A stretch of 38,324 bases of DNA from the IMG/VR virus record IMGVR_UViG_3300010392_000524, positions 1 to 38,324 of that record; one strand, written 5' to 3'. The DNA is from a virus. A program made the translations under genes and the position numbers. Shown here in pieces: positions 1 to 38,324 of the stretch (position 1 is the first letter of the stretch; each line of letters opens with the position of its first letter). The notes beneath the pieces were generated by a model. That model was given only the letters and a program-made list of their open reading frames with translations. It did no database searches and had not been told where the DNA came from.

Positions 1-807
1 GAAACCTATTTGGCTCATGATTCGGTGTCCCGTTCTCAAATTTCACTTCTCGACAAAATGACCCCTAAGCATTTCAAATTCAGCCGTGATAACCCATCGG
101 TCAGGAAACAAACCCCTGACATGCTCATTGGGTCCGCTGTCCATAAATATTTCTTCGAACGTGACGAATTTCGTCAGTGCTACCTGACAGCGCCAGAATT
201 AAATTTGAGGAAAAAGGCCGACCGAGAAGAAATGGAAATCTTTAAAGCCGATGCAGCTCGTATAGGCCAGGAGGTTCTTACTAAGGAACAGATGGCTAAA
301 GTTGAGGCAGTCGGGGACGCTCTGCACGCAAATAAGGCAGTATCAAGTTTAGTTTCAGGGGGAGTTACCGAGCGCAGCATTTTCCGGCCGTACAACAAAT
401 TCACTTTAAAAACTCGGCCTGACTATTACAAGGAAGAATGCAATACAATAATTGATCTAAAGACCTGCAAAGACGTTTCCCCGAAGGGTTTCCTTAGATC
501 AGTGATCGACTATCAATACTATGTGCAAGACGCCTACTACGTTGACGCTGTGGCGCATTTCAGGGAGGCCAAGCCGAGATTTCTAATCGTAGCCGTAGAA
601 AAAGAGCCGCCATACGAATCAGCAATCTACGAGCTGGAAAATTCTTTTCAAATGGTAGGCCGAGCTACCTATATTCGGGCTCTGGCTTTAATTCAGGAGT
701 GCATGGATAAGGACCAATGGCCAGGCTACCCAGATACCGCAATTGATTTACGGTGTCCCGATTGGCTCTGGGAAGGTTTTAAAAAGCAGGTCCGATCAGA
801 ATATTAA
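1..807 (+). CDS. RecE-like PD-(D/E)XK exonuclease (5' end cut by window)
   Basis: Probable 5'-3' dsDNA exonuclease of the RecE / exonuclease VIII type, which would resect DNA ends for the ERF annealing protein encoded just downstream. Counting from the TTG at 10, I see G-x-x-x-H (41-45), an RPD aspartate (138), I-D-L-K-T (148-152) and a Y-x-x-Q-x-x-x-Y helix near 170-177, the order expected for PD-(D/E)XK nucleases of this family. The frame is open to base 1, no Shine-Dalgarno precedes the TTG, and the family's typical N-terminus (Y-H-x-x-x-x-x-S-R-S) begins just before it. The true start therefore probably lies a few codons outside the window. Function is inferred from motifs and context. 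Confidence 0.8.
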   Translation, partial: ETYLAHDSVSRSQISLLDKMTPKHFKFSRDNPSVRKQTPDMLIGSAVHKYFFERDEFRQCYLTAPELNLRKKADREEMEIFKADAARIGQEVLTKEQMAKVEAVGDALHANKAVSSLVSGGVTERSIFRPYNKFTLKTRPDYYKEECNTIIDLKTCKDVSPKGFLRSVIDYQYYVQDAYYVDAVAHFREAKPRFLIVAVEKEPPYESAIYELENSFQMVGRATYIRALALIQECMDKDQWPGYPDTAIDLRCPDWLWEGFKKQVRSEY

Positions 808-912
808 CCTACTCCCGATTAGACTACGCCAATGCAGTGACAAAAAAGGTTGCGTTAATGCTGTTACTGTGGAAATTTTAACACACAACAAATGACATTT
901 TAGGGGACGGGT
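808..912 (+). other. short intergenic gap in the recombination operon
   Basis: About 105 bases between the exonuclease and the next gene. I see no convincing hairpin and only a very weak TTGCGT-like -35 element. The end of the gap carries a good ribosome binding site (AGGGGACGGG) for the gene at 913. Confidence 0.4.
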
Positions 913-1131
913 ATGGCTGGCCGAGGTAGGCCGAAATCCGAGAATCGACAGATTGCTCGTATTCCGGTCAGTGGTGAGATTTTCACGGCTTTTAGAAATG
1001 ATGCAAGCGCGCTCGACTTACCGACGACTTATCTTTATCGGAAAGTAGCTGAGTATCACATGCGATTGTCTGCAGCTGAACGTAAAAAGATTTACTTCGA
1101 TGAGCCGACCAGGGAGGCAGATAGTGATTGA
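913..1131 (+). CDS. small basic protein, possible DNA-binding regulator
   Basis: A 72-residue protein with a basic N-terminus (GRGRPKSENRQIARIPV) followed by a predicted helical part. The RGRPK start and the short strand before two helices are reminiscent of ribbon-helix-helix regulators, but the match is weak and I do not recognise a family. It has a strong AGGGGACGGG site just before its ATG. It sits between the exonuclease and ERF genes and overlaps the preferred ERF start by 8 bases, so it is probably translated in the same operon. Confidence 0.6.
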   Translation: MAGRGRPKSENRQIARIPVSGEIFTAFRNDASALDLPTTYLYRKVAEYHMRLSAAERKKIYFDEPTREADSD

Positions 1132-1720
1132 GCCAGTAGTGGACGAAAAACAATCGACAGGCCTCGGTGAGCTATTTAAGGCATTGGCTTTAGCTCACAT
1201 GAAAATCAAATCTCCTGGCTTCGACAAAGAGGCCAAAATACCCATGAAAAAGGGAGGGTCCTTTAAGTTTAAATACTGTTCCCTAGGCAATATTCAGAAT
1301 GCTCTAAGAGAACCGCTGTCAGAACAGGGGTTAGTCGTCATGCAATTTCCCAGCTCAAACGGCAACAAGGTTTCGGTCGAAACTGTGATAGGGCATTCTT
1401 CTGGCCAATTTATTTCTAGGACCGCTGTTATCACCGCTGCCAGCACTGACGTTAAAGATATTGGCGGTGCAATAACTTATCAAAAAAGATACTCGCTAGC
1501 TGCAATATTCAATCTAACGGCTGACGAGGACATGGACGCAACGGCTGTATCTGCTACTTATGTTGGCAATCCCGATCAGAAAAAATGGCTCAATGATAAA
1601 TTGCAAGAGGCAGGCGTAACGAAAGACGACATGGTGGCATTCCACAACAAAATGATTGATGGCAAGTTACCAGCTTCAGACCAGTCTATTTTTGCATTAC
1701 TCGAGGACGAAAGACCATGA
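1124..1720 (+). CDS. erf: ERF-family single-strand annealing protein
   Basis: Phage recombinase that would anneal complementary single strands exposed by the exonuclease upstream. The C-terminal half of the core carries the ERF signature G-G-A-I-T-Y-x-K-R-Y-S-L-A-A-I at about residues 114-128, followed by an acidic stretch (T-A-D-E-D-M-D-A). I chose the GTG at 1124 (198 residues) over the in-frame ATG at 1100, because AGGGAGG lies 6 bases before the GTG and nothing similar precedes the ATG. The GTG also overlaps the end of the preceding gene in the usual coupled way. The C-terminus beyond residue 135 is family-variable. Confidence 0.88.
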   Translation: MIEPVVDEKQSTGLGELFKALALAHMKIKSPGFDKEAKIPMKKGGSFKFKYCSLGNIQNALREPLSEQGLVVMQFPSSNGNKVSVETVIGHSSGQFISRTAVITAASTDVKDIGGAITYQKRYSLAAIFNLTADEDMDATAVSATYVGNPDQKKWLNDKLQEAGVTKDDMVAFHNKMIDGKLPASDQSIFALLEDERP

Positions 1721-2142
1721 CAGAATACACGCCACCACACCCCCCAGGGGAAGGAAATGACTTGCCTGGCTGGGTCCACTACAAAGAATTGCCAGCTGGT
1801 GAGCCTGTCACTCTGCATATTTTTCAAGTAGTGAAACAGGCCGACGACGATTCATCTTTCATGACTAACTGCAAGATTCTGTCAGGCGAATTTGCAGACA
1901 AGACTGTCAAACTCTGGTGGCGTAGGCACAAGAAAAATGGAGGTAACAGAACAGATTTTATTGCCTTCGTAAAAGCACTGCATCCCGATAAATGGCGTAA
2001 CGAAGAACCGATACGCTCACTTCATTTTCACGATAAATATTTTCAAACCACACCGAAAGACATAGGTGAGTTTCGGCTCTTTACAAAATTCAGTGAAATC
2101 GAATTGCCGCCAGAACAGGACATAAACCCCATAGCGTATTAA
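1717..2142 (+). CDS. hypothetical protein of the recombination operon
   Basis: A 141-residue protein I do not recognise. The start overlaps the ERF stop codon (ATGA) and GAGGA precedes it, so the two are translationally coupled. The sequence has a proline-rich N-terminus and a central part that reads like a small beta-barrel (V-T-L-H-I-F, C-K-I-L-S-G-E-F-A-D-K-T-V-K-L-W-W). The phrase 'G-E-F-A-D-K-T-V' is common in phage OB-fold-like replication accessory proteins. A role beside ERF and RusA, such as DNA binding, is inference from context only. Confidence 0.6.
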   Translation: MTEYTPPHPPGEGNDLPGWVHYKELPAGEPVTLHIFQVVKQADDDSSFMTNCKILSGEFADKTVKLWWRRHKKNGGNRTDFIAFVKALHPDKWRNEEPIRSLHFHDKYFQTTPKDIGEFRLFTKFSEIELPPEQDINPIAY

Positions 2143-2153
2143 TGAGGACCTTT

Positions 2154-2564
2154 ATGTTTGCACACAATCGGCCAGGGAAACTACTGGCCGAAATTGTTCT
2201 TTTTTGTAAAGCGATGCCTTTGGCCAGGCCGAGGGTAGGCAAGGCATCGCATGTCTATCAGCCATTAGAAAATCAATTTGAAATGAGGAAACAGCTTCGG
2301 CCTTATAAGATGCACGACCCTATTGATAAACCCTTCTGGCTAGAGGTCCACGCATTTTATGAAGCGCCTGGCTTTAGAGAATTTTCAAAACGTCCCTGTC
2401 AAAACTTCGATCTAGACAATGTCGTCAAGGCCGTCGCTGATAACCTCACATTCTCTGCAATTATAACTGACGACAAATGGCTCGAGGGCATCACTGCTAG
2501 TAAGCAATACTCAGTCGAGGACTATGTCCTAATCAGATTAAATGAGGTTATAAATGCAGCTTAG
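2154..2564 (+). CDS. RusA-like Holliday junction resolvase
   Basis: Endonuclease expected to cut Holliday junctions made by the exonuclease/ERF pathway and to clear branches before packaging. The RusA pattern is clear: A-R-P-R near residues 24-27, D-L-D-N at 86-89, K92 and D96 in the following helix, and D-D at 106-107, which together supply the metal-binding acidic residues. At 136 residues it is the normal size for the family. I chose the ATG at 2154 because GAGG lies 6 bases before it. The ATG at 2142 overlaps the previous stop but has no ribosome binding site. Confidence 0.85.
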   Translation: MFAHNRPGKLLAEIVLFCKAMPLARPRVGKASHVYQPLENQFEMRKQLRPYKMHDPIDKPFWLEVHAFYEAPGFREFSKRPCQNFDLDNVVKAVADNLTFSAIITDDKWLEGITASKQYSVEDYVLIRLNEVINAA

Positions 2565-4113
2565 GGACTACCAGATGGATGCGCTTGGGGTCATGATAAG
2601 TGATCTTGATAAGTATCAGAGAATTTCTGCGGTCATGCCCACTGGCTCTGGGAAATCAATCATTGAGGTCGGGCTCATTGATAGCATGGTAAAACAGCTA
2701 AAATTTAACGAGTGTATTCTAGTTCTCTGCCATATCAAAGACGTTACAGTCCAACTCTACGAAAATTACAAAATACACTCTGAATTTAGGGACGAATCAT
2801 TCCTGTGGTCTGGTGCCAGGAAACCCTTTTTTTCCTCAAAAATTCTATTTTCTACGATGCAGTCGGCCTCGGCTGACAAGCGAAGAATGCAGGGACCAAT
2901 GAGTAAGACTGTGGTAGGCATTCTCATCGATGAGGCTCACCTGTTTGGCTGTAAAAGCTACATGAAAATCTGTGAAACATTTTACCCCACTGCGAAGGTG
3001 ATAGGTTTTAGTGCTACTCCTTTCCGAGAGAATCAATATTCATTCTCTTTATTCGACCACGTTTCATACGCCATCGACATACAAACCTTGATCGATCAAG
3101 GCTACCTCTGTCCCCCGACATTGATGCAAATGGCATTTCCTGATACGGATTTTGGCACACGGTTGGCGACAATGGTGAAAATCTGGAGGGAACGGGAACG
3201 ACAAAGGAAGCTAGTCTCAATAGTTTATCTCCCTACCATTGACATGGCAATGGAGGCCAGGAATGTTTTTGGTGAGGCTGGCGCTAGAACAGGATTTGTT
3301 GAGGCCAAAACTAATGAGCGAGAAACTGCCTCGACATACCGAAAGGCTCGTCAGGGTCAATTAGACGTTATTTGCAACGTCAACAAAATATCGGTTGGTA
3401 TCGACATTCCCAGCATTGGTGCCGTTTTTATGCCCTATCCTACTGGCTCTGTGGCTCAATACCTGCAGCGCATCGGTCGAGCCCTCAGAATGTTTGAGGG
3501 GAAAAAAGAGGCGCATATATATGTCATGTCCGATGCACCCAGCATAAAACGTGGTGACTGGCAGAAAATTCATGATTTCGCCTTGGGAGTAAAAAAGGAC
3601 CCGACTACTCCTGGCGAAAAACTTATGGACGAATATGACTTCCTAATGCTAGATGAGCTGGGCAATAAGGACCGCATAGCATGGACTATGGAGGCTATGA
3701 AGGCAGTTGAGATTCTAGAATCAAATGGCCTGCCAGAGATTTCCCAAATTATCGCCAGCAAACAGTTTCCCAACAAATATGCGAAAGTCATAAAAGATAT
3801 CATTAAAAATATCGAAAAACCCAAACCATCGAATGCTGGTGCTATCAGTCCTCTACAGAAAAAACTGTTGATCGAAAGATTCAAATTCAAAGAAAATCAT
3901 GTGAAAAAGCTGGGCAAGGGGGAGGCCACCGAGCTGATAGCTGGCATGTTAAAATTTCATAGTCGGTCACCATATGTTATTCCAACTGGTCCGATGGCAG
4001 GGAAACACTGTGCAGACGTGCCAGGTCTTTACAAAAAGAATGTGAAGGACCCAGCCGTTAAACAGATTTTATATAAGTGGTATCGTGCAGGGAGGCCGAA
4101 GTCCGATGTTTAA
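2554..4113 (+). CDS. superfamily 2 DEAH helicase (UvsW/RadD-like)
   Basis: ATP-dependent DNA helicase or translocase, likely involved in branch migration, fork restart or recombination-dependent replication. The motifs are in order: Q-motif-like R-D-Y-Q (4-7), Walker A M-P-T-G-S-G-K-S (28-35), D-E-A-H (126-129), S-A-T-P-F-R (153-158), motif V G-I-D-I-P (282-286) and motif VI Q-R-I-G-R-A-L-R (305-312). Residues after about 400 form a basic helical extension with no domain I know. The gene overlaps the end of the resolvase gene by 11 bases with GAGG in front of its ATG. No primase or polymerase lies nearby, so a recombination role is favoured over a replicative one. Confidence 0.87.
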   Translation: MQLRDYQMDALGVMISDLDKYQRISAVMPTGSGKSIIEVGLIDSMVKQLKFNECILVLCHIKDVTVQLYENYKIHSEFRDESFLWSGARKPFFSSKILFSTMQSASADKRRMQGPMSKTVVGILIDEAHLFGCKSYMKICETFYPTAKVIGFSATPFRENQYSFSLFDHVSYAIDIQTLIDQGYLCPPTLMQMAFPDTDFGTRLATMVKIWRERERQRKLVSIVYLPTIDMAMEARNVFGEAGARTGFVEAKTNERETASTYRKARQGQLDVICNVNKISVGIDIPSIGAVFMPYPTGSVAQYLQRIGRALRMFEGKKEAHIYVMSDAPSIKRGDWQKIHDFALGVKKDPTTPGEKLMDEYDFLMLDELGNKDRIAWTMEAMKAVEILESNGLPEISQIIASKQFPNKYAKVIKDIIKNIEKPKPSNAGAISPLQKKLLIERFKFKENHVKKLGKGEATELIAGMLKFHSRSPYVIPTGPMAGKHCADVPGLYKKNVKDPAVKQILYKWYRAGRPKSDV

Positions 4114-4219
4114 AAATCCGCTGTCTGTTTTAGGCTCATACATCATTTTTTTAGCAATTCTTATCATGCTTGGCGTAGGTTTTTTGCTGGGGAACCTAGC
4201 ACACGACCACTTATTTTGA
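4106..4219 (+). CDS. tiny single-span membrane protein
   Basis: A 37-codon frame overlapping the last 8 bases of the helicase gene, with GGGAGG 10 bases before its ATG. The product is almost all one hydrophobic helix (about residues 8-30, including I-I-F-L-A-I-L-I-M-L-G-V-G-F-L-L-G) between a K-N-P start and an H-D-H-L-F end. Overlap with the helicase stop, a ribosome binding site and a coherent membrane segment make it a credible small gene, although it is short enough to arise by chance. No function can be assigned. Confidence 0.45.
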   Translation: MFKNPLSVLGSYIIFLAILIMLGVGFLLGNLAHDHLF

Positions 4220-4243
4220 GGTATTCTGCTTAGGTTGTATAAG
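4216..4243 (+). promoter_or_regulatory. sigma70-like promoter for the gene at 4274
   Basis: TTGAGG at 4216-4221 and TATAAG at 4238-4243 are separated by 16 bases. A transcript would start near 4250, about 24 bases ahead of the ATG at 4274, which has a perfect AGGAGG in front of it. This would give the small gene expression independent of the recombination operon. Confidence 0.5.
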
Positions 4244-4273
4244 ATCATATCTACTAATTTAGGAGGTTTTATT

Positions 4274-4447
4274 ATGACTAAAGTTGAACAGAACACCGAA
4301 AAGAATAAGCTGGTATCTGTCGTTAATCCCATCGGCTGTTACCAAGTCCTGGTGGCGAATGCCAGCCCAGAGTATCTTGTGACCCTCCATAAACTGCTAG
4401 GCACCATTGCCGAAGCGGTTGGCGACATGAAGCCAAAGGCAGCGTAA
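4274..4447 (+). CDS. small protein, highly translated, function unknown
   Basis: A 57-residue protein with a charged N-terminus (T-K-V-E-Q-N-T-E-K-N-K) and a mixed C-terminal helix (L-V-T-L-H-K-L-L-G-T-I-A-E-A-V). The start was chosen because AGGAGG at 4261-4266 lies 7 bases before the ATG. A longer frame from a TTG at 4235 would begin inside the promoter. A private promoter, optimal ribosome binding site and following terminator suggest a small abundantly made protein. I do not recognise it. Confidence 0.6.
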   Translation: MTKVEQNTEKNKLVSVVNPIGCYQVLVANASPEYLVTLHKLLGTIAEAVGDMKPKAA

Positions 4448-4472
4448 ACAACCGCAAGGTTTATAAACTAAA

Positions 4473-4492
4473 GAGTAGGTTTCGGCCTACTC
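4473..4492. terminator. bidirectional terminator between convergent operons
   Basis: A 7-bp stem (GAGTAGG / CCTACTC) with a six-base loop lies between the + strand early genes and the end of the - strand late operon. It overlaps the stop codon of the last late gene (4487-4489). The flanks are AAACTAAA on the left and CAAATTGTTT on the right, so each strand has a moderate U-rich tail. Confidence 0.6.
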
Positions 4493-6379
4493 AAATTGTT
4501 TGAAATAATCCTGATCGGCCTCGGCACCGTAGAGGTTTTGACCAGTCAGTCGGCCACCTTCCCTGCCATAATACCGAGTGTAGTCACCCCAGTTTTTTTG
4601 CCTTGCGAAGTCGTCAACTCCCTCGATCATGCCGCCACCTTTCCTCAATGCCCAGGTAGCAGGCGTCCGAAATAGGCCTGTAGATTTCTCGGCTTTATCT
4701 GCCAATGCCTTGCCTGCAATATCCTTTCGGATATTCATTCTTGCGGCTGCATTACCAGGGCTATATTGCGAAACTCTATCGACTAGCTCCTGGTCCATCC
4801 ATTTAGTTTCATTCGTAGACATGGTTTTTGACCTGGGGGAGGTCTGATATCCTGGCTGAAATTTGCCTTCCTTCTTAGTCAGATTGAATCTGTCCTGCAC
4901 GCTGGTCAACAAATCTGTTTTATCTGCTACTGGCTTCATGGCCTCACGGTAAGCAGGGTTCTGATTCTTGAGGTTATCGTCGAGGAGGAAACGCAGCTTT
5001 TTCTTCTGGGCATTACTCGTATACATATCGGCATTATCCCAGTTCACATTCCGGTCTACTCTCGTCAGAATCTTTTTTAGATTGGCTTCAGATATTTTAT
5101 CGCTGCCTACCCCACTCCTGGCGATTTCTGTTTTGGCCTTGAGCGCAGCCCTGAAAGATGCCCTTGCCTGAGTGTCGCCAGGCATCGGGACGAGGACGAC
5201 TTCGTTTTTAGTTCGGTGCGATGTAGTTTTTATATCGGGTCCTGGCCGGAAAGTGCCCGGGGAGGTTCCCCGTTGGCCGACAGGTTCCCAAGGCAGCTCC
5301 AAACCAGCCTGCGGTTTCCTCTTTACGTTTTTGCGGCCTTTTATTTTCGGGACTACCTTCTGGACCACTACATCGTCGGCCACAAGTTGGCCATCTATTT
5401 GCTTGAATAAATCCTTTTTGTCTATCGTCGGGTTTTTATTTAGGTGGCTATTGGCGATGGCTTGTTCTGAATCAATAGCCTTTGATAGGTTGGTGTTCGC
5501 CTCTGCCATATGCTCGGCAGACTTCTTATAGCTTATCGGGTTATTAATCCTAGGTCGCATTTCCTTGTCTAGCAAACCCTCAACTACATCGGCATCGACA
5601 CCGAATTTCTTCGCAACATTCGAGCCGATTTCCTTCGGACTACCTAGTAGCCGCTGGGTTCCTTTTACTACGCTATGGCCTAAAGCACCGCCACCCATTC
5701 CATAGAGCCCACTCTCTGCAGCGTCACTCAATTGGCCGCCTACAGTATCAGCTTCGGACGCACCTTGGCCGTAGACTGCACCTTCGGCACCAGCGACTAA
5801 TCCCTGGCTGGCCAAAGATTCAAGAAATGGAACGTCTGCACTTCCAGCCATTCCGATACCAGCTCCAAGTCGTGGAGCTACCTTGGCAATCCCTGCGCCA
5901 GTCCCCATCCCAGTAGCAACGGTTCCAAAGATTTCGCCTGTGCCATGTAGGGCTGGGTTCTCGGCTGCCGATTCTCGGTTTATCTCCCTGGCAATATCCC
6001 GTCCGGTTTCGTAGTTTGTCGGTCCCCCTTCGAGGAGGGCTGCAGGGTCACCCTTCCCGAAATAACCTCCATACTGTTTAGCGTGCAGCAATTTCTGTAG
6101 GCGGTTTCTAGCTCTGGGGTCAACGGTGCTTAGATATGGTTTGGATATTTCATCATTGAGCCCGAGTGCCGACTGTGCAGAATAGGATCCGCCAGCCAGC
6201 TCGTCCCCCTGTTTGAAAGTCGCACCTTCGATGCCACCATACCCCAAACTTTCGCCACCTGAGTATTGCTCCTCTGGGGTAGGCTCGGTAATACGAGGAC
6301 CAGTCATTGGCGTCCCCCCAGCCGACCGCCTCCTTTGGAGCTGTAGAAATCGTCTTGTTTGCTCTGGGGTCCTAGGCAT
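4487..6379 (-). CDS. internal virion (ejection) protein, large, glycine-rich core
   Basis: A 630-residue protein, the last gene of the late operon. Its middle (roughly 145-260) is a run of Gly/Ala-rich, weakly hydrophobic segments (for example G-T-V-A-T-G-M-G-T-G-A-G-I-A and Y-G-M-G-G-G-A-L-G-H) of the kind found in podovirus ejection proteins that insert into the host envelope. Charged helical parts surround it. The start has GGAG 6 bases upstream. It ends a block of four consecutive genes of similar character downstream of the tail adaptor candidate, where P22- and T7-like phages keep their ejected proteins. The role is inferred from composition and position; no enzymatic domain is visible. 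Confidence 0.6.
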   Translation of the reverse strand: MPRTPEQTRRFLQLQRRRSAGGTPMTGPRITEPTPEEQYSGGESLGYGGIEGATFKQGDELAGGSYSAQSALGLNDEISKPYLSTVDPRARNRLQKLLHAKQYGGYFGKGDPAALLEGGPTNYETGRDIAREINRESAAENPALHGTGEIFGTVATGMGTGAGIAKVAPRLGAGIGMAGSADVPFLESLASQGLVAGAEGAVYGQGASEADTVGGQLSDAAESGLYGMGGGALGHSVVKGTQRLLGSPKEIGSNVAKKFGVDADVVEGLLDKEMRPRINNPISYKKSAEHMAEANTNLSKAIDSEQAIANSHLNKNPTIDKKDLFKQIDGQLVADDVVVQKVVPKIKGRKNVKRKPQAGLELPWEPVGQRGTSPGTFRPGPDIKTTSHRTKNEVVLVPMPGDTQARASFRAALKAKTEIARSGVGSDKISEANLKKILTRVDRNVNWDNADMYTSNAQKKKLRFLLDDNLKNQNPAYREAMKPVADKTDLLTSVQDRFNLTKKEGKFQPGYQTSPRSKTMSTNETKWMDQELVDRVSQYSPGNAAARMNIRKDIAGKALADKAEKSTGLFRTPATWALRKGGGMIEGVDDFARQKNWGDYTRYYGREGGRLTGQNLYGAEADQDYFKQFE

Positions 6380-6380
6380 T

Positions 6381-7676
6381 TTATTCTCCGATATTTAATA
6401 GCTTCTGGTATTCGGCTTCTTCCTCGTCCGTTAACGGTGCCTCACCGCCACCGCCACCGCCACCACTAGCCGCTGGCTGGGCTGGGATTTCATTAGGAGC
6501 TGGGAAAGTGCCGTCTGGACCCATCGGCACTGCACTATTATTTCGGACATACTCATTCATTTCCTGTTTCGCCAGAGTATTGCCCTGGTTTAGCCCTTCA
6601 ATGATCGACTGCACTTGTTTATCGAACCCTTTAAGGTCACGTCCGACGAAACGACCAGGCTCAAATAAGTTTCCGACTTGAAATTCTAGGAAAATACCAT
6701 GCATAGCTTGCTCATGCTGTGCAATTGCGTCAGCTCCTAGAACACTGTTCAAGAGTTTAAGCATGGACCGACCTAGGACTACCTTCTGGTCGCTGTCTTT
6801 AGTCTTGCGATACTGTCCAAGTGAAGCCTTGAGCTGCGTTCTAACGTGTTCGGCACCAGCGATTTTCCCCATGAAGGTATCGACATATTTCTTGTCGCCT
6901 GGTGATAGATATTTTCCAGAGGAAACGTCCCGTAGAGTTTTATTGTAGCCATCGGCAATTTTTGTGGCCTTCTCAGATGCATTTTTGCCCTCAATCCCCT
7001 TAAGGCGTCTGAGTTTCAGCTTGTAGTTTCGGTCCCGTTCTTTTTGGAGCTGGTATTGCTGAGATAGAGGCAATTTTTTTAGCCTCATCCTTAAATCCTT
7101 GGTGTTCTTAAACTCGTCCAGCTTTAGTTGATTGGCTTCGTTTCGGATGAGCGCACCTTTATTCGTAGCTTCAGCGCCTTCATTTCTAGTCATTTTCCCT
7201 TGGAGGTCTGCAGCCATGCCAGCCCTGAGCAATGGGTCCTCTTGCATTTTATAGCGTTCAATTGCATTTCTCAGCTCGACTTGATACGGGTCTTTCATCG
7301 TCGCAGCTGTGTTTGTGCCATAGAGGGCATCGACATGCCTAGCCCAAGGCGTCATGTCCAGATTGCTCAGGTTTCTTTCAGGAGCTACAAACTCCTTTTT
7401 CTTAAAGAGCCCTGCCAACTGTTTCAGCTTAGTCAACTTGTCGTCAGTGCCAGCGCCAGCGCCAGGCATGACGGGGTCCTTCTCAGTGATCTTTATCGAA
7501 TCTGTTTGCCCGTTCTTACCCTGCATGCGAATCGAACCTGTGTCATTCTTGAAGGTGTGGGTTTCCACTCCGTTCTTTTTCTCGTAGGTTTTACTCGTAT
7601 TATCGTTACGAGTAGTTTCGATGCCTTGCTCATTCAGAGCGTCTGCAAAGGTTTGCTCATGGCTCATAGGCTGCAT
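6381..7676 (-). CDS. internal virion protein, helical, with polyglycine linker
   Basis: A 431-residue, largely alpha-helical, Lys/Arg/Gln-rich protein with probable coiled-coil stretches (around 180-245, K-L-R-R-L-K-type repeats). A polyglycine linker of eight residues near 400 separates a P-A-Q-P-A segment from an acidic C-terminal tail (L-T-D-E-E-E-A-E-Y). GGGAGG precedes the ATG by 7 bases, and the next gene follows within a base. No signal peptide or catalytic motif is present. Position between two other probable ejection proteins argues for a virion-internal structural role; this is inference. Confidence 0.55.
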   Translation of the reverse strand: MQPMSHEQTFADALNEQGIETTRNDNTSKTYEKKNGVETHTFKNDTGSIRMQGKNGQTDSIKITEKDPVMPGAGAGTDDKLTKLKQLAGLFKKKEFVAPERNLSNLDMTPWARHVDALYGTNTAATMKDPYQVELRNAIERYKMQEDPLLRAGMAADLQGKMTRNEGAEATNKGALIRNEANQLKLDEFKNTKDLRMRLKKLPLSQQYQLQKERDRNYKLKLRRLKGIEGKNASEKATKIADGYNKTLRDVSSGKYLSPGDKKYVDTFMGKIAGAEHVRTQLKASLGQYRKTKDSDQKVVLGRSMLKLLNSVLGADAIAQHEQAMHGIFLEFQVGNLFEPGRFVGRDLKGFDKQVQSIIEGLNQGNTLAKQEMNEYVRNNSAVPMGPDGTFPAPNEIPAQPAASGGGGGGGEAPLTDEEEAEYQKLLNIGE

Positions 7677-7691
7677 TTTATCGCCTCCCTT

Positions 7692-8264
7692 TTATCGTCC
7701 GATGCCTTGTGGCTTATTCTGAAATCTACGGTCTAGTCCGGCCTGACCTGTGCCTGGCCTTGCGTCATATTGATTGACCGAGTTTTGGGATGGCGGTGCG
7801 CCTATTCCAGGGGTTGTCGAGGTCAGGGCTGTCGGAGCTGCAGGTAATGGCGTCCCCTCTTTATCTTTATAGGTTACCCTTTTTTTTCCAACTAGGCCTG
7901 TCTGGTCCTTGTCTGCTACTGCGTCTGAAGCGTCCGAACCCCAGTCCATACCTGCCATTTTGCCTCCCATTTCCATACCTGCCATTAGGCCAGTATTGAA
8001 ACCCTGACCTGCAGCGCCAGACCTAACCTCTTGAGGAGCTACACGCTGACCCTCATTAAAAAATACAGCGTATTTATTCGCATGAGCTATCTGACGTTCG
8101 TGAGCCCGTCTGGCTGCACGTTCCGCCTGCTCTTTGGCCAGGCCTTGCTGGTGTCCTAAACCTGCGCCTACCACGGCACCGCCAAGGGCTGCATAAGGGT
8201 TTCCGCTAGCTGCACCAGCCGTAAATCCCGACTGTGCGCCTTGCTGTGTATCTTGAGATGCCAT
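7692..8264 (-). CDS. small internal virion protein with glycine-zipper helix
   Basis: A 190-residue protein beginning with a Gly/Ala-rich helix (residues about 10-40: G-A-A-S-G-N-P-Y-A-A-L-G-G-A-V-V-G-A-G-L-G). This is a glycine-zipper pattern typical of small membrane-active ejected proteins such as T7 gp14-like proteins. A charged helix (E-Q-A-E-R-A-A-R-R-A-H-E-R) follows, then a second Gly/Met-rich stretch and a flexible Pro/Gln-rich tail. It lies in the late operon between two larger proteins of the same presumed class. Recognition is by composition and gene order. Confidence 0.55.
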   Translation of the reverse strand: MASQDTQQGAQSGFTAGAASGNPYAALGGAVVGAGLGHQQGLAKEQAERAARRAHERQIAHANKYAVFFNEGQRVAPQEVRSGAAGQGFNTGLMAGMEMGGKMAGMDWGSDASDAVADKDQTGLVGKKRVTYKDKEGTPLPAAPTALTSTTPGIGAPPSQNSVNQYDARPGTGQAGLDRRFQNKPQGIGR

Positions 8265-8287
8265 GATATATTCCCTTTCCTAAGAGG

Positions 8288-9439
8288 TTACTTCGCACTT
8301 AAAATCTGACCCTGCTTGTCCCATTCGGTAAATTTAGCATTGTAGGCGTCTGTCTCGGCCTGTCTTTTTCTGTCCGCGCTGTCTTTAGCGTAGGCATTTT
8401 GTGATTCGACATTGGTTCTAGTAGCGTCATTTTGCTGATTCGATAGATATTGGTTGGCAGCTGTTTGTTGCTCTGCATTGTATAGGTTCGCCTGGTTTTG
8501 CTGGCCTGCCAGATATTGGTTGGCAGCTGTTTGAGCCTGAGTATTCTGTGTCATTGCCTGGTTTTGCTGATTCGCCAGGTAAGCATTTTGCTGGTTTTGC
8601 TGGTCAGACAAATATTTTGCTTGTTGGTTATCCTGTGAGGCCAGGTAAGCATTTTGCTGATTTTGTTGACTGGCTCTATCGGCTTCGTTTGCTACCCTTT
8701 GATCGGCACCCCACAATGTACCTCTATTCGCAGTATCGGCATTGGCCATATTAGTTTGATAGAGGTTCTGCGCCTCCATTTCGTCGTATTTTCCGAGCGC
8801 ACCTTGCCTGCCCTGAATTTTATTGCGATTGAATTCTGAAGCCATCGCCATTCGGTCTGCAGCTGTCAAACCGCCAGACCTTTGCATAGCACCTTCGGCC
8901 GTAGCCTGGCCGCTGGCTGTCGATGCGTCTATATCCTGCAACGCATTTCTACGATATGGGTCAAAATTCATGGCGTCCTGCATTTGGAGGTCGCCCAGCT
9001 CTTGATAGCCACGCTCGTCTACATCGTAGCCAGTCGTGTCGTAGCCCTTGGTATCGTAGCCTCTCATCTTATCTGGGTCTAACGAGGAAATGCTATAACC
9101 TCGCTGTGCGTCTGGGTCCAACCGAGATATATCGTAGCCCTTCAAGTCGCCATGATTGATACTGCCAATGTCATAGGAACCGTCCGCTGTAACCGCATTT
9201 GCAAAGGTAGGCATATTCGAAGTGTGCATATCGTAAAAGTCTTGCTTGGTAGGACCTGCTAGGCCGCTACCTGCAGTTCTTTGATTCTTGTTCGAGGGGT
9301 TCTGTTTCATTCGGTCGTGCATATCCTGTGTGGAACGCATGCCAGTCACGCCTTCAGACAAATCGCCAAGGCCTTTGGACACAGGATTGTTCGATACAGA
9401 GACTGTAGTAGCTTCTTCCCGATCTTTTTTACTTGCCAT
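8288..9439 (-). CDS. internal virion protein with GYD and NQQN repeats
   Basis: A 383-residue low-complexity protein. The N-terminal third has repeated G-Y-[DS]-x units (G-Y-D-I-S-R-L-D-P-D, G-Y-S-I-S-S-L-D-P-D, G-Y-D-T-K-G-Y-D-T-T-G-Y-D). The C-terminal part (about 250-350) is a long Gln/Asn-rich helix built on degenerate Q-Q-N-Q-x-N-x-Y-L-A units, likely a coiled coil. The matching DNA repeats are visible on the + strand around 8440-8660. The ATG has GGAGG 8 bases upstream and overlaps the end of the acetyltransferase gene. Similar proteins accompany ejection genes in podoviruses; the function is not known. Confidence 0.55.
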   Translation of the reverse strand: MASKKDREEATTVSVSNNPVSKGLGDLSEGVTGMRSTQDMHDRMKQNPSNKNQRTAGSGLAGPTKQDFYDMHTSNMPTFANAVTADGSYDIGSINHGDLKGYDISRLDPDAQRGYSISSLDPDKMRGYDTKGYDTTGYDVDERGYQELGDLQMQDAMNFDPYRRNALQDIDASTASGQATAEGAMQRSGGLTAADRMAMASEFNRNKIQGRQGALGKYDEMEAQNLYQTNMANADTANRGTLWGADQRVANEADRASQQNQQNAYLASQDNQQAKYLSDQQNQQNAYLANQQNQAMTQNTQAQTAANQYLAGQQNQANLYNAEQQTAANQYLSNQQNDATRTNVESQNAYAKDSADRKRQAETDAYNAKFTEWDKQGQILSAK

Positions 9440-9800
9440 TTGGCTGTCCTCCCAGATTTTTTCGCATATTAATTATGCCGCTATCCGCTGCACCTTTGAG
9501 GACATAGCCGCAATGCTCTGTGTAGATTTTATAATTTTCTCGCCAGTTCTTGTTTTCTCGATTGACGCTGCAGCTCAAGTGATTCACTCCTAGCCGCCTA
9601 GCTTCGGCAATAGCAATTGCTTCCAAATCTTTCCCATGACCCTTGCCTCTGTAGTGAGGCATAACGAATATATCAGCAATATAGATCTCGTCGTCCTCTA
9701 CATGCGTATCGTAAGCAATGAAACCGTAGGGTCTGGTAACCAGCACTCCCCCAGAAGTCTCGTCGATGTATTTCTGAAACATTTTGCCGAAACTTACCAC
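9429..9800 (-). CDS. GNAT-family N-acetyltransferase
   Basis: A 123-residue GNAT-fold enzyme. The acetyl-CoA-binding motif A is clear: I-Y-I-A-D-I-F-V-M-P-H-Y-R-G-K-G-H-G-K-D-L, with the R/Q-x-x-G-x-G/A loop at R-G-K-G-H-G. A following strand (N-H-L-S-C-S-V-N-R-E-N) and Y-x-x-x-x-G-Y-V-L match motif B. The substrate is unknown. The gene sits inside the structural operon, overlapping both neighbours (GTG start across the previous stop codon), so the enzyme is made late and could modify a virion or host protein. Single-domain GNATs near tail-adaptor genes occur in several podovirus groups. Confidence 0.82.
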   Translation of the reverse strand: MVSFGKMFQKYIDETSGGVLVTRPYGFIAYDTHVEDDEIYIADIFVMPHYRGKGHGKDLEAIAIAEARRLGVNHLSCSVNRENKNWRENYKIYTEHCGYVLKGAADSGIINMRKNLGGQPNGK

Positions 9801-10510
9801 GGTCCACTCTCACTATCACCGTAAGCCTCGTCCAGAGCCTCAACGTCCATTTCAAGTAGGCTGTCCTCATTGTCGTCTGTTAATCGGGACACGGCAGAGA
9901 TGAGTTTTTCGGATTGGAGGTTTAGTCTTTCGAGCATGGTATCGGCCATCGGGTCCCCCTCCTTCTCCATTATCGAAAACTTCGCATGAGCCAAAATAAA
10001 TTGGGGTTTTAAACCCTTCTCGAGGATATCGCTATCGTCCACTAGTCGCCTTGCCTGTCTAATATAAAACAGCTTTACGTTACTTGTAGTGGTTTCCCTA
10101 AAATCTGGGAAAATCTGCAGCTCTGGTCCTGTGTCTTTATTCATCAAACGATAATGGTAGTGGTCGTCAGAGTGAACGGCAGCGAATCTTTCAAGAGGCA
10201 GTTTCTTGATTTTGTACCAACGGCCGCCTGCCGTAGCATTCTGATCGAAACCGTTTTTATCGTAGTAGAGCCCTCGTATTCTGAGGTCGTAAATATCCGA
10301 TGGGAGGGCTACTAGCTTATCGCCTTCGGTCAAAGAGGCATCTACGCTAGTCAGGAAAAAGTCACTAAATGAATCTATGATTAACTGTTCGGCATCCTCG
10401 ATGGCGTCATCGATGTACTGCACGATTTCTGGTTTAGTCACAAAATTCTCTGCGTGCAACTCCTGGTCATTCTGAATTTTTGTTACCAGCCTGTTTAAAT
10501 CCCATACCAT
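9794..10510 (-). CDS. probable head-tail (tail tube) adaptor protein
   Basis: A 238-residue protein reading like the adaptor that joins the portal to the tail in P22/SU10-like podoviruses. An N-terminal helical part (F-V-T-K-P-E-I-V-Q-Y-I-D-D-A-I-E-D-A-E) is followed by a beta domain with V-A-L-P-S-D-I-Y-D-L-R-I-R and a strand pair L-Q-I-F-P-D-F and V-K-L-F-Y-I-R-Q-A-R. It ends with helices and an acidic tail. I chose the ATG at 10510 with AGGA 7 bases upstream, rather than the TTG two codons earlier. The assignment rests on general resemblance and gene order, not on a diagnostic motif. Confidence 0.5.
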   Translation of the reverse strand: MVWDLNRLVTKIQNDQELHAENFVTKPEIVQYIDDAIEDAEQLIIDSFSDFFLTSVDASLTEGDKLVALPSDIYDLRIRGLYYDKNGFDQNATAGGRWYKIKKLPLERFAAVHSDDHYHYRLMNKDTGPELQIFPDFRETTTSNVKLFYIRQARRLVDDSDILEKGLKPQFILAHAKFSIMEKEGDPMADTMLERLNLQSEKLISAVSRLTDDNEDSLLEMDVEALDEAYGDSESGPW

Positions 10511-10550
10511 CGTCAAATCCTTTTAAGGGCAATTGGGGGAACACCAGCTA

Positions 10551-10880
10551 TCAAAAAAAGTTTACCATTAAGGTCCTACCTCCGTCTGGTAACGGCTTAC
10601 CGTTAGAAGGCGGCATATTCCTAGAATTCAGTTGACCCAAAACACCTGAGCGTCTTAGTCCGGCCTCACTCTGCATAAATCCGGCTGTAGAGTGACAAGC
10701 TACACAATATTCAGATAAAAGTCCTTGCATTTGAGCATAGGAAATGCGCTGGCCAGGCTTGGGTCCAGGGTCAGGCGGCTGGCCTGGCTGTTGCTGTCCT
10801 GGCACAGGCACCTGTTTTTCTATCACTCGGTCCTCACCGCCACAGCTTATAAGAATCAAAAAGCAAAATACTCGAAACAT
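10551..10880 (-). CDS. putative c-type cytochrome-like lipoprotein (one CxxCH)
   Basis: A 109-residue secreted lipoprotein. The N-terminus is a short hydrophobic signal ending in a lipobox L-I-S-C with lipidated Cys13. A Pro/Gln-rich linker (about 24-44) follows, then C-V-A-C-H at 59-63 and N-M-P-P at 88-91. CxxCH followed about 25 residues later by M-P-P is the layout of a compact class I cytochrome c, where His63 and Met89 would ligate the heme iron. The protein would lie in the periplasm anchored to a membrane. The ATG has GAGGGGG upstream. It is the second of two adjacent CxxCH lipoproteins inside the structural operon. Heme binding is inferred, not shown. Confidence 0.7.
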   Translation of the reverse strand: MFRVFCFLILISCGGEDRVIEKQVPVPGQQQPGQPPDPGPKPGQRISYAQMQGLLSEYCVACHSTAGFMQSEAGLRRSGVLGQLNSRNMPPSNGKPLPDGGRTLMVNFF

Positions 10881-10894
10881 TTTAAAATCCCCCT

Positions 10895-12349
10895 CTATAA
10901 TGAATCGTCTTGAAATAAAAGCATTTCTTCAACAAAGGTATCGAACCCGTCAACAAACACACTCAGGGGGATAGTGCCTCCCCCTAATACGTTACCAAAA
11001 ACTTGGGAGCTGACAGCTGTTCCCCTAAGACGATTAATACACTCAGGCAGGTCGAGTAAGGTGTACGAGCAAACTTTATTTGCGTCTAGCTGATCTCTAA
11101 AAGGACCAATCAAGGCACCGTTAACAGGGTCCTGTGCAGCTGGGCTTATTCCCAACTCGTCGAGGGCTCTGCCAAAATCAGATTGTATTCTAACAATCGT
11201 CGCAGCAATAGAATCGGGATTGCTAAATATCTGCACTAGGTTTTTTTCTGCAGCTGAGAAGGTGCTAGACCGATTAACATGGTCACGAATCTGTCCGACG
11301 AAAGGAATAAAACCAGCATTATGACAATTACTGCACGCACCCAAACGGATGGTTGGGTCAACGTCTGCGGACTTTAAATCGACCACTATATCATTAGGTG
11401 CATTACTGGCTGCCAAACCGCCAGCCTCTAGCCGTACTCCGAAAAGCCCATTTTCCAAGGAGTAAAAAATCTCTCTTGCAACGTCCTCGAAAATATTTTC
11501 ACTCTGCTGTACTCCCCCAGCATTGGCCATTTCTGCTACGAATGGATTTTCGAAATGATTCTGAGGGTCACCTAATGAGCTGTCGAATGAAGTAAATACA
11601 TAACCATCGTCCGATTCTAGGATTTGATAGCCACGGCTCTTGTTCAAACTTATTTGGCTGGTGGCATTCGCCTCATACAATGCAGATTCGTCGTCGTATT
11701 CTTGTTGGACGTTAACGCCAAGACTTGCGAAGAACAGATCAGTTTCCAACGGCTGTTCGATCAGCGTGCAGTACACCTTACATCCATTATCGCTTAGAGC
11801 GTCAGCCTCCATAACCGAGGTAGCAAATGAGGCAGCGAAAATATACGGCCGTTTTTTCTGGGTCAGAAATTGTATATTCTGATTTCTAATTGTGTCTGAT
11901 ATGAAAAAAAGCAGGTCTACGCTCTCGATAAGAGCCCAGTCAGCCTTAGTCAAATCGTAGTCCTCGAGAGACAATCTGTAGATGCAATCTGAGGTTCCAA
12001 TCGGTGTAGTTTTTGATAGCTTCGGGTCAGTAGAAATACCGTTGAGCAGCTTGTCTACTCCTAAAGCAATCTCCCCCTGATCGCCTAGCCCTGCATTGTA
12101 AAAGTCGCATCCGACGACATATGCAGCGTCCAGCCTGTCATTGTCTGAAGGCAACGCCTGCAAATCTAATAGAATTGTGTCCTCTAAAGTCGATAGATTT
12201 ACAAGGCCTGGCCTACTCGGTGGCTGTACTGGAGGGGGAGGCACTGCAGGGGGAGGCGGTATAATATAAGGTGCCACCGACACCTTTTTAGAAGGTTTCG
12301 TACAAGACCAGGCTATCAGTAATGAAGCTAATAATATGATCTTGTGCAT
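10895..12349 (-). CDS. secreted lipoprotein with CxxCH heme-c motif
   Basis: A 484-residue protein with a signal peptide and probable lipidated Cys16 (A-W-S-C), a polyproline linker (30-46), a long globular region and a C-terminal cytochrome-like part. Around residues 288-365 the order R-E-I-F-Y-S-L-x-N-G-L ... A-P-N-D-I-V-V-D ... C-S-N-C-H (339-343) ... Q-I-R-D-H-V matches, from memory, secreted single-heme proteins on chromosomes of Planctomycetes and delta-type proteobacteria. Four other cysteines could form disulfides. GAGGGG lies 6 bases before the ATG. The gene lies in the middle of the phage late operon, far from any host-like gene. Possible roles are receptor masking or electron transfer; both are inference. 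Confidence 0.7.
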   Translation of the reverse strand: MHKIILLASLLIAWSCTKPSKKVSVAPYIIPPPPAVPPPPVQPPSRPGLVNLSTLEDTILLDLQALPSDNDRLDAAYVVGCDFYNAGLGDQGEIALGVDKLLNGISTDPKLSKTTPIGTSDCIYRLSLEDYDLTKADWALIESVDLLFFISDTIRNQNIQFLTQKKRPYIFAASFATSVMEADALSDNGCKVYCTLIEQPLETDLFFASLGVNVQQEYDDESALYEANATSQISLNKSRGYQILESDDGYVFTSFDSSLGDPQNHFENPFVAEMANAGGVQQSENIFEDVAREIFYSLENGLFGVRLEAGGLAASNAPNDIVVDLKSADVDPTIRLGACSNCHNAGFIPFVGQIRDHVNRSSTFSAAEKNLVQIFSNPDSIAATIVRIQSDFGRALDELGISPAAQDPVNGALIGPFRDQLDANKVCSYTLLDLPECINRLRGTAVSSQVFGNVLGGGTIPLSVFVDGFDTFVEEMLLFQDDSL

Positions 12350-12359
12350 GTTTGACCCC

Positions 12360-12890
12360 TCATTTTAAGATACACAGATTAATCGTATTCCTATTGTTAT
12401 CGTCACAATCATAGGTTTCTTTGCATTCTGTCTCAGAGTATACTATATCACCGTTCCACTTGAAAATGTAGGCGCAGTAGCCATAGTCGCCTGGCTTGTC
12501 ATAGTCATCCTTGCCTTGCTGATAGCCATCGTCGTAGCCGTCATTTTTTCCTTTGTCGTAACCGCCATCGTAGCCGTCCTTTTTTCCCTTGCCGTAGCCA
12601 GTATTATAGCCATTATCGTAGCCGTCTTTTTTCCCCTTGTTATAACCGCCATCGTAGCCGTCCTTTTTTCCCTTGCCGTAGCCATTGTTGTAGGCCTTGT
12701 CATAATTGTCTTGGTAGCCGTCCTGGGCTTTTTTGTAGCCGTCCCGATGCCCTTTCGGATACCAATCATTCTTTCCCTTGTTGTAACCGTTTTGATAAGC
12801 CTGGTCGCAGTAGCCATTCTGAGCGTACTCGGCTGATACCGTTGCTGGTGTTAACGAGAATAGTGAAAGTGCCAAGATCAAATAACGCAT
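12360..12890 (-). CDS. secreted GY-rich repeat protein
   Basis: A 176-residue protein with a cleavable signal peptide (M-R-Y-L-I-L-A-L-S-L-F-S-L, cleavage likely after T-V-S-A at 20). A region of about 100 residues follows, made of tandem G-Y-x-x-G-K-x-D-G-Y-D units, then a cysteine-rich end (Y-C-A-Y-I-F-K-W-N-G-D, then T-E-C, Y-D-C, N-L-C). AGGAGG lies 7 bases before the ATG. The repeats are mirrored in the DNA (12490-12800). It heads a set of three secreted proteins that follow the tail genes on the same transcript. The repeat resembles GY-rich motifs of surface or envelope proteins, but I cannot name a function. Confidence 0.65.
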   Translation of the reverse strand: MRYLILALSLFSLTPATVSAEYAQNGYCDQAYQNGYNKGKNDWYPKGHRDGYKKAQDGYQDNYDKAYNNGYGKGKKDGYDGGYNKGKKDGYDNGYNTGYGKGKKDGYDGGYDKGKNDGYDDGYQQGKDDYDKPGDYGYCAYIFKWNGDIVYSETECKETYDCDDNNRNTINLCILK

Positions 12891-12908
12891 AATAAGGCCT
12901 CCTATGGT

Positions 12909-13529
12909 TTAAGTAGCGTCATCATGAAAATACACGTTCGCATAGAATTTTGCATCAAATGGTAGGCGTACTCTTGCAGCTACCTTAAAGCCAGCTGGTA
13001 TCTCGTCAACGTAACCAGGGCAAATCATGTTTTGCTCGGTAGGATGAATTTGCCATTCTTTGACATATTTTTTGTCTGGAACCTCAATGAATTCACCCTC
13101 ATTGTCGGGGTCCGGCATTTTTACAATAATATCGAATACGCCACCATAGGTCGGGGTATCAATCCAAACCTTAGTTCTTGCCAGCTTTAAGGCCTTGGCG
13201 AGAGTTATCTCAATATCTGTTTCTTCATCGGCTACCACTGCACCAGAAATGCCCAGTCCACAAAATTCGTGTCCTGCGCTGTCCATAAACCATGTTGAGG
13301 TTACCCTGGCTGGGTCTTTCCCAGAAATGTCGATGAGGCCTGCATCGTAAAAATGTGATTCTTTCACATTCCAGCGATACTGCCTTGTCTCATACTCTGC
13401 GATTGATGACAGGAGCGTATCGACAATTGAATAGGTATTCGGGTCAGGATTTGTAAGTCCTACACCTGGAACACCGAATGATGTATTTAGCAAGTTATCT
13501 GAGATATTGATGAGCGCTTTAACGGTCAT
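12909..13529 (-). CDS. accessory tail or virion protein, unknown
   Basis: A 207-residue soluble protein that I do not recognise. The start at 13529 overlaps the previous stop (ATGA) with GGAGG 5 bases upstream, which favours it over an ATG four codons earlier. Sequence features are mixed beta-type strands (T-K-V-W-I-D-T-P-T-Y-G-G-V-F-D-I-I-V) and a C-terminal strand pair ending in Y-A-N-V-Y-F-H-D-D. It immediately follows two fibre-type genes, so it is probably a tail component or a fibre accessory. Confidence 0.5.
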   Translation of the reverse strand: MTVKALINISDNLLNTSFGVPGVGLTNPDPNTYSIVDTLLSSIAEYETRQYRWNVKESHFYDAGLIDISGKDPARVTSTWFMDSAGHEFCGLGISGAVVADEETDIEITLAKALKLARTKVWIDTPTYGGVFDIIVKMPDPDNEGEFIEVPDKKYVKEWQIHPTEQNMICPGYVDEIPAGFKVAARVRLPFDAKFYANVYFHDDAT

Positions 13530-14215
13530 GTGACCCTCCACAGAGTAAATCTATTATTGAGCATATTTGCGTTCGCTGCGTTTGAAATTTTACCGTAATA
13601 CAATTCAATCGTGTGGGTCAGGCCACCAACGCCAATTGTAAAAGGGACGTGTGGGCTAAGATCATTGTCGTTATTTGGGTCTTTAGTCTCGACTTGACTA
13701 ATAAATATTTCTACTGCGTCTAATAAGATTCTTCGAAACCCGAAGGAAGTACCGTTATCTACAGTCATTTGGCTATGGGATAAAAGAATGTAGCCACCAG
13801 CTGGCAAGACGCCAGTTACTAAGCTGTGATACAAAACGCCAGGCAAGTTTGCGTTACTCGATTCAACGGCTACCTTTGAATCTGTTTCATAATTGCCACC
13901 GAATACTGGCAGAGTATCAATGTCTTGCTTCTGGTCTATCAGCTCATTAATTTGTTCGGCTGTAATATGCAGCGCCAAGGCTGTCGCATCTAAATGTGAT
14001 GAGGCCGAAGTGCCAGCTACTCCTCGAACAACTGTCATGTCGTTTCCAGAGATAGCCGTGACTTCTACCAATTCTGATTCGATTGCTAGATATACTGGCT
14101 TTAGTGGGTCAATCGCTGCAGGACTTTCATTAACAGTAAAAGTTGTTTGAATATTTGTTACAGCTCCGTCGAGCGTCAGGCCGTAGTCATTTATGCCCTT
14201 GTGATATATAGCCAC
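13526..14215 (-). CDS. tail fibre accessory or tip protein
   Basis: A 229-residue protein. The first about 80 residues (T-T-F-T-V ... L-A-I-E-S-E-L-V-E-V-T-A-I-S-G-N-D-M-T-V-V-R-G-V-A-G-T-S-A-S-S-H) are of a beta-rich type common at the N-termini of phage tail and fibre proteins. A helix A-E-Q-I-N-E-L-I follows, then a jelly-roll-like C-terminal part. It uses a GTG start with GGAG 8 bases before it, 12 bases after the end of the collagen-like fibre gene. A role as a fibre partner or receptor-contacting module is inferred from position and general resemblance. Confidence 0.55.
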   Translation of the reverse strand: MAIYHKGINDYGLTLDGAVTNIQTTFTVNESPAAIDPLKPVYLAIESELVEVTAISGNDMTVVRGVAGTSASSHLDATALALHITAEQINELIDQKQDIDTLPVFGGNYETDSKVAVESSNANLPGVLYHSLVTGVLPAGGYILLSHSQMTVDNGTSFGFRRILLDAVEIFISQVETKDPNNDNDLSPHVPFTIGVGGLTHTIELYYGKISNAANANMLNNRFTLWRVT

Positions 14216-14227
14216 CTATTTTGCTCC

Positions 14228-15655
14228 TTAAGCAAAGAATAATATTCCACCAGTTTTGGGACCAGCAAAGACGAAAGAAGAATTATTAAAATCATTATCG
14301 GTTCTAGTGTACTCCGATGGCGATAGCTGGACGATGGGACCAGTCGTAGCTCCTGTCCCAAATTTCTGCGTATTAAATTTAAACTTGTTAAAACGAATAT
14401 CGTCGAAATTAAATGTCGTTTCGAACACTTGAGCAATAGGCAGCTCACCAAAACCATGAATTACGTCTACGGTCGTTTCAGCTGTGAAAAGTGCATTAAG
14501 TTTCTTAACTGATATTCCATCTGCACCGTCTTCGCCATCTGCACCTTGGTCACCCTGCGGACCTGTAGGACCAGCAACGCCAGGGACACCCTGGTCACCT
14601 TGAGGTCCAACGTCCCCCTGTATACCCTGTATACCCTGTATACCCTGTATACCCTGGTCACCTTGAGGACCTGTTAATCCTATCGGTCCTTGCGGTCCAA
14701 CGTCCCCCTGGTCACCTTGTATTCCCTGAATACCTTGTATACCCTGGTCACCCTGGTCACCCTGGTCACCCTGGTCGCCTTGTACTCCCTGTATTCCCTG
14801 AATACCCTGGTCACCCTGGTCGCCTTGCGGACCTTGCGGTCCTATCGGTCCTTGCGGTCCAACGTCCCCCTGAATACCCTGAATACCCTGGTCACCCTGG
14901 TCGCCTTGTATTCCCTGAATACCTTGGTCACCCTGGTCACCTTGGTCGCCTTGTATTCCCTGAATACCCTGCGGACCAATCGGTCCAGTTAATCCTATTG
15001 GTCCCTGTGGTCCAACGTCACCCTGGTCACCCTGGTCACCTTGAGGACCTTGAATACCCTGTATTCCCTGTATACCCTGGTCACCTTGAGGACCAGTCAA
15101 TCCTATAGGTCCGATAGGTCCTTGCGGTCCAACTGGTCCTATATCTCCGGTCGCACCAGTAGAGCCAGTATCGCCTTTGATACCCTGCGGACCAATATCA
15201 CCTTGCGGTCCAGTGTCACCAGTATCACCCTTGTCACCCTTGTCACCCTCGTCGCCTTGCGGACCCTGCGGACCTGTAGGACCTGTAGGACCAGCTATTC
15301 CAACCGTTGCACCTGGCGGTCCAGAAGGACCCCTCTCACCAGAATCTCCGGTTTTACCAACAACGCCACCAATTTGGTTCGCACCATATAAAATGTCGTC
15401 ATGCACCAGGAGGACTGCCTTGATTTTCTCGACGACACGATAAATTTTTTCCCTTAGAGCCTCATCCTTAATAGCTCTAACGTCATCGTCGGCCAGGTCA
15501 TCGGGGTCTGGTCTGTCTCCTAGATTCAGCGCAGTTCCGAATTCAGTCGATTCTAGAAATTCAATCCCAGATTCATCCTCCAAAACGGTAGCGATTTTTC
15601 TGGACGCCTTCTCATAATTGGCTGGCGTGTCCGTTAAGTCTGTAAATAGCGTCAT
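14228..15655 (-). CDS. collagen-like tail fibre protein
   Basis: A 475-residue fibre. Residues about 1-100 form an attachment domain. Roughly residues 100-380 are uninterrupted Gly-X-Y triplets rich in G-P-Q, G-D-Q, G-I-Q and G-P-I, which trimerise into a collagen-like stalk. The last about 95 residues (from V-K-K-L-N-A) are a beta-rich tip with a [10 protein letters not shown] strand and would trimerise or bind the receptor. The ATG overlaps the stop of the nozzle-like gene (ATGA). Bacterial Gly-X-Y stalks do not need hydroxyproline; the abundant Gln and Asp triplets are typical of phage collagens. Confidence 0.85.
14515..15350. repeat. degenerate 9-bp repeats encoding Gly-X-Y triplets
   Basis: The DNA of the collagen stalk consists of runs of 9-base words, read on the + strand as ACCCTGGTC / ATACCCTGT / CCTTGCGGT and similar. 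Several stretches are perfect tandem copies, for example near 14625-14665 and 14735-14790. Such DNA is prone to length change by slippage or recombination. The antisense frames look open only because of this periodicity. Confidence 0.75.
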
Positions 15656-18600
15656 AAGCTACCGCCTAGCTCGGTGGCTTTAGGCAGGCCTAGGGTCCTA
15701 TCGCCTATCACCGTAAAGGTCAGAGCATAGTCAGATAACTGAATTTCCTGATCGACAGGAGCCCTCCCCATTTTAAAAGAGGCGTCCATTTCAATAATTT
15801 CAGTGGGTATCTCATTAATGCCATCGAATACTAGGAATGAAGCTGCAGCCTGGGTATGGCTGTAGATTTTTGTTATTTTCCTCCACTCTGTCGAATCTGG
15901 AAACTGGACGTAGTGAGCGCCATTTTCCCTGACATAAGTAGCAAAAAAGGCATTATCAGCTTGGCTGAAAGTGAGGTCTATTTGCACTGGCTGATTAGGT
16001 TGGTTCGCAATCCTCGTCAGCTGGACCCCAGTTACTCCCAGAGCTGCGGTGTCAATTGTCGTCACTTCATGCACCAATTGCTCGATGCCGAATTGTTTGT
16101 AGGTATTCCGAATGCGGCCTCTGGGGAACCTCCTCTTGTATGACACTAGGTAGTGACCGACCAGGGCTGCGTCCAGGTTATTGAAAAACTGAATTAGTGT
16201 GGGAGGGTAGCCTTGCTCATACCTCGTAATTAAAGGTGCGCCACCGCCTGGGTCATACTCTATCGTCGGCAATGGGTCTATGAAATGCTGATAGTTTATG
16301 CACCTTCCCAGCTTATGAGGGTATTCTGTATTCAGGTCATTCCAGCCCAAAGGCTGCAGCGATACCCCAGCTTCATTCTTGTCTACGAGGTTTATCGTGA
16401 CCTTACTCACCCATTTCCGATAGGCCTTAGTTCCAAACGAATAAGCGACTGATCTTAACAATGGGTCAATCGGGACCTTGAAGCCAGTATCGGTCAGTGT
16501 CTCATAACATTCGTCGGCCGTGAGACTGCGCTTGTGTGTCAGGACCACGCTACCTGCTACGTCCCCTGCACCGTCATACCCTATTTCACCCCGATACATT
16601 GTCGATGCGTCCTCAGAGAACCAAAGAACCCTAGTCTGAAAAAGATCTTTCCTAAAGTTATATAGCTCGTCCTCTAGGTGTGGTCCGCTGGCTGTATAAA
16701 ACGGCATTGATTTCGAAACGCCATAGTACAAGTCGCAAATTATCCAAATCGGTATGCCAGTGTCAGGGTCAATCGCAGACCAAAATATTCTTTTTGTAAC
16801 TTCGTTATAGCTACCTCGTAGACTTTCCGTTCCTATTTCAAGTCCGTTCGGCAATATAGCGTCACGCCAAATCTGATAGCGTTCGAGCAAATGCTCAGTT
16901 ACACGCATCGACCTAAGACCGTCTGTAAATATTATTCCGACCTTAGACCAGTAGAATAGACCTACATTAGTTTTAATAACCGACTGATTTGAAATGCAGC
17001 CAAACTCATCGCTGACCGTCCTTTGAAAGACCCTCCCATTACCTGTCGCATCTTTTTTACCCTCAAGACGCCAAGTTGTATTCTCGGTAAAAACTATCGG
17101 TTTTTCGAGGAATGACGACAGAGCTGTCACTGGGTCCTCAAAATCAGAGAAAAATAATGATGGCGATGAGCTAGGTATATCTGGTGCGCTCTCATAGACC
17201 CTTGAAGCATTGTTTATGATATTTGCATAGTACGCCTTACCTTTGATGACTTCGACGAAGTGAGCGCCTTGTGGTAAGCCCGAATAAAATGACACACCGC
17301 CATTAAAATATGATTGAGCGTAGAATATAATATCTCGGTCGTAGGTCTGGTCATGGAGGACAGTAAAGTAGCCGTAGTTCTCCCCCTTCCAGTCAGTGGG
17401 GTCAAATATCGCAGCGTCTTTCATCACTACTGGCCTAAAGAGGTTTGTTTCGTACATATCGTAATAGACAGACCCAGTATTTTCTGTCCTAGAAAAGACG
17501 GCAACAATGTCGTTAAAGTCAAACCATTCGGCAGCGACTTCTGTAAATCGTTTGCTGATAGAGCCGTACAATGTCGGTGCGACAACTATTTCTGAAGTTA
17601 TTGTCGCTGGGTCGGTTCCCTGAACAGCTGGCAGCTCCCAGTATTCCACTAGGTTTGGCTCGGCAGTTATCTCAGATAGAGTATTAACTGATAAAATACT
17701 GGCAGGTCCTAAATTCTCCACAGTTTTTGGAATGCCATCGTCCAACTTCACATACGATTCTTTTAGATAATATGCATAACTATAGAAATAGGAACCGACA
17801 CTATCTGGCAGGGACGTATAAAAACCCTCGTCTGGCGAATTGCTAAAAGCATTCACTACGTTGAGTTTTTGCGTCAATTCAAACCTTAATCCTGGCTCTA
17901 CATGGAACCCTATGCCGCTGTAATAAGCGTCCTTCCTTTCGGAGTATTCTGTCAGCGCATTTTTTATCAGGGTAAGATAGTCAGAGCCGAGTATTGGGGG
18001 AGGGGTAATACTGCTTTTATTCTGAACTAAATAGAGTACCCCAGATTTTGGGACGAAGAAGCCATTTAGATTAAACCGATCATTTATTACGTCTATATAG
18101 TCTACTACACCAAATTCATCGTAAGGTATGCCATCGACTTCAGGCACCTGAACAAACGCTATAAATTCAATTGGAACTAATACGCCATCTGCAGCAATGT
18201 CCCATCCATTTGTTGGTCCCGATCTGCGGTCGAGCCAGATATTTACATAGCGCCTAAAATCAGAACCGCCATCGCCATCTTTCCAGCGACCGTGAGTGAA
18301 TAAAAAGAATTTGTAGTCAGAATCTAGTTTCAACATACCTGGGGTATCATTGGGCTTTAAGACAGGCTTATTCGATTCTTCTAGATATGTCGTCGGTAAC
18401 TGTGCATCCCGAACCTTTGGTATGCTTGTGCTGCCATCCCAGAAATGAGTGATACGTTTTATTGTTGCTCTCTCTGTCGTGGGCTTAAAATTCTCTGGGT
18501 CTTCCATGTTAATGTCGTCTGGGTGATTCGCAAAGACTTTATCGTATGGCTCCGTTGCTATAAATGCCTCACCAGCGAATACCGACGACTTTAGATGGCC

Positions 18601-19401
18601 TCTGGAAGTCAAGGGTTCCCGATATGTAGATTCGGCTCCCCATTTGGCTTTAGTCGTCCCATCATTATTTTGGGTGGCTAAATCTTTGGTTAGATAGACC
18701 TTGTCGGATGACGCACCTAGAACAGTGAAGTTGTGTCCGGCTGCGTTAAGTGAATCTCGTATCGTCCCCCAAGTAGTTAGGCTATGAATATGCCCATCAT
18801 TTTGAAAGAGCTGAAACTCTATGCGGACATGGCAAACATTGAATCGGTCTTTATAATTTGTGACTGTAGTGAGGTTTGGGTTATATATCCCTACCTCCTC
18901 AAATTCAAAATAAATATGATCTATGTGATTAGTATTAGTCCCGTCAAGACCCGTACTCTGCAGGTCACCCTCAATACCACCGCCTTTGTCGTCCTCAATT
19001 TTTACATACTTGTTAAATACCAAGGGCTCTTGATTGTAACTGTCAAAACCCTTGCAGGTTCTTATCGTTTCAATCTTTGTGGTCAGCTCGGTAGCCTCAT
19101 CGTATGCGACGAGTGACCCTACGCTGGCTGCATAGTCCCAGCTACTAATTATCAGGCTGTCCTCTAGCTGGAATATTTGTTCAATAGCCTTGCCAGTCAA
19201 CTCAGTGACGATGGGAGTTATCACGTCACCATTTGAATCACGCAAAATCTCAGACCCAAACCTATTAGATAGGTTATGGGTCTGGTGATCGTAAATCATA
19301 TTGTGGCATAGGTCTTGGAACGTAGACGGTGCGTTTCTAATGTCGTCTGTAATGCCAGCGCCATGTGCGCTGACTTCCAGTATCTCCCATTTTCGAGGCA
19401 T
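15652..19401 (-). CDS. large tail nozzle / stabilisation-like protein
   Basis: At 1249 residues, the largest gene. The middle-to-C-terminal part contains a pattern characteristic of podovirus tail hub proteins of the P22 gp10 / T7 gp12 type: P-I-V-F-T-E-N-T-T-W-R-L-E-G, then V-S-D-E-F-G-C-I-S, V-G-L-F-Y-W-S-K-V-G-I-I-F and L-R-S-M-R-V-T-E-H-L-L-E-R. In those proteins such repeats form a beta-propeller around the tail channel. It is longer than T7 gp12 (about 800) and P22 gp10 (about 470), so it probably carries extra domains. GGAGG lies 6 bases before the ATG. It precedes the fibre genes, consistent with a distal tail tube that anchors them. Confidence 0.65.
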   Translation of the reverse strand: MPRKWEILEVSAHGAGITDDIRNAPSTFQDLCHNMIYDHQTHNLSNRFGSEILRDSNGDVITPIVTELTGKAIEQIFQLEDSLIISSWDYAASVGSLVAYDEATELTTKIETIRTCKGFDSYNQEPLVFNKYVKIEDDKGGGIEGDLQSTGLDGTNTNHIDHIYFEFEEVGIYNPNLTTVTNYKDRFNVCHVRIEFQLFQNDGHIHSLTTWGTIRDSLNAAGHNFTVLGASSDKVYLTKDLATQNNDGTTKAKWGAESTYREPLTSRGHLKSSVFAGEAFIATEPYDKVFANHPDDINMEDPENFKPTTERATIKRITHFWDGSTSIPKVRDAQLPTTYLEESNKPVLKPNDTPGMLKLDSDYKFFLFTHGRWKDGDGGSDFRRYVNIWLDRRSGPTNGWDIAADGVLVPIEFIAFVQVPEVDGIPYDEFGVVDYIDVINDRFNLNGFFVPKSGVLYLVQNKSSITPPPILGSDYLTLIKNALTEYSERKDAYYSGIGFHVEPGLRFELTQKLNVVNAFSNSPDEGFYTSLPDSVGSYFYSYAYYLKESYVKLDDGIPKTVENLGPASILSVNTLSEITAEPNLVEYWELPAVQGTDPATITSEIVVAPTLYGSISKRFTEVAAEWFDFNDIVAVFSRTENTGSVYYDMYETNLFRPVVMKDAAIFDPTDWKGENYGYFTVLHDQTYDRDIIFYAQSYFNGGVSFYSGLPQGAHFVEVIKGKAYYANIINNASRVYESAPDIPSSSPSLFFSDFEDPVTALSSFLEKPIVFTENTTWRLEGKKDATGNGRVFQRTVSDEFGCISNQSVIKTNVGLFYWSKVGIIFTDGLRSMRVTEHLLERYQIWRDAILPNGLEIGTESLRGSYNEVTKRIFWSAIDPDTGIPIWIICDLYYGVSKSMPFYTASGPHLEDELYNFRKDLFQTRVLWFSEDASTMYRGEIGYDGAGDVAGSVVLTHKRSLTADECYETLTDTGFKVPIDPLLRSVAYSFGTKAYRKWVSKVTINLVDKNEAGVSLQPLGWNDLNTEYPHKLGRCINYQHFIDPLPTIEYDPGGGAPLITRYEQGYPPTLIQFFNNLDAALVGHYLVSYKRRFPRGRIRNTYKQFGIEQLVHEVTTIDTAALGVTGVQLTRIANQPNQPVQIDLTFSQADNAFFATYVRENGAHYVQFPDSTEWRKITKIYSHTQAAASFLVFDGINEIPTEIIEMDASFKMGRAPVDQEIQLSDYALTFTVIGDRTLGLPKATELGGSL

Positions 19402-19438
19402 TGTATTCCTCCCGAATCAAATTTAAGGCAGCACAGTT

Positions 19439-20995
19439 CTAGAATGTGTAGCCATTATTTTGTGCTGGACCATCTGTGTAGGCTTCGGCCTGAACAGCTC
19501 CACCAATAATACATCCCTGAACGGCAATAGTGCCTAGGAAAGTTCCCGACTTGATAATGTTTGCTCTGCCAAGGGTGATATCGTGTGACCTGATGTTTAT
19601 TAGTTCTGTTGAGCCAACAGCATTAAAATACCCAAACTCGAAAATACTCCCTTCGATAATGTCTACATCGAAGTTAAAACATGGAGTAGCTGCGTTATCT
19701 ATATCGACATGATCTATCCGCATATAGGAGAACATAAAGCCACCAGTATTGGCCTTAACTATCTCGGTATTATTCCCTTGAGAGGTTATTGACTTAATCC
19801 AAAAACTGCTTTTAAAGCAGCCTTCATCTTGTAGCAACTTCCAAGCATTCTGATCCCTGTTTAAAGATATATGGCCTAGCTGTATATCACCTTTGTAAAA
19901 TGGTTCTTCTATATTAAATGCCGTCGAAAGTCTGAATCCACATTTTTGCATATCGACTTTTCTGGTCGTGTGTTTCCAGCCCGATTCAAACTCTATGCCT
20001 TGCTGTGTAACCTCACCGCCTATTAGAAGAATATTTTCATAATAGTGGTTGTAGGCTTGTCGGGCTCCAATAAGATTCGCACCGTCCGAGCTAAGGACAT
20101 TTACAGTTAAATCTTTTAAAATAATATTTGCACTATTGCTGCCGTCTACCCCCAGACCAAAATCATTGTCGCCAAAACTTGTGGTATTGGACTTGATGGT
20201 TAGATTCTGGAGGGTGGTGTATGTCTTTGAATCACCGGCCATTATTATATAGGGGACATTAGCTCTATCATACCCCCTAAAATTCCTATCAAGGTTCAAT
20301 GTTGATGCGGTGGGTGTATCAATTATTTCATACTCATCACCATCAAGAGATATAAACTTACCTGTTTCATCTTGTGCTAGGGCATTTACAGACAATGTAA
20401 TTAAGGTACTATTATATGTTGTAGTGGCTGTACCATGTGTTGCTGCGGCATCCCAATCCCTTCCAAAAGCATCAGAAAGCTGGCTGAATTGAGATTTAAT
20501 ATTGTAGTCGATCATACTAAAAGCAGCCGTTGATCCATTTGTAGATTCTTGAATTACTATAACGCCATCCCTTGATTCGCCAGTTATGCTTATGCCCTTG
20601 GGAACTACAATTCTAGCTGTGATAGTATATGTCCCATCAAGAATATAGACCCGATCTCCAGCAACAGCAGCACCAATGATAGCTACAATGTCATCTCCAG
20701 GGGAGATAACAATATTATATGGGACTGCTGACTGTTCACTTAACTCTGTCCAGTTGGCTATATCAGCCAGCAAAGATACGGCACCACTTTGATGGGTGAT
20801 ACTTGCCTTATAGATTTTATTTAAGGTCGAATCTGCACCGCCTGAAAAAACTACATCGTCCTCGTTATAGTCTGTAAGTACAGCCCACTCTTTTAGGCCT
20901 CCTACAGGATTTCCCTCACTTGTTAAACCAAGTGGAAAATCTGGGGGACCATCGGCTGCGGCATTGTTAATAGCATCTACGTTAATCACACTCAT
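19439..20995 (-). CDS. tailspike-like protein with right-handed beta-helix
   Basis: A 518-residue protein. Residues about 1-95 form a virion-attachment domain. From about 98 there is the entry typical of pectate-lyase-fold spikes: G-D-R-V-Y-I-L-D-G-T-Y-T-I-T-A-R-I-V-V-P-K-G-I-S-I-T-G-E-S. Beta-helix rungs follow, rich in N, I, D and G (L-Q-N-L-T-I-K-S, I-I-L-K-D-L-T-V-N-V). Such proteins are usually trimeric and may cleave a surface polysaccharide; I cannot pick out catalytic residues. AGGAG lies 8 bases before the ATG. By eye the gene is more AT-rich than its neighbours, which would fit acquisition as a host-range cassette. Confidence 0.7.
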   Translation of the reverse strand: MSVINVDAINNAAADGPPDFPLGLTSEGNPVGGLKEWAVLTDYNEDDVVFSGGADSTLNKIYKASITHQSGAVSLLADIANWTELSEQSAVPYNIVISPGDDIVAIIGAAVAGDRVYILDGTYTITARIVVPKGISITGESRDGVIVIQESTNGSTAAFSMIDYNIKSQFSQLSDAFGRDWDAAATHGTATTTYNSTLITLSVNALAQDETGKFISLDGDEYEIIDTPTASTLNLDRNFRGYDRANVPYIIMAGDSKTYTTLQNLTIKSNTTSFGDNDFGLGVDGSNSANIILKDLTVNVLSSDGANLIGARQAYNHYYENILLIGGEVTQQGIEFESGWKHTTRKVDMQKCGFRLSTAFNIEEPFYKGDIQLGHISLNRDQNAWKLLQDEGCFKSSFWIKSITSQGNNTEIVKANTGGFMFSYMRIDHVDIDNAATPCFNFDVDIIEGSIFEFGYFNAVGSTELINIRSHDITLGRANIIKSGTFLGTIAVQGCIIGGAVQAEAYTDGPAQNNGYTF

Positions 20996-21007
20996 CTAAG
21001 CACTCCT

Positions 21008-23068
21008 TTATAAAACGTCCCAAAGGCCGCCAGCGTCAATGGTTACTGTGCCAGCAATTACATCTGATTTCGTAAGCAGGTAGCCACCACTCTCAATTGT
21101 TATCAGCTCACCAAAGGCGACAGTCATCCGAGGATGAAAGTGAGACACACCTGTAGGAATAGTTACTGGCTCACCCAATAGCCCTTGGATAAGATTCACT
21201 CCCCCGTCATCAAATTCTGCGCTAGGTGGCAGTTGAGCCGAGGGGACTATGCCCGAGCCATCTAATTCTGCCAGGCCATTGATAGCTCCTTTTAGAGAAG
21301 TATTTAGTTTCAGATCAAGAGCTGTCTGTGTCGCCAGGCTCACTGGCTTGTTCGCATCGCTTGTGTTATCGGCATTTGTTAGCCCGACCTGCGCCTTGGT
21401 TACAGCGTGAGGGTTATTTGTGAGGAAAGTGTGGTCGTAGCCTATTTTACCTCTGTCCCCACGATATGCAGTAGAGCTGGTTTCGCCAAGTGCTAGTGAA
21501 GCACTGATTTCGACATAGACTGACCCCGACCAGCGATAGGTTTTGTTATCGTCCAGGGTGACATATATTTTCCCTGTTTCCCCAGTGACAGGCAGGGACG
21601 CAAAATCTGCGTATTCCTCTACATCGTCAACGTATGATGGCAGTTGAGCCGCTGGCACCAGGCCGCCTGAATCTAATTCTGCTAGGCCGCTGGCAGCTCC
21701 CTTGAGAGAAGTATTCAGTTTCAGGTCCAGGGCTGTTTGCTGTGCTGTAGAAACTGGCTTGTCTACGTCACTTGTGTTATCGGCCGAACCGAGCCCTACC
21801 TGAGCCTTGGTAACCGCATGAGGGTTTAGTGTATTCCCTGTATGCGAAGTCAAGTCAGAATCGTCTGCTTTAAGGTCCAGTGCTGTCTGTGTCGCAGTGC
21901 TAACTGGCTTATCTGCATCGCTTGTGTTATCGGCCGAACCGAGCCCTACCTGAGCCTTGGTTACTGCATGAGGGTTTAGTGTATTCCCTGTATGCGAAGT
22001 CAAGTCAGAATCGTCTGCCTTTAAGTCAAGGGCTGTCTGTGTCGCAGTGCTGACTGGCTTATCTGCATCACTCGTATTATCTGCTGAGCCCAGACCAACT
22101 TGAGCCTTAGTTACTGCATGTGGGTTTAACGTCTCCCCTGTATGTGAAGTAAGGTCAGAATCGTCGGCTTTAAGGTCCAGTGCCGTCTGTGTCGCAGTGC
22201 TGATCGGCTTATCTGCATCGCTGGTGTCGTCGGCTGAGCCTAGTCCTACTTGAGCCTTAGTAACGGCATGAGGGTTATTTATGAGGAAAGTGTGGTCATA
22301 GCCGATCACTCCTCGGTCACCCCGATAAGCAGTCGTGGAGGTTTCGCCTAGAGCCAGCGCACCCATTAATTCAACATAGACTGTGCCTGACCAGCGATAG
22401 GTCAGGTTTGAATCAAGAGCTACATATATTTTTCCAGTTTCGCCAGGGTTAGGGAATGCGGCTAAAGTTGGAAATTCTAAAACATCGTCAACATATGAGG
22501 GCAATTGAATCGCAGGGACCTTACCGCCTGCATCTAATTCTGCCAGGCCGAGGTTCGCACCTTTCAGCGATGTTTCTAACTTCAAATCTAACGCAGCTTG
22601 GGTAAGATTTGAAATGGGTTTGTTTAAGTCTGTCGTATCGTCGGCAGAGCCTAAGCCGACCTGCGCCTTAGTCACCGAATGAGGGTTACCAATATCAGTG
22701 ACATGGTTACCAAGCGTAGAATTTATATCGTTAAGAGCTATCTGTGTGGCATTCGATATTGGCTTATCTAAATCGGCAGTATTCTCTGCTACTGCTAAAC
22801 CGACCTGCGCTTTAGTTACGCCATGAGGGTTATTAATGTCGGCTATGTGAAGTGATAAAGAGGCGTCAGCTGCATCCCACTGGGCTATTTGTGCGTCAGT
22901 GACCAGACGGTGAGTAGAATCTTGCGTTTGGCTGGCTAAAAGAATGGCCTTGCTGTCAACGCCATCATGCGTATGCGGACTAGATCTATTCCAGTTAAAA
23001 ACAAAACTGTCCCAAAAATCCTGGTCACCCAGTTCGGGTATTTTATAACCTTCGTCTGTAGTAATCAT
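21008..23068 (-). CDS. tail fibre with about 50-residue repeats
   Basis: A 686-residue fibre. It carries many copies of the phage fibre repeat N-P-H-x-V-T-K-A-Q-V-G-L followed by T-S-D-x-x-K-P-[IV]-S and T-A-L-D-L-K. Four near-identical 50-residue units stand in tandem in the middle. Two copies of a longer module (L-P-S-Y-V-D-D-V-x-E ... G-E-T-G-K-I-Y-V ... Y-R-W-S-G) flank the tandem block. The last about 70 residues form a beta-solenoid-like tip (S-H-F-H-P-R-M-T-V-A-F-G). The gene sits directly after the capsid gene; GAGG lies 7 bases before its ATG. This is a typical adsorption fibre, probably trimeric. Confidence 0.8.
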   Translation of the reverse strand: MITTDEGYKIPELGDQDFWDSFVFNWNRSSPHTHDGVDSKAILLASQTQDSTHRLVTDAQIAQWDAADASLSLHIADINNPHGVTKAQVGLAVAENTADLDKPISNATQIALNDINSTLGNHVTDIGNPHSVTKAQVGLGSADDTTDLNKPISNLTQAALDLKLETSLKGANLGLAELDAGGKVPAIQLPSYVDDVLEFPTLAAFPNPGETGKIYVALDSNLTYRWSGTVYVELMGALALGETSTTAYRGDRGVIGYDHTFLINNPHAVTKAQVGLGSADDTSDADKPISTATQTALDLKADDSDLTSHTGETLNPHAVTKAQVGLGSADNTSDADKPVSTATQTALDLKADDSDLTSHTGNTLNPHAVTKAQVGLGSADNTSDADKPVSTATQTALDLKADDSDLTSHTGNTLNPHAVTKAQVGLGSADNTSDVDKPVSTAQQTALDLKLNTSLKGAASGLAELDSGGLVPAAQLPSYVDDVEEYADFASLPVTGETGKIYVTLDDNKTYRWSGSVYVEISASLALGETSSTAYRGDRGKIGYDHTFLTNNPHAVTKAQVGLTNADNTSDANKPVSLATQTALDLKLNTSLKGAINGLAELDGSGIVPSAQLPPSAEFDDGGVNLIQGLLGEPVTIPTGVSHFHPRMTVAFGELITIESGGYLLTKSDVIAGTVTIDAGGLWDVL
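21690..22280. repeat. 150-bp tandem repeats inside the tail fibre gene
   Basis: Four copies of a 150-bp unit encode a 50-residue fibre repeat. Neighbouring copies share long identical stretches, for example GTGTATTCCCTGTATGCGAA near 21829 and again 150 bases on. The high DNA identity between the middle copies implies recent duplication or gene conversion and a locus that can change repeat number. Confidence 0.75.
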
Positions 23069-23086
23069 AAAAAAACCTCATGGGAA

Positions 23087-23104
23087 GGGAGGCCGAAGCC
23101 TCCC
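23087..23104 (-). terminator. strong UUCG hairpin between capsid and fibre genes
   Basis: On the - strand this is GGGAGGC-TTCG-GCCTCCC, a 7-bp GC-rich stem closed by a UUCG tetraloop, six bases after the capsid stop codon. The U-tract that follows is interrupted (UUCCCAUGAGG), so it may be a partial terminator or an RNA-end stabiliser that gives the capsid message an excess over the fibre message. Confidence 0.55.
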
Positions 23105-23109
23105 CTTTT

Positions 23110-24402
23110 TTAAACCATTGATGGGAGATTGATTTTTGGAATGTTATGGATTGCGACTGCGCTCCAAGGGTTCGAGTAGATCCAGTCCCCGTTGCAAACA
23201 ATATCCGTCAGGTAGCGATATCCTTGGGTATTTCGGACAGTATAGTATTTCAAACCGTCTGGACTTGTAAGGACGTTAAACATTTTAGCGCCACAATGGA
23301 AGTCCATGTGAGACTTCTTAACGCCTGCAATCCAATCGTCAGCCTGCTCACGCACACCGACTAGCTCGACACTTCCATGCATGCCACCAACGGTAACTGT
23401 GGAATAGCCAGCATAGTCAACTCGCTCTTTCACATTTTTGTAAGCGCCAGACGACAGCTCGAGCCCTAATAGACAGGCTGAAAAGTTCAAATATGACATT
23501 ACAAAACATTCAGGTTCGGCCGCCAGCTGGTGTCCTTTCCGAAGTGCATCGAAAATTAAAGCCAGAAGTTGAGAACCCTCGACTGGGTTAGTTGTACCCC
23601 AGTCGCCAGTTCCGGCTAGGCCGCCAGCGTCATACTGAACCGACTGGCAGAAGGGGCTATCAGCCTTTAATTTCCCTGCGAAACTGTCACTACCGCCAGC
23701 CGAGGCTGGGAGCAACATATCTCTCATGGAACCAAACGCTTCATTCTGTCCGTTGTCAATGTAGATACTTGTCGTGTCGTCGTAGCCTGTCATATCAGCT
23801 GCACCGCCACCCCTGGTCGCACTTACCGTGAGTATTCCGGTGTTTTTATCAATCTTAGTGATATAGAAATCACCACTCGTATCGCCATCGGCAATATGAA
23901 TTTTCAAACCGATATTCATTCTCTCAGGGTGTTCTACTTCGAGTAGGCCATCGTTTGCGCCTGCATATGCAGACCGTACTGAATCAAGGTTACCGCCATT
24001 CAGGATTTGAATGGAAGTAGTTTGCTTCATAAATTTCATCAACTGTTCGATTTGATTTGGGAGGATTTTTAAAAAATTTTGTTCTGAGACCATACCATGA
24101 TCTAGAAATAGGTCCCTAGAGTTAAAAACCAAGGTCCCGTAGATTTCCTTATAGCCTGTCAGTTTTCCTCGAACGTAGCTCGCCTCGTCTATGTCCCCCT
24201 CTGCAGTTAAGCCACCCATCTTAACGCTGGAAGGTAAACTCTGTTGAAATGGAACGATCAAATCGCCGCCTTGCCAGGTTTTGATGACATTCGATTCTTT
24301 CATAAGCCAGTTCATATCACGAAAGGATTCTTCGAGAATATCACTGTAAACAAGGTACTCATTGAGCATTTGGTCGAAGGTGACCGTCTTTTGACTTGAC
24401 AT
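23110..24402 (-). CDS. major capsid protein
   Basis: A 430-residue protein taken as the main shell subunit. It follows a probable scaffold gene, and its sequence has the feel of the P22-like branch of the HK97 fold. There is an N-terminal arm (F-D-Q-M-L-N-E-Y-L-V-Y-S-D-I-L-E-E-S), a long spine-helix region (L-P-N-Q-I-E-Q-L-M-K-F-M-K-Q-T-T-S-I-Q-I), an inserted beta domain (about 150-215) and a C-terminal domain ending in V-C-N-G-D-W-I-Y-S-N-P-W-S-A-V-A. AGGAGTG precedes the ATG and a strong hairpin follows the stop. No delta domain of HK97 type with cleavage site is evident, consistent with a separate scaffold. Confidence 0.78.
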   Translation of the reverse strand: MSSQKTVTFDQMLNEYLVYSDILEESFRDMNWLMKESNVIKTWQGGDLIVPFQQSLPSSVKMGGLTAEGDIDEASYVRGKLTGYKEIYGTLVFNSRDLFLDHGMVSEQNFLKILPNQIEQLMKFMKQTTSIQILNGGNLDSVRSAYAGANDGLLEVEHPERMNIGLKIHIADGDTSGDFYITKIDKNTGILTVSATRGGGAADMTGYDDTTSIYIDNGQNEAFGSMRDMLLPASAGGSDSFAGKLKADSPFCQSVQYDAGGLAGTGDWGTTNPVEGSQLLALIFDALRKGHQLAAEPECFVMSYLNFSACLLGLELSSGAYKNVKERVDYAGYSTVTVGGMHGSVELVGVREQADDWIAGVKKSHMDFHCGAKMFNVLTSPDGLKYYTVRNTQGYRYLTDIVCNGDWIYSNPWSAVAIHNIPKINLPSMV

Positions 24403-24425
24403 TTTATGTCACTCCTAAAATAAAA

Positions 24426-25346
24426 CTAGCCAGCGCCAATCGTTGACGCATGCGCTCGCAGCTCGGCTAGTGTGTTAAACCGCTTAGTAGTTGGCGCTCC
24501 ACTTCTACCCCGACCTAGATTTGGAATACGAGATACACTCGGTCCTCCGCCTGAATCTAGGGAGGTAGTAGTTGGTTCCCCAAACACTCCTTTCAATTTA
24601 CCGTAGACCTCGGCCACAGAGACTTGCGGGTCAATGTAGCGTTTGTTCTGATAATACTGGAGGCTGCCGTACTCATTGACTTGCGATCTAAAAGCACCTT
24701 CCCCCATGCGCTGGTCAAATGATTTTGCGAATTCATTGACCTCTGGACTTGATAATGCCTGCTCCATTTTAATCCCATGAAGCTGTTGTTCCATTTGCTG
24801 AGATCTGGCTGTCTCACGTTGCAAATTTTGTTCATGCTGCCAACTGGCTGTTGACTGCTCGTATGCTCTTTCCGCATCTCTGGCCTGAGCCGGATTGTCG
24901 TTATGCTCTAGTATTTGAGTAGCCCTATCGAGAACCCATTTGTCGTTAAGACCCCATTGCCGTTGGAAGGCCATAGGGTCCTGGTCTTTGAGCTGATTAA
25001 GACGTTCAAGGTTAGTTCTGAAGCCTTGATTTTCATTTTGGGCCGCTGAGAATTGCTCTTGCAGCGAACCAAAATCTTTTTCGTAGCCATCAAGTCTTTC
25101 CTTGACTGCATCAAGGCCATGAGCCTTGGTGAAGGTGTCCCGTAAAAAGTCCTCGGTGTCTTTGTCAGTTATGACCGAATGCAGACGCTCATCAAACGAA
25201 TGCTCCTCACCCCGAACCGTATACTGAAAATTCGGCTCATAGTCTGGTGTCTCTGCAGGGTCCGCAACACTTGGCTCTGAAACTGTCGGTTCCAAATCCG
25301 TTGGTTCGTTGGCGATTTCGTCACCTGTTCCCTCATCTACTGGCAT
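24426..25346 (-). CDS. scaffolding protein
   Basis: A 306-residue acidic, helical protein between the portal and capsid genes, the usual position of a scaffold. The N-terminus is a disordered Glu/Pro/Thr-rich tract (about 1-40). The middle is predicted coiled coil (A-V-K-E-R-L-D-G-Y-E-K-D-F-G-S-L-Q-E-Q-F, then Q-W-x-x-N-D-K-W). The C-terminus is short and basic (R-G-R-S-G-A-P-T-T-K-R), as in scaffolds that contact the capsid through a basic tail. GGAGG lies before the ATG. Confidence 0.72.
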   Translation of the reverse strand: MPVDEGTGDEIANEPTDLEPTVSEPSVADPAETPDYEPNFQYTVRGEEHSFDERLHSVITDKDTEDFLRDTFTKAHGLDAVKERLDGYEKDFGSLQEQFSAAQNENQGFRTNLERLNQLKDQDPMAFQRQWGLNDKWVLDRATQILEHNDNPAQARDAERAYEQSTASWQHEQNLQRETARSQQMEQQLHGIKMEQALSSPEVNEFAKSFDQRMGEGAFRSQVNEYGSLQYYQNKRYIDPQVSVAEVYGKLKGVFGEPTTTSLDSGGGPSVSRIPNLGRGRSGAPTTKRFNTLAELRAHASTIGAG

Positions 25347-25376
25347 TTATTCCTCCTGGCTGCGCTTGCGGCTAAG

Positions 25377-27476
25377 TTATTGTGAATTACCCGTCATAGG
25401 TAACTGTCCCGATATAGCTCTGACGTTGCCACCCCCTTCCGAGGGGTCCTGTCCTGTTTGCTCTTGATATTGGTTCCCGACTGCGGCCTGTGCTGATAAA
25501 GGCAGACCTTCAATTTTTTCCAGGCTAGTGCCTTGCTGAGATAATTTCTTGATAAGCCAGTCCATTGCTTCGTAAGGAACCCTTGCCCGTTGCTGTTTGC
25601 CTTTTTCAGTCGTTATATAGTAGTCGGCCGAAATCAAACCGCCTCCCGAAGGAATGAAACCTGCGGTCGCAGCCTGTGCCTCTTGTTGCTGCGCTGCCAT
25701 AGATTCGGAATGTTTATCTACACGTTCTTGGAACGCCATTTGTATCTCTTGAGATAGCAAAGGGAAGTCGTTTTGGTTCATGCGCTGAGTGATTCTTCCC
25801 AGCATATACTCGTGATCGGTAGTTTCAAAGAAAAAAGGCATTTCCCCACGGTCGAGCGATAAAATAATCGCATCAGCCTGGTCCTTCTTAACGAGAAGGT
25901 CTGCCAAAATCGGTTCTTCATTAAGGAATGGCGTTTGTCTGACTAACTGGGCTCCGATTTCCGGTGTCATATTAGAGCCAAGGTATTGCATCGCTTGGCC
26001 GATTTGAATTGATTTGCCCATCATTTGAGAAAAATCGTCAGTCCGAGGCACGACCTTAACAATGTATTCCTCCCGAATACTTTTTCGAAACTCCTCAATA
26101 TTCACAGCTTCGTTTTTTCCGACGATTGGAATAACTTTTTCGTCTGGGAGGTAGCGCCTACTCAGCTTTAACGAGTGCTCTACAATCTCAGTTATCAGCT
26201 TCTCAATCTTTTCGGCATAGAGTGAAAAGGCCATTTTCTCACGCATCGTTCTGAACAGCATGGCAAATGCATCGTTATCGGTTCCACTCTTATCGTTATT
26301 ATGCTGTGGAACCTGCGCCACACGATACATTTCCTCAGTTATACGAGACATATATTCTTCATACTGGCGGCCGTCCCGTCCCTCAACAATTTTAGGCTCG
26401 GCACCTGTAAATTGTAGGCCTTTTAATCCATTACCAATTGCTGCAGTGGTCATTTTCGAGCCAGCACTGTAGAGGACCGTTGAGTGACCGAGTACAATTG
26501 ATTCCTTGATAATGGCAGCTGCACACCTATTTATCTCTGTCTGGAAACCCTTACAAATTTTGACGACAGAGTAGGCTCTAGGATTGGCTGGCGATTCATC
26601 ATACAGGGCTGAGAAAATGCAGAACCCGTCAGGCAGCTCACCCTCCTCGAGTATTCCATGAGAAGTAGCAAAATAGAAATATCCGTTTGGAAATTCTTGG
26701 CTAGGTTTGAAGTAGAATTCTCGGATTTGGACGCCATCTTTAATATCGGAGTAGATGCCCGTTACGCCATCGAACCATTGATAATTGTCCTCGGACCCAC
26801 CAGCAACAAACTTACTCTTTTTCTCGTCGTGTTTATATTTGGCTTCAAGTTGTTCTCTGGGTAGTAACTTCCTATAGCAAATCCATTTAACTTCTCGCTG
26901 GCTATCGGCTTCGGGGTCAGTCAGGACATTGTACGGTGCCATTTTCTCATAGACTATTCCTCCCTCCCATTTTGGGACGGGTTCGCCTACGACATTCCCC
27001 AATTCGTCCAATTCGGTATCGTAACCTAAAAACTTGCCTGCGTTATCGTCCTGAAAAACCTTTGCATAGGTTTCGCCACAAACGACAAAATCATGGATGA
27101 GTTTGGAATAGAAGTCAGTCAGGTCATGCTCGACCTTAAGGCTATCGTAAACAGCTGTATTCAGCTCGGCCGATTTCTGATCTGCTAGTTCCTTGGCATT
27201 GGCTGGTTGGATGGCTGCGCCTGGCGCTCTGTTCTGAATGGAGTTTCTTATGAATTTTGTGATGTTTTGTATATGATTTTTGGTTATTCGTATCTGGGTT
27301 TTTGATTTCTGTTCTCGAAAATATGGACCCCTGGCATTAGAAAAACGGTCACGTCTAGGATGGTGATACCCAATATCCAATAGGATATTTGACCGGATTT
27401 CGGCAAAATGAGAATTTAATGCTGTGTCAGCCTCTTGATACAGGCTGTTCAGTTTTGCCAGGTCTTTCAACGTCAT
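25377..27476 (-). CDS. portal protein (P22-like)
   Basis: A 699-residue protein, close to the length of P22-type portals. The dodecameric portal would form the channel for packaging and ejection. Features include the N-terminal Y-x-x-A-x-x-A-L-N-S-H-F-A-E-I-R-S-N, a wing region with a D-P-E-A motif (V-L-T-D-P-E-A-D-S) and Y-R-K-L-L-P-R-E-Q, then V-V-K-I-C-K-G-F-Q-T-E-I-N-R. The region after about 560 is Gln/Ala-rich and may form a C-terminal barrel like the long barrel of P22. The gene overlaps the small gene upstream by 50 bases, and its start has only a close GAGG. It sits between terminase and scaffold, the standard order. Confidence 0.82.
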   Translation of the reverse strand: MTLKDLAKLNSLYQEADTALNSHFAEIRSNILLDIGYHHPRRDRFSNARGPYFREQKSKTQIRITKNHIQNITKFIRNSIQNRAPGAAIQPANAKELADQKSAELNTAVYDSLKVEHDLTDFYSKLIHDFVVCGETYAKVFQDDNAGKFLGYDTELDELGNVVGEPVPKWEGGIVYEKMAPYNVLTDPEADSQREVKWICYRKLLPREQLEAKYKHDEKKSKFVAGGSEDNYQWFDGVTGIYSDIKDGVQIREFYFKPSQEFPNGYFYFATSHGILEEGELPDGFCIFSALYDESPANPRAYSVVKICKGFQTEINRCAAAIIKESIVLGHSTVLYSAGSKMTTAAIGNGLKGLQFTGAEPKIVEGRDGRQYEEYMSRITEEMYRVAQVPQHNNDKSGTDNDAFAMLFRTMREKMAFSLYAEKIEKLITEIVEHSLKLSRRYLPDEKVIPIVGKNEAVNIEEFRKSIREEYIVKVVPRTDDFSQMMGKSIQIGQAMQYLGSNMTPEIGAQLVRQTPFLNEEPILADLLVKKDQADAIILSLDRGEMPFFFETTDHEYMLGRITQRMNQNDFPLLSQEIQMAFQERVDKHSESMAAQQQEAQAATAGFIPSGGGLISADYYITTEKGKQQRARVPYEAMDWLIKKLSQQGTSLEKIEGLPLSAQAAVGNQYQEQTGQDPSEGGGNVRAISGQLPMTGNSQ

Positions 27477-27750
27477 ACCTCATGGCTTTTTCGTAAGCTA
27501 AAGGGTCATTAATCATTAATGTCTGCAGCTCTATGTCACGCAGATCACCGTCTGTTTCAATGTCTTGCTCAATATTCGCCTGGGCTTCTTGCGGAAGTCC
27601 TGTCTCGATTAGATTAGGAGCTGCGCTGTGGGAGACACTTGCGGCATCATGAAATGAAAGTTTCAAATCCCCACAACAAAACTCTTTAACACCTGTATCA
27701 CGACATGACCGAATTATAGAGGAAATTTCTTTGGCTGTAAAATTTACCAT
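27427..27750 (-). CDS. small hypothetical protein between terminase and portal
   Basis: A 107-residue protein of unknown function. It has a GGAG site 7-8 bases before its ATG, starts 4 bases after the end of the large terminase gene and overlaps the portal gene by 50 bases. The N-terminal third is helical with a C-C-G-D motif (E-F-C-C-G-D-L-K-L-S-F); the rest is acidic and probably flexible. The long overlap and lack of a family make the exact C-terminus less secure. A role in packaging is only suggested by position. Confidence 0.55.
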   Translation of the reverse strand: MVNFTAKEISSIIRSCRDTGVKEFCCGDLKLSFHDAASVSHSAAPNLIETGLPQEAQANIEQDIETDGDLRDIELQTLMINDPLAYEKAMRYDVERPGKTEQPVSRG

Positions 27751-27754
27751 TGTA

Positions 27755-29299
27755 TTACTCCGAAAATAATGCTGCAGCGTCCGCTAGATTCTGGTCGATA
27801 GAATCACCCCAGTCCTGGCCTTCTACTCTGTCTAATCCCTTATAGAACCTCATTCGAGGGCATGTTTCCTCGTCGTCTTTTTTCTTTTTCTTTGACCGTG
27901 TCGATGTAATTTTGATCGGACAGCTACTTAATCCATATCGCAGAGCGTCCGCACAATCGTCTTTCCTGTTATTCTTCTTTGTTTTTTCTAGAATAGAGCC
28001 CAGCTCTTTCATTAATTCGCCAGTGTTACCCGTCCCTGGTCCCGTAAATATTTTTAGTTGACGGGTTCCGAAAATAGAATTTAAGAGCCCTACACCATGC
28101 TCATGGTTTTTATTGGCTGGCAGCATAGCCACACCCTCACGCTTCGCCATCTCCCCCAAGTCCGTTGCCGAGCCGTCATACCTAGTATGAGGTTCCACAC
28201 CGAGCATTAGTTTTAGTTTTTTATATTGCTTCAGAAGGTCCCCTTGTGTAATTCGATCCTTTCCAGACTTCCAGACCAGCCTGACCCTGCACTTCACATA
28301 GTCTTGATGCACCGCAATAAAACAAATAGATGAAGGGTGTCCGCTGGCACCGCCAGCTCCAAAATCAATGCCGCACCAATATTCCCAATTTTCTATTTGC
28401 TTTTTGTTTAACGGCAGAGAGTTATGGACGCCATCATATTCCTGGTATAATAAGCCGCTGTCTTTTACGAACCTTCCCCAAACCCTTCGCTGTATTTCTC
28501 TGTCAGAGGAATACAGTGGTATTATGTCCTTCTCGATGCGCTCTTTAGTAAAAATATCCGAAGGGCTGCCGTCTGCGTAGCTCAGGCAATCGTACAATGA
28601 AATCTGCAATTTGAACGCTTCGGGAAATTTCTCTGTGGCCTCACCTTGCATTTCCATTGTCTGATAAAACATATCCTGGCCGAGGGTAGCAGTAAATACC
28701 GACGACACTAGACCACTTCCAAGGCCAGCTCTGGCTGACGTTCGAACCATAATTTCGTCCCAGTGCGCCTCTGGGCATTCCTCATCTAACGCGACGTAGT
28801 CAGCACTTATTGCCTGCATACTAGAGGTTTGCTGGGTGTAGTAACGCCAATGGATTGTCACGCCTGTATTAAATACGATGGCTTCAATATTCTTGTCCTT
28901 GTCTTTCAAGACTTTCCAGCCATATTGAGGATGGTCTTTATAGTCCTCCTTTGGCAGATAAAATTTCTTCCATTTTTCATCAAACTCTATTTTTCCGGTC
29001 CTCTGGTCAGGGTAGAAATAAACAAAGAGTGAGGGTCTTGCCTTGCCAAAATATTTCGGCCACAGCTCCGGTCTGGTGGCGAGGTTTAGCGTCTTTATTA
29101 TCAGAATAGAGGACTTTCCAATCTGATTTGCAGCTGTGATAAATGCCAGCCGACCGACATAAAGCCAGAATGCTTTTTGCCATTCATACAGTTTATGCAG
29201 ATTGCATTCGTCACCGTTTTCGCTCAGAAGGAATGGCAATTGTTGCCTTTTCCTCTTAATTCTTTGCAGCTCCTCAAGGTATCTTTTTCTTTGGTCCAA
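27755..29299 (-). CDS. terL: terminase large subunit
   Basis: The packaging motor: an ATPase that pumps DNA into the prohead and a nuclease that cuts concatemers. The ATPase domain has Walker A A-A-N-Q-I-G-K-S (56-63) and Walker B Y-V-A-L-D-E (168-173). The RNase H-like nuclease domain has G-I-D-F-G (310-314), a D-G-S-A-T-D segment (375-380) and D-D-C-A-D-A (447-452), supplying the acidic metal ligands. At 514 residues the length is normal. The start is a TTG with GGAGG 6 bases upstream, lying inside the end of the small-subunit gene. With the scaffold and P22-type portal, headful packaging is likely but not proven. Confidence 0.9.
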   Translation of the reverse strand: MDQRKRYLEELQRIKRKRQQLPFLLSENGDECNLHKLYEWQKAFWLYVGRLAFITAANQIGKSSILIIKTLNLATRPELWPKYFGKARPSLFVYFYPDQRTGKIEFDEKWKKFYLPKEDYKDHPQYGWKVLKDKDKNIEAIVFNTGVTIHWRYYTQQTSSMQAISADYVALDEECPEAHWDEIMVRTSARAGLGSGLVSSVFTATLGQDMFYQTMEMQGEATEKFPEAFKLQISLYDCLSYADGSPSDIFTKERIEKDIIPLYSSDREIQRRVWGRFVKDSGLLYQEYDGVHNSLPLNKKQIENWEYWCGIDFGAGGASGHPSSICFIAVHQDYVKCRVRLVWKSGKDRITQGDLLKQYKKLKLMLGVEPHTRYDGSATDLGEMAKREGVAMLPANKNHEHGVGLLNSIFGTRQLKIFTGPGTGNTGELMKELGSILEKTKKNNRKDDCADALRYGLSSCPIKITSTRSKKKKKDDEETCPRMRFYKGLDRVEGQDWGDSIDQNLADAAALFSE

Positions 29300-29861
29300 C
29301 CTCGGCCTCCAGTATTTTAATTTCCTCCTCGACTTGCTCTGCGCTCAAATCAACTGGCAATGACGATTTTACTAACAGTGACCTCTGGACAGCTGCACCG
29401 TGTTTGCGATCTAGAAGTAGCTTGGCCATGTCGATTAATATTTTAGCCGATTTGTGATCGACCTTCCCCCCTGCGCCAATTAGGGGGACCGAAACTAGCT
29501 CGTAAAATCTGGAAGTAATGGCCGTGATTAGGTTATCGGTGGCCTGGCCAAAATTGTGCATAGGTCGGCCAATGAATGCAGCCTTCATTTTATTTCGCAT
29601 TCGGGATTTCCAGATAGCCTCGGAGCAAATGCCGTCAAAGAAGTCCTTATCTAAGAGTCGCTTCAGTTTCCCCGTTTCGAAGTCCTGTAATTTACGAGCT
29701 AGACGTAGGCGCAGTTCCCAGTCGGTGGCGTCAGGCTTGGCTGCCCTAACCACGTCAGCGTCCGACATTTCGCTGACCTCATCGTCGTCGGGAATAATTG
29801 CCCTGACGATTGGTGTGGGCAATCGGTCGAGGTTTTTGGCAAACAGTTCGAAATCTGGCAC
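29274..29861 (-). CDS. terS: probable terminase small subunit
   Basis: A 195-residue helical protein whose end overlaps the large-subunit gene by 26 bases, the expected place of a small terminase. The N-terminal half (S-D-A-D-V-V-R-A-A-K-P-D-A-T-D-W-E-L-R-L-R-L-A-R-K) is a helical region that could bind DNA. A central helix follows, then an acidic C-terminal end (E-Q-V-E-E-E-I-K-I-L-E-A-E-V) that could contact TerL. I see no diagnostic motif, so the call rests on position and character. The start is a GTG. Its ribosome binding site (AGGAG) lies in the 3' arm of a terminator-like hairpin directly upstream, suggesting expression control. Confidence 0.6.
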   Translation of the reverse strand: MPDFELFAKNLDRLPTPIVRAIIPDDDEVSEMSDADVVRAAKPDATDWELRLRLARKLQDFETGKLKRLLDKDFFDGICSEAIWKSRMRNKMKAAFIGRPMHNFGQATDNLITAITSRFYELVSVPLIGAGGKVDHKSAKILIDMAKLLLDRKHGAAVQRSLLVKSSLPVDLSAEQVEEEIKILEAEVGPKKKIP

Positions 29862-29896
29862 AAAAAAAGTCTCCTGGTGTTTTAAAACAGGAGACT
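29862..29896 (-). terminator. intrinsic terminator whose 3' arm carries the terS ribosome binding site
   Basis: On the - strand the perfect 9-bp stem AGTCTCCTG / CAGGAGACT (29888-29896 with 29868-29876, 11-base loop) is followed at once by a run of seven T residues, and then by the GTG start of the small terminase gene. It has everything expected of a rho-independent terminator for the gene at 29929. AGGAG within the 3' arm is also the only good ribosome binding site for terS. Confidence 0.75.
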
Positions 29897-29928
29897 ATCT
29901 TAAGATTCTCGATTGATGAAATTTGCGG

Positions 29929-30165
29929 TCATGTAATGGGGTCCACTGTATGTTTAGCCTTCTTTTTAGCTGGCTTCGTTTTAGCGGCCTCTGGCTTCGG
30001 TTCTCTCGTCGGTTTCGGTTCCACTGGTTTAGTCTGACCGGAAATTAAACCCTCCGTTCCAGGGACACCATTTAGCAAACCAGCTGCAGCTCTAAGTTTC
30101 GATAGAGCTGTGGCCACAGTATTCCCTTCTAGACCTTCAACGATTTTAATTACCTTGTCTAACAT
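29929..30165 (-). CDS. small lysine/proline-rich protein at the head of the late operon
   Basis: A 78-residue protein. The first half is helical (V-I-K-I-V-E-G-L-E-G-N-T-V-A-T-A-L-S-K-L-R-A-A-A-G). The second half is a basic, flexible P-K/E-P tail (K-P-V-E-P-K-P, then K-T-K-P-A-K-K-K-A-K-H), the kind of tail that can bind DNA. AGGAG lies 10 bases before the ATG. It is the first gene of the - strand late direction and is separated from terS by a terminator. Function unknown; a regulator of late transcription is one possibility. Confidence 0.5.
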   Translation of the reverse strand: MLDKVIKIVEGLEGNTVATALSKLRAAAGLLNGVPGTEGLISGQTKPVEPKPTREPKPEAAKTKPAKKKAKHTVDPIT

Positions 30166-30298
30166 TTTAACGACACTCCTTAGTCATGAAAAATAAACAG
30201 GGACACCGATAATTTGGTGTCCCCCCTACAGCGTATTAGATTCGCAAAGAAGAATCACATTCCCTGGTCCCACAAATATTAACGTAGGGACTTTTAAA
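30166..30298. promoter_or_regulatory. divergent intergenic region with an 8-bp palindromic arm pair
   Basis: This 133-base gap separates the leftward late operon from the rightward PAPS-reductase-like gene, so both should have promoters here, though I cannot place convincing -35/-10 pairs. It contains GGGACACC (30200-30207) and its inverse GGTGTCCC (30216-30223) separated by 8 bases. On the - strand the hairpin is followed by TGTTTATTTTT. It could be an operator for a dimeric regulator or a weak terminator/attenuator at the start of the late transcript. Confidence 0.45.
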
Positions 30299-31219
30299 AT
30301 GAAACTCTGGAAACTTGCAGACTTTTTTTACGATGAAAAACCGAGAACAATTGAAACCTACCCCAATATAAATCCCTTCAATGACAGCACTGCCGGCCGA
30401 GTAATTGGCTGGTGGTCCGGTGGCGTAGCAAGTGCCGTTGCATGCAAACTTGCGCTCGAAAGATGGGGTGACCGAGTAGAGCTGGTGTTTTGCGATACTG
30501 CAATCGAGCACCCAGATACATTCAGATTTATGGCCGACTACAAGCGAGTTATGGCTGTGGATATCACGATAATTAAGTCCACAGAATACTCAGAACCCGA
30601 GGACGTTTGGCGCAGATTCAACGGGCTAAACTTCGCCAATGGTGCGCCTTGTAGTACCTACATGAAAAAATACCCTCGAATAAAATATCAGGAGTTATCC
30701 ACAGATTTCGCTCAAGTGTTTGGGTTCGATTTCTGCAAGAGAGAAATGATTCGAGCTACTAATATGCTCGTCAACAATCCTGACCTAAATCCGGTTTTTC
30801 CACTTCTCGTCGAGCAATACGATAGGCCTAAAATTGCCTCAGTGCTGGCTCACTTGGGAATATCTCCCCCAGTCTCATATAAGCATTTCCTAAACAACAA
30901 CTGCATCGGACCAGAGGACAGCCCGATAGGCGGCTGCGTTCAGGGAGGTATAGGCTACTGGCAGAAAATGGAGCGTCTATATCCCAAGAAATATGAATAC
31001 ATGGCAAATATGGAGCATGAGCTATCGGCTGCCAAAGGAAAACCTGTCACCGTCAACAAAGATCAAAGAAATGGCCGAGTGGGGAACCGCCTTTTTCTGA
31101 GAAAATCAATTCAGTTTCCAGAAGTCGAGACTATCGCAGCTCTAAGAGGACGCCAGCCAGTCACGCCTTTCGAATGCAATGGGTTCTGCAGTACGGATAT
31201 TTTGCCAACTGGCAATTAA
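30299..31219 (+). CDS. PAPS-reductase-like PP-loop protein
   Basis: A 306-residue member of the phosphoadenylylsulfate (PAPS) reductase / PP-loop superfamily. The nucleotide loop S-G-G-V-A-S-A is at residues 40-46, followed by F-C-D-T-A-I-E-H-P-D-T (64-74). Four cysteines near the C-terminus (202, 213, 293, 297; N-N-N-C, G-G-C-V-Q-G-G-I-G-Y-W and E-C-N-G-F-C) are spaced like a metal or iron-sulfur site. True assimilatory reductases end in E-C-G-x-H, which is absent. A role in nucleotide or DNA sulfur chemistry (DndC-like) or tRNA modification is possible but not shown. AGGGA precedes the ATG. SSB follows 40 bases downstream. Confidence 0.8.
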   Translation: MKLWKLADFFYDEKPRTIETYPNINPFNDSTAGRVIGWWSGGVASAVACKLALERWGDRVELVFCDTAIEHPDTFRFMADYKRVMAVDITIIKSTEYSEPEDVWRRFNGLNFANGAPCSTYMKKYPRIKYQELSTDFAQVFGFDFCKREMIRATNMLVNNPDLNPVFPLLVEQYDRPKIASVLAHLGISPPVSYKHFLNNNCIGPEDSPIGGCVQGGIGYWQKMERLYPKKYEYMANMEHELSAAKGKPVTVNKDQRNGRVGNRLFLRKSIQFPEVETIAALRGRQPVTPFECNGFCSTDILPTGN

Positions 31220-31258
31220 GACCTACACTGCACAGTCACTAACCAAGGAAGGAATATT

Positions 31259-31672
31259 ATGTCATTAAATAAAGCGATGCTTATTGGTAATTTAGGTCAG
31301 GACCCCGAGCTGAGATATACCCAGTCCGGTATCGCAGTCTGCACTCTAAACCTGGCGACTTCGGAAAAACGGAAAGACAAGGATGGCAATACCGAGGAGC
31401 TAGTGGAATGGCATAGGGTTATCGTCTGGAAGCAACAAGCCGAAAATTGCGCTAAATATCTGGCCAAGGGCTCGTCAGTCTACTGCGAAGGTCGAATAAG
31501 CACTCGCAAATGGGACGATAAGGAAGGCGTCACACGATACACTACAGAAATTACCGCCTTTCAGGTCCAGTTTTTAAGTAAGGCCAATAAAGAGGATGGG
31601 GGAGGCTCGGCAAAACCCCAAGGTGCTTCAAATCACCAATCTGAAACCGATCTAAATGATATTCCATTTTGA
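31259..31672 (+). CDS. ssb: single-stranded DNA-binding protein
   Basis: A 137-residue SSB. The OB-fold core opens with M-S-L-N-K-A-M-L-I-G-N-L-G-Q-D-P-E-L-R-Y and contains V-E-W-H-R-V-I-V-W-K-Q-Q-A and the strand S-V-Y-C-E-G-R-I-S-T-R-K-W. A short Gly/Ser-rich linker leads to the acidic tip D-L-N-D-I-P-F that recruits partner proteins. It should coat single strands during replication and during exonuclease/ERF recombination. AAGGAAGGA lies 5 bases before the ATG. It is placed away from the recombination operon, next to the PAPS-reductase-like gene. Confidence 0.93.
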   Translation: MSLNKAMLIGNLGQDPELRYTQSGIAVCTLNLATSEKRKDKDGNTEELVEWHRVIVWKQQAENCAKYLAKGSSVYCEGRISTRKWDDKEGVTRYTTEITAFQVQFLSKANKEDGGGSAKPQGASNHQSETDLNDIPF

Positions 31673-31682
31673 AGGCGATGAA

Positions 31683-31883
31683 ATGAAATCTGTTTTTACA
31701 AAGGCTCAGGCCTTGCGTGACATGCACTCCCTTAAACTATGGTTCGATGACGTAGCAGAGGAGATACGGGAGGCTGGCAGCCTTGAGCCGATTGGTGCCG
31801 ACGAGACTATCGAAGAAACAATCGAATTCTTCGAATGGGCTGGCGACAAATTAAAAGGCGCTATCAGAATGCTCACCCCATAG
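31683..31883 (+). CDS. small acidic protein downstream of SSB
   Basis: A 66-residue acidic helical protein (for example L-W-F-D-D-V-A-E-E-I-R-E-A-G and A-D-E-T-I-E-E-T-I-E-F-F-E-W-A). I start it at 31683, preceded by GAAGG, rather than at an ATG that lies inside the end of ssb. It would be co-transcribed with SSB, and its acidic character could suit an SSB- or DNA-mimic-type partner, but I do not recognise it. Confidence 0.5.
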   Translation: MKSVFTKAQALRDMHSLKLWFDDVAEEIREAGSLEPIGADETIEETIEFFEWAGDKLKGAIRMLTP

Positions 31884-31969
31884 ATTGGCTGTAATTTTTT
31901 CAAATATTAAGGGCTGTGATTGCAGCCCTTTAACCCTAGCCATTCGATTGGCTGTATTTTTTCAATATT
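31883..31969. repeat. imperfect 26-bp direct repeats flanking a terminator
   Basis: GATTGGCTGTAATTTTTTCA at 31883 and GATTGGCTGTATTTTTTCAA at 31946, each continuing into an AATATT-like end, repeat the same word with a few single-base gaps. They flank the hairpin at 31909-31930. The first copy touches the stop of the + strand gene and the second covers the end of the convergent - strand gene. Confidence 0.6.
31909..31930. terminator. bidirectional terminator between convergent genes
   Basis: AAGGGCTG (31909-31916) pairs with CAGCCCTT (31923-31930) across a six-base loop. It lies between the end of the ssb-linked gene (31883, +) and the end of the gene at 31962 (-). The AT-rich flanks on either side make it plausible for both directions, although neither has a perfect U-run. 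Confidence 0.6.
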
Positions 31970-32330
31970 TTTTCTTCAGATCACGACGAGGAGGCGTGCC
32001 TTTAATTCGTCCCCCAGAGCTATCTCCCTCATTCATGCCACCGGATGAGGGTCTGCCGATTTTCTTCCTTGCCCATCGTTTCCCTTTTTCGACCGCCTTG
32101 CCAATGTCCTCGACGACACCTTTTTTTTCTGGCTCCTCGTCGTCTGGGTTACCTATCATTGTACCCTTGACTTCTGGTCCCTCGTCATCGGGGTTACCTA
32201 CTTCAGTACCTCTGGTTTTGGACTTATTGCGATATTTATCGGTCATCACTTTCTGCAAACTTCCCTCTGATAATTTTTTCTTGCCGTCCTTAGAGTAGAG
32301 GGTCCATGACCCATTCTTTTTTTTCATCAT
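31962..32330 (-). CDS. small basic low-complexity protein
   Basis: A 122-residue Lys/Gly/Glu-rich protein. After a short folded-looking start (K-N-G-S-W-T-L-Y-S-K-D-G-K-K-K-L-S-E-G-S) there are two copies of a G-x-x-x-G-N-P-D-D-E-x-P-E unit, then a basic helix (A-V-E-K-G-K-R-W-A-R-K-K) and a basic tail. No family recognised. It is a lone - strand gene between two + strand genes with a terminator at its end. Confidence 0.5.
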   Translation of the reverse strand: MMKKKNGSWTLYSKDGKKKLSEGSLQKVMTDKYRNKSKTRGTEVGNPDDEGPEVKGTMIGNPDDEEPEKKGVVEDIGKAVEKGKRWARKKIGRPSSGGMNEGDSSGGRIKGTPPRRDLKKKY

Positions 32331-32389
32331 AGCTCTGTCCTAAATTTAAGTTGGATATTGTGTCATAATAGACCAAAAAGGGGTTAGTC

Positions 32390-32737
32390 ATGTCCAAAAA
32401 AAGTTACCTGACATATCCTAGAGGATATGACGATTTACCAGAGGACGCATTAAATGGCTGTGGTCCGGCTGGCTGGAAATTTGATTTAGTCCCCGACACT
32501 ATCTGGGGTTTATGCGTGACTGAGGCCTGCAATATCCATGACGCTATGTATTACACTGGTCTTGACGAGAAGGACCGAACGCATGCCGATAACACATTCC
32601 TCAACAATCTAAACAGAATCATAACTCATGAAAGTAGGTTTAAGTTTCTTGCCAGGTTTAGGAGGCGTAGAGCTTGGCTTATGTTTGCAGCTGTCAGAAA
32701 ATTTGGCGGTAACCATTTTAGTGACTATGGTTCTTAA
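32390..32737 (+). CDS. phospholipase A2-like protein
   Basis: A 115-residue protein with a PLA2-type active site: N-G-C-G-P-A-G (22-28) as a calcium-loop-like turn, then A-C-N-I-H-D (46-51), where His50-Asp51 would be the catalytic dyad partner and calcium ligand, and a later D67 in T-H-A-D-N-T-F-L-N-N-L. This compact pattern occurs in small phage and bacterial proteins. It would hydrolyse membrane phospholipids or merely share the fold. AAGGGG lies 7 bases before the ATG. There is no signal peptide. Near the lysis genes, a role in release or entry is plausible. Confidence 0.6.
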   Translation: MSKKSYLTYPRGYDDLPEDALNGCGPAGWKFDLVPDTIWGLCVTEACNIHDAMYYTGLDEKDRTHADNTFLNNLNRIITHESRFKFLARFRRRRAWLMFAAVRKFGGNHFSDYGS

Positions 32738-33008
32738 GGACCTCTTCCCAGATGGCCTCAATTTTCTTAAACAGAATCTCATCATTTGTTCTGAGGAGCG
32801 ATAGAGCCTTGGTTTGCTCAGTAATGAAATCTTTTTGAGTTTTGTAGTAGTCTGAGAAGGAATCTAGAAACTCCCCAAACTGTTTTTGTGTAATGCACTC
32901 ACTCTCAACTACTCGACGAGCGTTAAGAAAATCCAAAACAAGTTTGATAATGCCATAAGCAAAGATCCCTCCAACGCCAATTTGTGCTAAGTCTTGAAGT
33001 GTCATCAC
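32718..33008 (-). CDS. small membrane protein, holin candidate
   Basis: A 96-residue protein with one N-terminal transmembrane helix (about residues 8-28: I-G-V-G-G-I-F-A-Y-G-I-I-K-L-V-L-D-F-L) followed by a charged, probably coiled-coil cytoplasmic part (T-E-Q-T-K-A-L-S-L-L). Such N-terminal-helix-plus-coiled-coil proteins include BhlA/UviB-type holins. Its 3' end overlaps the PLA2-like gene by 20 bases. The start is GTG or the adjacent ATG, with no strong ribosome binding site. Holin assignment is tentative. Confidence 0.5.
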   Translation of the reverse strand: MMTLQDLAQIGVGGIFAYGIIKLVLDFLNARRVVESECITQKQFGEFLDSFSDYYKTQKDFITEQTKALSLLRTNDEILFKKIEAIWEEVLKNHSH

Positions 33009-33044
33009 ATGATATTATCACAAAATTTAGGAGTAAATTAAGAT

Positions 33045-33437
33045 ATGGCATTGGAAACTTTACTAGGACTAACGGAAATTGGCGGCTACAAAATAGCCAA
33101 TATGTCGGAGCTGGAACAGCTGATAGCTGGGGTATTCAGCGATGAGGACACAAGCAAAATTCAATCTGCTTTTAGCAATGGGGTATTCATTCGCCACCAC
33201 AAAAATACCCTGTCCTTCAAAATTCAGGACGGACCAATAAAAGAGAATGGCCTCAACGGCTGCCAGGTCGATACCCTGATTGAAACCGCCAGGGTCATAA
33301 TTAATGGCCTAAATAAAAAGTTTCCCTGCGATGAGAATATCCGCTGCATTCATCATTTGGACGCAGCCCTAATATCTTTAGGCGCTAGAAAAAAGGACCG
33401 AGAAAAACGAAATGTTGAGGGCTGTTCGCATGTCTAA
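33045..33437 (+). CDS. candidate Acb2/Tad1-like cyclic-nucleotide sponge
   Basis: A 130-residue protein. Its second half (about 55-127) has the layout of small phage proteins placed, to my recollection, in the Acb2/Tad1 hairpin superfamily: K-I-Q-D-G-P-I-K-E-N-G-L-N-G-C-Q-V-D, a helix, F-P-C-D-E-N, then H-L-D-A-A-L-I-S-L-G-A-R-K-K-D-R-E-K-R-N-V-E-G. Acb2 binds cyclic di/trinucleotides and Tad1 binds gcADPR, so both blunt CBASS or Thoeris defence. The first about 50 residues are an extra part I do not recognise. It is divergent from the holin candidate, 36 bases away. Ligand binding is inferred and several homologues have no proven function. Confidence 0.5.
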   Translation: MALETLLGLTEIGGYKIANMSELEQLIAGVFSDEDTSKIQSAFSNGVFIRHHKNTLSFKIQDGPIKENGLNGCQVDTLIETARVIINGLNKKFPCDENIRCIHHLDAALISLGARKKDREKRNVEGCSHV

Positions 33438-33693
33438 ATTTCTTAGGATGCCAGTAGAAGTGGAGGCAATACAATTCTTTATTAAAAATTGGGATCACCG
33501 ATGGTTCAACCGAGGCATCCATAAAGGTAATGCACCTTCGAAAGGTCGCAGAAAATCGAAGCCTATATTCCTGCTAAAAACTAGCAACGGTCCAGTAGCA
33601 GTCCGAGATGGGGACTGGGTTGTGACAGAATCGAACGGTGATAAATATCCTGTCAATCGTGAGCTATTCAGAGAAATGTTTAAAAAACTATGA
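33430..33693 (+). CDS. phage small protein of the 'KPVEVEAIQF' (PGDYG-like) type
   Basis: An 87-residue protein related to a family common in phages: an N-terminal R-M-P-V-E-V-E-A-I-Q-F-F strand and a C-terminal G-D-W-V-V-T-E-S-N-G-D-K-Y-P-V-N. A paralogue is encoded at 37297. I start it at 33430, where GAGGG precedes by 8 bases. Function of the family is unknown. It overlaps the end of the candidate sponge gene, so the two are probably translated together. Confidence 0.6.
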   Translation: MSKFLRMPVEVEAIQFFIKNWDHRWFNRGIHKGNAPSKGRRKSKPIFLLKTSNGPVAVRDGDWVVTESNGDKYPVNRELFREMFKKL

Positions 33694-33896
33694 GGAAAAA
33701 AATGCTTGAATTATGTCTATTTCTACTCGGTTCCTTCCTTGGTTGGTATGGCAATGATCTGACCAGGCCAGACCCTACCTCCAAGCAAGTTTGCGAACAA
33801 ATCCTAATGAATTTGGAATACGATTCGCCAGAATTAGAGTGCGAAGAAATGATTTACGACCTCGGCCTAGACCTTCACAAGCCAATCGGTCATTGA
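33690..33896 (+). CDS. small protein with N-terminal membrane helix
   Basis: A 68-residue protein. Its ATG overlaps the previous stop (TATGA). Residues about 5-20 (M-L-E-L-C-L-F-L-L-G-S-F-L-G-W-Y-G) form a hydrophobic signal anchor. The rest is acidic and contains two cysteines, likely exported to the periplasm. It could be an inner-membrane spanin-like or envelope protein, but it is short and no motif is visible. The 3' end overlaps the convergent gene by 7 bases. Confidence 0.5.
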   Translation: MRKKMLELCLFLLGSFLGWYGNDLTRPDPTSKQVCEQILMNLEYDSPELECEEMIYDLGLDLHKPIGH

Positions 33897-34078
33897 TGAG
33901 GAGGGTCACCAGGGTATACGGCACTTGCGTCATTTAAAATGGCATCAAAATCAAATGGTGGCTCTTGTTTGCACTCGACCTCGATCATTATCGGGGTTTC
34001 TTCGCATTTCCTCTTGACTGTTATAGCTACCCACGACAAATACGCACCAAAAAGAGCATAAGCCAGCAAGTCAATCAT
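33890..34078 (-). CDS. small membrane protein, last gene of the lysis cassette
   Basis: A 62-residue protein with an N-terminal transmembrane helix (L-L-A-Y-A-L-F-G-A-Y-L-S-W-V-A-I-T-V, residues about 4-21), then K-R-K-C and an acidic tail. I start it at the ATG at 34078, which overlaps the previous stop (ATGA) with AAGGG 8 bases upstream. It could be a spanin or pinholin-type partner of the nearby endolysin; this is inference. Confidence 0.5.
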   Translation of the reverse strand: MIDLLAYALFGAYLSWVAITVKRKCEETPIMIEVECKQEPPFDFDAILNDASAVYPGDPPHQ

Positions 34079-34293
34079 ATCCAAAACCCTTCGATACAGG
34101 GAGCGTCATTAAAATTACGATTAATCCAAAATAGTTCCTTTGGTGCCATAAAATCAAGAATTTCCTGAAAAACCTTTGAGTGAATGGAAATATTAGCGTC
34201 TGCGTGCGCTCCATTCGCATCAATTTCAGTTTTTCTAATCACATATTCCCCTGGAAAGTCCTTGGGATTTTTATAAAGTGTGTAGATTTTCAA
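34075..34293 (-). CDS. hypothetical protein in the lysis cassette
   Basis: A 72-residue soluble protein that I do not recognise. It begins four bases inside the end of the NlpC/P60 gene and overlaps the next small membrane gene, so it belongs to the same transcript. It has two aromatic-rich stretches (K-E-L-F-W-I-N-R-N-F) and no signal peptide. Confidence 0.45.
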   Translation of the reverse strand: MKIYTLYKNPKDFPGEYVIRKTEIDANGAHADANISIHSKVFQEILDFMAPKELFWINRNFNDAPCIEGFWI

Positions 34294-34718
34294 GTAAAGT
34301 CCTTCACATAGGCTGGGTAGTCAGGGTAAATAGTTTGAACCAAATCTCTCCTAGCTGACAAAGGCCTGATTCTACAAAAAGCATTGTGTTTGGCTGCGTC
34401 CGCTGGGGTCTTGGTTCGGGAACCGCCACCGCCAGCCTCGATCACTCGAGCCTCATCAATCATAAATGCAATATGAGTTATACGCTCATGAGTACCGTAA
34501 AAGGCTAATGCTCCGGCATCCCTGTAGTCAACTAAACCATTCGATAGGAAGTGCTTATAGAGCCCGTGTGCCGTCTGGTCACCAGGAGGGTCCATTCCTA
34601 CACTTGCCAGTATCTCTTGCGCCAGGCCGCTACAATCGAACCCTAGGACAGTATCGTCGCCTCCCCAGATATACGGCAGGCCTAAAAATGAATTTGCATA
34701 GTCTATGAGTGTCCGCAC
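34290..34718 (-). CDS. NlpC/P60-family peptidase, probable endolysin
   Basis: A 142-residue cysteine peptidase that should cut the peptide part of peptidoglycan. The active-site cysteine is in F-D-C-S-G-L-A-Q-E near residue 29, the histidine in R-I-T-H-I-A-F-M near residue 82, and V-I-E-A-G-G-G-G follows as the usual third element. G-L-P-Y-I-W-G-G-D at about 13-21 is the family's N-terminal hallmark. There is no signal peptide, so a holin would be needed for export. It starts at a GTG with GAGGAG 6 bases upstream, and small membrane proteins lie on both sides. It could also be virion-associated, but the context favours lysis. Confidence 0.8.
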   Translation of the reverse strand: MRTLIDYANSFLGLPYIWGGDDTVLGFDCSGLAQEILASVGMDPPGDQTAHGLYKHFLSNGLVDYRDAGALAFYGTHERITHIAFMIDEARVIEAGGGGSRTKTPADAAKHNAFCRIRPLSARRDLVQTIYPDYPAYVKDFT

Positions 34719-34728
34719 AAGCTACTCC

Positions 34729-34914
34729 TCAATGATAAATTGTATGGACGCTGGCCTTGCCGTCCATTGCATTCCTATACTTTATTTCATTTACTGATTC
34801 CCTCATTTCGTCCAAGTCTATTCTAATCTCGGCTTGTCTGTTTGAAATGACCCATAGAATCACTAAACCAACTATAATCAAAACAGCCATGAGGATACAC
34901 AGCGTAGCAATCAT
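34729..34914 (-). CDS. small membrane protein, holin or i-spanin candidate
   Basis: A 61-residue protein. A long hydrophobic N-terminal helix (T-L-C-I-L-M-A-V-L-I-I-V-G-L-V-I-L-W-V-I, about residues 4-23) is followed by a charged helix (I-R-I-D-L-D-E-M-R-E-S-V-N-E). AGGAG lies 8 bases before the ATG. It immediately precedes the endolysin gene on the same transcript, the common place for a holin. Confidence 0.55.
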   Translation of the reverse strand: MIATLCILMAVLIIVGLVILWVISNRQAEIRIDLDEMRESVNEIKYRNAMDGKASVHTIYH

Positions 34915-34945
34915 TTAATATCTCCTTTGGATTTGGGATTAAAGC

Positions 34946-35149
34946 CTAGTAGATCTTTAGATGGCAGTCACGATAAAACTTCACTCTGGCTTTAAGCCTA
35001 GTAACTTCATCCAAACATTCCCTAAGAAAATTTGCCTGGACTTCATTCGCTTCGATATACAAATCTAAGGTTTCCCAGATTTCGATAAGTTTTTCCGGTG
35101 GCAGCCAAGGCCTGCTTTTTAAAATCAGAATTTCTTTGGGACTAAGCAT
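34946..35149 (-). CDS. small helical protein, first gene of the lysis-side operon
   Basis: A 67-residue protein, mostly helical (L-P-P-E-K-L-I-E-I-W-E-T-L-D-L-Y-I-E, then R-E-C-L-D-E-V-T-R-L-K-A-R-V-K). The ribosome binding site is weak (GAG only). It is the first gene leftward of the control region, about 200 bases from a perfect TATAAT. No family recognised; an early regulator is possible. Confidence 0.45.
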   Translation of the reverse strand: MLSPKEILILKSRPWLPPEKLIEIWETLDLYIEANEVQANFLRECLDEVTRLKARVKFYRDCHLKIY

Positions 35150-35351
35150 TTCTCAATTTTATCAAAAAACCCTGCGAAGGATAAGGGAGGCACGACCGTT
35201 CCGAGTGGGGTCAGCAAAGCCGCATTGATTTTGTCGATCTAGTTTGAAGTTTATTCGGCTGCGTCTTGCATGCAATGAGCCTTTGTTTGGGTCAGCAATT
35301 AAGTTGGAGTTTACATTGAGGCTTGGGTTATATATTTAAGATATACGAAGT

Positions 35352-35357
35352 ATTATA
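35352..35357 (-). promoter_or_regulatory. consensus -10 element for the leftward lysis-side operon
   Basis: ATTATA on the + strand is a perfect TATAAT on the - strand. The region 16-18 bases upstream (GGCTTA) is a poor -35, and one TCTACGAA box (35363-35370) lies between the two positions. The promoter may thus need, or be blocked by, the factor that binds the boxes. A transcript would start about 200 bases before the gene at 34946. Confidence 0.4.
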
Positions 35358-35501
35358 GGTGTTCTACGAAATATTAAGCCCACGATTTCAGCCTGTTATG
35401 AGCATGAAAATAAATTTGTTCTACGAATGCTCTACGAACAACGAAACTTGTAGAAAAATATAAACATATTATTCAGACGGTTACAAAAACGGGGTCTACG
35501 A

Positions 35502-35535
35502 ATGCTCTACGAAGAATGGAGCATTCGTAGAGCAT
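35502..35535. repeat. perfect 12-bp inverted repeat in the control region
   Basis: ATGCTCTACGAA (35502-35513) and TTCGTAGAGCAT (35524-35535) are perfect inverses separated by 10 bases, so the arms repeat every 22 bases, two helical turns. This is the geometry of an operator contacted by a dimer on one face, or a cruciform-capable origin element. Confidence 0.7.
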
Positions 35536-35619
35536 GTTCTACGCAAAAAACAAATCAAACTTGCTAGACGAAATTACCCTCTGTTAAAGTTCGACTTTTA
35601 ATATAAACATGGATATTTT

Positions 35620-36171
35620 ATGGCTACATACCGCAGAAAATCACCAGCCCAGAAGAATCGCTATGCCCTGGCTGGTGTCCTCGAGCGTAGAAAGAAATTT
35701 AAAAGTTGTTACAAGGTAGCAGGATTTTTGCTGGACGCGTTCACACTCTCAAACGGTAAAATCAAACTCGATGGGCTAAAAAAAGCAGGGCTCATCAAGG
35801 GTCATTCTGGGGATTTTACGAAATGGAGGCAGCCTCTTATAGATGAGGGTTTCCTCCTAGCTCCTGTCGGAAACTACAAAGACAAGACTTTCAAACACTC
35901 TCTGCATGAAGCTGGACCCAGGCTAATAAAATACGTTGCAAAGGCCGTTGCTATCACACAAAACGAGAATGAGCCGACCTTCGGCAGCCGATTAGACAGC
36001 GTAGAGGAAAGTGTCGGGGAGCTAAAAGAGGCTATGCGTCACGTCATAGAATACATTGACCCTCCTCATACCGAAGAAAAACAAGCTGAATACGTTAAAA
36101 ACCCTGGCAAATTAAAGGATGGGTTAGACAAAAAAGTCGCTGAGAATAGAGCGAAGTTGAGGGTAGTATGA
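35620..36171 (+). CDS. probable DNA-binding regulator or replication initiator
   Basis: A 183-residue basic protein. The first about 105 residues look like a winged-helix region (C-Y-K-V-A-G-F-L-L-D-A-F-T-L ... K-I-K-L-D-G-L-K-K-A-G-L ... F-T-K-W-R-Q-P-L-I-D-E-G-F-L-L-A). A coiled-coil-like stretch (R-L-D-S-V-E-E-S-V-G-E-L-K-E-A-M-R) and a basic tail follow. It starts just right of the TCTACGAA boxes. TAATAT at 35599-35604 would be its -10, giving a near-leaderless message with a weak ribosome binding site. Its position suggests it binds the boxes and controls both directions; this is inference, and I do not recognise the family. Confidence 0.55.
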   Translation: MATYRRKSPAQKNRYALAGVLERRKKFKSCYKVAGFLLDAFTLSNGKIKLDGLKKAGLIKGHSGDFTKWRQPLIDEGFLLAPVGNYKDKTFKHSLHEAGPRLIKYVAKAVAITQNENEPTFGSRLDSVEESVGELKEAMRHVIEYIDPPHTEEKQAEYVKNPGKLKDGLDKKVAENRAKLRVV

Positions 36172-36569
36172 AGAAAAATTTTCTAGAAATGAAAGACAGC
36201 TGTGGCAATACTCTAGCCTTTCGCAATGAGGCCGAACGTCTTTTTTTTACGTTTGCATTGATGACATTCAGCACAGAATTCTCTAACTTCATCCACTGCG
36301 AAATACCCTTTGGTGCCTACCATGAAATACACTGGCGAGGCGCTCAAATGAATAGGAAAGGCCACCTTACATGGTATGGCATCGTCAGAGACAATAACGA
36401 GAAAGGGCTGTCGTCCCTCGTCACGGTAGGCAGAGATAAAAAGGGAGTGCTGATAGATGGCTCTGAAGGTATGGTATTTTTTAGGTCTGACCCCGTAGCC
36501 AGGGACGCTGTAGTGGAAATGATTCGAGAAATAGACTTCGGCTCTAAAAAGGATTGGAAACGAATTTGA
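36168..36569 (+). CDS. hypothetical protein downstream of the regulator
   Basis: A 133-residue protein starting four bases inside the end of the regulator gene (ATGA overlap), so they are coupled. It contains a Phe-rich segment (R-L-F-F-T-F-A-L-M-T-F) and strands such as Y-H-E-I-H-W-R-G-A-Q. No motif is recognised. Confidence 0.5.
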   Translation: MKKNFLEMKDSCGNTLAFRNEAERLFFTFALMTFSTEFSNFIHCEIPFGAYHEIHWRGAQMNRKGHLTWYGIVRDNNEKGLSSLVTVGRDKKGVLIDGSEGMVFFRSDPVARDAVVEMIREIDFGSKKDWKRI

Positions 36570-36748
36570 CACCAGCCAGAAGGCTCGTCGAGAACGGGCT
36601 AAAGATCTACAACGGTTCCTACGACGAGCTGGCTAAAGCCTCTGGCGTCACCGTCAAATACCTTAAACAAATCACTAACGGCAAACAGCCAGGGGTTCGC
36701 AATGTTGAAAAACTATTAAAATGGGGAATACTTTTCAGGAGGCCTTGA
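36566..36748 (+). CDS. short helix-turn-helix protein
   Basis: A roughly 60-residue protein consisting of little more than a helix-turn-helix: Y-D-E-L-A-K-A-S-G-V-T-V-K-Y-L-K-Q-I with a following N-G-K-Q-P-G-V-R-N-V-E-K-L-L-K-W helix, the Xre/Cro type layout. It is the third gene of the block after the control region. I place the start at the TTG at 36566, which overlaps the previous stop (TTGA); another TTG at 36554 is possible. The 3' end overlaps the convergent gene by 33 bases. A Cro-like or excision-type regulator is a plausible role. Confidence 0.6.
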   Translation: MTPARRLVENGLKIYNGSYDELAKASGVTVKYLKQITNGKQPGVRNVEKLLKWGILFRRP

Positions 36749-36898
36749 GGGTTTAGGCTCTACGGTCTGAGGTATTTTGTTTAGTAATGTCCAGGGTCCA
36801 CTCTGGTTAGTCCACAGCGTCCCGTCATCACAAGCCGCCACAGTGATGACTTCATTTCCCTCACCGAGGGCTATTGATACTGCTATTGGTTTCCTCAT
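36716..36898 (-). CDS. small hypothetical protein with a CDDGTLW motif
   Basis: A 60-residue protein (start at 36898, four bases inside the end of the next gene). It has an alternating-strand look: V-I-T-V-A-A-C-D-D-G-T-L-W-T-N and W-T-L-L-N-K-I-P-Q, a short motif seen in small phage proteins of unknown function. The C-terminus is proline-rich. It is the last gene of the - strand operon beginning at 37993. Confidence 0.5.
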   Translation of the reverse strand: MRKPIAVSIALGEGNEVITVAACDDGTLWTNQSGPWTLLNKIPQTVEPKPSRPPEKYSPF

Positions 36899-37296
36899 TT
36901 TACTATTCTCAATCCCTTTGTATTATCAAACTTCGAAGCGATCTTTATTAATCCCTCATCCCAAGGTCCAGTCGTATCTCCTCGTCGCCTGCATTGTGCT
37001 AGGCATTCTTCAAGGGAATACCTCAACTCTCGAAGGACTTTCATTCTTGAATTGTGGTCGGCTACTGGCATCCTTATGACTATTTTCTCACCGCCTCCCT
37101 CTTGCTGGTAAAAAGTCTCGTAGCACTCGTCCTTAACTTCCAGCCAGGCATGCGCTGCAGGCTCGTCGCTGCCGTCAAACAAAACCTCGGCATGGACGAC
37201 TGTGATACTTTCGGGCTCGAAGTCATTTCGCTTTACTAGATAGAGGACCAGCGCGCCTACATCGTCGAAGCATTCACCTGTGGCGTAGCAATCCAT
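36895..37296 (-). CDS. hypothetical protein with C...HAW pattern
   Basis: A 133-residue protein with a conserved-looking C-Y-A-T-G-E-C-F-D-D-V near the start, V-V-H-A-E-V-L-F near residue 36 and A-A-H-A-W-L-E-V near residue 50. This C ... H-A-W-x-E order recurs in small uncharacterised proteins with a papain/transglutaminase-like flavour. Catalysis is speculation. GAGG lies 5 bases before the ATG. It lies in a five-gene - strand block of small proteins. Confidence 0.5.
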   Translation of the reverse strand: MDCYATGECFDDVGALVLYLVKRNDFEPESITVVHAEVLFDGSDEPAAHAWLEVKDECYETFYQQEGGGEKIVIRMPVADHNSRMKVLRELRYSLEECLAQCRRRGDTTGPWDEGLIKIASKFDNTKGLRIVK

Positions 37297-37560
37297 TTAA
37301 ACCTCATCATAAGAAGCTTCGAATATATCTGGTTTGCATGGGTAACATTCGCCTTTGAGGCCTCTAATAATATAGTCCCCTTTTAAAGCCAGCATAGTCC
37401 CTTCTAGGGTCAATATTTCTAGCTCTTGAATCGTAGTTTCCCCATTCATATTCCCCGTTAGTTTCGTCCCCATAAACTCGCATAGATCGGCATAAGATTT
37501 TCCAGACCCATCCCACTGAATCGCTTCGATAACAACAGGCTTTTTCCTATAGCTTTTCAT
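37297..37560 (-). CDS. phage small protein, 'RKKPVVIEAIQW ... YPCKPDIF' family
   Basis: An 87-residue protein of a family that is frequent in phage genomes. It has Y-R-K-K-P-V-V-I-E-A-I-Q-W at the start and G-D-Y-I-I-R-G-L-K-G-E-C-Y-P-C-K-P-D-I-F at the end, with a helix in between. No function is known. It is paralogous to the gene at 33430. GGAGG lies 5 bases before the ATG. Confidence 0.75.
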   Translation of the reverse strand: MKSYRKKPVVIEAIQWDGSGKSYADLCEFMGTKLTGNMNGETTIQELEILTLEGTMLALKGDYIIRGLKGECYPCKPDIFEASYDEV

Positions 37561-37758
37561 TTAATCCTCCATGTCTAGTGCCAGCTTCAGTCCCCGTTCC
37601 ATTTGCTCGAGCTGATTCACACGTTTCATCAAATCAGACCAGAGCTGGTCGGACATTTTTAAACTAAGCCGACCTTTCAGCGTAGCCAGGCGATGCGATA
37701 CTTTTTTTTCTAAAGCCTCTGTCTCGGCTACTAATTCTTTCAATATGTCAACTCTCAT
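37561..37758 (-). CDS. small coiled-coil protein
   Basis: A 65-residue, almost entirely helical, charged protein (E-L-V-A-E-T-E-A-L-E-K-K-V-S and V-N-Q-L-E-Q-M-E-R-G-L-K-L). The start overlaps the end of the gene at 37748 by 11 bases. No family recognised. Confidence 0.45.
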   Translation of the reverse strand: MRVDILKELVAETEALEKKVSHRLATLKGRLSLKMSDQLWSDLMKRVNQLEQMERGLKLALDMED

Positions 37759-37993
37759 TCCGTGATTCGATCACTCGAGTATCAGAATCTCGTTTGATTT
37801 GCATGTCACGCAGCTCTTTCCCTGCAGCCATGTAAGCGTATTCCAGATGGTCTACGAATTTCGATAGCCAAGGTCCTTCCTTAAAATAGGTTCGGCCTAG
37901 ACGCTCTAGCTCTATGAATTTGTATTTGAGTACGGTCTGCAGTTCCACTGACTGGCTGTCATACTGGACATAGTCAAATCGTGATCTTTCCAT
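37748..37993 (-). CDS. second candidate Acb2/Tad1-type hairpin protein
   Basis: An 81-residue helical protein: R-F-D-Y-V-Q-Y-D-x-x-S, a helix (V-L-K-Y-K-F-I-E-L-E), then F-V-D-H-L-E-Y-A-Y-M-A-A-G-K-E-L-R-D-M-Q-I-K-R. From memory, the 'LE-x-x-Y-M-x-x-G-K-x-x-R-D-x-Q-I-x-R' helix is the hallmark of a small phage family grouped with the Acb2/Tad1 hairpin domain, which bind cyclic nucleotides or gcADPR and neutralise CBASS or Thoeris. It is the first gene of its operon, with AGGAG 5 bases before the ATG and a long structured-looking leader. Not all homologues are shown to be sponges. Confidence 0.45.
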   Translation of the reverse strand: MERSRFDYVQYDSQSVELQTVLKYKFIELERLGRTYFKEGPWLSKFVDHLEYAYMAAGKELRDMQIKRDSDTRVIESRNES

Positions 37994-38130
37994 AAAATCT
38001 CCTGAAATTAAAAAATAGGTGTGGGCTGAACTTACCTGGCGTCCCGACCAAGCTTATTCTCACTTACGTGCCTCGGGCACAGGGAACCCACCAGTCTTGC
38101 TGAAACTGTCCGACCGAAGGTATCACAAAA
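37994..38130 (-). ncRNA. possible structured leader RNA upstream of the gene at 37748
   Basis: Between a terminator and the ATG at 37993 lies a leader of about 130 bases. On the - strand it can fold as a three-way junction: an outer stem GGTGGG / CCCACACC (38087-38092 with 38018-38025, one bulge), a hairpin GTGCC-CGA-GGCAC (38068-38080) and a hairpin CTTGG / CCAGG (38035-38039 with 38048-38052). A GGGA in the last loop could pair with TCCC in a junction strand. The fold is only by eye; it matches no riboswitch or tRNA I recognise. Confidence 0.35.
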
Positions 38131-38160
38131 AAACCTACTCCAAACTAATGAAGTAGGTTT
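38131..38160 (-). terminator. rho-independent terminator of an operon entering from the right
   Basis: On the - strand a 9-bp stem AAACCTACT / AGTAGGTTT with a 12-base loop is directly followed by TTTTGTG, giving seven T residues in all. It would stop leftward transcription entering from beyond the right end, insulating the leader and gene at 37993. Confidence 0.7.
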
Positions 38161-38324
38161 CATTTGATTCGATAGCAGCGAACCTAAACTAATCTAAAAC
38201 AGAATACCTTGCTACCGCTGACATTTCCGAATCGAATACTGTAACCGATTCGATACCTCCAAAATATTCCACATATTTCTAAGCGGCCTGTTCGCCATAA
38301 CCAGCACCGAATCGGCTACTAACC
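38161..38324. other. right end of the window, no confident gene
   Basis: The last 164 bases hold no gene I can support. On the - strand one frame is open from the right edge to a TAG at 38279-38281 (a possible gene 3' end), and a further short open stretch ends at 38189, just upstream of the terminator. The region could be the tail of a gene that begins outside the window. Confidence 0.4.

Follow-up and report, generated by a model that had tools for sequence, protein, structure and literature searches.

Two adjacent genes in the late operon of a virus encode exported proteins that each carry a CxxCH heme-c attachment motif. On balance, sequence comparison leads us to regard them as a horizontally moving two-gene phage cassette for a pair of periplasmic heme-c proteins. 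Because the same gene pair is also present in two unrelated kinds of phage, some phages probably install a small redox device of their own in the envelope of the infected bacterium. Phage-encoded c-type cytochromes are hardly documented. If heme is truly attached, these phages would depend on the host cytochrome maturation system and exploit it late in infection, and a new, testable layer of envelope manipulation would be added.

Position of the gene pair in the late operon

The window, which is the whole stretch of 38,324 nucleotides analysed here, represents one virus record (IMG/VR record IMGVR_UViG_3300010392_000524, positions 1 to 38,324) with its late operon on the minus strand. The operon runs in the order TerL, portal, capsid-type gene, fibre and tail genes, followed by the lipoprotein pair and an SU10-adaptor-like gene. 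The features are listed below from upstream to downstream.

27755-29299, minus strand: TerL, late operon
25377-27476, minus strand: portal, late operon
23110-24402, minus strand: capsid-type gene, late operon
12909-13541: gene of unknown function, upstream of the repeat-protein gene, with fibre genes beyond
12360-12890, minus strand: secreted Gly/Tyr/Lys-rich repeat protein, 176 aa, next upstream of the pair
10895-12349, minus strand: large exported probable lipoprotein, 484 aa, with one CxxCH (from signal, motif and phage homologues)
12302-12304, minus strand: lipobox Cys16 of the large protein, A-W-S-C
11321-11335, minus strand: CSNCH heme-c attachment motif, residues 339-343 of the large protein, conserved in homologues
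11279-11293, minus strand: QIRDH, residues 353-357 of the large protein
10551-10880, minus strand: small exported lipoprotein, 109 aa, with a minimal cytochrome c-like domain (CVACH...NMPP; from motifs and homologues)
10842-10844, minus strand: lipobox Cys13 of the small protein, from sequence
10692-10706, minus strand: CVACH heme-c attachment motif, residues 59-63 of the small protein, conserved in homologues
10608-10619, minus strand: NMPP, residues 88-91, presumed distal Met ligand loop of the small protein, from MPP conservation
9794-10516, minus strand: SU10-adaptor-like head-tail gene, next downstream of the pair (context only)

The pair is packed into the late operon, with 14 bp between the two genes and 34 bp between the pair and the SU10-adaptor-like gene downstream. 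Good ribosome binding sites, noted already in the first-pass annotation, are present at both genes (GAGGGG for the large gene and AGAGGGGG for the small one). No promoter or terminator of the pair's own stood out at the locus; it is the gene order that points to late expression. The same annotation had placed the pair between tail-fibre and tail-adaptor genes. The adaptor side holds, the downstream gene having 13 homologues in related phages and a Pfam match just under the threshold (E 8.9e-6, 26.7 bits against a cut-off of 27). On the fibre side, the repeat-protein gene and the gene of unknown function intervene. The repeat protein, built from GYxxGxxDGY-type repeats and adjoining the pair, is absent from the other pair-bearing phages and is therefore probably not a part of the cassette. 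Elsewhere in the window, a 115-aa protein (32390-32737) contains a phospholipase A2-like motif, CNIHDAMYY, with a match to Pfam Phospholip_A2_4 below the cut-off (E 0.0013).

Heme motifs of the two proteins

Both open reading frames exist as first described, with export signals and CxxCH motifs (109 aa with CVACH and NMPP; 484 aa with CSNCH). Among the main open reading frames of the window, CxxCH is found in these two proteins only. Shuffling of the mature sequences yielded CxxCH in 39 of 200,000 trials for the small protein (about 2 in 10,000) and in 29 of 50,000 for the large protein (about 6 in 10,000). Phage homologues of both proteins retain the motif, which supports the original heme-c-type reading.

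The signal peptide of the small protein is followed by a canonical lipobox, L-I-S-C. In the alignment of its homologues, the C, the CH and MPP are all invariant, MPP across four phage homologues, and the heme motif takes the form CX4CH in the two homologues from contigs L095 and L096. Similar to class I monoheme cytochromes c (Pfam Cytochrome_CBB3, PSCyt1), the small protein has CxxCH, a Met-Pro loop and a predicted C-terminal helix in the expected order. However, it is shorter, with 26 residues spanning from His to Met, it stays below every curated cut-off, and it has homologues with CX4CH. The match to Pfam Cytochrome_CBB3 is sub-threshold (E 0.095, 13.5 bits against a cut-off of 27), and neither window protein reached a curated cytochrome cut-off in Pfam or NCBIfam. 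No phage match was obtained for the small protein by single-sequence search. A family profile that includes the Neorhizobium domain described below matched mostly cytochromes c in the PDB (best E 0.003), whereas the phage-only profile gave a single weak match, to the multiheme protein MccA (E 1.6). The AlphaFold2 model, made from a three-sequence input, has a pLDDT of 54.8, too low for conclusions on the fold; the order of its helices fits cytochrome c, and Foldseek returned no match to a cytochrome. We propose that the small protein may be a minimal His/Met cytochrome c.

The signal peptide of the large protein ends in W-S-C, of which S-C is conserved in homologues and the Trp at position -2 departs from the usual lipobox. 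Five residues, Cys339, Cys342, His343, Gly346 and Arg355, are invariant in the five aligned members, giving the signature CxxCH-x2-G plus Arg, the latter within QIRDH. Only the three phage proteins of lipoprotein type retain His357 of QIRDH, which is there a candidate second axial ligand; the megaphage and Neorhizobium forms lack it, and the alignment contains no distal ligand conserved throughout the family. The large protein alone matched nothing in the phage, plasmid, PHROG, NCBIfam and PDB searches. No model for its domain is held in Pfam or NCBIfam, and a profile of the domain produced only chance hits against the PDB. The AlphaFold2 model, again from a three-sequence input, has a pLDDT of 33.6, likewise too low for conclusions on the fold. 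The family alignment appears to define an unannotated heme-motif domain common to phages and bacteria, and the large protein would represent this distinct domain with a heme c of its own.

Occurrence of the pair in phages

Exact octapeptides are not shared between the homologues, and searches of viral contigs with the single proteins therefore found nothing. Viral contigs were instead scanned with a pattern of the heme motif followed by QxR-H downstream, of which a slightly looser form was checked on the window first. The viral prevalence obtained in this way is a lower bound, because megaphage forms would escape a pattern that demands QxR-H. The survey for the pair proposed in the first-pass annotation recovered it in the sibling contigs L095 and L096 of one lineage and in a 595-kb phage, LR756511.1, and in none of the searched records related to the window phage.

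The large homologues of the siblings (L095 9533-10990 and L096 4301-5758) are full-length, with E values of 1.6e-66 and 2.6e-61; both have 485 aa, 33-35% identity to the window's protein and the motif CMKCH. Small homologues of 120 and 128 aa (E 1.6e-6 and 2e-4) adjoin them in the same order. This lineage has a Pfam Phage_portal protein, an S78 protease, an HK97-type capsid and TerL, and a long tape-measure-like gene. Its TerL, portal and capsid genes are unrelated to those of the window, and its pair lies before TerL instead of before an adaptor gene. Beyond the pair, this lineage and the window have only an NlpC/P60 lysin (62%), a gene for a 130-aa protein without functional assignment (52-59%) and a nuclease of the DUF3799 type (23%) in common. 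These genes fit an exchange within a common host pool. The lysin of the window (34290-34718) is 62% identical to that of L097 (14388-14810), which belongs to the unrelated cassette-bearing phage, and this likeness suggests that both phages may infect a common host group.

In the huge phage LR756511, the large gene (482984-484816; 611 aa, CIVCH) is directly followed downstream by a gene for a 243-aa exported protein with CAQCH..RMPP. The latter matches Cytochrome_CBB3 below the cut-off (E 0.002, 18.9 bits against 27). The two-gene arrangement, the heme motifs and the RMPP loop are as in the window pair. However, the large protein is 20% identical to that of the window and has a signal anchor or cleaved signal rather than a lipobox. 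A second copy of the large gene, encoding 392 aa with CIACH, is located elsewhere in the same phage (L107 5725-6903, at 361.7-362.9 kb), near nucleotide-metabolism-like genes. A further match with CxxCH, in L090, was not confirmed as a relative of the large protein.

The portal protein search yielded 42 contigs related to the window phage. In the longer related records, searched whole, neither protein was found beyond weak matches to the N-terminal signal or linker. The closest record spanning the slot, G007 (portal 55% identical), has a 90-aa lipoprotein there instead of the pair (L051 4489-4761). Past the lipobox, this lipoprotein has a segment that resembles the start of the large protein (score 70, reached by none of 3000 shuffles), while the heme part of the large gene and the small gene are both missing. 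Therefore, the slot varies within the lineage of the window phage. The joint loss of both genes would fit a functional pair, in this one case. Two distant relatives, L011 (9869-10432, 11250-11789, 11797-14631, 14606-16195 and 16489-17040) and L056 (8158-8751 and 5797-6774), have several genes whose products bear apparent N-terminal signal peptides; these genes lie in the structural region, on the downstream side of the capsid gene.

These distributions bear on two other readings. The location of the pair within the late structural operon of the window would suit a virion-attached adsorption factor, as first proposed. We now disfavour this idea and hold it to be very improbable, given the lipoprotein signals on both proteins, the position before TerL in the other lineage, and the lack of the pair in the other relatives searched, whose head and portal are of the same kind. 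The stub in G007 would suit a second reading, in which the pair is degenerate cargo: chance acquisitions of host lipoprotein genes that are now decaying. Comparison of L095 with L096 gave a dN/dS of 0.063 for the small gene and of 0.036-0.044 for TerL, portal and capsid; for the large gene dN is 0.10 and dS is saturated. Both genes are maintained under purifying selection, the motifs are conserved in three phage settings, and the composition of the pair genes is not far from that of each carrier phage. Together these argue against decay, for which we see very little chance.

Cellular counterpart and possible role of the pair

The likeness of the C-terminal part of the large protein to chromosomal proteins, claimed at first reading, is real and spans almost the whole protein. 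A plasmid of Neorhizobium petrolearium (NZ_CP123001.1) encodes a 1157-aa protein annotated as 'c-type cytochrome' (WP_227705619.1), in which Pfam cytochrome c domains (Cytochrom_C over the cut-off) are fused in front of the large domain. A tblastn search with the L096 phage protein as query detected the large domain (E 3e-9); the profile match to WP_227705619.1 holds partly by construction, as the alignment behind the profile includes the Neorhizobium domain. The large domain is common to both almost end to end, including CxxCH, but the Neorhizobium form is one protein of a cellular plasmid rather than two lipoproteins, and it has three cytochrome c domains at the N-terminus as well as an extension at the C-terminus. 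The small domain and the Neorhizobium cytochrome c domain are weakly linked, with 17% identity. The cellular occurrences found are a single plasmid protein and a fragment from a prophage flank (L099), with none in 397 Campylobacterota genomes. The small cytochrome c domain has a gene of its own next to the large one in the window, L095, L096 and LR756511, and is fused in Neorhizobium. The constant adjacency in phages and this fusion support a physical or functional partnership of the two proteins.

Based on these comparisons, we propose a mechanism in which the covalent attachment of heme, the lipid anchor, expression late in infection and the exchange of electrons are inferred. Late in infection, both proteins would be exported by Sec and lipidated at the first Cys, as their sequence signals predict, and the host cytochrome c maturation system would attach one heme per CxxCH. 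Electrons may then move between the small and the large protein, in either direction, at the surface of the envelope, an exchange suggested by the conserved adjacency in phages together with the fused cellular form. This might alter the redox chemistry of the host envelope or block something there, to the benefit of the phage. In its boldest form, the proposal describes a two-protein periplasmic heme relay with an undescribed heme-c domain, exchanged among podovirus-like, siphovirus-like and huge phages, that uses redox chemistry to take control of the envelope of the infected cell or to close it off, for example through redox-driven superinfection exclusion; in this full form we find it rather unlikely.

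As for what the phage might gain, the leading candidates are superinfection exclusion and redox support. A known theme in superinfection exclusion is the small exported phage lipoprotein encoded in an accessory position (T5 Llp, Cor). On this model, the window proteins would sit on the host envelope and keep other phages from adsorbing or delivering their DNA, or mask a receptor, with heme as a structural element or a relic. The movement of the cassette between phage lineages and the recurrence of other lipoprotein genes in relatives of the window phage favour such a role. However, simple blocking requires neither conserved heme motifs and a Met loop under purifying selection nor a cellular fusion to cytochromes. 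We rate it as improbable, and the pair had no match in an anti-phage defence library. Between exclusion and envelope redox chemistry, both raised in the first-pass annotation, the data favour a redox pair of presumed benefit to the phage, with the cellular fusion of cytochrome c and the large domain pointing that way.

The pair might also act as auxiliary metabolic redox genes that aid host respiration or detoxify periplasmic reactive oxygen or nitrogen species during infection. Phage contigs are reported to carry a c-type cytochrome gene, SoxD, as an auxiliary gene, and the two reported phage SoxD copies are without one or both heme motifs (PMC8190135). Viral cbb3 oxidase genes have been reported as well (PMC3474794). 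In addition, the Neorhizobium 'c-type cytochrome' gene adjoins a ferredoxin reductase family gene. Against this role, the pair has no neighbouring gene from any other recognised metabolic pathway, either in the window or in L095/L096, and the large domain is without a known enzymatic relative; we give it a slightly smaller chance than exclusion by simple blocking. SoxD itself is a sulfane dehydrogenase subunit that acts with SoxC and is unrelated to the window proteins: the pair had no SoxD match in NCBIfam or Pfam, and no SoxC was found nearby. For a dedicated phage heme-c lipoprotein pair, no paper was found in our incomplete literature library.

The gene cluster of the Neorhizobium plasmid (L101 3071-10013) encodes caspase family, OmpA family and ferredoxin reductase family proteins together with the cytochrome that contains the large domain.
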